From an uncultured Bacteroidales bacterium (lineage in GTDB: Bacteria; Bacteroidota; Bacteroidia; Bacteroidales; UBA932), in assembly GCA_944326305.1 (NCBI GenBank), contig CALVDL010000017.1, positions 1-64,000 of the forward strand: 64,000 nucleotides of DNA, in the 5' to 3' direction. Shown here one piece after another: positions 1 through 64,000 of this stretch (position 1 is the stretch's first letter; each line of letters starts with the position of its first letter). A model generated the notes under the pieces. It did not search any database, was not told where the DNA came from, and saw nothing but the letters and a program-made list of their open reading frames with translations. The translations under genes were made by a program, and so were the position numbers.

Positions 1-104
1 GTTCTACCGAACCTACTTTGTTTTAATTGTTAAACTTTTTAATAACTAGTCCGGAATTTTACCGGACACGAGTGATATTTGCCCTAATCAATAATCCGCA
101 CAAT

Positions 105-1112
105 ATGAAAAAGATAATGACCATGCTGGCAATCATTGCCGCTGTCCTGTCAATCTCGGCCTGCAAAAACCAGAACAGGAAACCCATTCTCCCGAGCATA
201 AGCGGAAAAGCCGGAGAGGTGCTTATTGTCATAAACAAAGAATACTGGGAAGGCGACACCGGCAACACCCTCAGGGAGTTGCTCGCCAGCGATTTCCCTT
301 ATCTGCCGCAGAGGGAGCCGCTATATACCCTCATCAATATCACACCGGGGGCATTTACAGACATCTTCCAGATTCACAGGAACATACTCATAGTGAACAT
401 CGACGGGAGCGTCACACAGCCCGGGGTGATTTACCGCAATGATGTCTGGGCCAGCCCGCAGTGCGTCATCGGCGTAAACGCACCTGACGTGGAGACCGCA
501 TGCCAGCTGATAGAGGACAACGGGGAGAAACTGCTGACCACACTCGAGCAGGCGGAAAGGGACAGGGTGGTAGCCAACTCGGTGCGGTATGAAGAAGTCA
601 CGCTGAGGCCAGCCATGGCAGCCCTGACCGGAGGCATACTCCACTTCCCTGTCGGCTATTCCCTAAAGAAGCAGACGGACGACTTCCTGTGGATAAGCTA
701 CGACACACAGTACACCAACCAGAACTTCATCGTATTCAAATACCCTGCGACAGGAACCGAGGCGGACTTCTCTCTTGACACCCTGATGACCAGGAGCAAC
801 GAGGCCATGAAGGCCAATGTTCCAGGCATGTTCGAAAACACATACATGATTATAAGCAACGCCGTCACACCGGATGTGCAGTATCTCAAGTACCGTGGCC
901 GGGAATTCGCCCAGATGCGCGGGCTCTGGGAAGTCCACAAGGACTATATGGGCGGGCCTTTCGTATCGCACGCCTTCTACAGCCAGGACGGAAAGGAGAT
1001 CATAGTCATCGAGGCTTTCGTATATGCTCCGAAGTACGATAAACGCCACTACCTCAGGCAGGTGGAATCAATACTGTACTCTTTCGAATGGGCCTCTGAT
1101 GTGACAAAATAG
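105..1112 (+). CDS. DUF4837 family lipoprotein
   Basis: A 335-residue exported lipoprotein. The frame is open from base 27, but the ATG at 105 is the better start because it begins a typical lipoprotein signal: a lysine-containing n-region, a hydrophobic stretch and the lipobox ISAC with the acylated Cys at residue 20. The body (GEVLIVINKEYW near the start, then FQIHRNILIVNI) matches my memory of the DUF4837 family, which is common in Bacteroidota and has no established biochemical function. The tract is full length with no frameshift. It is not obviously in an operon with what follows, because a clear promoter for tRNA-Glu begins 20 bases after its stop. Family call is from recognition; function unknown. 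Confidence 0.75.
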   Translation: MKKIMTMLAIIAAVLSISACKNQNRKPILPSISGKAGEVLIVINKEYWEGDTGNTLRELLASDFPYLPQREPLYTLINITPGAFTDIFQIHRNILIVNIDGSVTQPGVIYRNDVWASPQCVIGVNAPDVETACQLIEDNGEKLLTTLEQAERDRVVANSVRYEEVTLRPAMAALTGGILHFPVGYSLKKQTDDFLWISYDTQYTNQNFIVFKYPATGTEADFSLDTLMTRSNEAMKANVPGMFENTYMIISNAVTPDVQYLKYRGREFAQMRGLWEVHKDYMGGPFVSHAFYSQDGKEIIVIEAFVYAPKYDKRHYLRQVESILYSFEWASDVTK

Positions 1113-1132
1113 GGAGGAATAACGAAAAATAT

Positions 1133-1163
1133 TTTGCACGATAAAAAATATTATATACCTTTG
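1133..1163 (+). promoter_or_regulatory. Promoter for tRNA-Glu and rpsT
   Basis: A textbook Bacteroidota sigma-A promoter: TTTG at 1133-1136, a 19-base spacer and TACCTTTG (TAnnTTTG) at 1156-1163. Transcription would start about 7 bases downstream, giving a short leader before the tRNA at 1194. It probably also drives rpsT, since no terminator separates the two. Confidence 0.8.
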
Positions 1164-1193
1164 CACTCCCTTTTAGGGGAAATGGAAATTTTC

Positions 1194-1265
1194 GGTGGGT
1201 TCGTATAACGGTTAGTACTCAAGATTTTCATTCTTGCAATAGGGGTTCGATTCCCCTACCCACTA
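1194..1265 (+). tRNA. tRNA-Glu (anticodon TTC)
   Basis: Cloverleaf: acceptor GGTGGGT pairs with ACCCACT (closing G-U pair), the anticodon stem CAAGA/TCTTG encloses loop TTTTCAT with anticodon TTC, and the T arm is AGGGG-TTCGATT-CCCCT. The discriminator is A and CCA is not encoded. It lies 30 bases after a strong promoter and 23 bases before rpsT, so a joint transcript is likely. Confidence 0.95.
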
Positions 1266-1288
1266 CAAGAAATATAAAAAGATAAAAA

Positions 1289-1543
1289 ATGGCAAATCAC
1301 GCATCAGCAGACAAGCGTACTCGCCAAAGCGAAAGACGCAGATTGCATAATAAGTATTATGCAAAGACTACAAGGAACGCGATCCGCGCCCTGAGGAACA
1401 CTACAGACAAGAGCGAAGCACAGGCAAGTGCCCCTAAGGTATATGCCATGATCGACAAGCTCGCCAAGATCGGTGTAATCCACAAGAACAAGGCAGCCAA
1501 CCTCAAAAGCGGTATTGCTGTCTATATCAACAAACTTTCGTAA
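1289..1543 (+). CDS. rpsT: 30S ribosomal protein S20
   Basis: Ribosomal protein S20 (84 residues), a primary 16S rRNA binder of the small subunit body. The sequence is short, lysine/arginine/alanine rich and helical, with the typical opening [17 protein letters not shown] and the family pattern [17 protein letters not shown]-like end (here KAANLKSGI). Length is normal for the family. It follows tRNA-Glu by 23 bases and is followed by a strong hairpin terminator, so the tRNA and rpsT are probably one transcript from the promoter at 1133. Confidence 0.97.
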
Positions 1544-1578
1544 AGGAAGCAGCCTTTTAAAGGTTTTCTTATAGCTGG

Positions 1579-1618
1579 AGAAGCTGACACAACTTCCATG
1601 TGCAGCTTCTTTGTTTTT
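1579..1618 (+). terminator. Rho-independent terminator after rpsT
   Basis: AGAAGCTG (1579-1586) pairs with CAGCTTCT (1603-1610). The stem is extended inward by CACA/TGTG with a one-base bulge, and TTGTTTTT follows. Position directly after rpsT fits termination of the tRNA-Glu/rpsT transcript. Confidence 0.85.
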
Positions 1619-1621
1619 AAA

Positions 1622-1731
1622 GTTTTTTTGCCGAGAACAAGGAAGGCAAGCGAGGAAGACGGGAGTTTACTCTCGTAAACGACCAATGACGAGCGAAGAC
1701 TGACGAAGTTATCGGCAAAAAGAAACGAAAA
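1622..1731. repeat. Intergenic imperfect inverted-repeat element
   Basis: About 110 bases with terminal inverted repeats TTTTTGCCGA (near 1624) and TCGGCAAAAA (near 1722), and a perfect central hairpin GTTTAC-TCTC-GTAAAC. The arms are otherwise only partly complementary. It has no reading frame of its own and lies between the rpsT terminator and tRNA-Pro. It resembles the structured intergenic repeats that recur in Bacteroidales genomes, but copy number cannot be judged from this window. Confidence 0.5.
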
Positions 1732-1733
1732 AT

Positions 1734-1806
1734 CGGGATGTAGCGCAGTTGGTAGCGCACTACGTTCGGGACGTAGGGGTCGGGCGTTCGAGTCGCCTCA
1801 TCCCGA
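1734..1806 (+). tRNA. tRNA-Pro (anticodon CGG)
   Basis: Acceptor CGGGATG pairs with CATCCCG. The anticodon stem CTACG/CGTAG encloses TTCGGGA, giving anticodon CGG (reads CCG). The T loop is TTCGAGT, the discriminator is A, and CCA is not encoded. A strong terminator follows at once. Confidence 0.95.
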
Positions 1807-1809
1807 CAG

Positions 1810-1842
1810 AGCCGGAAGCAGAAAACCTGCCTCCGGCTTTTT
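1810..1842 (+). terminator. Terminator after tRNA-Pro
   Basis: AGCCGGAAGCAG (1810-1821) pairs with CTGCCTCCGGCT (1827-1838) with one mismatch. The loop is 5 bases and the stem is followed by a T run. Confidence 0.9.
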
Positions 1843-1901
1843 CCTTATGGCAAATTCCGGCCAGACACATAAACTGTTTTCGAAAAAAATATAACAGATT
1901 T

Positions 1902-1932
1902 TCCTGTTTCTGTCAAAAAAAATGTAAATTTG
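1902..1932 (+). promoter_or_regulatory. Probable promoter of the oxidoreductase operon
   Basis: TAAATTTG at 1925-1932 is a perfect Bacteroidota -7 box (TAnnTTTG). The -33 region is weaker (TTTC/TCCTG around 1902-1910 instead of TTTG). It lies 48 bases before the start of the first operon gene. Confidence 0.6.
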
Positions 1933-1979
1933 GGACGCTTCAGACGAAGCAGGATCAAATTTGCTTAATTTTTAACAGG

Positions 1980-2198
1980 ATGGCATTTAAAGGAATCATT
2001 GAAGTAGACACACAGAAGTGCAAAGGCTGCTCAGTGTGTATAGCCAACTGTCCGACCCAGAGCATACAGCTTTCTAAGATGGTCAACAGTAAGGGATATC
2101 ATTATGCCGAAATGGCCGGGGAAGGCTGCATAGGCTGCGCAAATTGTGCGGCAGTCTGCCCGGATTCGGTAATTACCGTTTACAGAGTAAAAATATAA
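1980..2198 (+). CDS. 2-oxoacid:ferredoxin oxidoreductase, ferredoxin-like delta subunit
   Basis: A 72-residue 2[4Fe-4S] ferredoxin-type subunit that passes electrons from the catalytic subunits to free ferredoxin. Two cluster motifs are visible: C14-x2-C17-x2-C20-x3-C24-P and C50-x2-C53-x2-C56-x3-C60-P. The frame is open upstream through tRNA-Pro, but the ATG at 1980 gives the family-like start MAFKGIIEVD and follows the promoter. It is the first gene of a four-gene delta-alpha-beta-gamma operon, with only 4 bases before the alpha subunit. The exact substrate (2-oxoglutarate or branched-chain 2-oxoacids) is not decided by this subunit. Confidence 0.88.
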   Translation: MAFKGIIEVDTQKCKGCSVCIANCPTQSIQLSKMVNSKGYHYAEMAGEGCIGCANCAAVCPDSVITVYRVKI

Positions 2199-2202
2199 GG
2201 AT

Positions 2203-3285
2203 ATGGCAGAGAAGATTTTGATGAAAGGAAACGAAGCGATTGCCATATCGGCAATCCGCAACGGTGTCGACGGGTACTTCGGCTACCCTATCACTCCCCA
2301 GTCCGAGGTGATGGAGACCCTCATGAAAGAAAAGCCGTGGGAGACAACCGGAATGGTAGTCCTCCAGGCAGAAAGCGAAACATCCTCCATCAACATGGTA
2401 TACGGAGGAGCCAGCTGCGGCAAAAAAGTAATGACCTCATCCAGCAGCCCGGGCGTCAGCCTCATGTGCGAAGGCATAAGCTACATGGCAGGAGCCGAAC
2501 TCCCATGCGTTATCGTGGATGTGATGAGGGGAGGCCCCGGACTCGGGACCATCCAGCCGAGCCAGAGCGACTACAACCAGATTGTCAAAGGCGGCGGGCA
2601 CGGAGACTACCACAACATCGTCATCGCACCGGCATCCGCACAGGACATGTACGACTTCATCGACTGGGGTTTCGAGCTGGCATTCAAATACCGCAACCCG
2701 GTAGTAGTCCTCGCGGACGGCATCATTGGCCAGATGATGGAAAAAGTGGAGCTCCACCCGATGAAACCTCGCAGGACAGACGAGGAAATCCTTCAGGCGG
2801 CACCATGGGCAACAACAGGCAAACCGGCCACACGCTCAAGGAACATCATCACATCTCTGTCCCTTGACGCCGACATCCAGGAAGAATTCAACAGGAAGCT
2901 CAAGCACAAATACCAGCTCATCGAAGATACCGAAGTCAAATACAGCGAATACATGTGCGATGACGCAGAGTATGTATTCGTGGCGTTCGGGTGCTCTTCC
3001 CGCATCTGCGAAGCCGTCGTTGACGAGCTCAGGGCAGAAGGCATCAAGGCAGGGCTGCTCCGTCCGATTACCCTGTACCCTTTCCTGGCAAAAGAGATAG
3101 CACGTTTAGGCAGGCAGGCCAGAAGCATGATGAGCGTCGAGCTCAACCTCGGCCAGATGGTGGATGACGTGCGTCTGGCGGTATCCGGCTCATGTCCGGT
3201 GTATTTCTACGGAAGACAGGGAGGGAACATATTCACCCCAGAGGAGATTGTCAGGGAGTTCAAGAAAGCCAACTCGCTGGAATAG
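2203..3285 (+). CDS. 2-oxoacid:ferredoxin oxidoreductase alpha subunit (KorA/VorB type)
   Basis: Alpha subunit (360 residues) of a CoA-dependent 2-oxoacid:ferredoxin oxidoreductase, which oxidatively decarboxylates a 2-oxoacid to an acyl-CoA and reduces ferredoxin. The opening KGNEAIAISAIRNGVDGYFGYPITPQSE is the family's pyrimidine-binding domain start with the YPITPxSE motif. Length fits KorA/VorB chains rather than the fused single-chain pyruvate enzyme. ATG at 2203 follows the delta-subunit stop by 4 bases, implying coupled translation. Homologues in Bacteroides are commonly labelled VorB (branched-chain 2-oxoacids) or KorA (2-oxoglutarate); the sequence alone does not let me choose. Confidence 0.9.
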   Translation: MAEKILMKGNEAIAISAIRNGVDGYFGYPITPQSEVMETLMKEKPWETTGMVVLQAESETSSINMVYGGASCGKKVMTSSSSPGVSLMCEGISYMAGAELPCVIVDVMRGGPGLGTIQPSQSDYNQIVKGGGHGDYHNIVIAPASAQDMYDFIDWGFELAFKYRNPVVVLADGIIGQMMEKVELHPMKPRRTDEEILQAAPWATTGKPATRSRNIITSLSLDADIQEEFNRKLKHKYQLIEDTEVKYSEYMCDDAEYVFVAFGCSSRICEAVVDELRAEGIKAGLLRPITLYPFLAKEIARLGRQARSMMSVELNLGQMVDDVRLAVSGSCPVYFYGRQGGNIFTPEEIVREFKKANSLE

Positions 3286-3324
3286 CCAGTCCCGGAGTAG
3301 ATTAACAAATTAGCTTAGAAGAAA

Positions 3325-4104
3325 ATGAGTATCAGCATAGAAGAAATCAAAAAGCCGGAAAACATTATCTACAGGAAACCGGCTCTGCTCACAGACACCG
3401 TGATGCACTACTGCCCGGGCTGCTCCCATGGCACAGTGCACAAGATAATAGCTGAAGTAATCGGAGAGATGGGCATCCAGGACCAGACCATAGGCGTATG
3501 CCCGGTCGGCTGTTCCGTCTTTGCCTACAACTATATCGACATAGACTGGCAGGAGGCCGCACACGGACGGGCTCCGGCCCTGGCCACCGCCACCAAGAGA
3601 CTCTGCCCTGACAAATATGTGTTCACATACCAGGGTGACGGAGACCTTGCGTCTATAGGTACAGCCGAAATCATCCATGCCTGCGGACGCGGCGAAAATA
3701 TCGTCGTAATCTTCATCAACAACGGCATATACGGCATGACCGGAGGCCAGATGGCACCTACGACCCTCATCGGAATGAAGACATCGACCACCCCTTACGG
3801 GCGCGACCCGAAGCTGAACGGATTCCCGCTGGTGATAGCTGACATGCTGGCGCATCTCGACGGCACGGCATATATCACCAGGCAGTCAGTACATACGGCA
3901 CCGGCAGTGCGGAAAGCCAAGGCAGCCATACGCAAAGCGTTCGAATACAGCCAGAAAGGGATAGGACTCTCATTCGTTGAGATCGTCTCCACATGCAACT
4001 CCGGATGGAAGATGACCCCTGTAGACGCGAACAAATGGATGGTGGAGCACATGTTCGAGAAATACCCTGTCGGAGACATAAAGGATGTCCTGGCAGCCAA
4101 ATAA
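3325..4104 (+). CDS. 2-oxoacid:ferredoxin oxidoreductase beta subunit (TPP binding)
   Basis: Beta subunit (259 residues), which carries thiamine diphosphate and normally a [4Fe-4S] cluster. Visible signatures: CPGCSHG near the N-terminus and CPVGC as cluster ligands, the TPP/Mg motif GDGDLASIG continuing to FINNGIYGMTGGQ, and the PTT segment that follows in this family. It lies 39 bases after the alpha subunit and 91 before gamma, in the same direction. Together the four genes are a complete enzyme, probably used in amino-acid fermentation or in reductive formation of 2-oxoacids. Confidence 0.9.
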   Translation: MSISIEEIKKPENIIYRKPALLTDTVMHYCPGCSHGTVHKIIAEVIGEMGIQDQTIGVCPVGCSVFAYNYIDIDWQEAAHGRAPALATATKRLCPDKYVFTYQGDGDLASIGTAEIIHACGRGENIVVIFINNGIYGMTGGQMAPTTLIGMKTSTTPYGRDPKLNGFPLVIADMLAHLDGTAYITRQSVHTAPAVRKAKAAIRKAFEYSQKGIGLSFVEIVSTCNSGWKMTPVDANKWMVEHMFEKYPVGDIKDVLAAK

Positions 4105-4195
4105 GGAACGGAGGCCGCAAGGCCCGGACCCGCGTCTTCATAGCGGGAAAGTCCCTTTTGACGATATAAAAGCACTATATTAAACGATATTCCAG

Positions 4196-4732
4196 ATGAA
4201 AGAAGAAATAATCATAGCAGGATTCGGGGGGCAGGGAGTCCTTTCCATGGGGAAGATCCTGGCATACTCCGCTATCATGCAGGACATGGAAGTCACATGG
4301 ATGCCTTCCTACGGCCCGGAAATGAGAGGTGGCACTGCCAATGTCTGCGTCATCCTGAGCGACAGGAAGATAGGCTCCCCTATTGTAACGAAATACGATA
4401 CGGTCATAGCGCTCAACCAGCAGTCGCTCGACAAGTTCGAAAAAACGGTAAAGCCGGGTGGGCTCCTCCTGTATGACCCGAACGGAATCACACGCGCCCC
4501 GGAGCGGACAGACATAGACATCCACAGGATTGACGCTATCGAAGTGGCCGCAAAGCTCGGCAACTCGAAAGTCTACAACATGGCCGTCCTCGGTGCCTTC
4601 CTCAAGCTGCGCCCGGTGGTGGACATGGAGAACGTAGACAAAGGGCTCGCAAAATCCATCCCGGCACGCTACGGCAACCTCATTCCTATGAACAAGGCCG
4701 CCATAGAGGAAGGGATGGAGGCTGTAGAGTAA
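4196..4732 (+). CDS. 2-oxoacid:ferredoxin oxidoreductase gamma subunit
   Basis: Gamma subunit (178 residues) of the same enzyme, catalytic domain of the pyruvate/ketoisovalerate ferredoxin oxidoreductase family that helps bind CoA. It opens with the glycine-rich IIAGFGGQGVLSMGK and has the typical SYGPEMRGGTANVCVILS segment. ATG at 4196 is the first in frame. It ends the operon. No clear hairpin terminator was seen after it; the next promoter starts 30 bases on. Confidence 0.9.
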   Translation: MKEEIIIAGFGGQGVLSMGKILAYSAIMQDMEVTWMPSYGPEMRGGTANVCVILSDRKIGSPIVTKYDTVIALNQQSLDKFEKTVKPGGLLLYDPNGITRAPERTDIDIHRIDAIEVAAKLGNSKVYNMAVLGAFLKLRPVVDMENVDKGLAKSIPARYGNLIPMNKAAIEEGMEAVE

Positions 4733-4761
4733 ATTTGAGTACAGATTTACAGTGCTGCGAT

Positions 4762-4792
4762 TTTGATTTGTCCGGGAAAAAACTTATCTTCG
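4762..4792 (+). promoter_or_regulatory. Promoter of the coiled-coil gene and zapA
   Basis: TTTG at 4762-4765, a 19-base spacer and TATCTTCG at 4785-4792, one mismatch from TAnnTTTG. It lies 30 bases before the start of the 90-residue coiled-coil gene. Confidence 0.65.
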
Positions 4793-4821
4793 CGGTGTAA
4801 GTTTCAAAACTGCCGGAATGC

Positions 4822-5094
4822 ATGCTCGAGAATATCAGAAAAGATATCGAACGGCTGGTAGCCGCATATGAAGCGGAAAAGGAGCTGAGGATGAATCTTG
4901 AAGAAGAGCTCAGGCACTGCAAGGCGGAGAACGGGGCTTACAGGAAGCAGATCGCAGAACTATACAGACTGACAGATAACTTGAAACTGAAAAACACCCT
5001 CCTCGGGGCATCCGGCGATGCAGACGAGGCCCGGAGCAGGATTGACAGGATGATTAAAGATATCGACAGATGCATCTCATTGATGGAGAAGTAG
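4822..5094 (+). CDS. Small coiled-coil protein upstream of zapA
   Basis: A 90-residue soluble protein with no signal peptide, almost wholly alpha-helical: heptad-like leucine/isoleucine spacing through LENIRKDIERLVAAYEAEK and LEEELRHCKAENGAYRKQI predicts a long coiled coil. It ends 4 bases before zapA and shares its promoter, so the two are very likely co-expressed. Size, charge and architecture recall ZapB-like division proteins that partner with ZapA, but I see no specific sequence match, so that role is an inference from context. A second ATG at 4818 is in another frame and was not used. Confidence 0.7.
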   Translation: MLENIRKDIERLVAAYEAEKELRMNLEEELRHCKAENGAYRKQIAELYRLTDNLKLKNTLLGASGDADEARSRIDRMIKDIDRCISLMEK

Positions 5095-5098
5095 TTGA

Positions 5099-5380
5099 AT
5101 GAAAAGGACCATAACAGTTCCCACATTGGGAGGAATCTACAAGTTCACTGCCAACTCTCCTGAAGATGAGGAGATAATACGTAAAGTAGCCAAGGCTGTA
5201 AACAGCAAGGCGGAAGGGCTGCAGAAGATGTATCCCTGGAAGAATGAAGCAGAGATAAGCCGCATGATTGCGCTGAACGAGGGCATAAAGGCGGCACGCC
5301 TGCAGAAACAGCTGGAAGATATCGGTGCCGAAGCGGGTGTGTTGGAGAAAGAACTTGAGAGTTATCTTGACAATATTTGA
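5099..5380 (+). CDS. zapA: Cell division protein ZapA
   Basis: ZapA (93 residues) is a cytoplasmic protein that binds FtsZ and bundles its filaments at the division ring. The N-terminal beta-rich part (RTITVPTLGGIYKFTANSPEDEEIIRKVAKAVN) matches the short globular head, followed by a helix with alternating hydrophobic residues forming the dimerizing coiled coil. Length is in the normal range. It is preceded by a coiled-coil gene 4 bases upstream. It is followed after 6 bases by the likely 6S RNA, the same zapA-6S order known from other bacteria. Confidence 0.85.
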   Translation: MKRTITVPTLGGIYKFTANSPEDEEIIRKVAKAVNSKAEGLQKMYPWKNEAEISRMIALNEGIKAARLQKQLEDIGAEAGVLEKELESYLDNI

Positions 5381-5386
5381 AAATAT

Positions 5387-5578
5387 AGCCGTTAGTTACT
5401 TATTTTGCTGAAATCATCAATTTATTTTAAGTAACCGAGTGTACTCGAATGGCGATGACGGACCTATTTTACCCTTACGGGGATTCCGCTTTGCGGGACG
5501 GAGGATGTCAAAACCAACTTTTCGGAGCTCAAATCTTATTTATTTAAGATTTCCTGAAAATCTGGCTAACGGCTTTTT
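5387..5578 (+). ncRNA. ssrS: Probable 6S RNA (SsrS) / Bacteroidales-1-type RNA
   Basis: A roughly 190-base stretch without a gene whose ends pair: AGCCGTTAG (5387-5395) with CTAACGGCT (5566-5574), followed by a T run. This is the closed-rod outline with built-in terminator expected of 6S RNA. Internal helices are visible, for example GTTACTTA with TAAGTAAC and AATCTTA with TAAGATT near the 3' end. The location directly after zapA matches 6S synteny in other phyla. 6S RNA binds housekeeping RNA polymerase and mimics an open promoter. The assignment rests on position and folding by eye, not on a covariance search. Confidence 0.65.
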
Positions 5579-5597
5579 AATATTCAATGTTTAATCT

Positions 5598-5632
5598 GGC
5601 CGGTCAGCTTCAATGCTGTCCGGCCTTTTATT
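5598..5632 (+). terminator. Strong terminator between 6S candidate and rny
   Basis: GGCCGG-t-CAGC (5598-5608) pairs with GCTG-t-CCGGCC (5615-5625) around a 6-base loop, followed by TTTTATT. It separates the zapA/6S region from rny. Confidence 0.88.
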
Positions 5633-5684
5633 GTGCCCAAGACAGAGAACGGAACTGTTGATTATTAATTATATATAAAAAACT

Positions 5685-7226
5685 ATGAGTATTTTATTCT
5701 ATTTTCTCACGGCTTTCTTAGGGGCGATAATTGCTCTGGGTACATATATATATGTCCGAAAACTTACGCTCAACGGGCGCAAAGAGGAAATTATCCAGAA
5801 GGCCGAGGTAGAGGCCGAGAAAATCAAGTCCGAAAAGATCCTTCAGGCGAAAGAGAAGTTTATCCAGCTCAAAAGCGAGCACGAACAGTATATCAACGAG
5901 AAGAACAGCCAGATACGCGAGATTGAAAGCAGGCTGAAGCAGAAGGAGAACACACTGAACCAGCAGAACGCCGAACTCTCCAGAAAGAACAAGGATGCAG
6001 AGGCAATCAGGGAGAACCTGAAGAACCAGATGGAGATAGTGAACCGCAAATCAGAAGAATACGACAGGCTCCGCAACCAGGCCATCCAGCAGATAGAAAA
6101 TATCGCCGGCATGACGGCCAACGAGGCGAAAAACCAGCTGATGGAAAACATGAAAGCCGAGGCGAGATCCCAGGCGCAGTCATACATCAACGACGCGATG
6201 GACGAAGCCAGGCTCACTGCCAGCAAAGAGGCGAAACGAATCATCATCAATACAATCCAGAGAACAGCCACCGAGACCGCCATTGAAAATGCAGTGACGG
6301 TGTTCAATATCGAGAGCGACGAGATCAAGGGCCGCATCATCGGACGTGAAGGACGTAACATACGCGCACTCGAGGCTGCGACCGGAGTAGAAATCGTAGT
6401 TGATGACACTCCGGAAGCCATACTGCTGTCAGCATTCGACCCTGTCAGGAGGGAAGTCGCCAGGCTTGCGCTCCACCAGCTGGTGATAGACGGAAGGATA
6501 CATCCGGCCCGCATCGAAGAAGTCGTTGCCAAGGTACAGAAGCAGCTCGAGGACGAAATCATGGAGACGGGAAAGAGGACCTGCATCGACCTCGGCATAC
6601 ACGGGATGCACATAGAGCTTGTAAAGCTGATAGGACGAATGAAATACCGTTCATCATACGGGCAGAACCTTCTCCAGCACTCACGCGAAGTGGCGAACAT
6701 CTGTGCCACGATGGCTTCAGAGCTCGGGCTCAACCCGAAGATAGCAAAGCGTGCCGGGCTGCTGCATGACATCGGCAAGGTATCCGACGAGGATCCGGAG
6801 CTTCCACACGCAATCCTCGGAATGAAGCTGGCAGAGAAATACAAAGAGAAACCGGAGGTATGCAACGCCATCGGTGCACACCATGAAGAAATCGAAATGA
6901 CCTCAATCATCTCCCCTATCGTCATGGTAGGCGACGCAATATCAGGGGCACGTCCGGGTGCACGCCGCGAGGTGATAGAATCATACATCAAGAGGCTAAA
7001 GGACATGGAGAACATCGCCCAGTCCTACGCCGGTGTCACCAAGACATACGCCATCCAGGCCGGAAGGGAGCTGCGGGTGATTGTAGGGGCGAACCAGGTA
7101 AGCGACAGCGATGCGGAAACACTGTCAAGGGATATAGCCAAGAAAATCCAGGAGGAGATGGTATATCCGGGACAGGTAAAGATTACAGTGATACGCGAAA
7201 CAAGATCAGTTGCGTTTGCAAAATAA
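5685..7226 (+). CDS. rny: Ribonuclease Y
   Basis: RNase Y (513 residues), a membrane-anchored endoribonuclease that starts mRNA decay. Order of parts: N-terminal transmembrane helix (about residues 3-24), a long charged coiled coil (about 30-200), a KH RNA-binding domain with [15 protein letters not shown], and an HD domain with the metal-binding LLHDIGK followed by GAHHEE. Length is normal for the family (about 510-520). ATG at 5685 gives the expected membrane anchor. It is 15 bases upstream of the DsbD-like gene, so the two may share a transcript. Confidence 0.96.
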
Positions 7227-7241
7227 GCGTTATCCCCAACC

Positions 7242-9209
7242 ATGTCCAATCTCATGAAATACATCAGGTACATACTGTTGCTGGCAGCATTCGCTGCCAG
7301 CACTGTGCTTTACGGCCAGGGGTTCGTAATGCCGGAGAATACCGTAAGCTGGAAGGTCTCCGCCGAACCTGTCAATGACAGCACCTATAAGGTGGTGTTC
7401 ACCGGGAAGATTGCCGACGGATGGCACACATACGGCATCGGGAGCGACCTCTATCCGACATCCGTTGAATTCGGTGAGCCGTCCGGGTTCAGACTTTCAG
7501 GCGGGCTGAAGGAACTGTCCGCCTCTACAGACTATGACGGGACGAAAGTGTTTTTCAACACGATTGTCATAGGGCAGGAGATAATACGCACGACACCGGA
7601 GCCGTTCGATGTCAAGGGAGAGCTCACTTGGATGTCCTGCACCGATACACAGTGCGCATCTCCTGAATACAAGACATTCTCCGTCAGCATAGAAGCGGCG
7701 CAGGATTCAGGCATCGCCATATCCGCCTCTGACAACAGTACACCGACAGAAAAGAAAGGCTTTAACTGGGGGCTCATAATCGAGGCCATCCTGTGGGGAT
7801 TCGCCGCCCTCCTTACGCCTTGCGTATTCCCAATGGTGCCGATGACGATTTCCTTCTTCATGAAAGGGTCGTCCACCCCTGCAGCAGGAAGGTTCAAGGC
7901 CATAATGTACGGAGTATTCATCGTACTGCTCTATACAGTACCAATATCGCTGATTATCCTCATCACATGGCTCGCCGGCGGGGATGCCGTCACGGCGGAC
8001 ATATTCAACTGGCTGGCGACACACTGGCTGCCTAATATCATATTCTTTATCGTATTCATGATATTCGCAGCCTCGTTCTTCGGAGCGTTCGAGATAGTGC
8101 TCCCTTCATCCATTGTCAACAAGAGCGACAGGAAAGCCGATAAAGGAGGTCTCGTAGGGGTATTCTTCATGGCCCTTACCCTCGTGCTCGTATCATTCTC
8201 ATGCACAGGGCCTATCGTCGGGACAGTGCTGATAAAGTCCACGGAAGGGGAATTCTGGTCTCCGATGATCACGATGCTGGCATTCTCCATAGCATTCGCA
8301 CTCCCGTTCACCATACTGGCACTCTTCCCTTCACTGCTGAAAAATCTGCCGAAGAGCGGCGGGTGGCTCAATTCAGTAAAAGTGGTGCTCGGGTTCATCG
8401 AGGTGGCCCTGGGATTCAAGTTCCTGAGCGTTGCGGACCAGACCTACCACTGGGGACTGCTTGACAGGGAAGTATATCTCGCGATATGGATTGTAGTATT
8501 CACACTGCTCGGATTCTATTTGCTTGGCAAGATACGTTTCGCCAACGACGAGAAAGTGGAGCACCTGTCAGTAAAGAGGCTTGCGCTGGCAATTGCCGTG
8601 TTCTCTTTCGTAGTGTATATGATTCCGGGCATGTTCGGAGCACCGCTGAAAGCGCTCTCAGGCTATCTGCCGCCTATCACGACGCAGGATTTCGTAATCG
8701 GCCAGGGCGGCACCTCCACTGTCAATGCCGCAGCTTCCACTGATGTGGCGCAAGGGAGCAAGTCGGAGAAATACGGACTGCACCTCCCTCTGGGGCTGAG
8801 CGGATATTTCGACCTTGAAGAAGGTCTCGCTGCCGCGAAGGAAGCAGGGAAACCGGTATTTGTGGACATCACCGGGCACGGATGCGTGAACTGCCGCGAG
8901 ATGGAGTCCAGGGTATGGAGCGACCCGCAGGTGCTGGAAATTCTGCAGAACGACTATATCATAGTGGCCCTGTATACCGACGACAAACAAAAGCTTGACA
9001 GGAGCGAATGGGTGACGACAGAAAACGGCGATGTCCTCAAGGACCTCGGAAGGGTCAACTCCTACATAGCACGGACCCGTTTCGGTGTGAACGCACAGCC
9101 GAACTACGTTCTTCTCTCCCCTGACGGCGAGATGCTCGCCCCGGTCAGAGGCTATGACCTGAGCATACCGGGATTTGTGGAGTTCCTGGAGAGCGGGCTG
9201 AAGAAATAA
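7242..9209 (+). CDS. DsbD-like thiol:disulfide interchange protein
   Basis: A 655-residue inner-membrane protein that carries reducing equivalents from the cytoplasm to the periplasm. Parts in order: signal peptide (about 1-23), periplasmic N-terminal DsbD-type domain with a Cys pair in SCTDTQC, an eight-helix-like membrane core with conserved cysteines in LTPCVFPMVP and SCTGPIVG, and a C-terminal thioredoxin domain with active site GCVNC followed by REMESRVW. All key cysteines are present. Length is typical of the Bacteroidota DsbD/cytochrome-c-biogenesis form. It follows rny by 15 bases and is closed by a bidirectional terminator shared with the regulator on the other strand. Confidence 0.9.
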   Translation: MSNLMKYIRYILLLAAFAASTVLYGQGFVMPENTVSWKVSAEPVNDSTYKVVFTGKIADGWHTYGIGSDLYPTSVEFGEPSGFRLSGGLKELSASTDYDGTKVFFNTIVIGQEIIRTTPEPFDVKGELTWMSCTDTQCASPEYKTFSVSIEAAQDSGIAISASDNSTPTEKKGFNWGLIIEAILWGFAALLTPCVFPMVPMTISFFMKGSSTPAAGRFKAIMYGVFIVLLYTVPISLIILITWLAGGDAVTADIFNWLATHWLPNIIFFIVFMIFAASFFGAFEIVLPSSIVNKSDRKADKGGLVGVFFMALTLVLVSFSCTGPIVGTVLIKSTEGEFWSPMITMLAFSIAFALPFTILALFPSLLKNLPKSGGWLNSVKVVLGFIEVALGFKFLSVADQTYHWGLLDREVYLAIWIVVFTLLGFYLLGKIRFANDEKVEHLSVKRLALAIAVFSFVVYMIPGMFGAPLKALSGYLPPITTQDFVIGQGGTSTVNAAASTDVAQGSKSEKYGLHLPLGLSGYFDLEEGLAAAKEAGKPVFVDITGHGCVNCREMESRVWSDPQVLEILQNDYIIVALYTDDKQKLDRSEWVTTENGDVLKDLGRVNSYIARTRFGVNAQPNYVLLSPDGEMLAPVRGYDLSIPGFVEFLESGLKK

Positions 9210-9221
9210 CTGGAAATGTAA

Positions 9222-9270
9222 AAATACAGGACAAGAGCACCTATACCTGCCATATTGTCCTGTATTTTAT
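9222..9270. terminator. Bidirectional terminator at the left end of the PUL
   Basis: AAATACAGGACAA (9222-9234) pairs perfectly with TTGTCCTGTATTT (9255-9267) around a 20-base loop, with T-rich flanks on both strands. It lies between two convergent genes. The second PUL boundary has a similar hairpin at 26509. Confidence 0.85.
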
Positions 9271-12200
9271 TTATCCCTTTTTCACAAAATCTTTGGGCAG
9301 GACTCCGAATTGCCTATAGAAACACTTCGAGAAGTACGACGGAGACTTGAACCCGACTGCATAACACACTTCATTAATTCTATAACTGTTATTTCCAATC
9401 AGTTCGGCTGCTTTCTTCAATCTAATAAACCGGATAAAATCATTTGGAGTAAGAGACGTCACCTCTTTAATCCGACGATGAAGTGTCGACCGGCTGACAT
9501 TCAGCAAATCAGCAAGCTGGTCTATAGAAAAATTCTCATCATCAAGATGCTCCAATATGATCTGGTTTATCTTCTCAAGAAATTCCTCATCAGATTTATT
9601 CGTAATATGGTTATTTTGATAAGCTAACGGATTACTTGAGAAAGCATTTTTCAACAAATCCTTATTACTAAACAGATTGTCTATGTAAGCCAATAAATAT
9701 TCAGAAGAAAATGGCTTTTCAATATACGCATCAGCCTTCGCCTCTATACCTGCAATTTTTGCAGTCAAATTAGTTTTAGCGGTTAAAAGAACAACCGGAA
9801 TATAGCTATAAACAGGATGGGTTTTAATATACCGACATAAACTGATACCGTCCATTCCCGGCATCATGACATCGGACAGCACCAAATCAATACACTCCCT
9901 CTCCATAATCTCCATTGCACACTTACCGTTCACCGCGAAATAAAGACCATAAGCATCTGACAATATCTTTTTAAGCCATACGCGCATTTCCGCATCATCC
10001 TCAACTATCAATATCTGCTGTTTTCCTGCATCGGACATCCGGCCACAGACATCAGACGTATCATGTTCACATACTCTCGCTTCCGTCTCATCCGGACGCT
10101 CAGGACCTGTACATCCGGTCTGTTCAAGCGCAGGCAATTCCACAATGAAAGTATTATACATTGTATCCGATTCATCCAGATAGACTCTTCCCTTGTGAAG
10201 CGACACAAGATGCCTGACCAAAGGCAATCCTATCCCTGTCCCGTATGTATTATCCTGTTGTTCCCGGAAAAATATATCAAATACATGTTCTCTGTTTTCC
10301 GGTTGAATCCTTCTTCCGTCATTTTTAATTATGACAGAGAAAAAGCCGCCTTGCGGAATATCGGACTGCAGCTTGACAATAATTGTTTTTTCAGCAAACT
10401 TCGATGCGTTGCCTATCAGATTCGTAAAAATCTTGATAAGGGATTCTTTGTCAGCCATCACGATTAGCTGCGGAGACACAAAGTCCGCTTGCACTTCGAG
10501 CCCCTTCAATTTAAATTCAATCTTGAACTGGTGAAGAACAGAAGACAGGAGATCATTGATATTCACAGGAGTAAAGTCAAGGGCAAAACCACCCTTCTCA
10601 ACCTCCCGAAAATCCAGGAACTGATTTGTAAGATTCATCAGTCTGTTTATATTACTGCCCATTATTTCCAGATTATCATCATAATCTTCTTTTGTCAGAT
10701 CACCTTTCAATATCTGTGCATACGGTCCCGCAATAAGAGTCAGGGGAGTACGTATTTCATGTGCGATATTTGTAAAGAAATCTACTTTTGACTTATATGC
10801 AAGTTTCTCTTTTTCCGTCTCATACTTCTTCAGATTCCTTATATGTTTCACCCTCATTCTCTTTTTATAGGAAACATGACAACGGTACAGCAGGATTCCG
10901 GACAAAAATATCCATGTCATGATTCCTGCAAATGAAGAATAGAACGGAGGACGGACAATAATCTCTATCGAAACTCCTTCGCCTGTAACCTTTCCACTGC
11001 TGTCAGGCACCCCAGCCCTGAAAGAATAGCGGCCGGGGCGTATATTAAAATAACTTACCTTATAATTCCCTTTCTGGATATTCCAGTCTTTATCATGATT
11101 CTCCAGCTTATACGCAAAAACAGGTTCTGAAAGTCCGTAATTAAGAATAGCAACATCAAAACTGAACGAATTCTGGTAATGTTTCAATTTCATTCTGTCA
11201 GTGAATGTTATGGATTGCTTCAACGGGGCAGAACTTCCAATTTCGACATTGTCGTCAAAAATACTGAACCCGGTCAAGACAACTGACGGATGCTCCGTTC
11301 TGGCAATGATCTTCTCAGGCCTGAATCCAATCAACCCGTTTATTGAGCCGAAATACAGCTTCCCGTCACCTGTCTTTATTCCTGACTTATAATTAAACTG
11401 GTTGGTCAACAGACCGTCCGCCTGGGTATAGGTCCTGAATTTTCCTGTCCTGGCATTCATACAGGCCAATCCCCTGTTAGTCGTTATCCAGATATTACCA
11501 GCCTCATCTTCAAGTATCTTATAAACCACATCGTTCGGAAGCCCGTCATCTACAGTATACGTTCTGAAACATTCTTCTTCCGGCAGCCACACAGACACTC
11601 CGCCACCTTCAGTAGATACCCATATTCTCTTACTGCTGTCTTCAAACAGACCGATTACCTTATCATAGCCAAGTGAGGTCGAATCTCCTTTTACATTGCG
11701 GCTATTCCACCATTTCTTGATTCTAGGGTTGTAACGGAAAATTCCGTCATTATATGTAGCGAACCAGATGATCCCGTTACTATCCTCAATAATATCATAT
11801 ATAAAAGCATCTCTGCCAACCTCCGGGACCTGATGAATCCCACCTGTTTCTGGAGAACAGACATCCAGGCCACTTGTCGTTCCGATCCATATATTACCAC
11901 GTCTGTCCTTATATAAGGAAAACACACTATCATCGCTTAACTCGCCTCCATCATCATATGAAGAAAAATGTGTAACATTTCCTGATGGAAGATCAACCAT
12001 ATCAAGTCCCTGCGAAAAATAACCAATCCACAAAGTTTCCCCATCCAACAAAAGTGCATGTATATTATGATATTTGAGCTTATCCCGGAAAGCATATCTG
12101 ACAGACCTGTTCTCTGACACATCAAAATAAAACAAACCCGCATCCTCAGTCCCTATCCACAGATTCCCGGCAGCATCCTCTTGAAATTCCCTGACAGCAT

Positions 12201-13288
12201 TCCCGTTTATACCGTCAGTTCCAGGAATATGGTACCACTTTTCAAACGGATATGACATCGACAGGCAGTTCACTCCACCGAAATAGGTTCCCACCCAAAC
12301 ATTACCGTCACGATCTTTGTAAATCGAATAAACAGCATTGTCCGAAAGAGAATACTGGTCAGCCGTATTCTGGGTGAATTTCTGCAGCAAGCCAGCACCG
12401 GTATTGTACACATAAAGGCCCGACTCTGTCCCGATCCACAATTCTGAATCCTTTATCCAGGCCAGTTCCCTGACAAACAGCGGCTGGTCCAGTCCATAGA
12501 TATAAGGTTCTATTTTCCCCGAGGTGCGGTCAAGGACCAGGATGCCACGGTCTGATGTACCCAATAAAATGGAATGTACGTCCGACTCTATGATAGTATA
12601 TACATCCCCCGGTTTGCGGCCATCGCCGACATCATAGCTTATAAAGTCATTGGTCGCAGGCTGATATCGGTTGATACCCCCCCCCTAAAGTTCCGGCCCA
12701 GATGATGTTATCCGAATCAACACATACACTCAATACCTGATTACTGCTCAGACTAGTACTGACATCCGGATCATGGCCGAAATGGAAAAGTTGGCGGCTT
12801 ATGGTATTGTATTTAAAAAGCCCCTGCCAGTTTCCAATCCATATATTGCCGGACTTGTCAGATTTTATATCGTTCACCTCCTTTTCTATAACAGTACCGT
12901 CATCAGCTTTCTCCCCAAAAAAGGAAAAAGATTCAGTTTTAGGATCGTATATATACACCCCGGAATTCGTACCGGCCCATATCCTGCCTTCACTATCTTC
13001 ATGAAGAGCCCGGATGAAATTATCCCCGATACCATTCCCTGGAGCTGAAGGTTCACTTCTGAACGATCTGAATTCATGACCGTCGAACCTGTTCAGGCCA
13101 TCTTTGGTTCCGAACCAGATAAAACCAGTATCATCCTGCAAGATGCACCACACTGTATTCTGGGTCAAACCGTCTTCCTGTTTCAGATGCCGGAAATGAA
13201 ACTGGGAGACATCCCGTCCGGAATTATCTTCAGCAGCATAAATCCAGACATGAAAAAACATGAAAAGGAAAATAAAAAAATGTTTCAT
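9271..13288 (-). pseudogene. Hybrid two-component system regulator (HTCS) of the PUL, frameshifted
   Basis: A full HTCS of about 1338 residues, interrupted once. The 5' part (13288 to 12647) has a signal peptide and Reg_prop propeller repeats (GFIWFGTKDGLNRF). The 3' part (to 9271) continues the propeller, then a Y_Y_Y domain, a transmembrane helix, a histidine kinase (AHEIRTPLTL H-box), a receiver (LSDVMMPGMDG) and an AraC-type HTH. The frame breaks at a run of nine G (12677-12685). With eight G the reading passes smoothly from AGTLGGG into INRYQPATNDF, so exactly one base is extra. Everything else is intact, so this may be phase variation, a recent mutation or a sequencing error. It is divergent from susC, as usual for HTCS-controlled PULs; ligand is unknown. 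Confidence 0.88.
12677..12685 (-). other. Nine-G run at the HTCS frameshift
   Basis: Nine consecutive C on the + strand (G on the coding strand) inside the propeller-coding part. Nine puts the downstream frame out of register and a stop follows at 12647-12649. Eight restores a 1338-codon frame. Homopolymers of this length are prone to slippage both in cells and in sequencing. Confidence 0.9.
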
Positions 13289-13482
13289 AGGAATGTTTTA
13301 ACAACGGTTATAAATACGATATAAATATAAAAAAATATTATCAAACAATAGCAAAACCTGATATTTCCAATTGAAAATATAACCATTTTGCATATTATGA
13401 CAATATCCTGTCAAGCAAATTCATTCTGAAAAACTTTTTTTGCAATACCAATTACAACCACACTAAACCTAATAATTTTATT
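13289..13482. promoter_or_regulatory. AT-rich divergent control region between HTCS and susC
   Basis: A 194-base AT-rich gap that must hold both divergent promoters and the regulator's operator. The clearest element is a 20-base near-perfect palindrome at 13361-13380 (ATATTTC-CAATTG-like centre with AAATAT on the right arm). I could not assign convincing -33/-7 pairs for either gene, which is common for activator-dependent susC promoters. Confidence 0.45.
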
Positions 13483-16400
13483 ATGAGGAGACACGACAAG
13501 GCTTCAACATCAAAATCATCCCGTGCAAAACCCGGGTGGTTATGTATCTTTCTATGTCTGTTCTGCCTATCCGCAATACTACAAGAGGCCAAGGCTAACA
13601 GACAGACAACGCCTGAGCTACAGCAAAAGGTCAAGCGTATTACCGGTACTGTAATTGCGGCAGATGACAACAATCCTTTGCCTGGTGCAGCAATTACAAT
13701 CTTGAATTCCACAAAAGGTGTCCTTACAGACCTGGACGGTAAATTCAGTATGGAAGATGTCCCTGAGGACGCATCAATTGTCATTGAGTTCGTAGGGTAT
13801 GAAAAACAGGTCATACCAGTTGCAGAGAAAGATATTTTCGACATCAAACTGGAGGTGAAGGCCAATGTATTGGATGAGGTGGCCGTAGTTGCATTCGCCA
13901 CCCAGAAAAAAGAGAGTGTCCTCGCCTCCGTCACAGCAGTTGACGTAAATGATCTGCGAGTACCTTCCAGTAACCTGACAACATCATTTGCCGGCCGTAT
14001 TGCTGGATTGATTTCATACCAGAGATCCGGGGAACCTGGAGCGGATGACGCAGAATTCTTTATCCGAGGTATCACAACCTTCGGCACAGGAAAAGCTGAC
14101 CCTCTGATACTTATTGACGGAGTAGAATCCACACAAAGCCAGCTGGCGAGGCTGACAGCAGACAACATTGCCAGTTTCTCTGTCATGAAAGACGCCAACG
14201 CAACAGCCCTGTACGGTGCACGCGGAGCAAACGGGGTCATCCTGGTCAACACTAAAGAAGGAAAAGAAGGAAAGACGCAGGTATCATTCCGTGCCGAAAT
14301 GTCAATCTCAAGCCCGACAAAAATGGTCGACATAGCCGACCCTGTGACATTCATGAGGTTACAGAATGAAGCAACCAGAACGCGCGACCCTCTTTCACCC
14401 CGTCCGTTCAGTGAAGAAAAAATCTACAACACGGAAAGAGGGACAGACCCAATTCTGTATCCTGCTGTAGATTGGGAGGATTACCTGCTGAAAAAGACCA
14501 CCATCAACCAACGCTACAACTTTACGGTCAGCGGAGGCGGGAAAGTGGCAAGATTCTTTGTCGGAGGAGCCTATACCCGCGATGAAGGCATATTCAAAGA
14601 GAACAACAAGAATGATTTCCACAACAATTCCATCGTAAACCGATACAATCTTTTCTCTAATGTAAACATGAATCTTACAGAGAGCACGGAAGCAATAATC
14701 CGCCTCTCCGGCACTTTTGACGAGAGTTCAGGACCGCTGCAGGGCGGAGACGAAATGTTCTCCAACACAAGGAACGCGACCCCAGTACTCTTTCTTCCGT
14801 ACTATGAACCGGACGAAAACACCAAATATCTGAACCACATATTGTTCGGAAATGCAGGAACGACAGGAACATATCTGAACCCATACGCAGAACTTGTAAA
14901 AGGATATAAACACAGTTCATATTCCGTCATGTCTGCCCAGCTGGAACTGAAACAGAAATTCGACATGATTACTGAAGGCCTGTCTGCCAGAGCAATGTTC
15001 AATATCAAAAGGACATCATCATATACTTACGGACGAAGCATGAAGCCATACTGGTACAGGTATACGAAAGATCCTGTGACAGGAGAAGGACGACTGCAGG
15101 CACTTAACACCGACGGAGAGGAATTTCTCAGCTTCGACCCGTATCCAAAAGAAATAATAGCCCAGATGTACCTGGAGGCAGCAGTACAATATCAAAGAAT
15201 GTTCGGGAAGCACAATGTAGGAGCGCTCCTGGTATATACCATGACCGAATTCGTAAACGGCAATGCAGAAAATGCAAGCGGGAACAGGCTTTTGGCTTCC
15301 TTGCCGAGCAGAAACATAGGACTGGCCGGAAGGGTATCATATGACTATGATTCCCGCTATTTCATAGAAGGCAACTTCGGGTATAACGGTTCCGAACGCT
15401 TCTCCAAGTCTCAGCGATGGGGATTCTTTCCTTCCGCTGGCATAGGATGGATAATATCTAATGAAGCATTCTGGGACGGAAACCTGAAAAAAGTAATCGA
15501 CAAGCTGAAACTTAAAGCAACATACGGGCTTGTCGGGAATGACCAGATTGGCGACATCAATGACAGATTCTTCTACCTTTCACAAGTGAATATCAATTCT
15601 GCATCCAATCCTGTTCCCGGATATACATTTGGATCACAATGGGGAGAATATATACCTGGGGTGAATATCGTGCGCTATGCAGACCCGAATATCACATGGG
15701 AGGTTTCGCGCAAACTGAATGCCGGCATAGAACTAAACCTGTTCAAAAAGCTGGAGATACAGGCGGACTATTTCCATGAAATCCGGTCAAAAATCTTGCA
15801 ATACCGTTCATATATCCCTCCTACAATGGGACTGCAGACTATCCCTACCGCAAATATCGGCGTAGCCAAAGGAAGCGGTATGGAAGTGTCCGTAGACTAC
15901 AGCCAAGCTTTCAACAAGGATTTCTGGATAAACGCCAGGGGCAATTTCACCTATAGTGTTGCCCGTTATGAAAAATACGAGGAGCCGGACTATTCCAAAA
16001 CCACACCATGGAAGGCCCAGACAGGGCAGAAGCTGTCCCAACTGTACGGACTGGTAGCAGAAAGGCTCTTTATAGATGAAGAGGAAGTAAAGAACAGCCC
16101 GGTACAGACTTTCGGAGAATACATGGCAGGAGACATCAAATACAAAGACATCAATGATGATGGCAGGATAAATGATCTTGATATGGTACCTATTGGCTAC
16201 CCGTCAATGCCTGAGATAATCTACGGATTCGGGGCAAGTCTCGGATTCAGGAATTTTGACTTCTCGTTCTTCATGCAGGGTTCAGGACGCTCTTCTTTCT
16301 TTATTGATGCATCTGCAACACAGCCGTTTGTAAACGGGACAAGGGCAATCCTGCAGGCATACGCCGATGACCACTGGTCAGAAGACAACAGAAACTCGTA

Positions 16401-16686
16401 TGCTTTATGGCCTAGACTGTCAACCACTGCACTGGAAAACAACACACAACCAAGCACATGGTGGCTGCGGGACGGATCATTCCTCAGATTAAAGACTATC
16501 GAGATAGGCTATTCGCTGCCAGACAGGATAATACGCAAGGCAGGCATGACCAGACTGCGCATCTATGTAACCGGAGACAATCTCGCGGTATTCTCACCTT
16601 TCAAGATGTGGGATCCAGAACAGGCTGACGGACTGGGATATCCTTTACAAAGGGTGTTCAATATCGGTTTGAACGTAGAATTTTAA
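13483..16686 (+). CDS. SusC/RagA-family TonB-dependent outer-membrane receptor
   Basis: A 1067-residue TonB-dependent transporter that imports oligosaccharides across the outer membrane with its SusD partner. Parts: a long n-region then a hydrophobic signal segment (about residues 18-38), a carboxypeptidase-regulatory-like domain (RITGTVIAADDNNPLPGAAI, about 50-130), a plug with the SusC signatures FIRGITTFG and DPLILIDGVE and a TonB-box-like DEVAVVAFATQKKE, then a 22-strand barrel ending in aromatic-terminated INLNVEF-like residues. Length is typical. It is the first gene of the PUL operon, 11 bases upstream of susD. Codon use is less GC rich than the housekeeping neighbours. Confidence 0.95.
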   Translation: MRRHDKASTSKSSRAKPGWLCIFLCLFCLSAILQEAKANRQTTPELQQKVKRITGTVIAADDNNPLPGAAITILNSTKGVLTDLDGKFSMEDVPEDASIVIEFVGYEKQVIPVAEKDIFDIKLEVKANVLDEVAVVAFATQKKESVLASVTAVDVNDLRVPSSNLTTSFAGRIAGLISYQRSGEPGADDAEFFIRGITTFGTGKADPLILIDGVESTQSQLARLTADNIASFSVMKDANATALYGARGANGVILVNTKEGKEGKTQVSFRAEMSISSPTKMVDIADPVTFMRLQNEATRTRDPLSPRPFSEEKIYNTERGTDPILYPAVDWEDYLLKKTTINQRYNFTVSGGGKVARFFVGGAYTRDEGIFKENNKNDFHNNSIVNRYNLFSNVNMNLTESTEAIIRLSGTFDESSGPLQGGDEMFSNTRNATPVLFLPYYEPDENTKYLNHILFGNAGTTGTYLNPYAELVKGYKHSSYSVMSAQLELKQKFDMITEGLSARAMFNIKRTSSYTYGRSMKPYWYRYTKDPVTGEGRLQALNTDGEEFLSFDPYPKEIIAQMYLEAAVQYQRMFGKHNVGALLVYTMTEFVNGNAENASGNRLLASLPSRNIGLAGRVSYDYDSRYFIEGNFGYNGSERFSKSQRWGFFPSAGIGWIISNEAFWDGNLKKVIDKLKLKATYGLVGNDQIGDINDRFFYLSQVNINSASNPVPGYTFGSQWGEYIPGVNIVRYADPNITWEVSRKLNAGIELNLFKKLEIQADYFHEIRSKILQYRSYIPPTMGLQTIPTANIGVAKGSGMEVSVDYSQAFNKDFWINARGNFTYSVARYEKYEEPDYSKTTPWKAQTGQKLSQLYGLVAERLFIDEEEVKNSPVQTFGEYMAGDIKYKDINDDGRINDLDMVPIGYPSMPEIIYGFGASLGFRNFDFSFFMQGSGRSSFFIDASATQPFVNGTRAILQAYADDHWSEDNRNSYALWPRLSTTALENNTQPSTWWLRDGSFLRLKTIEIGYSLPDRIIRKAGMTRLRIYVTGDNLAVFSPFKMWDPEQADGLGYPLQRVFNIGLNVEF

Positions 16687-16697
16687 ATACAGGCAAC

Positions 16698-18677
16698 ATG
16701 AAAACTCATCATATCATCCTTTTTGCCGCATACACTTCCATGCTCATCAGCTGCGGTAAATTCCTGGATATAGTGCCAGACGGGACACCAACACTGGAGC
16801 ACGCGTTTGCCGACAGGGAGCGAGCAAAAGAATTTCTCGCGACCTGCTACAGGTATCTGCCTGATCCGACGGACTGCTGGACCTATCCGGGCTATGCAGG
16901 GAACGAATTTGTATGGAGCGAACTACAGACATACGACACGCGATTCGACGAGCAGGAAATGACACTGCTCTCTAGAGGACACCAGAATTCAAGCTCCCCA
17001 TATCTCAATTTCTGGGGAGGCGGAGGAGGTAAAAAAGTAGTAAACCTGTTCGAGGGCATACGCATGTGCAACATATTCCTTGAAAACATTGACAAACCTT
17101 ACGATCTAAAGGCCGGAGAAAGGGCCCAATGGATAGGAGAAGTCAAATTCCTCAAGGCCTACTACCATTATTTCCTTCTCCAGCTTTACGGCCCGATACC
17201 TCTTATAAAGGAGAATCTCCCTGTAGACGCCAGTCCGGAAGAAGTCCGTGTATTCAGGGACCCTTTTGATGACTGTGTCGAATATATCGTGCAATTACTG
17301 GATGAAGCAGCAGCAGACCTTCCACCTACAGTAGGTAACGAACTTGAGGAAATGGGAAGGATAACTTCCCCTATTGCCCTTGCCCTCAAGACTAAAGTCC
17401 TTGCTCTTGCAGCAAGCGACCTTTTTAATGGCAATCCAGATTTCGCAATGTGCGTAGACAAAAAGGGTAGACATCTTTTCCCTTTGGAAAAAGATCCGGA
17501 CAAATGGAGGCTGGTGGCAGAAAGCGCAAAAGAAGCCATTGAGCTGGCCGAGACACAAGGGAATATTCGGCTTTTCGAAAGTAAGCCACTAAACCAGATG
17601 CCCGAACAGCTGCAGCATCTCTTGACCCTACGCGGAGTAGTGACAGAAAGCTGGAATGAAGAAATAATCTGGGGCACAACCCAGCGGTTCGACGCTGACA
17701 ACAAAGGGAATCTCATGGCAATGGGATATCCGTGGTACGATCTTGCACGAGAGTGTCTCCCTAACCTCTATTCTTATGACATGCAGCTTTATCTGTCGGA
17801 ATGTGGAGTCCCGATGCACATCGCAGAACTGTTTTATACAGACAAGGGCATACCGATTGAGAACGACCCCGACTGGAGCGGTGTAGACAGAAACGAGCTC
17901 CTGACGGCTACGGCAGAAGACAAATATATCATCAAAGAAGGAGAAAGGACCGCCAGATTCAATTTCAACAGAGAACCACGATTTTATGCAGATCTAGCTT
18001 TCGACAGCTCCATATTCCAGATGAAAGTCACGGAAGTACCTGGAGACCCTCTAAATCCCGTCCATCCATATGTACAGGGACTGAAGGGGCAGATAAGCGG
18101 CAATTCCTCAAACAGGGGTACTAACCCTACAGGATATTGGGCAAAGAAACTTGTATCATACGGAACATCAGGCAGTTATCAAGGCACAGGTCCTTCTTTG
18201 GTGCAAGAGCCATACGCCCTTCCACTCATCCGGCTGGCAGACCTGTACCTGCTTTACAGCGAAGCATTGAATGAAATAAAAGATACTCCGGATGATGAAG
18301 TATATTATTGGATAGACAAAGTACGGGAAAGGGCCGGATTAGATGGAGTCGTGGAGTCTTGGAAAAAATCAAATATGCCGGACAAGCCATTGACCCAGTC
18401 CGGTATGAGAGAAATCATACGCCGGGAAAGAATGATAGAACTCGTATTTGAAGGACAGATGTTCTTCGACCTCAGACGCTGGAAATGGGAAGCCTATACA
18501 TACCTGAATAAACCAATAATGGGATGGACAATATTCGGCGAGACAAAAGAAGCATACTATGTTCCTGTCACAATATTTAACCAGAGGAATTTCAGTGTAA
18601 AGGACTTTCTGTGGCCTATAAGCGACTATTACCTCACTACAAACAACAACCTTGTACAGAACCCTGGATGGGAATAG
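16698..18677 (+). CDS. SusD/RagB-family glycan-binding lipoprotein
   Basis: A 659-residue surface lipoprotein that forms the lid of the SusC transporter. Signal peptide with lipobox LISC, acylated Cys at residue 19. The family's TPR-like helical scaffold is recognizable from KFLDIVPDG at the N-terminus, the segment GEVKFLKAYYHYFLLQLYG, and the C-terminal RREIIRRERMIELVFEGQMFFDLRRW-type region (here MREIIRRERMIELVFEGQ). It is longer than the average SusD (about 550), with extra loops. It lies 11 bases after susC. Confidence 0.94.
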   Translation: MKTHHIILFAAYTSMLISCGKFLDIVPDGTPTLEHAFADRERAKEFLATCYRYLPDPTDCWTYPGYAGNEFVWSELQTYDTRFDEQEMTLLSRGHQNSSSPYLNFWGGGGGKKVVNLFEGIRMCNIFLENIDKPYDLKAGERAQWIGEVKFLKAYYHYFLLQLYGPIPLIKENLPVDASPEEVRVFRDPFDDCVEYIVQLLDEAAADLPPTVGNELEEMGRITSPIALALKTKVLALAASDLFNGNPDFAMCVDKKGRHLFPLEKDPDKWRLVAESAKEAIELAETQGNIRLFESKPLNQMPEQLQHLLTLRGVVTESWNEEIIWGTTQRFDADNKGNLMAMGYPWYDLARECLPNLYSYDMQLYLSECGVPMHIAELFYTDKGIPIENDPDWSGVDRNELLTATAEDKYIIKEGERTARFNFNREPRFYADLAFDSSIFQMKVTEVPGDPLNPVHPYVQGLKGQISGNSSNRGTNPTGYWAKKLVSYGTSGSYQGTGPSLVQEPYALPLIRLADLYLLYSEALNEIKDTPDDEVYYWIDKVRERAGLDGVVESWKKSNMPDKPLTQSGMREIIRRERMIELVFEGQMFFDLRRWKWEAYTYLNKPIMGWTIFGETKEAYYVPVTIFNQRNFSVKDFLWPISDYYLTTNNNLVQNPGWE

Positions 18678-18717
18678 AAAACACCGGTACCGGTCCAATA
18701 TTTTTAAACACAAAGCT

Positions 18718-19959
18718 ATGAAAAAAAGTTTCTTATCATATATGCTTGTCCCTGTACTCATGATACTGGCAGGTTGCCAGGAAGAGTTCATCGGACAAAC
18801 CCCGACAGATGATATTCCTCCCGGTCAGATATCGAACCCGGTAGTAGAGAATACTTACGGTGGAGCCATAATCACTTATGATATCCCAACGGATAAAGAT
18901 CTATGTTTTATACGTGCGGAATATATACGAAACGGGAATTTCTGTACGGACCACTCATCTGTCTACAAAAACAGCATACGGGTTGAGGGCTTCGGGACTA
19001 CTGATCCTGTAGAGGTTTCCCTTTATGCAGTAGATTTCAGCATGAACCGGTCTGAACCGGTTGTCGTGACCATACACCCTAAAGAGGCTTTTGTCCATGA
19101 AATATTCAGGACTCTGGAGCCTATGAATGATTTTGCCGGTATTACCCTTAAGTGGAAAAACGACATTGAACTCCCAATCGGGATTACGCTCATGTCTGAA
19201 GAAAACGGTGTCTTCATAGAAAAAGAGACATATTTCTCCGACATAAAAGACGGGGAACATGCTTTCCGTGGATTCGCCAATGAACCGACCAAATTCAAAG
19301 CCTTTATCAAAGACCAGTGGGGCAACAGCTCCGACACCCTCTCTTTCGAATTCACTCCTATGTATGAAGTCAGCCTCGACAGGAATCTCTATAGGGAGGT
19401 CAAATTGCCGTTTGACTGCACATCTGCCAGATATGGAGCGGCCTGGGCACTATGGGACAACTGCCATGACGGGGATACATTCGACCTCGGATGGGTTACA
19501 GAGCTTGACAACAATCCGGAGAATGACGGACGCTTCCCTATAATGACAACATTCGACCTCGGAGTAGAGGCCCAGCTGAGCAGGGTCACCATGTGGATGA
19601 GAGGACTGGTTGAATACGGCACCGGAGCATTCAAGAATGTAGAATTCTGGGGGACCGATGAACTGGCAACAGACATGCCGAATGAATACTGGGCATCGGA
19701 TGACAGGGGATCATGGAAGAACGACTGGATAAACCTGGGAGAATTCGAAACTACCAAACCTTCGGGACCAAGCGGAGCCGCAACCGAAGACGATAAACTA
19801 TGGGCGAGAGAAAACGGATTTGAATTCAGGTTCAATGTAGCTCCGAAAGTCCGCTATGTAAGGTTGCTGGTCAACTCTACCTGGTCTGGAGCAAAATGTC
19901 TGGAATTATGCGAAATAGCCTTCATGGGTAATGATAAAGACTCTGAAACTAACAACTAA
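18718..19959 (+). CDS. DUF4959/DUF5000-type surface lipoprotein (putative glycan binding)
   Basis: A 413-residue lipoprotein. The frame opens at 18652, but the ATG at 18718 gives a clear signal with lipobox LAGC (Cys 20) followed by acidic residues (QEE), the sort of sequence that directs Bacteroidota lipoproteins to the cell surface. The first part (NPVVENTYGGAIITYDIP) has the fibronectin-like look of DUF4959. The last third (FDLGVEAQLSRVTMWMRG, then VEFWGTDE) is a discoidin-like beta-sandwich of the DUF5000 type. In PULs such proteins sit after susD and act as accessory surface glycan-binding proteins; ligand binding here is inferred from position. Confidence 0.8.
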   Translation: MKKSFLSYMLVPVLMILAGCQEEFIGQTPTDDIPPGQISNPVVENTYGGAIITYDIPTDKDLCFIRAEYIRNGNFCTDHSSVYKNSIRVEGFGTTDPVEVSLYAVDFSMNRSEPVVVTIHPKEAFVHEIFRTLEPMNDFAGITLKWKNDIELPIGITLMSEENGVFIEKETYFSDIKDGEHAFRGFANEPTKFKAFIKDQWGNSSDTLSFEFTPMYEVSLDRNLYREVKLPFDCTSARYGAAWALWDNCHDGDTFDLGWVTELDNNPENDGRFPIMTTFDLGVEAQLSRVTMWMRGLVEYGTGAFKNVEFWGTDELATDMPNEYWASDDRGSWKNDWINLGEFETTKPSGPSGAATEDDKLWARENGFEFRFNVAPKVRYVRLLVNSTWSGAKCLELCEIAFMGNDKDSETNN

Positions 19960-19963
19960 TGCC

Positions 19964-21244
19964 ATGAAAACAATATACACTTCCGCAATAGTACTTTTGA
20001 TACTGTCTGCTATGACCGGCTGCGAAGACATGAACAGCCTCCATCAGAAGTATCTCGATGCCGGCCCGAGAGTATATCTCGGGAAACCGGATTCAGTGAC
20101 AGTAAAACCTGGATACAACTGTCTCCGGATTGTATGGACCAATAATGCTGATTCAAAAATCCAGAAAACACGTATCGTGTACAATTATGGAAACGACACA
20201 CTATTCGTCCCGTTCGAACGAAAGACCCCAGGATTCCAGAGGGACTCAGTAACCCTTGATCTGGAGCCAGGAGACTATATATTCGAACTCTGCAATATGT
20301 CTGAAGACGAAGAACTACAATCAATCCCTGTCACAGGCATCATCGGCAAGGTGTATGGAGAAAGCTATAAAGCCCAGCTGGCAACAAGATCATTCGAGAC
20401 CAGTATTGACCAGAACACAGTAACAATCAATTGGGGAGACATAACATCAGATTATCTCTATTCAATCGTAAGGTATACAGACCGCTCCGGAGACACCCCT
20501 GTCGAAAAGATGAAAACATGCGGAAACAACAGTTATACTACAATAATCGAAAATGTGCAAGACGGTGATGTAATAACCGTGACATCCGCATACAAGCCAG
20601 AATCCAACTATATGGATGTCATAGAATCCATACCTGTAACAGCACGCTTTGTCCAGAAAAACGGACAGGTGGACAGCAAGCCGTTTGTCCGCTGTACAGA
20701 CATCCCGTTCGACAACACAACTGACCATGCGACATGGGCACAGTTCTGGACCCTTTTCGACACCAAGCCTACAGATGCATGGTTGACAAGCATCCCGGAC
20801 GAAAACTCGCAGAACAACCATCAGTTCCCTATCTCTTTCACGATAGACCTCGGAGCAAGCATCGAGCTCGACCGTCTCGTGATGTTCATGGTCACTGGAT
20901 GGGAATACCAGAATTCCAGCCCTAAAAGATTTGACGTCTGGGGTACGGACATGATCGCAAAGGACAAGCCGTATGAATACTGGAGCACAACTGATCTGGG
21001 AGGATGGTCCCTCGACTGGGAAAAGCTTGCGTCTTGTGAAACTCTACAGCCATCCGGAGGAGGAATCGGGTCCATAACAGAAGAAGACATTGCATATGCC
21101 CAAAAAGGATTCTCGTTCAGTATCAACCCTAAAAAGTCAAAAATACGTTATGTACGTATACTGATATACGAGACATGGGACGGAAGTATAAATACTGGCA
21201 TAGGAGAACTGGTCTTCTATGGCAATATGTTAATGAGAGAATAA
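19964..21244 (+). CDS. DUF4998-type surface lipoprotein (putative glycan binding)
   Basis: A 426-residue lipoprotein, start chosen at ATG 19964 because it begins the signal peptide with lipobox MTGC (Cys 20) and acidic ED behind it. The N-terminal part (DAGPRVYLGKPDSVTVKPGYNC cut here, then LRIVWTNN) matches my recollection of DUF4998. The C-terminal third (FTIDLGASIELDRLVMFM, FDVWGTDM, KIRYVRILIYETWDG) is clearly related to the C-terminal domain of the preceding lipoprotein, so the pair share a discoidin-like fold. Spacing of 4 bases indicates coupled translation. Likely a second surface glycan-binding protein. Confidence 0.8.
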   Translation: MKTIYTSAIVLLILSAMTGCEDMNSLHQKYLDAGPRVYLGKPDSVTVKPGYNCLRIVWTNNADSKIQKTRIVYNYGNDTLFVPFERKTPGFQRDSVTLDLEPGDYIFELCNMSEDEELQSIPVTGIIGKVYGESYKAQLATRSFETSIDQNTVTINWGDITSDYLYSIVRYTDRSGDTPVEKMKTCGNNSYTTIIENVQDGDVITVTSAYKPESNYMDVIESIPVTARFVQKNGQVDSKPFVRCTDIPFDNTTDHATWAQFWTLFDTKPTDAWLTSIPDENSQNNHQFPISFTIDLGASIELDRLVMFMVTGWEYQNSSPKRFDVWGTDMIAKDKPYEYWSTTDLGGWSLDWEKLASCETLQPSGGGIGSITEEDIAYAQKGFSFSINPKKSKIRYVRILIYETWDGSINTGIGELVFYGNMLMRE

Positions 21245-21266
21245 CCTGAAATAACCGATACATGAT

Positions 21267-23396
21267 ATGACCTGCAAATCAAATAAACCGCTTCTGATTT
21301 TATTCCTGCTGGCCTGTACTGCTACAATGCATGCGAAGCCTGTAATTTTCTGCGGACATGAAGACAATGACCTCTACGGATTGATGGTGGACGAAGGCCT
21401 GGAAGTAAAACTGTTCAAGTCCCTTGACGATGCCCTGGATGCCGCTCCGAGAAATTCGGGATTGTTCGTCGCAGCAGAAGGATACCCGGAGGACAGGACA
21501 CAGATATCCGCAGAACAGTATTCCATCGCCCGGAAAAAGAAGGTGAGGATGTTCATCGAATTTCCGTCTTCAATACCGGGGATGAGCCTCCCTGACGAAT
21601 GCTACCACGGGGCGCTGGAGAGGGCGGTGGTCACTTCGGACATATTCGGCGCAGGCCTCCCGGAAATGAGTCTGCTGACTGTCAATGACTGCCATATAAT
21701 CCCCGCCGAGGCCGAAAACCCGGTAATGGTATATGCAAAGGTTGCCGGATTCGACAGGGCAGAATACGGGCTGACAGACACCGACGTATACCCTCTCCTG
21801 TTCATGCACGACAATATGACAATGGCCGCCATGTCGGCACTCTCGAACTTCAGGACCGCACGGTTCGGTCCCGGACTCAGTTGGAGACTGGTCTGGGAGA
21901 CCCTGCTGGGCTGGCTGACTGGAGAAGATGTCTCACTGGACTCATGGGAACCGGACCCGAGGCCTATGTTCAGCAGGGACGAGCCCCTGCCTGAAAACGC
22001 AAGACTTAATGCCGTGATGAAGGGAACGGAATGGCTCTACAACGCACGGTTCTTCATTCACCCATCATGGAAGCAGAAGGCAATGGAATACCAGTCGGAC
22101 ATCAACAATCCATCCGGACCGCCCGTGCCGCAGCAATGCCTGAACGGGGACGGATGCCACGGTGTGCTGGAGGGGCACCAGTCCTATATCTACCATGACG
22201 GCTCTCAGAGGTACAGGTACTGGAGACGCTGTGACGTGCAGGGGGAAGTGGCATTCCTACTCGCCGCTTCCTCTGACCTGACCGGGTCAGACAAGTACAG
22301 GCAGTGCTCCGAGAACCTCCTGGACTTCATGTTCTACGAGGCTGAATACAGGCAGGGGACACACAACGACAGGAACAGCCCGGTATACGGGCTGCTCGGA
22401 TGGGGAGACAATGCGAACTGGGTGTTCTACAGTGACGACAATGCCAGGGCCGTCCTAGGCGCGATAGGGGCTTCCGCCTTGATAGACTCCCAGAGATGGA
22501 ACACGATGATCACGGAGAACATCCTCGCGAACTTCAGGACAAGCAGCAGACAGGGGTTCCACGGGGAGAGATTGCATGAGCAGGACATAATTGACAACGG
22601 ATGGCAATTCTATGCAAACAGGGATTATACTTTCATTAACATGAATTTTGAATCATATTGCTGGGCACTTTACCTATGGCTGTATGACAAGACAGGATAC
22701 AGGCCACTCCTTGACAAAGCCAAGACTGCCATAAAGATTACAATGGAGGCTTATCCCGATAACTGGCATTTCCTGCAGGGAATACAATCTGAAAAAGCAA
22801 GGCTACTGCTTCCTCTTTCATGGCTTGTCCGAGCCGAGGATACTCCAGAACACCGCAAATGGCTGGACACCATCATATCTGACCTACTCAAGGAGCAGGA
22901 TGCGTGCGGTGCATTCAAGGAGAACCTCGGGGAAGGGACAGGGGGAAGCTTTGGCAGGACTCCATCCAATGCTGCATACGGAACCGCAGAGTCCCCGCTG
23001 AACTTCAGCAACAGGGACAAGGTGTCCGACCTGCTGTACACCAGCAACTTCATCCTCCTGGGACTGAACGAGGCGGCCCACGCAACAGGAAACCACGTGT
23101 ACCGGGACGCAGTGCAGAGGCTGGCCGACTTCATAGTCAGGATACAGGTTGACAGTGAAGACCATCCGGACATCGACGGGGCCTGGTTCAGGGCGTTCGA
23201 TTTCGGCAGGTGGGACTACTGGGCCGAAAACGCTGACATGGGATGGGGCGCCTGGAGCACACTGACCGGATGGAGCCAGTCCTGGATCGTCGGGACTCTC
23301 GCACTGATGGAGAAGGGGTCCTGCTTCTGGGATGAGACCAGGGACATGGATATGGAAAAGGATTTCAACGCAGCTTTATGGATGCTTGAACAGTAA
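21267..23396 (+). CDS. Putative glycan-active enzyme, tandem copy A (alpha/alpha-barrel type)
   Basis: A 709-residue exported protein. The N-terminal signal MTCKSNKPLLILFLLAC includes a possible lipobox (LLAC), or it may be cut after MHA; the mature chain starts near KPVIFCGHEDND. Residues about 25-200 look like a Rossmann-like, glutamine-amidotransferase-like domain. From about 240 on, repeated aromatic-rich helical hairpins (WRRCDVQGEVAFLLAASS, LYLWLYDKTGY, TSNFILLGLNEAAHATG) suggest an (alpha/alpha)6 barrel as in several glycoside hydrolase and lyase families. I do not recognise the family. It is followed 17 bases later by a nearly identical copy. Confidence 0.7.
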   Translation: MTCKSNKPLLILFLLACTATMHAKPVIFCGHEDNDLYGLMVDEGLEVKLFKSLDDALDAAPRNSGLFVAAEGYPEDRTQISAEQYSIARKKKVRMFIEFPSSIPGMSLPDECYHGALERAVVTSDIFGAGLPEMSLLTVNDCHIIPAEAENPVMVYAKVAGFDRAEYGLTDTDVYPLLFMHDNMTMAAMSALSNFRTARFGPGLSWRLVWETLLGWLTGEDVSLDSWEPDPRPMFSRDEPLPENARLNAVMKGTEWLYNARFFIHPSWKQKAMEYQSDINNPSGPPVPQQCLNGDGCHGVLEGHQSYIYHDGSQRYRYWRRCDVQGEVAFLLAASSDLTGSDKYRQCSENLLDFMFYEAEYRQGTHNDRNSPVYGLLGWGDNANWVFYSDDNARAVLGAIGASALIDSQRWNTMITENILANFRTSSRQGFHGERLHEQDIIDNGWQFYANRDYTFINMNFESYCWALYLWLYDKTGYRPLLDKAKTAIKITMEAYPDNWHFLQGIQSEKARLLLPLSWLVRAEDTPEHRKWLDTIISDLLKEQDACGAFKENLGEGTGGSFGRTPSNAAYGTAESPLNFSNRDKVSDLLYTSNFILLGLNEAAHATGNHVYRDAVQRLADFIVRIQVDSEDHPDIDGAWFRAFDFGRWDYWAENADMGWGAWSTLTGWSQSWIVGTLALMEKGSCFWDETRDMDMEKDFNAALWMLEQ

Positions 23397-25543
23397 CTTT
23401 AACCGTTTTTACTATGAATAATAAAATCATTTTATCGGTAATGTCCCTTTTCCTGATATTTCCGGCTTTAGGAATATATGCGAAACCTGTAATTTTCTGC
23501 GGTCACGAAGACAATGACCTCTACGGATTGATGGTGGACGAAGGCCTGGAAGTAAAACTGTTCAAGTCCCTTGACGATGCCCTGGATGCCGCTCCGAGAA
23601 ATTCGGGATTGTTCGTCGCAGCAGAAGGATACCCGGAGGACAGGACACAGATATCCGCAGAACAGTATTCCATCGCCCGGAAAAAGAAGGTGAGGATGTT
23701 CATCGAATTTCCGTCTTCAATACCGGGGATGAGCCTCCCTGACGAATGCTACCACGGGGCGCTGGAGAGGGCGGTGGTCACTTCGGACATATTCGGCGCA
23801 GGCCTCCCGGAAATGAGTCTGCTGACTGTCAATGACTGCCATATAATCCCCGCCGAGGCCGAAAACCCGGTAATGGTATATGCAAAGGTTGCCGGATTCG
23901 ACAGGGCAGAATACGGGCTGACAGACACCGACGTATACCCTCTCCTGTTCATGCACGACAATATGACAATGGCCGCCATGTCGGCACTCTCGAACTTCAG
24001 GACCGCACGGTTCGGTCCCGGACTCAGTTGGAGACTGGTCTGGGAGACCCTGCTGGGCTGGCTGACTGGAGAAGATGTCTCACTGGACTCATGGGAACCG
24101 GACCCGAGGCCTATGTTCAGCAGGGACGAGCCCCTGCCTGAAAACGCAAGACTTAATGCCGTGATGAAGGGAACGGAATGGCTCTACAACGCACGGTTCT
24201 TCATTCACCCATCATGGAAGCAGAAGGCAATGGAATACCAGTCGGACATCAACAATCCATCCGGACCGCCCGTGCCGCAGCAATGCCTGAACGGGGACGG
24301 ATGCCACGGTGTGCTGGAGGGGCACCAGTCCTATATCTACCATGACGGCTCTCAGAGGTACAGGTACTGGAGACGCTGTGACGTGCAGGGGGAAGTGGCA
24401 TTCCTACTCGCCGCTTCCTCTGACCTGACCGGGTCAGACAAGTACAGGCAGTGCTCCGAGAACCTCCTGGACTTCATGTTCTACGAGGCTGAATACAGGC
24501 AGGGGACACACAACGACAGGAACAGCCCGGTATACGGGCTGCTCGGATGGGGAGACAATGCGAACTGGGTGTTCTACAGTGACGACAATGCCAGGGCCGT
24601 CCTAGGCGCGATAGGGGCTTCCGCCTTGATAGACTCCCAGAGATGGAACACGATGATCACGGAGAACATCCTCGCGAACTTCAGGACAAGCAGCAGACAG
24701 GGGTTCCACGGGGAGAGATTGCATGAGCAGGACATAATTGACAACGGATGGCAATTCTATGCAAACAGGGATTATACTTTCATTAACATGAATTTTGAAT
24801 CATATTGCTGGGCACTTTACCTATGGCTGTATGACAAGACAGGATACAGGCCACTCCTTGACAAAGCCAAGACTGCCATAAAGATTACAATGGAGGCTTA
24901 TCCCGATAACTGGCATTTCCTGCAGGGAATACAATCTGAAAAAGCAAGGCTACTGCTTCCTCTTTCATGGCTTGTCCGAGCCGAGGATACTCCAGAACAC
25001 CGCAAATGGCTGGACACCATCATATCTGACCTACTCAAGGAGCAGGATGCGTGCGGTGCATTCAAGGAGAACCTCGGGGAAGGGACAGGGGGAAGCTTTG
25101 GCAGGACTCCATCCAATGCTGCATACGGAACCGCAGAGTCCCCGCTGAACTTCAGCAACAGGGACAAGGTGTCCGACCTGCTGTACACCAGCAACTTCAT
25201 CCTCCTGGGACTGAACGAGGCGGCCCACGCAACAGGAAACCACGTGTACCGGGACGCAGTGCAGAGGCTGGCCGACTTCATAGTCAGGATACAGGTTGAC
25301 AGTGAAGACCATCCGGACATCGACGGGGCCTGGTTCAGGGCGTTCGATTTCGGCAGGTGGGACTACTGGGCCGAAAACGCTGACATGGGATGGGGCGCCT
25401 GGAGCACACTGACCGGATGGAGCCAGTCCTGGATCGTCGGGACTCTCGCACTGATGGAGAAGGGGTCCTGCTTCTGGGATGAGACCAGGGACATGGATAT
25501 GGAAAAGGATTTCAACGAAGCTTTATGGATGCTTGAACAGTAA
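21360..25543 (+). repeat. Two-kilobase tandem direct repeat
   Basis: Bases 21360-23397 and 23507-25544 are the same sequence offset by 2147 bases, with one substitution noted (C at 23371, A at 25518). The repeats stop abruptly at the signal-peptide codons on the left and just past the stop codon on the right. The different flanks show that this is not one gene assembled twice. Confidence 0.92.
23414..25543 (+). CDS. Putative glycan-active enzyme, tandem copy B
   Basis: A 709-residue protein with the same mature sequence as copy A apart from one residue near the C-terminus (Glu in place of Ala, from one base at 25518). Its signal peptide is unrelated (MNNKIILSVMSLFLIFPALG, ending IYA before KP) and looks like a signal-peptidase-I substrate with no lipobox. 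From 23507 onward the DNA matches copy A (from 21360) over about 2 kb with only that single difference seen. Domain reading as for copy A. The pair suggests one enzyme delivered to two cell locations, or a very recent duplication or conversion. Confidence 0.72.
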   Translation: MNNKIILSVMSLFLIFPALGIYAKPVIFCGHEDNDLYGLMVDEGLEVKLFKSLDDALDAAPRNSGLFVAAEGYPEDRTQISAEQYSIARKKKVRMFIEFPSSIPGMSLPDECYHGALERAVVTSDIFGAGLPEMSLLTVNDCHIIPAEAENPVMVYAKVAGFDRAEYGLTDTDVYPLLFMHDNMTMAAMSALSNFRTARFGPGLSWRLVWETLLGWLTGEDVSLDSWEPDPRPMFSRDEPLPENARLNAVMKGTEWLYNARFFIHPSWKQKAMEYQSDINNPSGPPVPQQCLNGDGCHGVLEGHQSYIYHDGSQRYRYWRRCDVQGEVAFLLAASSDLTGSDKYRQCSENLLDFMFYEAEYRQGTHNDRNSPVYGLLGWGDNANWVFYSDDNARAVLGAIGASALIDSQRWNTMITENILANFRTSSRQGFHGERLHEQDIIDNGWQFYANRDYTFINMNFESYCWALYLWLYDKTGYRPLLDKAKTAIKITMEAYPDNWHFLQGIQSEKARLLLPLSWLVRAEDTPEHRKWLDTIISDLLKEQDACGAFKENLGEGTGGSFGRTPSNAAYGTAESPLNFSNRDKVSDLLYTSNFILLGLNEAAHATGNHVYRDAVQRLADFIVRIQVDSEDHPDIDGAWFRAFDFGRWDYWAENADMGWGAWSTLTGWSQSWIVGTLALMEKGSCFWDETRDMDMEKDFNEALWMLEQ

Positions 25544-25556
25544 CTTATTATACAAT

Positions 25557-26489
25557 ATGAAAAAAATATCATTATTTATACTCTTGTTTGTAAGTTTCAG
25601 TTGTAGGCCTGACAGTCCGGGAAACAAGAACGAACATGTGCCGCTTGCCGACCCGTTCATAATGCTGTATGAAGACACCTATTATGCATACGGGACTTAT
25701 AGCGACAATGGGATAGCGGTGTTCACTTCAGATGATTTGAAGACCTGGGAAAAACTTCCGGCATTGGCTCTTGATAAAAGCAACTCTTTCGGAGAAAAAT
25801 GGTTCTGGGCACCGGAAGTATACCATATCGGAGACAAGTTCTATATGTACTATTCTGCCGAAGAACACATATGTGCTGCCGTATCAAGCTCTCCAGCAGG
25901 ACCCTTCATTCAGGAAACACAACAACCGATAATACCTGATGAAAGATGTATAGACAACTCCCTGTTCATAGATGACGACGGGACACCATACCTTTTCTTC
26001 TGCCGTTTCAATGACGGTCTCAACATATGGGTCGCAGAACTTAATGAGGATCTGATTTCCATAAAGCCAGAGACGATGCACCCATGCATCCATACCTCCC
26101 AGCAATGGGAACAGGTCTGGCCTCGTGTGAACGAAGGGCCGTTCGTAATAAAACACGACAACCTTTACTATATGACTTATTCAGCAAACAGCTTCGAGAG
26201 CCAATACTACGGAATCGGGTGCGCAGTCGCAAATGACATCATGGGCGAATGGACGAAATATGACAACAATCCTCTGCTGCAAAAACCCGGCAACTTGAAC
26301 GGTACTGGACACCACTGCATTTTCAGAGACAAGAACGGAAATATGAAACTGGCATTCCATGCACATAAGGATACGAGCAATATACATCCAAGGGAAATGT
26401 ACATTACAGACGTAAGATTCAAGACAATAAACAATGAAAAACGACTGACTATCGACAATGAATTCATGACACCTGTTCTGAAAAAATGA
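25557..26489 (+). CDS. Glycoside hydrolase family 43 lipoprotein
   Basis: A 310-residue five-bladed beta-propeller glycosidase; GH43 enzymes are mostly alpha-L-arabinofuranosidases, beta-xylosidases or exo-galactanases working by inversion. ATG at 25557 begins a lipoprotein-like signal (FVSFSC, Cys 16); the open frame upstream overlaps the previous gene. The expected catalytic trio is visible: Asp32 in PLADPF (general base), Asp133 in CIDNS (pKa modulator) and Glu193 in VNEGPF (general acid). It is 13 bases after copy B and ends the PUL operon. The subfamily and substrate cannot be set by eye. Confidence 0.88.
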   Translation: MKKISLFILLFVSFSCRPDSPGNKNEHVPLADPFIMLYEDTYYAYGTYSDNGIAVFTSDDLKTWEKLPALALDKSNSFGEKWFWAPEVYHIGDKFYMYYSAEEHICAAVSSSPAGPFIQETQQPIIPDERCIDNSLFIDDDGTPYLFFCRFNDGLNIWVAELNEDLISIKPETMHPCIHTSQQWEQVWPRVNEGPFVIKHDNLYYMTYSANSFESQYYGIGCAVANDIMGEWTKYDNNPLLQKPGNLNGTGHHCIFRDKNGNMKLAFHAHKDTSNIHPREMYITDVRFKTINNEKRLTIDNEFMTPVLKK

Positions 26490-26508
26490 ATCGTTGCCAT
26501 AAAATGTA

Positions 26509-26556
26509 ATAATAGGGGACAAAATGCCAGATAACCGGTATATTGTCCCCTATTAT
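26509..26556. terminator. Bidirectional terminator at the right end of the PUL
   Basis: ATAATAGGGGACAA (26509-26522) pairs perfectly with TTGTCCCCTATTAT (26543-26556) around a 20-base loop whose ends (ATGCC/GGTAT) extend the stem. It lies between convergent GH43 and pyrF. Confidence 0.85.
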
Positions 26557-26578
26557 AATATCAAAAGTTCCCTGCCCG

Positions 26579-27421
26579 TTAAATCACCGCCGTAGTAGCG
26601 GCCGCCCTGGCTGCGGCCGAGGCGAAGTCCTTGCCGGAAGAGGCGTAAAGGATGCCGCGGGAAGAGTTTATGAGAAGGCCGCCCTTGTCGTTGGCCCCAT
26701 ATTTTATCACCTCCTCGGCCGATCCGCCCTGTGCCCCGACCCCAGGGACAAGAAGGAAATTGTCCGGACAGAACGACCTTATCTCAGTCAGCCTGTCCGC
26801 CTTGGTGGCACCTACGACGAACATCATGTTGTCCGGTGTCGATATCGACATCATCTCCTCCATGACAGCCTGATAGAGGGGCTTGCCGTCTTTTGTGGCT
26901 GTCTGGAACTGGTATGCGGATGCATTGGATGTAAGGGCAAGGACTATGGCCCATTTATCCTTGTATCCGAGGAACGGGGTAACGCTGTCGGCTCCCATGT
27001 AAGGTGCAAGGGTGACTGCGTCGAAGTCCATCGTCTCGAAAAAGGCCTTGGCGTACATCCTGGCGGTATTCCCGATGTCGCCGCGCTTGGCGTCGGCAAT
27101 CAGGAATATTTCAGGATAACGGCTGCGGATATAGTCTACAGTGGCTTCCAGGGCCCTTATACCGTCTGTCCCATAACATTCGTAGAATGCAAGGTTGGGC
27201 TTGTAGGCCACGCAGTACGGTGCCGTGGCATCTATGACAGCCTTGTTGAACTCCACCACGGAACGGGCACGCCCCTTGAACAAGGTCCCGTTCACCGCAA
27301 TGGGCTCATCTTCCGCAAGGGCCTTGATATGGTCTGGCATCTTATCGAAATCCACGTCCAGGCCCACACAGAGCATGGATTTCTTCTTCCTGATCTGCTG
27401 ATACAATTCTTCTCTGTTCAT
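26579..27421 (-). CDS. pyrF: Orotidine 5'-phosphate decarboxylase
   Basis: PyrF (280 residues) converts orotidine monophosphate to UMP, the last step of de novo pyrimidine synthesis. The frame is open to 27481, but the ATG at 27421 gives the natural start NREELYQQIRKKKSMLCVGL. The active-site block IADAKRGDIGNT (Asp-Lys pairs) and VALKPNLAFYE-like strand (here YKPNLAFYE) identify the longer, type-2 form of the enzyme. It lies 66 bases downstream of the M20 peptidase on the same strand and converges on the PUL across a shared terminator. Confidence 0.95.
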   Translation of the reverse strand: MNREELYQQIRKKKSMLCVGLDVDFDKMPDHIKALAEDEPIAVNGTLFKGRARSVVEFNKAVIDATAPYCVAYKPNLAFYECYGTDGIRALEATVDYIRSRYPEIFLIADAKRGDIGNTARMYAKAFFETMDFDAVTLAPYMGADSVTPFLGYKDKWAIVLALTSNASAYQFQTATKDGKPLYQAVMEEMMSISTPDNMMFVVGATKADRLTEIRSFCPDNFLLVPGVGAQGGSAEEVIKYGANDKGGLLINSSRGILYASSGKDFASAAARAAATTAVI

Positions 27422-27487
27422 GATTGCTGGTATTTTGTCAGGCCGCCGGAAACATCCATCTGAGGGATGCGTCCGGGGCATGTCTGA

Positions 27488-28834
27488 TCAATAGTATCTG
27501 TAAAACAACGCTATGGCTTCCATCCCCCTGAAAAGCTGGCTGAGGAGATAGCTTTCGTTCGGTGAATGTATCGTATCCCTTTCAAGGCCGAATCCCATCA
27601 GCAGAGGGTCGATGCCCAAGATACGCTGCAGGTCTGCAAGGACAGGGATGCTGCCGCCTCCGCGGCTCGGGACAGGCTCGATGCCGTAGACATCCGTCAT
27701 GGCCCTTGACGCAGCCTGATATGCAGGCGAGGATATAGGTATCAGGAAACCGTTTCCCCCGTGGCAAGGCCTGACATCAACCTTTACATAATCCGGAGCA
27801 ATGGACTTGAAATGCTCCATGAAAAGACGGGTGACGGTCTCGCTGTCCTGGTTCGGCACCAGCCGCATGGAGATTTTCGCATGGGCCTCTGAAGGAAGCA
27901 CGGTCTTGGCCCCTTCCCCGGTATACCCTCCCCAGATGCCGTTCACATCCAGGCACGGCCTGATGCCGGTGCGCTCGAGTGTAGTGTAGCCGGCCTCGCC
28001 TTTAAGCTCCCTGACACCGAGGAAAGACTTGTATTCCTCTATATCGAACGGCGCCCGTGCAAGTTTCGCCCTGTCCTCATCTGAAAGCTCCACCACATCG
28101 TCATAGAATCCCTTGACCGTTATATGGCCGTCCTTGTCGATAAGGGTGGAGATCATGTCGCACAGGACATTGATCGGGTTCGCCACCGCACCGCCGTAAT
28201 GGCCTGAATGCAGGTCCTTGTCCGGGCCCGTAACCTTGACCTCAACGTACGAGAGACCGCGCATGCCGCAATTGATGGAAGGTACGCTCTCTGAAATCAT
28301 GGTAGTGTCCGACACGAGTATGATGTCGGCTTTCAGCAGGTCCTTGTGCTCCCTGGCCCATGAGGCAAGCGAAGGGCTTCCGATTTCCTCCTCGCCTTCG
28401 AAGATGAACTTCACGTTGTGGCGGAGTCCGGCTTCACGGACCATGTATTCGAAGGCCTTGAGATGCATGAAAAGCTGCCCCTTGTCATCGTTGGCCCCTC
28501 TCGCGTATATGGCCCCGTCCCTGATCTCCGGCTCGAAAGGGTCTGACTTCCAAAGCTCCAGAGGGTCAACAGGCTGTACATCATAATGCCCGTAGACAAG
28601 CACCGTCTTCAATGCCGGGTCGACAATCTTCTCGCCGAATACCACCGGATGCCCCTCTGTCGGATAGACTGATGCCGTATCTGCACCTGCTTCAAGAAGG
28701 AGCTCTACCAGACGGTCCGCACATTTCTTCATGTCCGGCTTATGTTCATCAAGGGAACTCACTGAAGGAATCCTGAGGAGCGAGTAAAGCTCATCCAGGA
28801 ACCTTTCCCTGTTCTTTTCGATATAATGTTTCAT
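27488..28834 (-). CDS. M20 family dipeptidase
   Basis: A 448-residue cytoplasmic di-zinc aminoacyl peptidase of the M20/carnosinase-like group (no signal peptide). Metal and catalytic motifs: GHYDVQPVDP (His ligand, catalytic Asp), GANDDKGQ (bridging Asp), EGEEEIGS (catalytic Glu and Glu ligand), and GGGSIPV and SPNES near the C-terminus. The dimerization insert is between the halves (LHSGHYGG). Length is normal. ATG at 28834 follows a promoter at 28864-28893. It is probably transcribed with pyrF, though no functional link is evident. Confidence 0.9.
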   Translation of the reverse strand: MKHYIEKNRERFLDELYSLLRIPSVSSLDEHKPDMKKCADRLVELLLEAGADTASVYPTEGHPVVFGEKIVDPALKTVLVYGHYDVQPVDPLELWKSDPFEPEIRDGAIYARGANDDKGQLFMHLKAFEYMVREAGLRHNVKFIFEGEEEIGSPSLASWAREHKDLLKADIILVSDTTMISESVPSINCGMRGLSYVEVKVTGPDKDLHSGHYGGAVANPINVLCDMISTLIDKDGHITVKGFYDDVVELSDEDRAKLARAPFDIEEYKSFLGVRELKGEAGYTTLERTGIRPCLDVNGIWGGYTGEGAKTVLPSEAHAKISMRLVPNQDSETVTRLFMEHFKSIAPDYVKVDVRPCHGGNGFLIPISSPAYQAASRAMTDVYGIEPVPSRGGGSIPVLADLQRILGIDPLLMGFGLERDTIHSPNESYLLSQLFRGMEAIALFYRYY

Positions 28835-28863
28835 GTGGTCTATGATTTTAATGCCAATCTTTA

Positions 28864-28893
28864 CAAAGATAGCATTATTTTCCTCATAACCAA
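28864..28893 (-). promoter_or_regulatory. Promoter of the M20 peptidase gene
   Basis: On the - strand, TTGG (28893-28890), an 18-base spacer and TATCTTTG (28871-28864), a perfect TAnnTTTG box. It lies 30 bases upstream of the start codon. Confidence 0.65.
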
Positions 28894-28914
28894 TAAAACG
28901 GAGGGCAAGGGAAG

Positions 28915-29030
28915 CAGATTTCTCCGCTCGCTGCGCTCGGTAGAAATGACAGGAAAGCGGAGGTTAACTGTCACCATGAGGGCGGTTTTTGTCATCCCGA
29001 GCGGAGGCGCAGCCGCAGCCGAGGGATCTG
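28915..29030. repeat. Two dispersed-repeat units in inverted orientation
   Basis: The 305-base gap 28835-29139 has no gene. Besides a promoter and a terminator it holds two units of the dispersed GTCATCCCGAGC...GGGATCT-type repeat: one at about 28915-28951, reading AGATTTCTCCGCTCGC...GAAATGACA, and one at 28990-29029, reading TGTCATCCCGAGCGG...GAGGGATCT. They are oppositely oriented. Similar units occur at 31171, 54062 and 58150. Confidence 0.6.
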
Positions 29031-29046
29031 ACGGGAAAATCGGATG

Positions 29047-29073
29047 AAAAAAGGCCGCCCCGAAGGACAGCCT
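29047..29073 (-). terminator. Terminator of the PCMD lipoprotein gene
   Basis: On the - strand AGGCTGTCC, a TTCG tetraloop and GGGCGGCCT form a 9-bp stem with G-U pairs, followed by TTTTTT. It lies 66 bases downstream of the lipoprotein stop. Confidence 0.8.
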
Positions 29074-29139
29074 AAGGATAATACATGCGGTTTTCCGGAT
29101 TACTGTTCCGGATACCGGAGTGTCATGTAAGGTAAGGTT

Positions 29140-31107
29140 TTAGTAAACCCACTCGAAGTCGTCTACCCAGAGTTTGTTGGTTGAGCAGCCGGTGAGATAG
29201 TCACCTAAAGAACTTGCGGCACAAGAAATCACAATAGAATAATTCCCTTCTGTCGGTTTAGCTGCAGTATCATACCAATTAAACGGTATAACAAGTTCTA
29301 CGAATGATTCTCCTGTTGTGGATTCAGTAATATACTGAGATGCGTACCCCAAAATAGCACCCTCTTCTAATTTATTAGCATCCTCCGGATCCCACATTCC
29401 AGATGGTTCTCCCCAGCCAGATTTCACCATATGCATAGCATTCCAATCTGTTACTACAGCAAATATCCTCGCCTTATCAATTGTTTCTCCCTTTACAACA
29501 CCACTATCTTCTGGAAGAGTAGATGAAACAAAGTCAATAACTCCAATATTTGCCTTATACTTAACTTTCAATGCCTTTGGTCTAGCACTCCAATCATAAG
29601 TTTGACCAAAGCTTGCTTCTGCTGGGAGAGTGTAATTGAATGTGCCTGTATATAAATTACCTGCTGCAAAAACATCCATTATAATAACAAAGTCTTGTAT
29701 AGAGGATAATTTCGCAGCCCCATTATCATTTACACAAAGTTCTGGTGTTGCGCCATTATTACCGCTTGTCCAGAATGTATCACCTTCTGCATTAGGATAA
29801 GGCAGAGGCTCAACATCATCAGTGGTTGACCACTGAGACATATCCCCATTCGGAATCACATCACCGGAGTCAGTAGTAAGTTCTGCATCGGCTACAGTCT
29901 CACCGTTAAGCTGGAACTCGTATGTCTTGCCAGCGAATATACCAGTGCCAGTTTCTGGAGTATAAACAGTAAGCCCCGCATCATTTTTTCCTTCATTCCA
30001 TACCGGAGCGACAATGTATTCGCCGTTATCATCAGCCTTTACCTCTATCCATGTTTCAGTATCTTTCTCACGGTAGGCGACGGAGGTTACCTCCCCCGAT
30101 ACGTTAAGTTTCACTGTGTTGGCCCAGAGGTCTACGCTTGATTCATCTACCGAAAGGGTAGGTGTTGTTTCGCCGGTATAGTGGAAAGTACATGCCTGTT
30201 CAAGATCCTGACCTGCCTTGTCCGTCAGTTTCACGGTAAACACATGATCACTGTCCGGTGTCAAGGTCGGAAGCTTAAGAAGCATAGGCATCAGAGTTGA
30301 CAAATCCAAAGTAAGGATGGTTGCAGTCGTAATATCCTGATCTCCAAGAATCCCTGTTACTACACCAGCAAGCATATCGTTGTTATTTTCAACATTTACA
30401 AAATCAAGCGAAGAAATGCCAATAGGATTCAATGCAGATGAATTTATATCTACAACAAGGGATTCTATACCAGCAGGTACATTTATTGTGAATTTCACTA
30501 TCATCCCTTCTTCTATTTCCTCAACATCAAAACTCTCATTCCCTTCCCATGTCATAGTAGGCGCAGCATACGAAGGAGTATCAGATGCAACTCTGCGGAA
30601 TGTACAGGTCTCGGTCGCAGTCTTGGCATTATTGTCCGTCACATTTATAGTGAACTCGTGGAGAGATTCCTCAGTCTCATTCTGTGTAAGAAGCAGGATA
30701 AGAGGGACAAGGCTGGAAATATTGAAATCAATGGATGTCTGGTTGAGAATGGCGTCTCCAGTTGGCAGGTCTGCCAAACCTTCATAGCCTTCCATTGAAG
30801 CCATAGTTTTCAGACCTTCTATAAGTTTGGTATCATTGATAAGGTCAAGAGTAGAACCGTTGGAAGAAATCGCTCCAAGGACCTGTTCAAGTGCATCAGA
30901 CTTTACGTCTACTGTAAATGATTTGATTCCAGCAGGAGCTTTGATCGTAAGGTTGACATCCATAGTTTCGGTGATGTCGACTGTGCTGAAATCAGAATTG
31001 GATTTCCATTCGATTGAAGGGCCGTCTTCAACAGGAGTGTCCTCCGTACATGAGTTGAGTGCGAAAATGGCAGATGCTGCCATCAGGGCGGTTAAAAATC
31101 TTTTCAT
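29140..31107 (-). CDS. PCMD-domain surface lipoprotein
   Basis: A 655-residue lipoprotein with lipobox LNSC (Cys 20) followed by acidic TED, suggesting surface display. Residues about 30-420 hold two related Ig-like units with the same internal phrases (IEWKSNSDFSTVDI, MTWEGNESFDVEEI; AGIKSFTVDV, AGIESLVVDI), then a third short sandwich domain. The C-terminal 230 residues match the PCMD (putative carbohydrate metabolism) domain: IPNGDMSQWSTT, WSARPKALKVKYKAN, and ending WVDDFEWVY. These proteins are usually thought to bind or process surface glycans; no substrate is evident. It is monocistronic, with a terminator behind it. Confidence 0.78.
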   Translation of the reverse strand: MKRFLTALMAASAIFALNSCTEDTPVEDGPSIEWKSNSDFSTVDITETMDVNLTIKAPAGIKSFTVDVKSDALEQVLGAISSNGSTLDLINDTKLIEGLKTMASMEGYEGLADLPTGDAILNQTSIDFNISSLVPLILLLTQNETEESLHEFTINVTDNNAKTATETCTFRRVASDTPSYAAPTMTWEGNESFDVEEIEEGMIVKFTINVPAGIESLVVDINSSALNPIGISSLDFVNVENNNDMLAGVVTGILGDQDITTATILTLDLSTLMPMLLKLPTLTPDSDHVFTVKLTDKAGQDLEQACTFHYTGETTPTLSVDESSVDLWANTVKLNVSGEVTSVAYREKDTETWIEVKADDNGEYIVAPVWNEGKNDAGLTVYTPETGTGIFAGKTYEFQLNGETVADAELTTDSGDVIPNGDMSQWSTTDDVEPLPYPNAEGDTFWTSGNNGATPELCVNDNGAAKLSSIQDFVIIMDVFAAGNLYTGTFNYTLPAEASFGQTYDWSARPKALKVKYKANIGVIDFVSSTLPEDSGVVKGETIDKARIFAVVTDWNAMHMVKSGWGEPSGMWDPEDANKLEEGAILGYASQYITESTTGESFVELVIPFNWYDTAAKPTEGNYSIVISCAASSLGDYLTGCSTNKLWVDDFEWVY

Positions 31108-31132
31108 TGTATTAAATTGTTAATTATACATT

Positions 31133-31152
31133 CCCCTTTTAAAGGGGTTTTA
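31133..31152. promoter_or_regulatory. CCCCTTTTAAAGGGG palindrome upstream of the lipoprotein gene
   Basis: A 15-base palindrome CCCCTTT-T-AAAGGGG followed by TTTTA on the + strand, about 26 bases upstream of the PCMD lipoprotein start. It could be a protein-binding site or a small hairpin; no terminator role for a + strand gene is apparent. Confidence 0.4.
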
Positions 31153-31170
31153 CTATTTTCTTAATTTACA

Positions 31171-31283
31171 GATCCCTCGGCTTCGCTCGGGATGACAGCT
31201 CCGAGACAGATTCTCCGGCTTAATCCTGGATGACAGGTCCGAGACAGATCTTCCGGCTTAGCCCGGGATGGCAGGTCAAACAG
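31171..31283. repeat. Three tandem degenerate repeat units of about 38 bases
   Basis: Three head-to-tail units at 31171-31208, 31209-31246 and 31247-31283, each opening GAT(C/T)-CCGGCTT-like and ending GGATGACAG-TCCGAGACA (third unit degenerate). They are variants of the GTCATCCCGAGC dispersed repeat seen elsewhere in the window. They lie in the gap between clpX (downstream side) and the PCMD gene. The short - strand open frame across them is repeat translation, not a gene. Confidence 0.75.
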
Positions 31284-31357
31284 TAGACCCTTCGGATGCG
31301 AGCCGCACACGTTGTCCGGAATGACATCATTGCAGTCCGGGGCGGCAGACAGGAGAA

Positions 31358-32581
31358 TCAATGTCCCGGCACGGCTCCCAAATGGGCCTTGGCATAGTCG
31401 AGCGTGAGGTCAAAGGTCTTCTTCCTGGATGACGGTGCCTCATACATCGCATCCGTCATGATCTGCTCGCAGATGGAACGCAGTCCCCTGGCCCCCAGCT
31501 TGTTCTCTATCGCAGTGTCCACTATCAGGTCAAGCACTCCCGGCTCAATCTTCAGCTGTATACCGTCCAGTTCGAACATCTTCTCATACTGGCGGATGAT
31601 GGCATTCTTCGGCTCGGTCAGGATTCTCAGGAGAGCAGCCCTGTCAAGCTGGTCCAGATAGGTGATGACCGGCAGACGCCCTATGATCTCCGGAATGAGG
31701 CCGTATGCACGCAGGTCCTGGGCGGACACATACTGCAGGAGGTTTTCCTTGTCTACAGTCTGCCTGTTCGCCGCACCGTATCCTATCACCTGCGTATTGA
31801 GCCTCTGGGCGATGCGCCTCTCTATCCCCTCGAATGCGCCTCCGCAGATGAAAAGGATGCTTTGCGTATTGACCTGTATGAACTCCTGCTCGGGATGCTT
31901 GCGTCCCCCTTTCGGCGGGACGTTGACCACATTGCCCTCAAGGAGCTTCAGCATGGCCTGCTGGACGCCCTCCCCGGAGACATCACGGGTGATGGACGGG
32001 TTGTCGCTTTTGCGGGCTATCTTGTCAATCTCGTCGATGAACACGATACCGCGCTCGGCAAGGGCGACATCATAGTCCGCCTCCTGGAGCAGCCTGGTAA
32101 GGATGCTCTCCACATCCTCCCCCACATATCCTGCCTCTGTGAGGACAGTGGCATCAACTATGGTGAACGGGACTTCAAGCAGCCTTGCTATGGTCTTCGC
32201 CAGCAGGGTCTTTCCCGTACCTGTCGGGCCGACCATGAGGATGTTCGACTTCTCTATCTCGAGGTCCCTGGATTCGTCAAGGTTGTGGTTGATGCGCTTG
32301 TAATGGTTGTAGACAGCTACCGAAAGAAGTTTCTTGGCCCTGTCCTGGCCTATGACATACTGGTCGAGATAGGCATGTATCTCCTTGGGCTTCAGGATTT
32401 TCTCCAGTTTGCCATGCTTGTGCGGGGCAGCAGGCGCCATGTTCGATATATAGTCATGGCACAGCTTCACGCAGTCGCTGCAGATGCAGGAATCAAGGCC
32501 CTGCAGCAGGAGGGGCACTTCAGCCTCGCTCCTGCCGCAGAACATGCAATACCTCTGTTCGTTGTTCTTCCCTTTAGCCAT
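31358..32581 (-). CDS. clpX: ATP-dependent Clp protease ATP-binding subunit ClpX
   Basis: ClpX (407 residues) is the AAA+ unfoldase of the ClpXP protease. The N-terminal zinc-binding domain has two CxxC pairs (CMFCGR and [10 protein letters not shown]). The AAA core has Walker A GPTGTGKT, Walker [11 protein letters not shown], and the RIAQRL-type pore-loop/RKH region ([12 protein letters not shown]). Length is normal. Its ATG overlaps the clpP stop as TAATG, so translation is coupled to clpP. It ends the tig-clpP-clpX operon. Confidence 0.97.
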
Positions 32582-33252
32582 TATTTCCTTTTCCTGGTAA
32601 GGATTTCATCTATCATCCCGTACTCAAGGGCCTCGGATGATGTCATCCAGTGGTCCCTGTCACCGTCGGCCACAATCTGTTCGAGAGGCCTCCCGGTATG
32701 CTCCGAGATGATGCCGTAAAGCTCGTTCTTTATCTTCACTATCTCACGGGCGGCAATCTCTATATCCGAAGCCTGCCCCTGTGCGCCGCCGAGCGGCTGG
32801 TGGATCATCACCCTTGAATGAGGCAGGGCGGAACGCTTGCCCGCAGCACCCGCGCAGAGCAGCACCGCACCCATGGATGCGGCCATGCCGGTACAGATGG
32901 TGGCGACATCAGGCTCTATGAGCTGCATGGTGTCATATATGCCGAGGCCGGAAGACACAGACCCGCCCGGAGTGTTGATATACAATGATATGTCAGCAGA
33001 GCTGTCGGTAGAGGCCAGATACAGCAGCTGCGCCTGGATGATATTGGCCACATCGTCATCGATAGGGACACCCAGAAAGATGATCCGGTCCATCATCAGA
33101 CGGCTGAACACATCCATCGAAGCCACATTCAGCTTGCGTTCCTCGATGATGGTGGGATTGATATATGCATCGTAGACAGAATGGTAACGGTGCATAGTCA
33201 TCGAGCTTATGCCATGCTCCAGACGGGCATATCTGTCGAAATCCTTCTCCAT
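32581..33252 (-). CDS. clpP: ATP-dependent Clp protease proteolytic subunit ClpP
   Basis: ClpP (223 residues), the tetradecameric serine protease of ClpXP. The catalytic Ser is in [11 protein letters not shown] and the His in [10 protein letters not shown], with the family's [15 protein letters not shown] strand and [17 protein letters not shown]-type C-terminal region (Asp of the triad upstream). Slightly longer than the E. coli protein, with an N-terminal extension of about 25 residues that may be a propeptide. It starts 6 bases after the trigger factor stop and overlaps clpX by one base. Confidence 0.97.
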
Positions 33253-33258
33253 ATCAGC

Positions 33259-34575
33259 TTATTTCAGCTCCCTGAACTCTTCTACAGAAACGGTCTTCGT
33301 GTCGAGGGTCACGACTGCGCGCACGGCCTCGAGAGTCTTCTGGTCCTCGACCTGCTCAAGGACCCTGCGGCCCTCCTTCTCCTGCGAGAGGATGCTCTTC
33401 GCGTATGTCTCGAGCTGGTCCTCAGGGACATTCCCTATACCGTACATGGCGAACTGGTAAGCGGCGAAAGCCTTCGCGCTGGCAAGGAGGTCGGCCTCCT
33501 CTACCTTCACCTGATACTTGTCCATCAGGTAGCCGCGCACCATGTTCCACCTGAAGTCCTCGAGGAAAAGAGGGAAATCCTTCTCGATCTCCTCCATGGT
33601 GAACTTCCCGTCATTGGCCACGAAAACCCATCTCTTGAGGAACTTCTCCGGAAGTACTATACCTGCCTTCTTCAGAAGGTAGTCCTTGGCATCCTTCGTG
33701 AAACGGAACTCCGACTCCTGCGCGTACTCCGAACGGAGCCTCTCGTCCACTTTGGCATCGAACTCCTCTTCGCTCTTTACATTGCCCTCGCCGAAGATCT
33801 TGTCAAAGGTCTCCTGCACCATAGGGGCAGGCACGAATGTCTTGACAGTCTTGACGGTCATGGTGAACATAGGGTCCAGGGAGGCAAGGTCCTCTTTCTT
33901 TACCTTGAGCATGGAAGCGCGGTCGGACTCGTTTGTGAATGCCTCGTTGACATTGACCTGGCGTGTCTCGCCCGGCTTGATGCCGATGAACGAGCCGCGC
34001 ACGGCCTCGTCAATGTTGCGGATAGCTACATAGGTACCCTCTACCTTAGTGTCACCCTGCTCGAAATCGACGATGATGAAATCGTCAGCACCAGCCTCCT
34101 GGCCGTCCTCGAGCGACCCGTACTGCTTCAGGAGGTTGTCCTTCATTTCAGTCTTGGCAGCATCCTTCACTTCTATATTGTAATAAGGTATACTGTCATC
34201 CTTGGAAAGCTCGAAAGAGACTTCCGGAGTGGTGGCAAGGTCGAACTTGAATGTGAAGTCATTGCCGTTCACCCACTCTGTCTGCGGCTGGTCCTCGCTC
34301 GGCAGCGGCTCGCCCACAAGCTTGAGGCTGTTCTCCTTTATGAAGCCGTTCAGCGAATCGGCGATGATGTCGTTCACGGCGTCCACGAGGGCTGACTGTC
34401 CATATATCCTCTCGACAAGGGACATAGGCACCATGCCTTTCCTGAATCCCTTGAATTCAGCTGTCCTCTTGTGCTCGTTAAGTTTCTTCCTGCGGCGGTC
34501 CGCATAGTCATCCTTTCCGATTGAAAGGGTCAATTCCAAGTTGAGATCGTCAACCTTGTTCTGTGTTATGTTCAT
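33259..34575 (-). CDS. tig: Trigger factor
   Basis: Trigger factor (438 residues), the ribosome-bound chaperone. The N-terminal ribosome-binding domain has the signature GFRKGMVP (GFRxGxxP). The middle part corresponds to the prolyl-isomerase region, which in Bacteroidota is diverged, and the C-terminal half is helical. First gene of tig-clpP-clpX, an arrangement conserved in many bacteria, so nascent-chain folding and quality control are co-expressed. It has a near-perfect promoter 45 bases upstream. Confidence 0.93.
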   Translation of the reverse strand: MNITQNKVDDLNLELTLSIGKDDYADRRRKKLNEHKRTAEFKGFRKGMVPMSLVERIYGQSALVDAVNDIIADSLNGFIKENSLKLVGEPLPSEDQPQTEWVNGNDFTFKFDLATTPEVSFELSKDDSIPYYNIEVKDAAKTEMKDNLLKQYGSLEDGQEAGADDFIIVDFEQGDTKVEGTYVAIRNIDEAVRGSFIGIKPGETRQVNVNEAFTNESDRASMLKVKKEDLASLDPMFTMTVKTVKTFVPAPMVQETFDKIFGEGNVKSEEEFDAKVDERLRSEYAQESEFRFTKDAKDYLLKKAGIVLPEKFLKRWVFVANDGKFTMEEIEKDFPLFLEDFRWNMVRGYLMDKYQVKVEEADLLASAKAFAAYQFAMYGIGNVPEDQLETYAKSILSQEKEGRRVLEQVEDQKTLEAVRAVVTLDTKTVSVEEFRELK

Positions 34576-34619
34576 ATATATTAATTATTTATATTTTTTC
34601 TTTTCAACTGCAAAGGGTG

Positions 34620-34650
34620 CAAATATAGCAATTCCCCGGATATTATCAAA
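34620..34650 (-). promoter_or_regulatory. Promoter of tig-clpP-clpX
   Basis: On the - strand TTTG (34650-34647), a 19-base spacer and TATATTTG (34627-34620): both boxes perfect for the Bacteroidota housekeeping sigma factor. It lies just downstream of the HD-hydrolase stop, so tig has its own transcription start. Confidence 0.85.
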
Positions 34651-34651
34651 A

Positions 34652-36715
34652 TCAGGCATCCGGACGGGAATGGCGGTCCGGGAGGTTGCGTTTCGGGTAC
34701 ACCACCCTCGCATGGTGAATCTGCTGGATGTAGTCCTTCATCACTTCCTTGATGGTATTCAGGTCCTTCATGGTAATATCGGCATTCTCGAACTGGCCGG
34801 CTTCCATCTTGGACCGGACTACGCCTTCAACCAGGTCCGAGATGCTCTTCGGAGTATAATCCTTCAAGGTCCTGGACGCGGCCTCAAGGGTGTCGCACAG
34901 CATGACGATCACCTGTTCAGGGGTCTTCGGCTTGGTACCCTTGTAGTAGAAGTCATCGGCATTGGCAGGGTCGCCTCCTGCATTGAGATATTTATTGTAG
35001 AAATACGCGGTGCATGTAGTACCGTGGTGGGTCACGATGAACTGCTTGATCTCCTCCGGCAGCTTGTACTTGTCGGCAAGGGCGAGGCCGTCAGGGACAT
35101 GCTTGATGATCTCTTTCGCACTCTCCTGCGGGGAAAGTCCCTGGTGGTAGTTCGTACCAGTGGAGTCATTCTCTATGAAGCACTGCGGATTCACAGTCTT
35201 GCCTATGTCATGGTAAAGCGCACCCGCACGCACCAGAGGTACGTCGGCGTCTATCGCCTTTGCGGCGGCATCCGCCATGTTCATCACCTGGAGACAGTGC
35301 TGGAACGTGCCCGGGGCCTTATGCGCCAGCTCCAGAAGCGGCTTGCTGTTGGTGTCGCAGAGGTCCACAAGCCTCGAACTGGAGACGAGCATGAATATCT
35401 TCTCGAAAAGGTAGACCAGAGGATAGCCGGCGACTATCAGGAAAGAGCCCAGGAACATGAAGAATACAGTCGTGTAGTCATTGAAGCCCTTTATCCCGTC
35501 TATGAACCTGAATCCCATGTACACCGTCAGCAGGGAGACAAAGACGCACAGCGCCGTGACGAACTGCTGCCATCCCTTGTTGAAGAACATGAACACATAT
35601 ATGGCGACCACCCCTGCGACAAGGTTCATGACGAACAGTTCCAGTCCGTTGTGCGAGAATACGAGCAGGGGAAGGAGCGATATGATATAGACAGGAAGGA
35701 CTACCCTTTTCTTGAAGAACGCCCTCAGGTACAATGCAATGAGCACAAACGGCACCAGGTACAGGAAACTCGGGTCAGCCTTCTCGACGAATATCGCCAT
35801 CAGGAACGAGATCAGGAAAATGAGAAGCAGGTAGAGGTACTTGTTGAAAGCCCCGGGACTGAAGATGGTCCAGTTCGTATAATAAATGGAGAGGAACAGG
35901 ATGACCACGAGGGCAAGGGCAATGAGGGTATTCCCGATCCACAGCAGGACACGTGGGCCGGAATAGCCGAAACTGCTCTCGTATTCAGCCTTGTAGGAGT
36001 CAAGCAGCTGCTCGATTTCAGAGGTTATCATCTCCCCTTTCGCCACAATCAGCTGGCCGGAATTGACCACACCGGAGGTAGGCGACACATAGTTCACGGA
36101 CTCCTCGTGCACCAGGTCGGTGGTCTGCCTGTCGAAAATCAGGTTCGGGATAAGGAGGTCGTATATCCCGGAATAGCGGCAGAGGGAGTCCGCATTGCAT
36201 GTCCCGTCCAGCATGGAGACCTCCTGCGCAAAACGCTGTTTCGCCGACTCGGCTGTATACACCTCGGTCACGGGGACCTCGGCAGCCCGTTTCGCCCTCT
36301 GTACGAAGATCACGTTATCCGCATCCAGGGCGGCTTCGGAAGCCGATATGTTCTCGACAATGCCCTTCTCGTATATGGCGGACATTATCCTTGGAAGTTC
36401 AGGCTTAAGGCTATCATACTTTCCGAGGGAGGTGGCCCTGAGGGCCGAAAGGGCGTCATTGACGATGTTCTCGGAATACCTGTAATACGGGATGACATTC
36501 GCACTCGCCTGCTCCTTTTCAATCTGAAGCTGCTCGCTTGTCTTTAGCACCGGGAAGTCGAACTGCGCGACAAGGGTCTCGTACATCCACGGCATGCCCT
36601 TCTTGTAGTCATAGTTGAACTTCCCGCTCCTCGGCATCAGGAGCACGAAAATCGCCAGGAGCACAAGCAGAGGCGCATATACCTTCCACCCGTGAGGTAA
36701 ATTGGTCTTATCCAT
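34652..36715 (-). CDS. 7TM-HD (PgpH-like) family phosphohydrolase
   Basis: A 687-residue membrane protein of the HDIG/7TM-HD family; characterized members (PgpH) hydrolyse the second messenger c-di-AMP. Parts: an N-terminal transmembrane helix (about residues 12-30), an extracytoplasmic 7TMR-HDED-type domain to about 285, about seven membrane helices (roughly 285-475), then a cytoplasmic HD domain with FQHCLQVMNMADAA, ALYHDIGKTVNP and THHGTT providing metal ligands. Start ATG at 36715 overlaps the end of the upstream gene by 8 bases (ATGGATAA), so it is co-translated with the acyltransferase-like gene. Activity toward c-di-AMP is inferred from the family. Confidence 0.88.
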   Translation of the reverse strand: MDKTNLPHGWKVYAPLLVLLAIFVLLMPRSGKFNYDYKKGMPWMYETLVAQFDFPVLKTSEQLQIEKEQASANVIPYYRYSENIVNDALSALRATSLGKYDSLKPELPRIMSAIYEKGIVENISASEAALDADNVIFVQRAKRAAEVPVTEVYTAESAKQRFAQEVSMLDGTCNADSLCRYSGIYDLLIPNLIFDRQTTDLVHEESVNYVSPTSGVVNSGQLIVAKGEMITSEIEQLLDSYKAEYESSFGYSGPRVLLWIGNTLIALALVVILFLSIYYTNWTIFSPGAFNKYLYLLLIFLISFLMAIFVEKADPSFLYLVPFVLIALYLRAFFKKRVVLPVYIISLLPLLVFSHNGLELFVMNLVAGVVAIYVFMFFNKGWQQFVTALCVFVSLLTVYMGFRFIDGIKGFNDYTTVFFMFLGSFLIVAGYPLVYLFEKIFMLVSSSRLVDLCDTNSKPLLELAHKAPGTFQHCLQVMNMADAAAKAIDADVPLVRAGALYHDIGKTVNPQCFIENDSTGTNYHQGLSPQESAKEIIKHVPDGLALADKYKLPEEIKQFIVTHHGTTCTAYFYNKYLNAGGDPANADDFYYKGTKPKTPEQVIVMLCDTLEAASRTLKDYTPKSISDLVEGVVRSKMEAGQFENADITMKDLNTIKEVMKDYIQQIHHARVVYPKRNLPDRHSRPDA

Positions 36716-38057
36716 TGTCTGCGATTTTTTCAGGTAGGTATCTTATCTGTGTAAACCAGTATTCATCAGAGATGAAGGCCGGGATGTCGTGACTGTTGAG
36801 GAGCTCGACAAACCTGGATGTGACGGACATATCATCCTCCGGCCTGCCGGTCACTGTCACCACAAGGTCTCCCCTGAAATTCACGATAGAGAGAGCCCCG
36901 GCATAGCTTCCGGACGGCACGACCGGATAGAATTCCACGATATACTGCTGCAGGGACTCCGGCATGGCGATCTTCCCTACATTGCATATGGAAAACGAGG
37001 CTGAACGCTCGGCAGTATCGAGGCAGCTGCCGCACAGCCGCAGTTTCTCTCCGAACGGTATGCCCTCCCCGCATGAGCGCTCCACCGTCTTCATCATGCG
37101 CTTGGCGCTGTATGCAAGAGCGTCCTGCCTGAGCTGGGCGTCAAGGAGCTTCTTCTGGGACATGAGGACGGTCCCGAAAGGATATTCGTCCACCTTCCTG
37201 TTGTAGGCAAGGGTCACCGGAGAGAAAAAGGTGCGGAGCGAGGCCGTAGGGAAATGCGGACGGAGGTTTTCCTTTATGGATGACACAATGTATTCCCCCT
37301 GCCGGATCTGCCCGCGGAAACGTTCATACAGCGCATGGGAGAACAGCGGGGAGATGAACGACTCCGGGAGGGAGAGATATTCCTTCACCTGGCCCTTGAC
37401 CCTTGCAAGCGGGATCCGGACCTGCTGCACATGCACCTTCTCCGCGGCGCTGCCGTCCTCTGCGGGAGGGATGCTGAATGCAGCCGCGTCCATATACCAT
37501 ACAGGCCGGGATGCCGGTATGTCATCCAGCCTTTCGTACGGGTCGATACCCTCTATGGCATTCGACGGGTCGTCAAACTCCTTGACCGTGCCGTCGTTCC
37601 TGACAGGGAAGCCGCACAGGCGGACATAACGGAATATCACGGCCTTGATGAATTCGAGCATGCCTTTCCCGTCAGATAGGGAAAGGTGCCAGTCGAAGAA
37701 TATGGATTTCTGCGAATACGATATCCTGAACAGGTATCCGCCGAGTTCGGCGCTGCCCATTTCCGGCAGTGTGTCGCTCACCAGGTCGTCCCTTGATTCG
37801 AATACGGGCACTCCTGCATCCAGCGGGGAAAAAACGATAGACTCCCCCTCCTTCCTGACGCCTGCGGCGAAATGCCTGAACCTCGGCATCAGGTCAGCCA
37901 CCGCCTGCTCCAGCTGGGGCCTGCGCACATGCATCGTAAGGGTAGTGACGAAACGGTGCACCGACCCTGATTTCCTGCTGTCCTGGTAAAGGAAGATTTC
38001 CCCGGCGGAACCCGGTGTGAGATTGTTCTGCATAAGACTGGATGTAGAAAAAGTCAT
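36708..38057 (-). CDS. Condensation/alcohol-acetyltransferase-like protein (putative acyltransferase)
   Basis: A 449-residue cytoplasmic protein with the two-lobed look of CoA-dependent acyltransferases (condensation, BAHD and alcohol-acetyltransferase superfamily). The clearest sign is WHLSLSDGKGMLEFIKAVI at residues 123-141, corresponding to the HxxxDG active-site loop. Here His124 lies one place before the usual catalytic position, which is Leu125, so activity is uncertain or the alignment is shifted. Its ATG overlaps the stop of the short-chain dehydrogenase (ATGA) and its end overlaps the 7TM-HD gene. Serine palmitoyltransferase is one gene further upstream. A role as the N-acyltransferase of ceramide synthesis is a testable inference only. 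Confidence 0.65.
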   Translation of the reverse strand: MTFSTSSLMQNNLTPGSAGEIFLYQDSRKSGSVHRFVTTLTMHVRRPQLEQAVADLMPRFRHFAAGVRKEGESIVFSPLDAGVPVFESRDDLVSDTLPEMGSAELGGYLFRISYSQKSIFFDWHLSLSDGKGMLEFIKAVIFRYVRLCGFPVRNDGTVKEFDDPSNAIEGIDPYERLDDIPASRPVWYMDAAAFSIPPAEDGSAAEKVHVQQVRIPLARVKGQVKEYLSLPESFISPLFSHALYERFRGQIRQGEYIVSSIKENLRPHFPTASLRTFFSPVTLAYNRKVDEYPFGTVLMSQKKLLDAQLRQDALAYSAKRMMKTVERSCGEGIPFGEKLRLCGSCLDTAERSASFSICNVGKIAMPESLQQYIVEFYPVVPSGSYAGALSIVNFRGDLVVTVTGRPEDDMSVTSRFVELLNSHDIPAFISDEYWFTQIRYLPEKIADNG

Positions 38058-38884
38058 TTCCTGTGGAACGGGCTGTCAGGCTCCTTGGCCATGTAACTGA
38101 ACTCAAGACGGTCGGTAAGACGGGGGAATATATTGTGCATGAGCACCGTCAGTTTCCCTATCGGGGTAAGTATCATCTCTGACCTGCGCTTTTCCAGGCC
38201 TTTTGCCATATACATTGCCACCTTTTCGGCAGTCATCATCTTGCCTTCGTCCCTCGGCGTCTTGCCCTGCCTGCTCCCGTCCGCGGTAAGGGCGGCGTTG
38301 CGCACATTGGAGGCAGTGAACCCGGGGGCAAACACCATCACATGGAGACCGTCATACAGATGCTCTATCCTGAGCGTATCGAGGAAGCCCCTGATGGCGT
38401 ACTTGGAAGATGCGTAGCCGGTGCGCCCAGGCAGTCCGGCGAATCCGGCGATGGAAATCACACCCACTACAGAGCCTTTGGACTGCAGAAGGAAAGGAAG
38501 TGCATATTTGGTGCAGTAGACTGTCCCCCAGAAGTTTACGTCCATGAGAGTCTTTATCACGGACAGGTCCAGGTCGCGGAACATGGCCCTCATGGAAAGC
38601 CCTGCGTTGTTCACCAGGATATCTATCCTGCCGAACTTCTCCACGGTCCTGTCAACCAGATTCCTGCAGTCCTCCTCAACCGACACGTCGGTCTTTACGC
38701 ACAGGATATCCCTGTCAGGGTCAGGCGAAATCCGCCCGGCAAGCTCTTTCAGCTTGTCCTCCGAGCGAGCCGCCAGGGAAAGTTTCGCGCCCAGTGACGC
38801 GAATAATTCGGCAGAAGCCAACCCGATTCCCGAGCTGGCTCCCGTAATGACAATCACTTTCCCTTTGAAGTAATCGCGTTTCAT
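38054..38884 (-). CDS. Short-chain dehydrogenase, candidate 3-ketosphinganine reductase
   Basis: A 276-residue SDR oxidoreductase. The open frame starts with TTG at 38890, but the ATG at 38884 gives the natural KRDYFKGKVIVITG. Visible motifs: TGASSGIG (cofactor binding), DVS then LVNNAG, catalytic Ser in SIAGFAG and YxxxK in YASSKY. The C-terminal tail with a hydrophobic stretch (IGKLTVLMHNIFP) is typical of the membrane-associated 3-ketodihydrosphingosine-reductase-like branch. With serine palmitoyltransferase next upstream, reduction of 3-ketosphinganine to sphinganine is the likely reaction. The SDR fold is certain; the substrate is inferred from context. Confidence 0.78.
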   Translation of the reverse strand: MKRDYFKGKVIVITGASSGIGLASAELFASLGAKLSLAARSEDKLKELAGRISPDPDRDILCVKTDVSVEEDCRNLVDRTVEKFGRIDILVNNAGLSMRAMFRDLDLSVIKTLMDVNFWGTVYCTKYALPFLLQSKGSVVGVISIAGFAGLPGRTGYASSKYAIRGFLDTLRIEHLYDGLHVMVFAPGFTASNVRNAALTADGSRQGKTPRDEGKMMTAEKVAMYMAKGLEKRRSEMILTPIGKLTVLMHNIFPRLTDRLEFSYMAKEPDSPFHRK

Positions 38885-38948
38885 AATCAACGTCAGTCCG
38901 ACGAATTAAATTGTAGTTTATTATCCTAAAAGCCAATACTTTCTTTTA

Positions 38949-39000
38949 TGACCGGAATACGTCATACTGACGTTAGGGATTTCCTGCAGAAATCCGGTCA
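38949..39000. repeat. Nested inverted repeat (three-way-junction-like element)
   Basis: Outer arms TGACCGGA (38949-38956) and TCCGGTCA (38993-39000) enclose two smaller perfect or near-perfect hairpins, ACGTCA-TAC-TGACGT and GGATTTC-CTGCA-GAAATCC. The 254-base gap between the dehydrogenase and serine palmitoyltransferase holds this element and, at 39001-39144, a GC-rich stretch with further hairpins such as GGCCC-TGAC-GGGCC and GGCTTCCC-TCC-CGGAAGCC-like pairs. No gene is supported there. Confidence 0.6.
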
Positions 39001-39144
39001 GTCCACCCCCAGTCGCCTGACGGCGACAGCCCCAGTGGGGCATGCGGCTCCGCTGTGCTACGCCGGCACCTTCGCTGCTTCGGCTTCCCTCCCGGAAGCC
39101 TCGCTGACGCTCCGGTGCGGCCCTGACGGGCCTTGCCATCTTAA

Positions 39145-40407
39145 TCAGCCTTTGTCTGCCATGTCTATAACGTCATCCCCGTCATACTCGCCCCTGTTGA
39201 GCTTGTCGCGCATCTCGGTGAAAGCCTTCAGGGTGTATTCCACATCCTCCATGGAATGTGCCGCAGTGGATATGATACGGAAAATGACCATGCCCTTAGG
39301 GATGACCGGATAGACAACGATTGAACAGAATATCCCGTAGTTCTCGCGGAGGTCGACCGCCATACGTGTAGCCTGGCCGACGCCGCCCTTGATGGCTACA
39401 GGAGTGACACATGCCTGTGCCGGGCCTATGTCGAAACCGAGCCTGCGGAAGCCGTCCTGCAGTGTACGGGTGATGGTGAAGAGCTTCTTGCGGAGCTCGT
39501 CGCCCTCGGCGCTGCGGATAATCTCAAGACGTTTGAGACCGCCTTCCACGAAAGCCATCGGGAGGGACTTGGCATAGATCTGCGAACGGAGGTTGTAGCG
39601 CAGGTAGTCGATAATCACCTTCGGGCCTGCCACGAAACCGCCGATGCTCGCCATGGACTTTGCATACGCACCTATATAAAGGTCCACATCGTCCATCACG
39701 CCGAAATGCTCCGAGGTACCCCTACCGGTAGGCCCCATATTGCCGAAGCCGTGCGCATCGTCTATGAGTATCCTGAATTTGTATTTCTTCTTGAGTGCAA
39801 CAATCTCGTCAAGGTTTCCAAGGGCGCCGGTCATCCCGTACACACCCTCAGTGATAAGAAGGATTCCGCCGCCTGTCTCCTCGCAGAGCTTGGTCGCACG
39901 CTTGAGGGTGGCCTCGCAGCTCTCGATGTCGTTGTGGCGGTAGGTCATGCGCTTGCCCATGTGCAGGCGCGCCCCGTCAATAAGACATGCATGTGCCTCT
40001 GAATCATAGACTATCACATCGTGCCTGTCCATCAGGGCGTCGATGGTGGAGATGATTCCCTGATAGCCGAAGTTGAACAGGAAGGCATCCTCTTTCCTCT
40101 CGAACTCGGCAAGTTCCCTTTCGAATTTCTCGTGGAGGGAGGTGTGGCCTGTCATCATGCGGCTGCCCATAGGGTATGCAAGGCCCCATTTTGCAGCAGC
40201 TTCAGCATCGGTCTTCCTCACCTCGGGATGGTTTGCCAGGCCGAGATAATTGTTCAGGCTCCAGTTCAGCACTTTCTTGCCCCTGAAGGTCATGTGAGGG
40301 CCGAGCTCGCCTTCGAGCTTTGGAAACATGTAGTATCCGAACGCCTTCTGCCTGTATTGGCCGAGAGGGCCGCCTGAATCTCTTGCGATTCTATCGAAAA
40401 TATCCAT
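39145..40407 (-). CDS. spt: Serine palmitoyltransferase (alpha-oxoamine synthase family)
   Basis: A 420-residue PLP enzyme that condenses serine with a fatty acyl-CoA to 3-ketosphinganine, the entry step of bacterial sphingolipid synthesis. Family features: LNWSLNNYLGLANHPEV near the N-terminus, TGHTSLHEKFERELAEF, the PLP-contacting DDAHGFG (Asp217, His219) and the Schiff-base lysine in AYAKSMASIGG (Lys250). The AYAKS sequence and overall length match Bacteroidota Spt proteins rather than glycine C-acetyltransferase or BioF, but these relatives are close. It lies upstream of a reductase and an acyltransferase-like gene on the same strand, which supports sphingolipid synthesis. Confidence 0.85.
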   Translation of the reverse strand: MDIFDRIARDSGGPLGQYRQKAFGYYMFPKLEGELGPHMTFRGKKVLNWSLNNYLGLANHPEVRKTDAEAAAKWGLAYPMGSRMMTGHTSLHEKFERELAEFERKEDAFLFNFGYQGIISTIDALMDRHDVIVYDSEAHACLIDGARLHMGKRMTYRHNDIESCEATLKRATKLCEETGGGILLITEGVYGMTGALGNLDEIVALKKKYKFRILIDDAHGFGNMGPTGRGTSEHFGVMDDVDLYIGAYAKSMASIGGFVAGPKVIIDYLRYNLRSQIYAKSLPMAFVEGGLKRLEIIRSAEGDELRKKLFTITRTLQDGFRRLGFDIGPAQACVTPVAIKGGVGQATRMAVDLRENYGIFCSIVVYPVIPKGMVIFRIISTAAHSMEDVEYTLKAFTEMRDKLNRGEYDGDDVIDMADKG

Positions 40408-40445
40408 AATATTTAAATTTTAGTACAAATTTCACAACGGTTCCT

Positions 40446-40553
40446 AAAATCAGACAAGACGGGGGATTTCAAGGCGGACGAAGTCCTGAACACCGGAGTT
40501 ACCTTAAAATATGAGGAACAAGTCCGACGCCGAAATCACGGTCTTATTTGGTT
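40446..40553. repeat. Imperfect inverted-repeat element downstream of gyrB
   Basis: A roughly 105-base element filling the 146-base gap between gyrB and spt. Left arm about 40449-40486 (contains GATTTCAAGGCGGACG) and right arm about 40514-40551 (contains CCGACGCCGAAATC) are imperfectly complementary, flanked by CAGACAAGAC and GTCTTATTT. It resembles in size and style the element at 1622-1731. It may serve as a terminator-like structure for gyrB; no T run follows on the - strand. Confidence 0.5.
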
Positions 40554-42563
<2,010 letters not shown>

Positions 42564-42572
42564 ATAATTTTA

Positions 42573-44342
42573 TCACAAATTCAAGCAGATTCCGGCGGTA
42601 AAGTTTATTCCGCTGTCGGCGTACATAGGCATGTGCTGGACGGTCATATTGAGGAGGTTCCCGCCGCGAATCCAGAAGGAGAACAGCCTGGCTGTCCTGA
42701 CTTCCAGGTAGATGCCGACATCAGCATAGCCGTCCATAAGGCACAGTGCGCTTTCGCGCGCGAGGGAGAAGCCGCAGTCTGCCCCGGCATAGATACGGCT
42801 GCGCCAGTTGTACAGCGCACGGACATCCCCGGAGAAAGCGGCAGGCCGGAAGAACGACATCCATGTGCCGTAGCCGGCAGGGAGGACACCGTCCGACGAC
42901 AGGTCGGAATGCCTGTATGTGAAATTCCCGTCAAGGGAGAAGTCCGCCGAACTCCACCCGTAGTCAAGGGAGGCGTAGAATATCTGCATCCCTGTATATC
43001 CAAGGGCAGGAGAAGGGCTGTCCACTGATGCTCCGGAAGACGAGAGGACGGCGTACACCGGAGCGCTGGCGAAATTCCTGTAGCCGGCCCTGAGGTCGTA
43101 GCTGAACCGTGAGGCGATGTTCCCGCGTATGCCCAACGAAGCGGAAATGCGCTCAACCGTATTGTCTATCAGAGGGGTACCTGCCATGAGAGTGAACAGG
43201 GGATGTATGAAATGGCCCTTCTCGAGCATGGAGGAATACCGCCCTATGCTCTCGCCGCCTCCGACAAGGGCATAGATACGCATATAGTCCCGGATAACGT
43301 CATAGCTTATATTTATGTCAGGGTAGACATACTGGCCCCTCTCCGTGTTCTGGGCAGGCAGCAGACCGTCCTCTCCTCCGCTGAACATGGCAGAGAACAC
43401 GAGGCCGAGCCCCAGATTCCACCGTCCTTTGGCAAAGGTATACTTCGGAGATACGCTGACCTTCCCGGCAGTGGTTCCGAAGGCTCTGGAGTATGACACC
43501 ATATCCAGTCCAAGCCCTACAGTGAGCCTCTGGCTCCTGGAGAACACCGGCCCGAATGCCGAAGACAATGAAAACTCATGTCCGGAAAGGCCCCGGGAGC
43601 CTGCAAAGCCTGTATATTCAAGGTTGTCGGCACCGTACATGTAGTCCGCGGCCACATCATAGAGGAAATAGCGGTCCCTGCTTTCGGATGAACGGACCCT
43701 GAGCCCGGCGGTAAAGGCATTGTACCCCCTTGTCAGCAGCGAATCCTTAGTGGCCAGGCCCCTGTAGCCGGCATCGAAAGTAAATTCACCCTTGTCCCAG
43801 CCGAGGCGGCCCTCAACCCCTGCCGTCGTCAGAAGGTCGTAGCCCTTCCATCCGTTGCTCCCCGAGGCGTCTCCCGAGGGGGAGCCGAGGCTTATATCAC
43901 CGGAAGACTCGTCCAGCACAGGGGTTATCGACCTGTATCTCCCGACATAAGACCTGTGGGTGGCGTATGCGGACATACGGAACCTGCCCTTCAGGTCAGG
44001 GGACCACACGAAATCGAAAACCGGATGCAGGGGATAACCGGCACCGGCCCTGAGGAACAGCCTCCTGCCCGTCCATGCAGCCGGGTGCGGCTTCATGTCC
44101 TGGAGATAGGGGTTGAACTCGTATGTTCCCTTATACGGACTGTCGAAGACCGAATAGTCGAAATCCAGGTCGAATTGCATCACGCTGTCAGGGATCTGCA
44201 TGGATATCATCGGCTTGTGTACCTCCATCATCTTTCCCTGGTAGGTGCGGGACACCTCGACCGTAGGGTCTATGTCCTGCGCGGAAGCGCATATTGCCGC
44301 CGGCAGGAGGATAAGAATTGTGAATAATCTGTTGCGGTGCAT
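42573..44342 (-). CDS. Outer-membrane beta-barrel-like protein
   Basis: A 589-residue exported protein. The frame opens at 44366 but the ATG at 44342 starts a clean signal peptide (HRNRLFTILILLPAAICASA, cut before QDIDP). The rest has alternating hydrophobic/polar strands ending with aromatic or glycine turns (LFLRAGAGYPLHPVFDF, GVEGRLGWDKGEFTFDAGY and so on, each excerpt under 20), typical of a monomeric outer-membrane barrel of 14-18 strands. No TonB plug or carboxypeptidase-like domain is present. It starts 13 bases after the TPR gene's stop, so the two form an operon; a jointly acting envelope pair is likely but its task is unknown. Confidence 0.7.
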   Translation of the reverse strand: MHRNRLFTILILLPAAICASAQDIDPTVEVSRTYQGKMMEVHKPMISMQIPDSVMQFDLDFDYSVFDSPYKGTYEFNPYLQDMKPHPAAWTGRRLFLRAGAGYPLHPVFDFVWSPDLKGRFRMSAYATHRSYVGRYRSITPVLDESSGDISLGSPSGDASGSNGWKGYDLLTTAGVEGRLGWDKGEFTFDAGYRGLATKDSLLTRGYNAFTAGLRVRSSESRDRYFLYDVAADYMYGADNLEYTGFAGSRGLSGHEFSLSSAFGPVFSRSQRLTVGLGLDMVSYSRAFGTTAGKVSVSPKYTFAKGRWNLGLGLVFSAMFSGGEDGLLPAQNTERGQYVYPDINISYDVIRDYMRIYALVGGGESIGRYSSMLEKGHFIHPLFTLMAGTPLIDNTVERISASLGIRGNIASRFSYDLRAGYRNFASAPVYAVLSSSGASVDSPSPALGYTGMQIFYASLDYGWSSADFSLDGNFTYRHSDLSSDGVLPAGYGTWMSFFRPAAFSGDVRALYNWRSRIYAGADCGFSLARESALCLMDGYADVGIYLEVRTARLFSFWIRGGNLLNMTVQHMPMYADSGINFTAGICLNL

Positions 44343-44355
44343 ATCTTCGGTCTTA

Positions 44356-47300
44356 TTACAGTTCATCCGTCATCGTAGCTGTGGTGTCTGCCGGGGCGGA
44401 CATCAGTTCTTCGAGCTTCGAGAGCCTCATCTTCACATTGTCCTGGACATCATCGCCTCCGGCAGGAGGGGCATATCCGTCCAGGATGCTCTGGAATGTA
44501 GCCTTGGCCTGCTCAAGCTCCCCTCTCTCGGCGAATGCGTCGCCCAGGACTATGAACGACTTGGCAAGCCAGTAGGTCTGCGGAGTCTTCGAGTCGGAAA
44601 GGCTGTAGACCTTGTTCTCGACCCCGGTGAAATCGCCCCTGTCATAGCAGTCCTGGATTATCAGCCATGCGGCTTCGGCACCTTCAGGCGTACCGGGATC
44701 CGCGGCAAGGGTCTCCAGTATCGCGAAGGCCTCGTCCCTGCGGCTCGTGGCGATATAGGACTTGGCAGTGATCCTGTCCGCCTCCCTCGCGATGTCCCCG
44801 TCAGCCCCGGCCTTCACCTCGGCGGCATACGCTATCGCATCGGTATAGCGGTGCGCCATATACGCGGAGCGCATCATGCCCACGAGGGCCTGGTACCTGT
44901 TGTTCTCGAGCAGGGCCGAATTCCTGAGGGACTCATAGCCGCCGAGCGCGTCCTCATACCGCTGGAGGTCGTACGAAATATTGGAGTAGTTGAGCAGTGC
45001 CAGCTCGCGGAAAGAGCCGGAGCCGCTGCCAGCCACTTTGGAATAGTAGTCGCAGGCCTTTTCAAGCTGCCCGGTATTGCGGTAGCTGTCAGCCATATAG
45101 AATTCGGCCTGGCTGAACATCCTGCCCATAGGGTATTTATCCATATATGACTGCAGGGAGACCAGGGCCTTCTGGTAGTTGCCGGACATGTATATCTGCT
45201 CGGCGGCATTGAAGATCATCATCTCTTTCTCTTCTTCGGTCTTGAGCGCACCCTTTCCAATCTTCTCGATATAGGCGAGGTATATCTCCGGCTCCCCGGC
45301 GGACTGGTAGACGGACTCGATGGCCAGAAGGGCATCGTCCGCATATCCGGACAGAGGGAACTCCTCCACGACCTTCTTGAAATAGCCCAGTGCCTTGTCA
45401 TTGTCCCCGGCATTCCTGTCGATCATCCCGAGCTCTATCATCGACCTTGCTATGTAGGTGCTGTCCTTGACCGTTCCGACGAGCTTGTCGAATACGGCCC
45501 TTGCCCTGGCAGGGTCCTCTGCCACCACATACGAGCGCCCCAGCTCGAAAAGGGCCTCTGGATAGAAGGCGGATGAAGGGGAGGCCTTGTTTACATTGTC
45601 GAGAAGGGCTATCTTCCTGGCATTCTCACCTTCAAGGCCGTACGAGATGGCCGCGCGGTAGTAAGGGTATATGTCATCAGGGTCGAAAAAGTCCTTCAGT
45701 ACGGCATTGTACGCATCGATAGCCCCGGCATAGTCGGCAGTCATGAAAAAGCAGTCGGCATACCTGAGGGCAGCCTCCTTCCTGTATTTCACCGAATCTC
45801 CGGAAAGGTACTCCCTGAACCACTTCGCCGCCTTCGGGTAGTCCCCCTGCTTGAAGTGGCAGTATGCTATATTATAAGGTATGAGATAACCTTCTTCCAT
45901 GTGGTAGAGGGCGGAGATATTGTACAGTTCGGTATACAGTCCGACAGCCTCGGCATACTGGTCGTTCATATAGTATGATTCGGCAATCCAGAACCGGGAA
46001 AGCTGGTTGAACATCGAAAGCCTGTCCGAATAGTACGCTGCGGCCTTCAGGTAAGGTACGGCCGCACGGTATGAGCCGCTGGAGATGAGCTGAGACGCAC
46101 GCAGATAATTGGCCTTCATATAGTTGAGCGTCATGTCGGAATCCATGTCGTCTATCTTCCCATAGGCTTCGATAGCCGTCTCGTAGTCATGCCCGTATAG
46201 GGCCGCAACGGCAATGTAGCTGTTGATCTTGTCCCCCCTTTCCTTATCTGCATAGAGTTTCAGGTACTCGTCGAAAACGGATGAATCATTGTTCAGGTCA
46301 AACGCCAGCTTCGCGTAGTTGAAATACGCATCCTCCGTAATGTCGGGGTCGAAATAAACCTTCGAGGCATCGCGGAACGCCTCCATCGCGGCCACCTTGT
46401 TCTTGGTCTGGATGTAGCTGTAGCCCAGATGGTAGTTTGCTATCTGCCCTATGGAGTCCGTCCGCTCTGTCATCATGGAGTATTTGTCGATGGCGCCCTG
46501 GTAATCATCCACCGCATAGAGCACAGACCCGGCATAGAAATAGTCGCTGCGGGAGCGCAGCTCGGACGAATCCGCATTACGGTCAAACCAGTAGCGGGCC
46601 TTGTCCGCATCGCCGAGCACGAGCCAGGACTCGGAGATGAGCCTGACGACATGCGGCCTGCGCTCCTGCGGCACCCGATCCAGCATTTCCGGGGCGCGTT
46701 CGCACACGGCCTTATGGTCCCCGAGCATGAAAAGGCATTCAATGATATAGTAGTCCGACATGGAGGCGAACCGCGCATCCTTCGCCGCAAGGGTGAACCA
46801 CTGCAGGGCCTCGCTGAAATTCTTCTGGCCGTAGCAGATGTACCCGGCCGCATACCTTGCAGGCGCAGTGTAGTCCGACACCGGACGGTTTTCGAACTCC
46901 TTGAACCTTAAAAGCGCCCGGTCATAGTTTCCCGTGCTGAAGTCACAGTACGCCCTCTTGAACAGGAACTCCGGGACCTGGCCCTTGGGGAGCCTGTAGC
47001 GGGATATGGCATCGAACTCCGCCAGGGCACCCGCATAATCATCGTCGTCGAACAGGTTCAGGGCATGGCGGAACCGTATCCCGGGCACAAGCCATGAATA
47101 CGGGTGGTCCGCAATATATTTCCTGACACGGTGCCCGTATCCGTCAGTCCGGAGATTCGCCTCACAAAGGACGGAATAACCTTCGGCCTCGTAATCCCCG
47201 TATCCCTCTGACAGCGAGCGGAACAAGGAAAGCGCCCTGTCGTACATGCCCCTGTCGTACAGGGAAACCGCATGCCTGAACTCCTTCCTGGCCTCCCCGT

Positions 47301-47394
47301 CCATATCACGGGTCCGGGCCGAGGCTGCCATGTCCGCACCGGAGAGCTGGAGCAGGGCCCCGAGGCACAATGCCGCAAAAACCTTTTTCATCAT
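44356..47394 (-). CDS. Large tetratricopeptide-repeat protein, exported
   Basis: About 1012 residues. Signal peptide from the ATG at 47394 (MKKVFAALCLGALLQLSG follows a first Met; the ATG at 47391 is equally possible); the frame is open to 47424. Almost the whole chain consists of TPR-type helix pairs with the A/G/Y pattern (for example SLYDRGMYDRALSLFRSL, YNIAYCHFKQGDYPKAAKWF, ALFELGRSYVVAEDPARARAVF). This suggests a periplasmic or outer-membrane-associated scaffold. It is followed by a beta-barrel gene. No catalytic domain is visible. It could be an adaptor for the barrel or for peptidoglycan/secretion machinery; I cannot choose. Confidence 0.8.
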   Translation of the reverse strand: MMKKVFAALCLGALLQLSGADMAASARTRDMDGEARKEFRHAVSLYDRGMYDRALSLFRSLSEGYGDYEAEGYSVLCEANLRTDGYGHRVRKYIADHPYSWLVPGIRFRHALNLFDDDDYAGALAEFDAISRYRLPKGQVPEFLFKRAYCDFSTGNYDRALLRFKEFENRPVSDYTAPARYAAGYICYGQKNFSEALQWFTLAAKDARFASMSDYYIIECLFMLGDHKAVCERAPEMLDRVPQERRPHVVRLISESWLVLGDADKARYWFDRNADSSELRSRSDYFYAGSVLYAVDDYQGAIDKYSMMTERTDSIGQIANYHLGYSYIQTKNKVAAMEAFRDASKVYFDPDITEDAYFNYAKLAFDLNNDSSVFDEYLKLYADKERGDKINSYIAVAALYGHDYETAIEAYGKIDDMDSDMTLNYMKANYLRASQLISSGSYRAAVPYLKAAAYYSDRLSMFNQLSRFWIAESYYMNDQYAEAVGLYTELYNISALYHMEEGYLIPYNIAYCHFKQGDYPKAAKWFREYLSGDSVKYRKEAALRYADCFFMTADYAGAIDAYNAVLKDFFDPDDIYPYYRAAISYGLEGENARKIALLDNVNKASPSSAFYPEALFELGRSYVVAEDPARARAVFDKLVGTVKDSTYIARSMIELGMIDRNAGDNDKALGYFKKVVEEFPLSGYADDALLAIESVYQSAGEPEIYLAYIEKIGKGALKTEEEKEMMIFNAAEQIYMSGNYQKALVSLQSYMDKYPMGRMFSQAEFYMADSYRNTGQLEKACDYYSKVAGSGSGSFRELALLNYSNISYDLQRYEDALGGYESLRNSALLENNRYQALVGMMRSAYMAHRYTDAIAYAAEVKAGADGDIAREADRITAKSYIATSRRDEAFAILETLAADPGTPEGAEAAWLIIQDCYDRGDFTGVENKVYSLSDSKTPQTYWLAKSFIVLGDAFAERGELEQAKATFQSILDGYAPPAGGDDVQDNVKMRLSKLEELMSAPADTTATMTDEL

Positions 47395-47412
47395 CTTCCA
47401 CCAATTTTTCTG

Positions 47413-47440
47413 CAAATGTAGCAATTAATGATTAATTTTG
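47413..47440. promoter_or_regulatory. Divergent -7 boxes between the TPR gene and ftsE
   Basis: On the - strand TACATTTG (47420-47413), 19 bases before the TPR gene start, and on the + strand TAATTTTG (47433-47440), 117 bases before ftsE, both fit TAnnTTTG. The -33 boxes are weak on both sides. Confidence 0.5.
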
Positions 47441-47556
47441 TAGATTAGCCTGCAATAAGCGGGAAAGGCCCGTTTCAGGGCCAGAGAAAACATTGGAATA
47501 AACATTGTACCGGCTGGGCCAGCCAAAAGTCCCGCGCCGGGTAAAATCATTAGCAG

Positions 47557-48288
47557 ATGGACGGCAGCAGGGATATCATCATCTCTTTCAGGAACGCGGA
47601 AATAGTCAACGGAGAGAACACTGTCATCTACGGGCTCGACATGGATGTGTACAGGGGCGACTTCGTCTACATAATCGGGCGGGTAGGCTCTGGAAAGACC
47701 TCCATAATAAGGACAATAATAGCCGAGAACCCGCTCTACAGCGGGGATGGCACGGCTTGCGGGTACGACCTCAGGACAATCCGGGAAAAGGACATCCCCT
47801 ACCTGCGGCGGAAAATGGGGGTCGTGTTCCAGGATTTCCAGCTTCTCATGGACCGGAGCGTCGAGGACAACCTCACATTCGTGCTGAAGGCCACCGGCTG
47901 GAAAGACCGGGGAAGGATCTCGGACAGGATCTCCGAGGTGCTGGAGGCAGTAGGCATGTCGAGCAAGGCCCACAAGATGCCGCACCAGCTCTCGGGAGGT
48001 GAACAGCAGAGGATAGCAATAGCACGGTCGCTGCTCAACAGCCCCGAGGTAATCATCGCCGACGAGCCCACCGGGAACCTGGACCCCGACACGGCCGAAG
48101 GCATAATGCAGCTGCTCACAGGAATCAACCGGGACAGGGGCACGGCGGTCGTGATGGTCACACACAACAAGTCCATCGTCGAGAAATACCACGGGAGGGT
48201 GTTCGTCTGCGCTGACGAGGCATGCAGGGAACAGCTGCCGCAGGAACCGGAAGTTCAACAAGAAACAACAGGCCCGGAACATGAATAA
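47557..48288 (+). CDS. ftsE: FtsE-like cell division ABC ATPase
   Basis: A 243-residue ABC ATPase of the FtsE/LolD class. Walker A GRVGSGKT, Q-loop VFQDFQLL, signature LSGGEQQR, Walker B VIIADEPTGNLD and H-loop VTHN are all present. FtsE with FtsX controls peptidoglycan hydrolases at division. In Bacteroidota ftsE often stands apart from ftsX, and no permease gene is next to it here. The C-terminal tail (QLPQEPEVQQETTG) is extended and acidic. It overlaps nth by 8 bases. LolD-like function is the alternative. Confidence 0.82.
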   Translation: MDGSRDIIISFRNAEIVNGENTVIYGLDMDVYRGDFVYIIGRVGSGKTSIIRTIIAENPLYSGDGTACGYDLRTIREKDIPYLRRKMGVVFQDFQLLMDRSVEDNLTFVLKATGWKDRGRISDRISEVLEAVGMSSKAHKMPHQLSGGEQQRIAIARSLLNSPEVIIADEPTGNLDPDTAEGIMQLLTGINRDRGTAVVMVTHNKSIVEKYHGRVFVCADEACREQLPQEPEVQQETTGPEHE

Positions 48289-48937
48289 GAAAGAAAGGGA
48301 AATCCTATATTCGGAAATACTGGCATGGTTCAGGGATAATGTCCCGTCCCCCACAACAGAGCTCCACTACGACACACCGTTCCACCTGCTCATATCCGTA
48401 ATCCTGTCCGCCCAATGCACGGACAAGAGGGTTAACATGTATACTCCGCAGATTTTCAAGGAGTTCCCGGAGCCGGAGGACCTGGCCTCCGCCACATTCG
48501 AAAAAGTTTACGGGCTGATAAAGTCCATATCCTTTCCGAACAACAAGGCGAAGCACCTCATCGGGATGGCCAATATGCTGGTAAACGAATTCGGGGGCAA
48601 AGTGCCGGAGGACCCCGACGAGCTGATGAAGCTCCCCGGGGTGGGGCGCAAGACAGCCAATGTCATAGCCTCCGTGATATACGACAAGCCGGTAATCGCG
48701 GTGGACACACATGTGTTCAGGGTATCCAGACGGCTCGGGCTCTCGGAGGGCAGGACAGTGGAAGCGGTGGAGAAGGACCTGACGGAGAACATCCCCGCAG
48801 AGCTCCGGGCGACAGCCCACCACTGGCTTATCCTGCACGGGAGATACACATGCACGGCCCGCAAGCCCAAATGCGGTATATGCGGACTGAAAGACATGTG
48901 CATGGAATACAGGACAGAAAATGTCAGGATACCATAG
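48281..48937 (+). CDS. nth: Endonuclease III
   Basis: Nth (218 residues), a DNA glycosylase/AP lyase that removes oxidized pyrimidines. The helix-hairpin-helix and catalytic lysine are in LPGVGRKTANV, the catalytic Asp in AVDTHVFRVSRRLG, and four cysteines near the C-terminus form the [4Fe-4S] site: CTARKPKCGICGLKDMC (C-x6-C-x2-C-x5-C pattern). Length is normal. Its ATG overlaps the end of ftsE by 8 bases, so the two are co-translated. A 50-base gap separates it from the antiporter. Confidence 0.96.
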   Translation: MNKKEREILYSEILAWFRDNVPSPTTELHYDTPFHLLISVILSAQCTDKRVNMYTPQIFKEFPEPEDLASATFEKVYGLIKSISFPNNKAKHLIGMANMLVNEFGGKVPEDPDELMKLPGVGRKTANVIASVIYDKPVIAVDTHVFRVSRRLGLSEGRTVEAVEKDLTENIPAELRATAHHWLILHGRYTCTARKPKCGICGLKDMCMEYRTENVRIP

Positions 48938-48987
48938 ATAAGATAACAGATATAAGTCAACGATAAGATTTTTAACACACCGGAAAC

Positions 48988-50463
48988 ATGCACTTCACTT
49001 CAGAAAACGTACTCCTCATCAGTTCCATACTGATATTCTGCAGCATCCTCATAAGCAAGGCCGGCTACCGGTTCGGGCTGCCGTCCCTGCTCCTGTTCCT
49101 GGTGGCGGGAATGCTGTTCGGCAGCGACGGGCTCGGCCTCCAGTTCAACAACATGAACCACGCCCAGTTCATCGGCATGATCGCCCTGTGCATCATCCTG
49201 TTCACAGGCGGCATGGAAACGAAGATAAAAGAAATCAGGCCCGTACTCGGAGAGGGCATAGCACTGTCGACGGTCGGTGTCCTGCTCACCACGGTCCTGA
49301 CCGGACTATTCATATTCATGCTCTCCGAATGGGACATGGTTCCCATATCGCTTCCATTCGTGACATGCATACTTCTGGCTGCGACAATGTCCTCCACAGA
49401 TTCGGCCTCGGTATTCAACATATTGAGGAACAGCCGCATGCGTCTGAAGAACAATCTGCAGCCGCTTCTGGAGCTCGAAAGCGGGAGCAACGACCCGATG
49501 GCATATATCCTCACGATTGTCCTCATCCAGATAGCCAACAGCCTGTCAGGGGCCGGGCTGGAAAGCATAAATGCTTCAGCAATAGCCCTTGACGCCATCA
49601 AGACGCTCGTCCTGCAGTTCGGGGTCGGCATCATAGCCGGTGTGGTGATGGGGTTCTTCTCCGTATGGATACTCAACAAGATACACCTTACCAACACCCC
49701 GCTGTACGCCATCCTGCTCATCAGCATCGTATTCTTCACATTCACCGTGACGACCAAGCTCTACGGCAACGGCTACCTTGCCGTATATCTCGCCGGTATT
49801 GTCATAGGAAACCACAAGATCACTTTCCGCAAGGAGATATTCTCCTTCCTTGACGGGATGACATGGATGGTACAGATAGTGATGTTCGTCGCACTGGGCC
49901 TGCTGGTAAACCCTCACGAGATGCTCAAAGTCGCCCCTGTAGCACTTCTGATAGGCATATTCATGATACTGGCAGGAAGGCCGCTGGCAGTATTCCTGAC
50001 ACTGGCGCCGTTCAGGAAAATCTCATTGGCATCCAAGACATATATCTCATGGGTCGGACTCCGCGGGGCCGTCCCTATAATCTTTGCCACGTACCCCGTG
50101 ATTGCCGAGGTGGAAGGCTCGAGCCTTATCTTCAATATCGTATTCTTCATCACACTGCTCTCCCTGGTAATCCAGGGAAGTTCCATCACCTTTGCCGCGC
50201 GCAAGCTCAAGCTGGACCTCCCTGTCCCTGATGATGACAACAAGTTCGGGATAGAAGTCCCGGAGGAGGCCGGCAAGCTCGCCGAAGTGACACTTACGGA
50301 GGAGACACTGAAGATCGGTGACACGCTCAAGGAGGTCAAGCTGCCGGAAGGGATGCTCGTGATGATGATCAAACGCGGGGACAAGTTCATCGTACCGAAC
50401 GGCAGCGTAAAACTGCATGCCGGGGACAGGCTGCTGATAATCTCCGAAAACGATGATGACTGA
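48988..50463 (+). CDS. Potassium/proton antiporter, CPA1 type with RCK_C domain
   Basis: A 491-residue inner-membrane cation/proton antiporter of the NhaP2/CvrA class. Residues about 5-390 contain 12-13 hydrophobic segments with family motifs LLFLVAGMLFGSDGLGL, ATMSSTDSASVF and LESGSNDPMAYILT (the Ser-Thr-Asp and Asn-Asp ion site) and SWVGLRGAVPI. The last 80 residues (EVTLTEETLKIGDTLKEVKL ... GDRLLIISENDD) form a TrkA-C/RCK_C regulatory domain that often senses nucleotides such as c-di-AMP. Its stop overlaps the next gene by 11 bases. Confidence 0.88.
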   Translation: MHFTSENVLLISSILIFCSILISKAGYRFGLPSLLLFLVAGMLFGSDGLGLQFNNMNHAQFIGMIALCIILFTGGMETKIKEIRPVLGEGIALSTVGVLLTTVLTGLFIFMLSEWDMVPISLPFVTCILLAATMSSTDSASVFNILRNSRMRLKNNLQPLLELESGSNDPMAYILTIVLIQIANSLSGAGLESINASAIALDAIKTLVLQFGVGIIAGVVMGFFSVWILNKIHLTNTPLYAILLISIVFFTFTVTTKLYGNGYLAVYLAGIVIGNHKITFRKEIFSFLDGMTWMVQIVMFVALGLLVNPHEMLKVAPVALLIGIFMILAGRPLAVFLTLAPFRKISLASKTYISWVGLRGAVPIIFATYPVIAEVEGSSLIFNIVFFITLLSLVIQGSSITFAARKLKLDLPVPDDDNKFGIEVPEEAGKLAEVTLTEETLKIGDTLKEVKLPEGMLVMMIKRGDKFIVPNGSVKLHAGDRLLIISENDDD

Positions 50464-52198
50464 CGGTCCGCTCATACACAGACTGGATCCGGCCCCGGAA
50501 GGAGGCCATCCGCTGCCGGAGAAATTCAACAACCCTTTCCGCTACACCCCTGACCCCGCCACCATAGAGGCCTCTACAGCAGTCCTCAGGCACATCGTGG
50601 CTTCAGAAGAACTCACACAGGCATTCTCCGAAGGGAAAATGCTGGGAGTGCTGATTGTCAGGGATAAGGAAGGGAACCCGGGATTTCTTGCAGGGTTCTC
50701 GGGCCTGGCCGGAGGTAAAAGTGTCATACCGTATTTCGTTCCTCCGCTGCTTGACCTCACCGACCCGCAGGGCCATTTCAGGAAAGAGGAAGCGGAGATA
50801 GACCGTATCAGTCTGGTTATCAAAGAAAAGGAAAACAGTCAGGCCGTCATTGAAGCTGCCCGGGCAGCTTATGAGGTGAAAGAAAGATGCGAAGAAAGAA
50901 TACGGAAATGGAAAGAGAGGATGCGAGAATCCAAGTCCAGGAGGGATGCCATGCGCCGCTGCGGTGCGGACGGGACCATGACAGCTGCAATGGCCAGGGA
51001 AAGCCAGTTCGAGAAAGCTGAACTGAAAAGGATTATGGCGGCATGCCGCGATGAGGCAGCGGCAGCCGAAGGGCGATACAGGGAGCTCGTGGACGAAATC
51101 GGGGCACTGAAAAAGGAGAGGCAGGAACGGTCTGAAAGGCTTCAGATGTGGATTTCGGAAAACATGGTGGTAGAGAACGCCGCAGGCGAAAGGAAAAGCG
51201 TGTGGCAGATATTCTCAGATGCGGGAGCAGTGCCGCCTGGAGGCACCGGGGAATGTGCCGCCCCGAAGCTGCTGCACTATGCCTATACGCACGGACTGGA
51301 ACCTGTAGCGATGGGAGAGTTCTGGTACGGGGAAAGCCGGGGGCAGCAGGTCAGGCAGCACGGGAGGTTCTACCCTTCATGCACAGGAAAGTGCGGCCCG
51401 CTGCTGGGCTTCATGATGCAGGGGCTGGATGTAGAGAATGACAGCCCCTCAGCCTCACCTCCGGTCCCGGCACGGAAGGGCGGTGCCTACGGGAAAGCAG
51501 CCCGACCCCTCCAGGAGACGGATGGAAGGACATCCGGATACAATTTTTCAATATTGTATGAGGACAATGACATCATAGTGGCCGACAAGCCATCCGGAAT
51601 ACTCTCCGTCCCGGGCAGGACCGGGGAAAGATCCCTGCAGGAAATACTCTCTGAAAGGCTCGGGGCCAATGTGTCCGGTGTCCACAGGCTGGATATGGAC
51701 ACCTCCGGGATAATAGTATATGCAAAAAACCCGGAAGCGCACAGGAAAATGCAGCGGCAGTTCGAAAAAGGAGAGGTCAGGAAAGAATACATAGCCATAA
51801 TAGATACCGGAAAGCCCTCCGGAGGCACGCCCGGGCATGGTGGAGGACTGGAGGCCGGCAGCCATGGGACAATCTCCCTGCCCATTGCCCCGGACTACCA
51901 TGACAGGCCGCGCCAGAAAGTGGATTTCATGCACGGGAAAGAGGCCGAGACACAGTACAGCATCACCGCTTCCGGAGACGGCTGGGCGGAAGTGCTGTTC
52001 CGCCCCCTTACAGGCCGCACCCACCAGCTGCGCGTCCATGCGGCCCATCCACTGGGGCTCGGGGCACCGATAAAGGGCGACCGGCTGTACGGCAGCGCCC
52101 ATACTGCGGACAGGCTCTGCCTCCATGCATCCAGGATAAAATTCAGGCATCCCGTAACGGGATGCCCATTAGAGTTTAAATCCCGGCCGGATTTTTGA
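50453..52198 (+). CDS. RluA-family pseudouridine synthase with long N-terminal extension
   Basis: A 581-residue protein. The C-terminal 220 residues are an RluA-type RNA pseudouridine synthase with the catalytic Asp in HRLDMDTSGI, the nearby LSVPGRTGERS entry and the RTHQLRVHAAH motif. The first 345 residues are an extension: an opening FNNPFRYTPDP, an alpha/beta part (LGVLIVRDKEGNPGFLAGFS), a charged coiled coil (about 120-235), and a cysteine-containing segment around HGRFYPSCTGKCGPLLGFM. Similar long RluA proteins occur in Bacteroidota; the role of the extension is unknown to me. It overlaps the antiporter gene by 11 bases. The ATG one codon later is an equal start. Confidence 0.85.
   Translation: MMTDGPLIHRLDPAPEGGHPLPEKFNNPFRYTPDPATIEASTAVLRHIVASEELTQAFSEGKMLGVLIVRDKEGNPGFLAGFSGLAGGKSVIPYFVPPLLDLTDPQGHFRKEEAEIDRISLVIKEKENSQAVIEAARAAYEVKERCEERIRKWKERMRESKSRRDAMRRCGADGTMTAAMARESQFEKAELKRIMAACRDEAAAAEGRYRELVDEIGALKKERQERSERLQMWISENMVVENAAGERKSVWQIFSDAGAVPPGGTGECAAPKLLHYAYTHGLEPVAMGEFWYGESRGQQVRQHGRFYPSCTGKCGPLLGFMMQGLDVENDSPSASPPVPARKGGAYGKAARPLQETDGRTSGYNFSILYEDNDIIVADKPSGILSVPGRTGERSLQEILSERLGANVSGVHRLDMDTSGIIVYAKNPEAHRKMQRQFEKGEVRKEYIAIIDTGKPSGGTPGHGGGLEAGSHGTISLPIAPDYHDRPRQKVDFMHGKEAETQYSITASGDGWAEVLFRPLTGRTHQLRVHAAHPLGLGAPIKGDRLYGSAHTADRLCLHASRIKFRHPVTGCPLEFKSRPDF
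52146..52194 (+). terminator. Possible terminator hairpins at the 3' end of the RluA gene
   Basis: A perfect 9-bp hairpin GGCATCCCG-TAA-CGGGATGCC (52146-52166) lies inside the last codons. A smaller AAATCC-CGGCC-GGATTT with a T run follows at 52178-52194, across the stop codon. The second has terminator form but a short stem. Confidence 0.45.
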
Positions 52199-52250
52199 TT
52201 TCAACTACCAGCCGTCCGGGACTTCAAGAAACTTTTATGATAATGAATTT

Positions 52251-52282
52251 TTTGACAGATTCTGAAAATTTATGTAATTTCG
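52251..52282 (+). promoter_or_regulatory. Probable promoter of the DUF4143 gene, overlapping the left palindrome
   Basis: TTTG at 52251-52254, a 20-base spacer and TAATTTCG at 52275-52282 (one mismatch from TAnnTTTG). The -7 box lies inside the left palindromic repeat, so a protein bound there would block transcription. Confidence 0.55.
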
Positions 52283-52309
52283 GAATTGAATTCCAATTTT
52301 GCATAAAAT
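52261..52309. repeat. Left palindromic direct repeat of the DUF4143 unit
   Basis: Opens TCTGAAAATTTATG and ends GCATAAAAT, with centre GGAATTGAATTCC. It aligns with the repeat at 53450 over its whole length with two substitutions and one short indel. The outer arms (ATTTATG / CATAAAAT) are inverted repeats with one mismatch. The final A-T of the repeat is the first two bases of the start codon. Confidence 0.85.
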
Positions 52310-53465
52310 GGATTATATAACCAGAAAAATAGAGCAGACTATTTCTGAAGCAGCGAAATATTTTCCTGTGATTGCAGTCACAGGCCCCCGGCAATCCGGG
52401 AAAAGTACACTGCTCAGCCATCTTTTCCCTGAGGCTGTCAAGTTTTCTCTAAAGGATGTAAATGTCAGGAGTTTTGCAGAAAGTGACCCTATTGCTTTCC
52501 TGAATCAGACAGACAAAGCACTTTTTATAGACGAGGTCCAGAAAGTGCCGGTGCTGCTGGAATACATCCAGGGTATTGCCGACAATCACCCTGACCGGAA
52601 ATTTTTCCTGTCAGGCAGTTCGAATTTCGAACTTATGAAGTCCGTTTCAGAATCCCTTGCAGGAAGAGCAGGTGTTTATGAACTGCTGCCGATGTCATAC
52701 CCGGAAATATCAGCGCACGCTTCGGAGAAAGACCTGGATACTTTTCTGTATGACGGTCTGTTTCCAGCGATATATTCAGGTAAAAATATCGCCAGGCTGT
52801 TTTATCCGTCGTACGTAAAGACATATATTGAAAAGGATATCCGGGACCTTATGCATATCAAGGACACCATGCAGTTCCTCCGTTTCCTGAAATTGTGTGC
52901 AGCAAGGATAGGTTCGGTATTCAACGCAAACGAATTGTCCGGCGAAGTGGGTGTCGACAGCAAGACCATAGCATCATGGCTATCCGTCCTGAGCGCTTCC
53001 TATATCATATATCTGCTGCCCCCATACTATGAAAACATTTCAAAACGTCTTGTAAAGCGTCCCAAACTGTATTTTACAGATCCCGGACTGGCATGCTGCA
53101 TGCTCGATATCGAAAGTCCTGCGCAATTGTCCAAAGACAAGATGAGAGGAAATATTTTCGAAAATTATGTCGTCATGGAAGCCGTAAAACACAGGATGAA
53201 CAAGGGAATGGAAGGCGGAGTGTACTTTTACAGGGACAGCAATGGCAACGAAGTTGATCTTCTTATCAAGGAAGAAGGTGAGCTGAAGGCATTTGAAATA
53301 AAGTCTTCAATGACATACATTCCGGAATTCGGAAAGACCCTGAAGAAACTGCCGGAGTGGATTACGACACCAGTCGTAAAAAAAGCAATAATATATAACG
53401 GGGATTTCGAAAATACGGCAGGCGATATTGAAATAATAAATTACAGAAATCTGAATTTTATGTAA
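52308..53465 (+). CDS. AAA ATPase with DUF4143 domain
   Basis: A 385-residue cytoplasmic ATPase of the AAA_14/DUF4143 group (COG1373-like). The ATG at 52308 is preferred over the TTG three codons earlier. Walker A is GPRQSGKS (residues 26-33), Walker B ALFIDEVQKV (Asp75-Glu76), followed by FFLSGSSN. The C-terminal DUF4143 part has NEVDLLI and AFEIKSS, spaced like the acidic and ExK elements of a PD-(D/E)XK nuclease fold. The family is multi-copy in Bacteroidota and its job is unclear. The gene has lower GC than its neighbours. It is exactly bracketed by palindromic repeats, with the stop codon inside the right one. Confidence 0.88.
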   Translation: MDYITRKIEQTISEAAKYFPVIAVTGPRQSGKSTLLSHLFPEAVKFSLKDVNVRSFAESDPIAFLNQTDKALFIDEVQKVPVLLEYIQGIADNHPDRKFFLSGSSNFELMKSVSESLAGRAGVYELLPMSYPEISAHASEKDLDTFLYDGLFPAIYSGKNIARLFYPSYVKTYIEKDIRDLMHIKDTMQFLRFLKLCAARIGSVFNANELSGEVGVDSKTIASWLSVLSASYIIYLLPPYYENISKRLVKRPKLYFTDPGLACCMLDIESPAQLSKDKMRGNIFENYVVMEAVKHRMNKGMEGGVYFYRDSNGNEVDLLIKEEGELKAFEIKSSMTYIPEFGKTLKKLPEWITTPVVKKAIIYNGDFENTAGDIEIINYRNLNFM

Positions 53466-53502
53466 TTTCGGAGTTCAATTCCAATTTTGCATAAAATTCA
53501 GA
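53450..53502. repeat. Right palindromic direct repeat of the DUF4143 unit
   Basis: A 53-base palindrome with perfect 13-base arms TCTGAATTTTATG (53450-53462) and CATAAAATTCAGA (53490-53502). The centre is close to GGAGTTCAATTCC. It shares over 40 bases in direct orientation with the repeat at 52261. The DUF4143 stop codon (53463-53465) is inside it. Confidence 0.88.
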
Positions 53503-53523
53503 TAAAAGGTTAAATAATCCGAT

Positions 53524-53566
53524 AAAAAAAACAAATAGAGCAATGCCGCTCTATTTGTTTTTTTTA
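53524..53566. terminator. Bidirectional terminator between DUF4143 gene and ndk
   Basis: AAAAAACAAATAGAGC (53526-53541) pairs with GCTCTATTTGTTTTTT (53548-53563) around a 6-base loop. A runs and T runs on both sides allow termination in both directions. The ndk stop codon abuts it. Confidence 0.9.
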
Positions 53567-54028
53567 TTTCTCGTCCGGAGCGTAAAGATACTGGTTCAGC
53601 GGCGAAGGATACTCGCAGTAGTCCTCCGGGGAGAAGAACCTGTCAAGCTCTATCCTGGCGTTCTCCGGCGAGTCGGATGTATGAACGATATTCTCCTGGG
53701 CACTCAGGGCGTAGTCGCCGCGTATGGTGCCAGGGGCGGCCTTGCGGGCGTTGGTGGCACCTGCCATCTCGCGCACGACCTTCACGGCTTCGAAGCCTTC
53801 CCAGCAGCACAGGATCACAGGAGCGGCCATCATGCCGCTGCACAGCCACGGGAAGAACGGCTTGTCCTTCAGATGGGCATAATGCACGTCAAGGGTAGCC
53901 TGGTCAAGCTGCTTCATCTTCATGGCCACCAGCTTCAGCCCTCTTTTCTCGAAACGGGAGATTACCTCGCCTACCAGCCCGCGCTGGAGAGTTCCCGGTT
54001 TCAGTATTACCAATGTCCTTTCCATCAT
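53564..54028 (-). CDS. ndk: Nucleoside diphosphate kinase
   Basis: Ndk (154 residues) equilibrates nucleoside di- and triphosphates through a phosphohistidine. It opens ERTLVILKPGTLQRGLVGEV. The catalytic His is in NIVHTSDSPENA (usual NxxHGSDS, Gly replaced by Thr here). Two Met codons stand in a row; the second (54025) may be the true start. Length is near normal (about 140-155). Monocistronic, with a strong terminator at its end. Confidence 0.95.
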   Translation of the reverse strand: MMERTLVILKPGTLQRGLVGEVISRFEKRGLKLVAMKMKQLDQATLDVHYAHLKDKPFFPWLCSGMMAAPVILCCWEGFEAVKVVREMAGATNARKAAPGTIRGDYALSAQENIVHTSDSPENARIELDRFFSPEDYCEYPSPLNQYLYAPDEK

Positions 54029-54182
54029 TGTTTTCTGTTTTTTATTATAAGAATCAGTCTGTCATCCACAGATTTCTCGTCTCCGCCTTTCAGCCTCCGC
54101 TCGAAATGACAGTCCGTATAGCAACAAGACCCGTCAGGTGACCGGGGCAGGCAAGGAAACGTGTCAGATTTCCCATTCTGAC
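54029..54182. other. Gap with a dispersed-repeat unit
   Basis: A 154-base gap without a gene. About 54059-54113 contains CTGTCATCCACAGATTTCTCG and CGCTCGAAATGACAG-type sequence, a degenerate inverted pair of the GTCATCCCGAGC repeat family also seen at 28915-29030, 31171-31283 and 58150. The ndk promoter should be here, but I cannot identify its boxes. Confidence 0.45.
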
Positions 54183-55463
54183 CTAAAGGGTGGTGAGGCG
54201 GAGATTCCTCCAGTATACCTTGATGCCGCCGCCGTCGTGGATCTGAAGGGCGATGCGCCCCTTTCCGCCGCCGATCCCGGCATCATTGATATTGACCATC
54301 TCCTGCCCGTTGAGCCATGTCTGCACGTTGTCCCCCTGTACTTTGATACGCAGGGTGTTCCAGTCCCCGTACTTGAGTATATTCTCCTTTTCCTGAGGTA
54401 TCTGGACAAGCCATCCGCGTCCGTATGACTCATAGATTCCGCCGGTGTCATGGTCAGGAGGGGCCACCTCCACCTGCCATCCGTGCACCCTGGCCACAGG
54501 CTCCACCCATGAACGGATGAACACCCCGCTGTTTCCGTCCTTCTCCTGCCTGAACTCCACGCTCAGGTCGTAGTCATCATAGTATTCGCGCGTAGCGAGA
54601 TAGCCATACTGCTTGTCGGGACCGCTCTCGCATACCAGAAGGCCGTCCTCCACATACCATTTCTCCGTGCCGTAAGCCTCCCATCCTGAAAGGTCCTTTC
54701 CGTTGAAGAGGTCAACTGTCTTGCCGGCCTTGCGAGGAAGCTCCTTGATCTTGATATTCTTGAATGATGCCGGATAGCCGTGGTCCTGAAGACATATCAC
54801 GCCCTTGTGCCCCAGTCCGTACTCGGGTGCATGGGCCCATTTGCCGCTGTTCTTCCTGGCGAACCAGTCGTCGGTCCATGCCTCGAACTCGAGGATCTTC
54901 TCCCCGTTGAGCCAATGCTCGACATGTCCGTTGTCAAAGACAATCATGGAGTTGTTCCACTCCCCGCAAGGGTTCACCTTCATCTTCGACTTGTCAGGCA
55001 GATACATGGCGTAGTCCACGCCCAGCTTCTGCCATTCCTCGAGCTTCTCCGGAAAGTTCGGCTCGTCAATCAGCTGGTACTCGGGGCCAGTCACATAAGG
55101 GACATCGAACTCGGGTCTCTCCACCACATGGTAGAGCATACCGCTGTTGCCTCCCTTGGACAGCTTCCAGTCCCATGACAGGATAAAGTTCTCGTACTCC
55201 CTGTCTGTAACAATATAGCCGCTGGCATCGCTTCCGGTGCCCTTGGCCTGGATGCATCCGTCCACAACATGCCACGGAACTGTAAGCTCCGTACCGTTGT
55301 AATCACGCCAGCCGTCGAGGGTCTCTCCGTTGAACAGGAGCTCCCAACCGTCCTCTTTTTCCTTGTTTGTAAGGGTGTTGTCCTTGCCTGCACAGCAGTA
55401 AACGAGCATTGCGGATGCCCCTATCATGGCACCTGCAATGAATGATTTTTTCTTTATAGACAT
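54183..55463 (-). CDS. Tandem DUF1080 (3-keto-disaccharide hydrolase-type) lipoprotein
   Basis: A 426-residue exported protein with a lipoprotein-like signal (LVYCC, Cys 23 or 24). It contains two DUF1080 beta-sandwich domains, about residues 38-240 and 248-426. Each opens with LFNG-LDGW-type sequence (ELLFNGETLDGW; DLFNGKDLSGWEAYG) and includes an NSG-(M/V)-(L/F)-type strand (GGNSGMLYHVVE; GNSGVFIRSW). Family members have been linked to hydrolysis of 3-keto-disaccharides or glycan binding. It lies 8 bases after the phosphoglucomutase stop on the same strand, which fits a sugar-related role. The substrate is unknown. Confidence 0.85.
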   Translation of the reverse strand: MSIKKKSFIAGAMIGASAMLVYCCAGKDNTLTNKEKEDGWELLFNGETLDGWRDYNGTELTVPWHVVDGCIQAKGTGSDASGYIVTDREYENFILSWDWKLSKGGNSGMLYHVVERPEFDVPYVTGPEYQLIDEPNFPEKLEEWQKLGVDYAMYLPDKSKMKVNPCGEWNNSMIVFDNGHVEHWLNGEKILEFEAWTDDWFARKNSGKWAHAPEYGLGHKGVICLQDHGYPASFKNIKIKELPRKAGKTVDLFNGKDLSGWEAYGTEKWYVEDGLLVCESGPDKQYGYLATREYYDDYDLSVEFRQEKDGNSGVFIRSWVEPVARVHGWQVEVAPPDHDTGGIYESYGRGWLVQIPQEKENILKYGDWNTLRIKVQGDNVQTWLNGQEMVNINDAGIGGGKGRIALQIHDGGGIKVYWRNLRLTTL

Positions 55464-55471
55464 AACACAGG

Positions 55472-57142
55472 CTATTTGATGAACTGTTCGCGAAGTTTCT
55501 CGATCTTCGCGTCAGCCGAATCGCCTTTCGCGCCGAAGTAGAATTTGATTTTCGGCTCTGTACCTGAAGGTCTTACGGACACCACATCCCCTTCCTCGCT
55601 GAAGAACTGCAGGACATTTGACTTAGGAAGGCCAGTCTCCTCCGGCTTGTTGTAGTCGATAACCTTCACCACAGGTGAGCCGGCAAGCTCGGCAGGAGGG
55701 TTGTTCCTCATGTCAGTCATGATGGCAGCAATCTCCTCGACACCGGCCTTTCCCTTACGCACAAGCGAAGTGAGTGACTCTCTGTAGTATCCGAATTCCT
55801 TGTATATCTTCTGCATGAGCTGGTACAGGGTAAGCCCCTGCTCAGCCGCCCAGCATGCGCACTCGGCCACCATCGAGCAGGCGATGACAGCATCCTTGTC
55901 ACGGACGTACTCGCCCACGTTGAAGCCGTAGCTCTCCTCTCCGCCGCAGATGAACTCGCCCTTGCCCTCATTCCGCTTGACTATTTCAGCGATATACTTG
56001 AATCCGGTGAGGACATTGTAGACCTTCACGCCGAACTTCTCGGCAATGGCGCGGATAAGCTCCGTGGTCACGATTGTCTTTACCACATATTTTGAAGGGT
56101 CGAGTTTCCCGAGTTCCTTCCAGCGGGTCAGGATGTAGTAGGTGAGCATGGCACCGGTCTGGTTCCCGTTGAAAAGCACCATCTTACCGTCATTGTCACG
56201 CACGGCGATACCCATACGGTCGGCATCCGGGTCAGTGGCCAGCACGATGTCTGCATGCTCCCTGTCGGCTGTTTCTACGGCCATCTTCAGGGCGGAAGGC
56301 TCCTCAGGGTTAGGAGACTGCACCGTAGGGAAATCCCCGTCGTTCACATCCTGCTCAGGCACATGGTATATGTTCTTGAAACCCAGCCTGTCCAGGGCCA
56401 TAGGCACCAGACGGACACCTGTCCCGTGCAGAGGAGTATAGACTATCTTGATATCACTGTGCTTTGCACGCGCATCAGGGGAAAGCATGAGGGAAAGTAT
56501 GTCATCAAGATATGCATTGTCCACTTCACTGCCCATGATCTCGATTTTCCCTGCCCCCTCGCCCGGGGTGAACTTCACCATGGAAGGGTCTGATATGGCA
56601 TTGACCTCGGCCACGATATCCTTGTCCACAGGGGAGGTAATCTGTGCCCCGTCGGACCAGTAGACCTTGTATCCGTTGTATTCTTTAGGGTTGTGAGATG
56701 CCGTCACCATCACGCCTGACTGCGCGCCCTTCTTCCTGATGGAATAGCTCAGCTCCGGAGTAGGGCGGAGGCTCTCGAACAGGTAGACATGGAGGCCGTT
56801 GGCGGAGAACACATCAGCCGTGATTTTCGCGAATTCCTTGCTGTGGTTCCTGCAGTCGTATGATACACATACCTTTATGTCATCACCTGTGCAATGCTTC
56901 CTGATATAGTTCGCCAGGCCCTGGGTAGCCATCCCCACAGTGTATTTGTTCATGCGGTTGGTCCCGACACCCATCACGCCGCGGAGTCCGCCCGTACCGA
57001 ACTCGAGGTTACGGTAGAACGCATCCTCCAGCGCCGTCTGGTCTCCGGCCATGAGAGCCCTGACCTCGTCTTTGGTCTGCTGGTCATAGTTCCCGTCGAG
57101 CCAGCTCTGGGCAACCTGTCTGAAATCTCTTGTAGTTTCCAT
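55472..57142 (-). CDS. Phospho-sugar mutase (phosphoglucomutase/phosphomannomutase)
   Basis: A 556-residue alpha-D-phosphohexomutase interconverting hexose 1- and 6-phosphates. All four family loops are present: phosphoserine TASHNPKEYNG, metal-binding DPDADRMGIA, sugar-recognition GGEESYGF and phosphate-binding RPSGTEPKIKFY. Length and the DFRQVAQSWLDGNYD opening fit the PgcA-like group of Firmicutes and Bacteroidota. It is co-directional with the DUF1080 gene 8 bases downstream. Choice of glucose or mannose as main substrate is not resolvable here. Confidence 0.93.
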   Translation of the reverse strand: METTRDFRQVAQSWLDGNYDQQTKDEVRALMAGDQTALEDAFYRNLEFGTGGLRGVMGVGTNRMNKYTVGMATQGLANYIRKHCTGDDIKVCVSYDCRNHSKEFAKITADVFSANGLHVYLFESLRPTPELSYSIRKKGAQSGVMVTASHNPKEYNGYKVYWSDGAQITSPVDKDIVAEVNAISDPSMVKFTPGEGAGKIEIMGSEVDNAYLDDILSLMLSPDARAKHSDIKIVYTPLHGTGVRLVPMALDRLGFKNIYHVPEQDVNDGDFPTVQSPNPEEPSALKMAVETADREHADIVLATDPDADRMGIAVRDNDGKMVLFNGNQTGAMLTYYILTRWKELGKLDPSKYVVKTIVTTELIRAIAEKFGVKVYNVLTGFKYIAEIVKRNEGKGEFICGGEESYGFNVGEYVRDKDAVIACSMVAECACWAAEQGLTLYQLMQKIYKEFGYYRESLTSLVRKGKAGVEEIAAIMTDMRNNPPAELAGSPVVKVIDYNKPEETGLPKSNVLQFFSEEGDVVSVRPSGTEPKIKFYFGAKGDSADAKIEKLREQFIK

Positions 57143-57164
57143 TGCAATATTGTTTTAAACTTCG

Positions 57165-57240
57165 TTTACAATCACGCTGCGCCTCGGCATAGTCCGAACG
57201 AGTTCGTCCTCTACTCTCGGCTTGCAGTTTATTTTAAATT
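57165..57240. repeat. GC-rich intergenic repeat-like element
   Basis: Within the 262-base gap upstream of the mutase gene, a GC-rich block with AAACT ends in inverted orientation and the central hairpin GAAC-GA-GTTC. It resembles Bacteroidales intergenic repeats (CTGCGCCTCGGCATAGTCC phrase). No gene is supported. Confidence 0.4.
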
Positions 57241-57284
57241 AAAGATTTTCCTTCCGTTTATAACAGTTTCTGTCACAAATCCTA

Positions 57285-57292
57285 CAAATTTA
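57285..57292 (-). promoter_or_regulatory. Probable -7 box upstream of the phospho-sugar mutase
   Basis: TAAATTTG on the - strand is a perfect TAnnTTTG box, about 145 bases upstream of the gene, with no clear -33 box. The long leader would contain the GC-rich element at 57165-57240. Confidence 0.4.
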
Positions 57293-57404
57293 TAAAATTT
57301 TCCGGCATTTCATATGCGCGGCGGCACATCAGCAATAAAAAAGCGGGCGGCCCCCGTTTACGGAAGTCACCCGCCATATATCAAAACGCCCGGATGGGCA
57401 CTTA

Positions 57405-58014
57405 TTATCTTCCTTTTTTCATCATACGCGCCGGTGCAGATCCATTACCGTTCACGGGCTCATCATAATAATCATCACCAAAATCTTCTTCATGGTGCTC
57501 TACAGGTCCGGAGTAGCTGCATTTGAATGGCTTCGGGTCCGAGTATTCCCACTCGTTTGTCTCCTCATTATATACCTCCAGAACAGCCATACCGTCAAAA
57601 CTGAAAGAATAGTTGTCGCCTTTCTTGCTGATTGTCAGGGTGCCGGATGTAAATTCCGCATACTCCTCTTTAGTTGCGCTATACAAGTAATAGTCGCCAT
57701 TATCCAGGATTTCACCATTCCCGAGCCTGTAGGTTCCTTCAGGAAGTTCCGAAACTTCCCTATCGAAATACAGGTCGAAATAGACATTCGCACAATAGTC
57801 TTCTACCAGATAATCGTGCCAGGTATATCCGTCCAGCAGCAGATAAACTTCATAATTGGTTTCTTCCGGAGAACGGTCATAAAGGTTGATGACAGCTCCT
57901 GTTACCTCATGAGATTCCACCCCCCTCAAGCTTAAATTCGCTTGAGATTTCATCTTCCTTGTTGCATCCTGCCAGCAGGATTCCTGCGAATGCAAGTAAA
58001 AACAATTTTTTCAT
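57405..58014 (-). pseudogene. Small lipoprotein interrupted by a G-run frameshift
   Basis: Read as one gene with one base removed, this is a 202-residue lipoprotein. ATG at 58014 starts MKKLFLLAFAGILLAGC (lipobox LAGC, Cys 17) followed by acidic residues, and the downstream frame (from VESHEVTGAVINLYD) carries the rest to 57405. The two frames meet at six G (57920-57925 on the + strand as C); five would join them. As written, the signal-peptide frame stops after 36 codons. The body is beta-rich with an FDLYFDREVSELPEGTYRLG segment and an acidic tail ending in PARMMKKGR. I do not recognise the family. Confidence 0.7.
57920..57925 (-). other. Six-G run at the lipoprotein frameshift
   Basis: On the coding strand GAGGGGGGTGG: with six G the signal peptide runs to a stop (GGGIS then TGA); with five it continues as EGVESHEVTG. 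It is the second G-run event of the same sign in the window. Confidence 0.75.
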
Positions 58015-58110
58015 GACAAAATATTTTTAATGAATTAGAATGAAAAGTCCGTAAAATACGAAAAAAAGGTTAAGCAATCACTTAAATACAACACATTTAC
58101 AAATCTAAGG

Positions 58111-58118
58111 CAAAGATA
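58111..58118 (-). promoter_or_regulatory. -7 box of the small lipoprotein gene
   Basis: TATCTTTG on the - strand, a perfect TAnnTTTG box, about 97 bases upstream of the ATG at 58014. This supports 58014 as the true gene start. The -33 box is weak. Confidence 0.55.
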
Positions 58119-58176
58119 CAATAATTTTGTAAATATGAAATCATATCCCGCTGTCATCCCGAGCGTCCTTATTTCC

Positions 58177-58184
58177 TAATTTTG
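58177..58184 (+). promoter_or_regulatory. -7 box of the methyltransferase gene
   Basis: TAATTTTG matches TAnnTTTG and lies 20 bases before the ATG at 58205. A dispersed-repeat fragment (CTGTCATCCCGAGCGTCC, 58151-58168) occupies the -33 region, and no TTTG is found there. Confidence 0.5.
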
Positions 58185-58204
58185 CAGACCGAAAGACTTT
58201 TGAC

Positions 58205-59539
58205 ATGAGCACCCAAGCAACCGCACCGGACAAGTTTACAGAATTCGTGCTTGAGCACGAAAACGACGACACTGCCAGGCTCCTGCTTTCCAAAGGCAGG
58301 TGGAAGGACGTAGACATTGACCTGGCTGTCAACACCATACTCTCCCGCAGAAAACTCAGGGACAAAGTACCCGCATGGTACAGCCACGCCGGACTCGTCT
58401 ACCCTGCAAAGCTCTCCGCCGAGCAGTGCAGCTCGCAGGATACGGCCGGATACAAGGCCGGCCTTGCGCTCCGGCTGCACAGGGGACAGGCAGAAAACTG
58501 CAGCCACCTGCACAGGTCATCCCGGGCAGTCTCTATCTTGGATGCCCCGGAAGACTGGAACAACCCCCTCCCGGCCCCGGACCTTCATATCGCCGACCTG
58601 ACCGGAGGACTGGGAGTAGACAGCTGGGCCTTTTCAAAGGTAGCGGGAAGCGTATTCTACAACGAAATGGACCCGGCCCTCGCCCATGCCGCCCGGCACA
58701 ATTTCCTGACTCTGGGCGCATCAGGCATATCTGTGCACAACTCGACACTCTCTCCCGGATCCGCTGCAGAACTCCTGGAAGGCTTCCGCCCAGGAATCAT
58801 TTTCCTTGACCCTGCAAGACGGGCCGACGACGGGAAAAAAGTCTTCATGATAGAAGACTGCAGGCCGGATGTACTCGGGCTGAAAGACGAACTGCTGGAT
58901 ATATCGAAATACCTGATGGTGAAGCTCTCCCCTATGGCCGACATCAGCATGGTGACAGAAAAGCTCGGCAGGCAGTGCCGCGAACTGCATGTCGTGGCCT
59001 CCGGAGGGGAATGCAAAGAGCTGCTCGCAGTACTTGACAGGGATTTCGGCGGGGAATGCCGCATAGTGGTGTGCAGCGATGCAGGCAGGGCAGACAGGGG
59101 CATATTCTCCTTCACGCGGACGGAGGAGCGGAGCGCATCAGCGTCCTTCATCTCCGGGAAGGACGAAGCTGCAGGCCATGCCTTCCTTTTCGAGCCGGGG
59201 AAAGCACTCATGAAATCCGGAGCATTCAACCTGATTTCAAGCAGGTTCGGCATAAAGAAAATCTCCCGCAGTACCCACCTTTACCTTTTCAGCGAAGAAA
59301 CGCTTGCCGCCACTCTCAAGGACTACGGAAAGGTATTCAGGATACTTGAAGTACTGCCTATGAACGGACGCGGAATCCGTCTGGCCGGCGAAAAATATCC
59401 CGAGGCAGAGGTCTCCGCACGCAACATCCGCATGAGCAGCGACCTTCTGCGCAAGAAACTCGGCACCAGGCCCGGAGACCGCTACCACATATTCGGGGCG
59501 GAATACCTGTTTGTCACCTCGAAAATGAAATTTTTATGA
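58205..59539 (+). CDS. THUMP-like domain class I SAM-dependent methyltransferase
   Basis: A 444-residue cytoplasmic protein. The middle contains a Rossmann methyltransferase with SAM motif I as DLTGGLGVDSWAF, an acidic motif II (FYNEMDP) and motif IV as FLDPARR. The C-terminal 70 residues (KYPEAEVSARNIRMSSDLLR, YHIFGAEYLFV) resemble the THUMP-like domain attached to it in Bacteroidota. The partner may be tRNA or rRNA, but no target is established in what I know. The gene is complete, with its own -7 box, and is divergent from the small lipoprotein gene. Confidence 0.82.
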   Translation: MSTQATAPDKFTEFVLEHENDDTARLLLSKGRWKDVDIDLAVNTILSRRKLRDKVPAWYSHAGLVYPAKLSAEQCSSQDTAGYKAGLALRLHRGQAENCSHLHRSSRAVSILDAPEDWNNPLPAPDLHIADLTGGLGVDSWAFSKVAGSVFYNEMDPALAHAARHNFLTLGASGISVHNSTLSPGSAAELLEGFRPGIIFLDPARRADDGKKVFMIEDCRPDVLGLKDELLDISKYLMVKLSPMADISMVTEKLGRQCRELHVVASGGECKELLAVLDRDFGGECRIVVCSDAGRADRGIFSFTRTEERSASASFISGKDEAAGHAFLFEPGKALMKSGAFNLISSRFGIKKISRSTHLYLFSEETLAATLKDYGKVFRILEVLPMNGRGIRLAGEKYPEAEVSARNIRMSSDLLRKKLGTRPGDRYHIFGAEYLFVTSKMKFL

Positions 59540-59569
59540 CAATACGGTCACAATACGCGAAAAAAATCA

Positions 59570-59577
59570 TAAGTTTG
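59570..59577 (+). promoter_or_regulatory. -7 box of the LRR lipoprotein gene
   Basis: TAAGTTTG is a perfect TAnnTTTG box 44 bases before the ATG at 59622. No good -33 box is seen. Confidence 0.5.
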
Positions 59578-59621
59578 CTGTTTTGTTGTGTAAAGTGAAA
59601 ACCATTAAAAAGAGAAAAAGC

Positions 59622-60434
59622 ATGAAAAAGATTCTTATATTCTCGCTGCCGGTACTGGCACTCTGCCTTGCCTCCTGCAAAAAAGACAAAGTAGACACAT
59701 GGAGAGATGACAGCCCGATCATCGATTTCAACGACACAAGGCTGCTCAAGGCCCTCATTGAAATCTCCGACATGTACGGGGACTATCCGCACTCCGACGG
59801 GAACAGGGTCTACAGGACATTCAAGGACATGAACGGCGACGGGAAAGTCTCCGAGAAAGAGGCCTCCAGGGTGCAGTATCTCGACCTCAGCGGCTACAAA
59901 ATCCGGAACTTCGATGAAATAGTCTATTTCTCCTCGCTCGAGATCCTTTACTGCCAGAACAACGAGCTGAAGGACATCGACATCAGCAAGAACACGGGAC
60001 TCAAGGACCTGAACTGTATGGGCAACAGCCTCACCTCCCTCGACGTGAGCAAGAACTCCTCTCTCGAGAGCCTCAGCTGCAAGCTCAATGAACTCACCTC
60101 CCTCGATGTAAGCGGCTGCTCCAGACTCAAGAGCCTGAGCTGTGAGAACAACAAGCTCACCAGGCTTGTCATAAGCGGATGCGGCTCACTGGAAGAGCTC
60201 GACTGCAGCTCCAACAGCATATCGACCATAGACGTGTCGGAATGTACGGAGCTGAAGGAACTGGACTGCAGCTACAACGAGATCAAGACCCTCGACCTCA
60301 GCAACAACAAATACCTCGAGTCCGTGACATGCCATGAGAACCCCCTGGACGCGATCATCCTCTATGAATATGCCGACCTTCCGGAAACATTCCTGGAGAC
60401 ATACAGAAATATAATCAAAGGCTACCAGTGGTAA
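59622..60434 (+). CDS. Leucine-rich-repeat lipoprotein with EF-hand-like loop
   Basis: A 270-residue lipoprotein, start at ATG 59622 (the frame opens 13 codons earlier) with lipobox LASC (Cys 19). After an N-terminal segment there is a calcium-loop-like DMNGDGKVSEKEA (about residues 70-82), then about seven leucine-rich repeats of 21 residues on the pattern L-x2-LDVS-x-N/C-x2-L-x2-L-x-C-x2-N-x-L. The repeats carry a regular Cys (LYCQNN, LNCMGN, LSCKLN, LSCENN, LDCSSN, LDCSYN, VTCHEN), a hallmark of Bacteroidota LRR proteins. A binding role on the cell surface is likely; the partner is unknown. Confidence 0.82.
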   Translation: MKKILIFSLPVLALCLASCKKDKVDTWRDDSPIIDFNDTRLLKALIEISDMYGDYPHSDGNRVYRTFKDMNGDGKVSEKEASRVQYLDLSGYKIRNFDEIVYFSSLEILYCQNNELKDIDISKNTGLKDLNCMGNSLTSLDVSKNSSLESLSCKLNELTSLDVSGCSRLKSLSCENNKLTRLVISGCGSLEELDCSSNSISTIDVSECTELKELDCSYNEIKTLDLSNNKYLESVTCHENPLDAIILYEYADLPETFLETYRNIIKGYQW

Positions 60435-60449
60435 GACGGCATGACCAAT

Positions 60450-60495
60450 AAAACAATGATGCGGTCCGGAAAAATCCGGGCCGCATCATTGTTTT
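60450..60495. terminator. Bidirectional terminator between LRR gene and the A2M-like gene
   Basis: AAAACAATGATGCGG-t-CCGGA pairs with TCCGG-g-CCGCATCATTGTTTT (60475-60495): a 20-bp stem with one mismatch, a 4-base loop, and A/T runs at both ends. Confidence 0.9.
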
Positions 60496-60521
60496 ACCAG
60501 CAGACACCCGACCGCACTGGA

Positions 60522-63500
60522 CTAAAGGCCGTCCACATGCACAGGCGGCATGAAAGCGTCATTGGCCCTGTAATGTGGGGCATAGACACATTCCGCTTCC
60601 ATCACAGGTGATGAATAGACCCCTGCCCTCGTAACGAAGAATTCTTCTTCAATGACAGTGGTCTCCTCCGGGAGCACATCGAAATAGTATTCTGTCCTGT
60701 CCGGGAGGACATTCCTGTAAAAGGCCATTGCCGGAATGAATCCGGGTCCCGTCCTCCACCATCCCGACATTCCTGAAACCTGGTCTACAGGACGCATGGA
60801 GGCACTGCGCGGAACTGACAGCCTCACGAAGCTGCGGTTCTCGGTACTTTTGACAGTATAGCGGCAGACGATCTTGTCCCCTACCGAAACGGTATCCCAA
60901 GGCGAGAGGCTGACAAGATCCTTCGCGCCGGAGCCTTCCGCACGGAAGAAGCCGCGTGAGACCGAAAGGCCGTTTCCGGAGGCCTTTATCCCCTCATACG
61001 GCTTCTCATACCGCTTCGACATCACCACAATGACTGTCGACAGCACCTCCTGCGAGCCGTCGAGCACGGAAGCCATCGCCCTCACATAGGCTGGATCGGC
61101 ATCCCACTGCTGGGTCTCCTTCTGGATCATCATCCACAGGCGCACTCCGTCAGCTATCCGGGAAGACTGTGAAGCGTACTCCCCTGTGCCGGAGCATGAA
61201 TAGTCCTGCAGCACGTCACATATCAGGGAATGGGCATACAGCTCGCTGTCTATGAGGCCGCGCCACGGCAGCACGGCATTAGGATAGTACATCCCTCCGG
61301 AGGCATGCCCCACAGCATAGCTGCACAGCGATGCTGCATCATCGGCCATTGTCCTTGAAACCTTGCGCAGAGAAGAACCCTTCAGGCCAAGCCCCCCGGC
61401 GAGGGCCGCCCCGTCTCCGGACAGCAGGGACATTGCGGAGGAAATCCTCCTGGCCTTGTCGATAAGCCTGCCGTCGAACCTTTCCGAACCGGTAGGAAGC
61501 GTAAGGAATTCCTTTACATCTTTCCTGAAAGCGGAGAGGGCCTTCTTCCCGTAAGAATCATACGACCCCTGAAGCAGAGGAACAGAAGGGTACATTGTCC
61601 TGACGTACAGATACTGGGCAAGGGAAATCCCCGGCACGGACACCCGGGCGCTGTCAGTGTAGCCCGACAGCATCCCCCTGTCAAGATAGGCCAGGGCCTT
61701 TTCCACACTCCCGTCATCTATCACCTTGACATGGGTCCTGCTGCGAAGCTCGGCGACCCTTTCCAAAAGCAGGGCCGTAATCTGTCCGGAAGACTTCATG
61801 CCGGAGAACCACCCGAGGCCGCCGTCCGCATTCTGGCACGCAAGTATGTCTTCCACAAGCGCATCCACCTCTTTCCTGCCGTATATGCATCCTGTCAGCA
61901 TCCTTACGAACAGGGCGTCGGAAACGGACACTACATCATTGCCCGTAACGGCACATTTCTCCGGGATGGACGACTTGACCATGTCCAGCAGCGAAATCTC
62001 TTTGGATTCGGCCCCGTACGGGAGTGTATTCACAAACATCCCCGACAATGCGGTCTTCAGCGAATCCCTGTCCATTCCCGGAAGCAGCACAGCAGAATGG
62101 GCCTCAGCAAGCACCTGGAAATCAGGTTCAACCGGCACCGTAAAGAAAATCCCGTCCGACCATCTGTCATCTTCAGGCTGTCCGGTTTCCGGAAGGGCAC
62201 AGAAAACGAGCCTGAACCCGAGCACATCCCTGCCGGAAGGGACAGCCATCATGAATTCTTCCTTAGAAGTCCCGCCAGGAAGGACGGTCACAGGCCTGCT
62301 CTCAACCAGTTCCGGAGAAGTCCCGGCATAGTCGGCACTGCCGTACACATACAGGTCAAGCATCCCCGAAACCTCCTCCCCGGTCGAGTTCGATACCGCT
62401 GCGTCCAGGGTATACCTGTCACCCTCATGCAGGAACTGCGGGGCGGATACAGACACCATCACAGGCTTTGTCACCAGCATCTCCGCTCTGGCCACGCCGT
62501 TGCGCATGCCCCTGTCATGGGCGAAGACATTCACATTATACGTTGATACCTTGTCCGATGTCATGAACGTGAACGAAGCCGTGCTGTCGGCCCCTGTATC
62601 CAGGAACGGTATGAATGCAAGCGTATTGCTGAAGTCGCTACGGATATGCATCTGTCCGGTATCGTATGCCATGGCATCCGAAGTCCCGGCATACGATGTC
62701 TGCACTACGGATTCCTCCACCACTGCATCCGCGCGGGAAGCCGCAGGCGCAAGCTTTGCCATAAAGCTGTTATTGGAGCCCCTGACATATATCTCCTCAC
62801 ATCCGACAGAACCGCCGTGTGCATATACAGGGACATAAGGCAGCACTGCAGTACGGGACACCCGGCCCCAGATGTTAGGCATTATCTGCTCTGTCCCCTT
62901 GTCGAACACGGCCACCACACACTCGGCCCCCGGCGCGGCACGGACAGTCATGGTCACCTGCGTACCTGTGGAGGTGCTGTCCGTGAAAGAAACGAAGTCC
63001 AGAGGAAGGAGCATTTCATCGTTCTTCCTGTGGTAATCTGCGCTGTACCTGTAGTCGGACCCGTTCCTGAAATAAAATACGGTCAACCTCACATCGTCAG
63101 GATAAGTATCCTCATACCCGTATCTCAGGGTAACAGCCGACCCCGGTTCTCCCCTTTTTCCCTCCAGATATACCATTTCAGTGCGCAGAGGCGCAAGGGC
63201 ATCGCTTCCCCATATCTCCACCACGGCCCAAAGCGGGCCGTTCCCTGTCGCCATCTGGAGCATTATGTCCTCATCATCCACCACCCTGAAAAGGTTCTCG
63301 ACATCCGCATCCAGGGCAGTGTCCGTCCCGGAAATCTTTATAAGCTCATATATGTACCTGCCGACAAGGATAGAATCCTTCCCCTCCGGAAGCTCCAAAC
63401 TTGCCGAAGCCTCTGCCTCTATCCTGTATAGCCCGGATGCCATTCCCGAAAGATCCACGTCCACAATGTCGCCCGGACTTGCATTCCCCTCCGTCACGAG

Positions 63501-64000
63501 CGTTTCTCCCGAATAGACAGAATACCTCACAGGCACGCATGTTATTTCCCTGTAATCGGCATTCCTGGCCACGAACCGCACCCTGGCCGTATCCCCGTCC
63601 ATAATTGCCGTGCCATAGCCTGACATCGGGCGGTACTCCCGCCTCTGCGGCAGCGGTGTCACACTCCCTTCAGACGGGTTCACAAGCTCGGCGGACAGGT
63701 CAAAGCGAGGAGTAACAGTCACGCCTTTGCTGAACTCGAGCGTCTCTCCCGTAGCGTCAGAAACCCTCACCTCTATATTATAATAGGAATACGGCATCCC
63801 CTGCCCCCAGTCCGGCTTGTCGGTGAAACTGAAGCTGAAATGCCCGTCACTGTCAAGTTCAACAGTACCTTCATCCACGGTCTCCCCCCATTTGAACACC
63901 TTCCATCCGACCGATGCGGCTGACAGGCTGTGCCCCGTATAGCTGCTGACAGTCCCGCCCACAGTCACGGTATCCCCCGGGAAATAAAGGGTGTCGGAAC
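60522..64000 (-). CDS. Alpha-2-macroglobulin-like protein, C-terminal part (runs off the window)
   Basis: At least 1158 residues; the frame stays open to the window edge, so the N-terminus lies beyond base 64000. The GTG near 63968 is internal (YFPGDTVTVGGTV reads through it). Macroglobulin-type beta-sandwich domains come first. A helical thioester-domain-like toroid follows (CQNADGGLGWFSGMKSSGQI, then further helix pairs), and a C-terminal receptor-like domain ends near AHYRANDAFMPPV. No CxEQ thioester motif is visible in the part present. Bacterial homologues are periplasmic or surface protease traps; Bacteroidota versions of about 1900 residues are common. Function is inferred from the family. 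Confidence 0.82.
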   Translation of the reverse strand, partial: SDTLYFPGDTVTVGGTVSSYTGHSLSAASVGWKVFKWGETVDEGTVELDSDGHFSFSFTDKPDWGQGMPYSYYNIEVRVSDATGETLEFSKGVTVTPRFDLSAELVNPSEGSVTPLPQRREYRPMSGYGTAIMDGDTARVRFVARNADYREITCVPVRYSVYSGETLVTEGNASPGDIVDVDLSGMASGLYRIEAEASASLELPEGKDSILVGRYIYELIKISGTDTALDADVENLFRVVDDEDIMLQMATGNGPLWAVVEIWGSDALAPLRTEMVYLEGKRGEPGSAVTLRYGYEDTYPDDVRLTVFYFRNGSDYRYSADYHRKNDEMLLPLDFVSFTDSTSTGTQVTMTVRAAPGAECVVAVFDKGTEQIMPNIWGRVSRTAVLPYVPVYAHGGSVGCEEIYVRGSNNSFMAKLAPAASRADAVVEESVVQTSYAGTSDAMAYDTGQMHIRSDFSNTLAFIPFLDTGADSTASFTFMTSDKVSTYNVNVFAHDRGMRNGVARAEMLVTKPVMVSVSAPQFLHEGDRYTLDAAVSNSTGEEVSGMLDLYVYGSADYAGTSPELVESRPVTVLPGGTSKEEFMMAVPSGRDVLGFRLVFCALPETGQPEDDRWSDGIFFTVPVEPDFQVLAEAHSAVLLPGMDRDSLKTALSGMFVNTLPYGAESKEISLLDMVKSSIPEKCAVTGNDVVSVSDALFVRMLTGCIYGRKEVDALVEDILACQNADGGLGWFSGMKSSGQITALLLERVAELRSRTHVKVIDDGSVEKALAYLDRGMLSGYTDSARVSVPGISLAQYLYVRTMYPSVPLLQGSYDSYGKKALSAFRKDVKEFLTLPTGSERFDGRLIDKARRISSAMSLLSGDGAALAGGLGLKGSSLRKVSRTMADDAASLCSYAVGHASGGMYYPNAVLPWRGLIDSELYAHSLICDVLQDYSCSGTGEYASQSSRIADGVRLWMMIQKETQQWDADPAYVRAMASVLDGSQEVLSTVIVVMSKRYEKPYEGIKASGNGLSVSRGFFRAEGSGAKDLVSLSPWDTVSVGDKIVCRYTVKSTENRSFVRLSVPRSASMRPVDQVSGMSGWWRTGPGFIPAMAFYRNVLPDRTEYYFDVLPEETTVIEEEFFVTRAGVYSSPVMEAECVYAPHYRANDAFMPPVHVDGL

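What the first reader, a model, noticed from the sequence alone, without database searches (positions are those of the whole stretch)
52261..53502. DUF4143 ATPase gene exactly bracketed by palindromic direct repeats
Seen: a roughly 49-53 base palindromic sequence occurs on both sides of one gene, in direct orientation, with only two substitutions and one small indel. The left copy ends in the start codon (GCATAAAAT then G) and the right copy contains the stop codon (TTTTATG-TAA). The right copy has perfect 13-base arms. No other gene in the window has this. Family knowledge: AAA/DUF4143 genes are numerous and scattered in Bacteroidota and their C-terminal part looks nuclease-like. Inference: repeat plus ORF may be a minimal mobile unit that inserts at a palindrome, or the ATPase may bind the palindromes for autoregulation, since the -7 box lies in the left one.
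Basis: partly seen in the sequence, partly recalled or inferred. Interest (0 to 1): 0.78.

Follow-up and report, generated by a model that had tools for sequence, protein, structure and literature searches.

The report
Palindrome-bracketed ATPase-nuclease gene that comes and goes
A single ATPase-nuclease gene in a gut bacterium (Candidatus Cryptobacteroides) sits between two near-identical copies of its own promoter palindrome; in related species the gene is missing exactly between them, leaving one palindrome, and the same palindrome precedes most relatives of this very common, untested anti-phage candidate, so it gives a concrete handle on how the gene is controlled and moved.

Summary
A 44-nt palindrome (P) lies at 52266-52309 and 53454-53497 (41/44 identical, direct orientation, 1188 bp apart) around one AAA_14/DUF4143 gene, and nowhere else in the genome. 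Of 400 Cryptobacteroides genomes, 38 hold P (reversed control: 0). Six carry P-gene-P at three loci. Three matched species (G053, G078, G181) have matching flanks joined at a single P with the gene missing. Relatives at two of these loci lack P altogether (G326, G230, G041, G110 and others; G320), so P came with the gene and is not a pre-existing target. P-only sites keep the gene's promoter, so they look like gene-loss scars made by P x P exchange. The left P overlaps the -7 box and is nearly invariant before 70 of 82 homologues over 50% identity, so it is the family's own cis-site. The protein has an AAA+ core, a winged-helix region and an invariant PD-(D/E)XK active site, and matches PDC-S01, an untested phage-defence candidate. 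Best reading: a horizontally moving, probably self-regulating ATPase-nuclease gene whose second P allows clean gain and loss. Whether the protein itself recombines P is unproven. Relative to known PDC-S01, this is a new variant.

The parts
52251..52254 (+). -33 box TTTG of the gene's promoter
   Evidence: Sequence; 20 nt before the -7 box. Aligned TTG is present upstream in all double-P and related copies and in the three P-only sites. The consensus is Bacteroidota knowledge, not tested.
52266..52309 (+). Left palindrome P (core 52270-52306), overlapping the -7 box (TAATTTCG, 52275-52282), leader and start codon
   Evidence: conserved before 70 of 82 homologues.
52308..53465 (+). AAA_14/DUF4143 gene, 385 aa: AAA+ ATPase (res. 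~20-134), winged-helix region (~187-240), PD-(D/E)XK nuclease domain (E285, D317, E330-x-K332)
   Evidence: Pfam, PADLOC PDC-S01 E 6.7e-93, invariant columns, AlphaFold2 pLDDT 92, fold matches.
53454..53497 (+). Right palindrome P (core 53458-53494), containing the stop codon; extended hairpin 53449-53503
   Evidence: second P at the same 1188/1189 spacing in G075, G029, G068, G236, G331.
53522..53567 (.). Separate perfect 20-bp hairpin with A/T runs: likely shared terminator between this gene and convergent ndk; not part of the unit
   Evidence: Inverted repeat I3.

Best explanation
The gene is a horizontally moving, single-gene AAA+/PD-(D/E)XK unit of the PDC-S01 kind that travels with its own promoter palindrome P. 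Left P is a dyad over the -7 box and leader, most likely bound by the encoded winged-helix ATPase (autoregulation). In this clade a second P sits at the 3' end, so exchange between the two P copies removes the gene exactly and leaves one P; the same exchange in reverse could restore it. Shown: the bracket, its recurrence at three loci, gene-less alleles with one P, P-less relatives, conservation of P. Inferred: that the protein binds P; that P x P exchange and not some other event made the gene-less alleles; any role in phage defence.
For: P-gene-P in six genomes at three loci. Homology between copies at unrelated loci ends at the P edges: G236/G331 from -38 to +37 beyond the gene, G000/G236 from -43 to +34. 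Three filled/gene-less pairs joined at one P: G029/G053, G000-G075/G078, G236/G181. In G029 and G068 the right half of the right P is identical to that of gene-less G053, while the left P carries the gene-side version. P-less relatives at both loci. G029 and G068 differ by 1.4% inside P-gene-P but 5-6% around it, dS 0.04 against 0.31 for ndk: recent transfer or reinsertion. Left P in 70 of 82 homologues, 1.48 against 0.41 bits per position in the adjacent upstream sequence. Catalytic residues invariant down to 30% identity.
Against: Only 7 of about 80 homologues have a right P; most copies move with the left P alone. Nothing shows the protein binds P. All relatives compared are draft or metagenome assemblies and several contigs end near P, so a P-only allele could in principle be an assembly shortcut; G053's lies deep inside a 132-kb contig and no copy of the gene is found elsewhere in G053, G078 or G181. 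The 1.48-bit figure is somewhat inflated because P was located by pattern; the control was not. Low divergence also occurs elsewhere between G029 and G068 (3300-3900), so ordinary recombination between these species is common.
Confidence: 0.58

Rival explanations
1. The ATPase-nuclease is itself a recombinase or structure-specific nuclease that cuts P (perhaps extruded as a cruciform), excises the 1188-bp unit and inserts it into P sites: a one-protein mobile element.
For: Clean P-to-P units at three loci; gene-less alleles with one P; the nuclease fold resembles Card1/Can2, McrC and archaeal Holliday-junction resolvase 1ob8, and the AAA+ core resembles RuvB and Cdc6/Orc1 among others; Ca. Equicola L201 has P-gene-P followed by a truncated second copy start, as if a copy had gone in at a resident P.
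Against: No P at the ancestral loci; most homologues move without a right P; no known transposase or recombinase domain in the protein; 44-bp repeats can recombine without a dedicated enzyme.
Confidence: 0.2
2. P is only an autoregulatory operator or leader hairpin. The right P is a by-product of local duplication, and gene loss is ordinary RecA-type or slippage deletion between direct repeats, of no functional meaning.
For: Left P overlaps -7 box and leader in nearly all homologues while right P is rare; distant DUF4143 subfamilies carry their own promoter dyads; L201 looks like a decayed tandem copy; P-only sites keep the promoter.
Against: Right P occurs on both sides of the deepest split of the clade (G000 and G236, dS about 1.9) with few changes, and the unit with both P copies lies at three unrelated loci, more than a chance by-product predicts.
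Confidence: 0.2
3. Right P is a 3' RNA hairpin (terminator or stability element) of the gene.
For: Strong RNA hairpin (-23 kcal/mol) spanning the stop codon, with arms lengthened by flanking bases; one compensatory A/T to G/C change between G000 and G068.
Against: No U-run follows it, a separate terminator hairpin lies about 25 nt on, and most homologues lack it.
Confidence: 0.05

Closest known systems
PDC-S01 (phage defence candidate; PADLOC models PDLC04786-04792)
   Same: Whole-length match, E 6.7e-93; ATPase fused to a PD-(D/E)XK domain, single gene, very common, much horizontal transfer (PMC12988326).
   Different: Defence activity of PDC-S01 is untested as far as the papers read say; none of the passages found mentions a promoter palindrome or palindrome-bracketed gene-loss alleles.
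Archaeal Walker-type ATPases 2qen (Pyrococcus abyssi) and 2fna (Sulfolobus solfataricus SSO1545)
   Same: Best structural matches, Z 15.8 and 15.1 over about 248 residues: AAA+ core plus following region.
   Different: The match stops near residue 267; the nuclease domain lies outside it.
Elements bounded by palindromes or REPs, such as RAYT/REP and IS200/IS605 (from memory)
   Same: Palindromes near the ends of a one-gene unit; solo palindromes left behind.
   Different: No HUH/Y1 transposase; DUF4143 is unrelated; P is not a high-copy repeat (2 copies in this genome).
Site-specific integrative elements with att direct repeats (from memory)
   Same: Direct repeats at both ends and a single repeat at the gene-less site.
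   Different: No integrase; pristine loci lack the repeat.

Membership tests
AAA_14/DUF4143 (COG1373-like) ATPases | AAA_14 and DUF4143 domains above curated cut-offs | tested here: met
   95.9 against 27 bits and 166.6 against 28.1 bits.
PDC-S01 | Full-length match to the PADLOC model | tested here: met
   PDLC04790, residues 1-368 on model 8-402 of 422, E 6.7e-93.
PDC-S01 | Protects against phage | not testable with these tools
   Needs an infection assay; validation is described as pending for most such candidates (PMC12988326).
PD-(D/E)XK nuclease | E...D...E-x-K active site, conserved | tested here: met
   E285, D317, E330, K332 invariant in 30 sequences.
PD-(D/E)XK nuclease | PD-(D/E)XK fold | tested here: inconclusive
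   Domain model pLDDT 83.5; best matches are PD-(D/E)XK nucleases Can2, Card1, McrC and Hje, but Foldseek E only 1.5e-3 or weaker.
Site-specific mobile element inserting at a palindrome | Gene-less allele keeps one repeat | tested here: met
   G053, G078, G181.
Site-specific mobile element inserting at a palindrome | Target palindrome present before insertion | tested here: not met
   P-less relatives at the G236 locus and at rlu-ndk.
Site-specific mobile element inserting at a palindrome | Encoded recombinase acts on the repeat | not testable with these tools
   Needs biochemistry.
Autoregulated gene with operator dyad | Conserved dyad overlapping the promoter | tested here: met
   70 of 82 homologues; outer pairs mostly kept, A-T to G-C change on both sides at pair 3/35 in five.
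Autoregulated gene with operator dyad | Protein binds the dyad and changes transcription | not testable with these tools
   Needs binding and reporter assays.

The most novel reading that the evidence does not exclude
An AAA+/PD-(D/E)XK ATPase of one of the most widespread unexplained prokaryotic gene families is a one-protein mobile element: it recognises a cruciform-capable palindrome that is both its operator and its recombination site, and uses it to leave and re-enter genomes.
Probability: 0.16. Interest if true: 0.87.

Novelty: new variant of a known kind. Interest (0 to 1): 0.6.

Why it matters
DUF4143/PDC-S01 ATPases are among the most numerous putative defence genes in bacteria and archaea, yet no activity, substrate or recognition site was found for them here. 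A conserved promoter palindrome, present in 70 of 82 homologues and bracketing the gene in one clade, is a concrete candidate DNA ligand, and natural filled, gene-less and pristine alleles allow regulation, excision and insertion to be tested directly.

Tried and rejected
A first P search was mis-spaced by one base and missed even the window; its zeros are ignored. Search for a bracket around the five other DUF4143 genes of the genome: none. P as a host REP family: rejected, two copies in the genome and nearly all genus copies sit by a DUF4143 gene or remnant. Pre-existing palindromic target: rejected for two loci. Known RNA: no Rfam match near a gathering score. Phage origin: no PHROG match; the few relatives in phage records are at most 57% identical, in unannotated faecal contigs. 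Sequence search of the PDB: no match. Literature: DUF4143, COG1373, PF13635 and DUF234 gave nothing on palindromes. The idea that the 91-bp TTCGTCGAACTGACGTTA repeat is the solo palindrome of another DUF4143 subfamily was dropped: it precedes many unrelated genes.

Full report
OBSERVATION. A 44-nt palindrome lies at 52266-52309 and again, in direct orientation and 1188 bp on, at 53454-53497, with 41 of 44 bases identical. The left copy ends at the ATG of a 385-aa gene; the right copy contains its stop codon. The pattern occurs nowhere else in the 64 kb or in the 2.78-Mb genome. A scan for direct pairs of at least 38/44 within 5 kb gives this pair and one inside a tandem gene duplication.

THE GENE. 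The protein is AAA_14 + DUF4143 and a full-length match to PADLOC's PDC-S01 (E 6.7e-93), described as an ATPase fused to a PD-(D/E)XK domain and one of the most common candidate defences, still largely unvalidated (PMC12988326). Walker A, the DE of Walker B and the nuclease residues E285, D317, E330 and K332 are invariant in 30 homologues down to 30% identity. An AlphaFold2 model (pLDDT 92) matches the archaeal ATPases 2qen and 2fna (Z 15-16), and less specifically RuvB and Cdc6/Orc1. The C-terminal domain modelled alone matches PD-(D/E)XK nucleases (Can2, Card1, McrC, Hje), with modest scores.

P IN THE GENUS. The window lies in Candidatus Cryptobacteroides by its nearest named relatives. Of 400 genomes, 38 hold P (reversed control 0), at 47 sites, nearly all beside a DUF4143 gene or a remnant of one. 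Two P copies at 1188 or 1189 bp around the gene occur in G000, G075, G029 and G068 at the rlu-ndk locus and in G236 and G331 at two other loci. Between loci, homology stops at the P edges: G236/G331 from -38 to +37 past the gene, G000/G236 from -43 to +34.

GENE-LESS AND PRISTINE ALLELES. Three species carry matching flanks joined at one P without the gene: G053 (against G029), G078 (against G000/G075) and G181 (against G236). None has the gene elsewhere at E 1e-40. In G029 and G068 the right half of the right P equals that of G053's single P, while the left P carries the gene-side version: the pattern of a conservative exchange inside P. Other relatives have no P. At the G236 locus six genomes have the two flanking genes close together with no P (G326, G230, G041, G110, G075, G068; G068's neighbourhood is rearranged by another ATPase gene). 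At rlu-ndk, G320's two genes abut. G380 has lost P but keeps the left flank. The P-only alleles keep a promoter-like left flank aligned to that of the genes. So P arrived with the gene, and P-only alleles are most simply scars of gene loss.

MOVEMENT. G029 and G068 genes differ by dS 0.04 while their ndk genes differ by 0.31; divergence is 1.4% inside P-gene-P and 5-6% outside. Single-P copies also move: G349/G326 (98.8%) and G301/G314 (97.7%) share 1.24-1.28 kb and then differ, although G301 and G314 may share a wider neighbourhood and the G349 and G326 contigs are short. The right P is therefore not needed for horizontal spread. In Ca. Equicola L201 a second P follows the gene and leads into a truncated copy start, suggesting a tandem copy.

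P AS A CIS-SITE. Among 82 homologues over 50% identity, 70 have P upstream (1.48 bits per position against 0.41 in the neighbouring sequence; P was found by pattern, so the first figure is somewhat inflated). The left half holds the -7 box (TAnnTTTG), which would explain why one position is never paired. Five homologues change the third pair from A-T to G-C on both sides. More distant DUF4143 subfamilies have other dyads at the same place (by eye). The likeliest role is an operator bound by the protein's own winged-helix region. This is inferred.

VERDICT. A real and informative arrangement: a common, uncharacterised ATPase-nuclease gene with a conserved promoter palindrome that, in one clade, brackets the gene and allows its exact loss. 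Whether the protein catalyses the exchange is open, and the metagenome origin of the relatives is the main technical caveat.

Noticed in passing
window 38886-38976 and about 77 places in the own genome (L289-L318): A roughly 91-bp repeat with inverted ends (TAACGTCAGTNYGACGAAT...TTCGTCGRACTGACGTTA), mostly 0-60 nt upstream of start codons of unrelated genes: looks like a promoter- or leader-carrying MITE.
   Followed up: partly
window 21267-23396 and 23414-25543: Tandem, almost identical 709-aa genes that differ mainly in the signal peptide.
   Followed up: no
L120/L048 (G016:C1 about 236.7 kb): Internal-deletion derivative: P plus the first codons fused to the last 26 codons of a DUF4143 gene.
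   Followed up: partly
L006 (own genome C23 about 19 kb), downstream of the DUF4143 gene: Relic of another subfamily's promoter palindrome and start codons (GTGTAATTTTGCGG...CTGCACAATTTTATGGATACC) just after a different DUF4143 gene.
   Followed up: no
L223 (about 4888-4920 and 6165-6205) and L169/L173: Other homologues bracketed by short direct repeats (30 and 21 nt) outside or beside P.
   Followed up: no
L111 (G328:C100): Two P copies 138 nt apart upstream of one intact gene.
   Followed up: no
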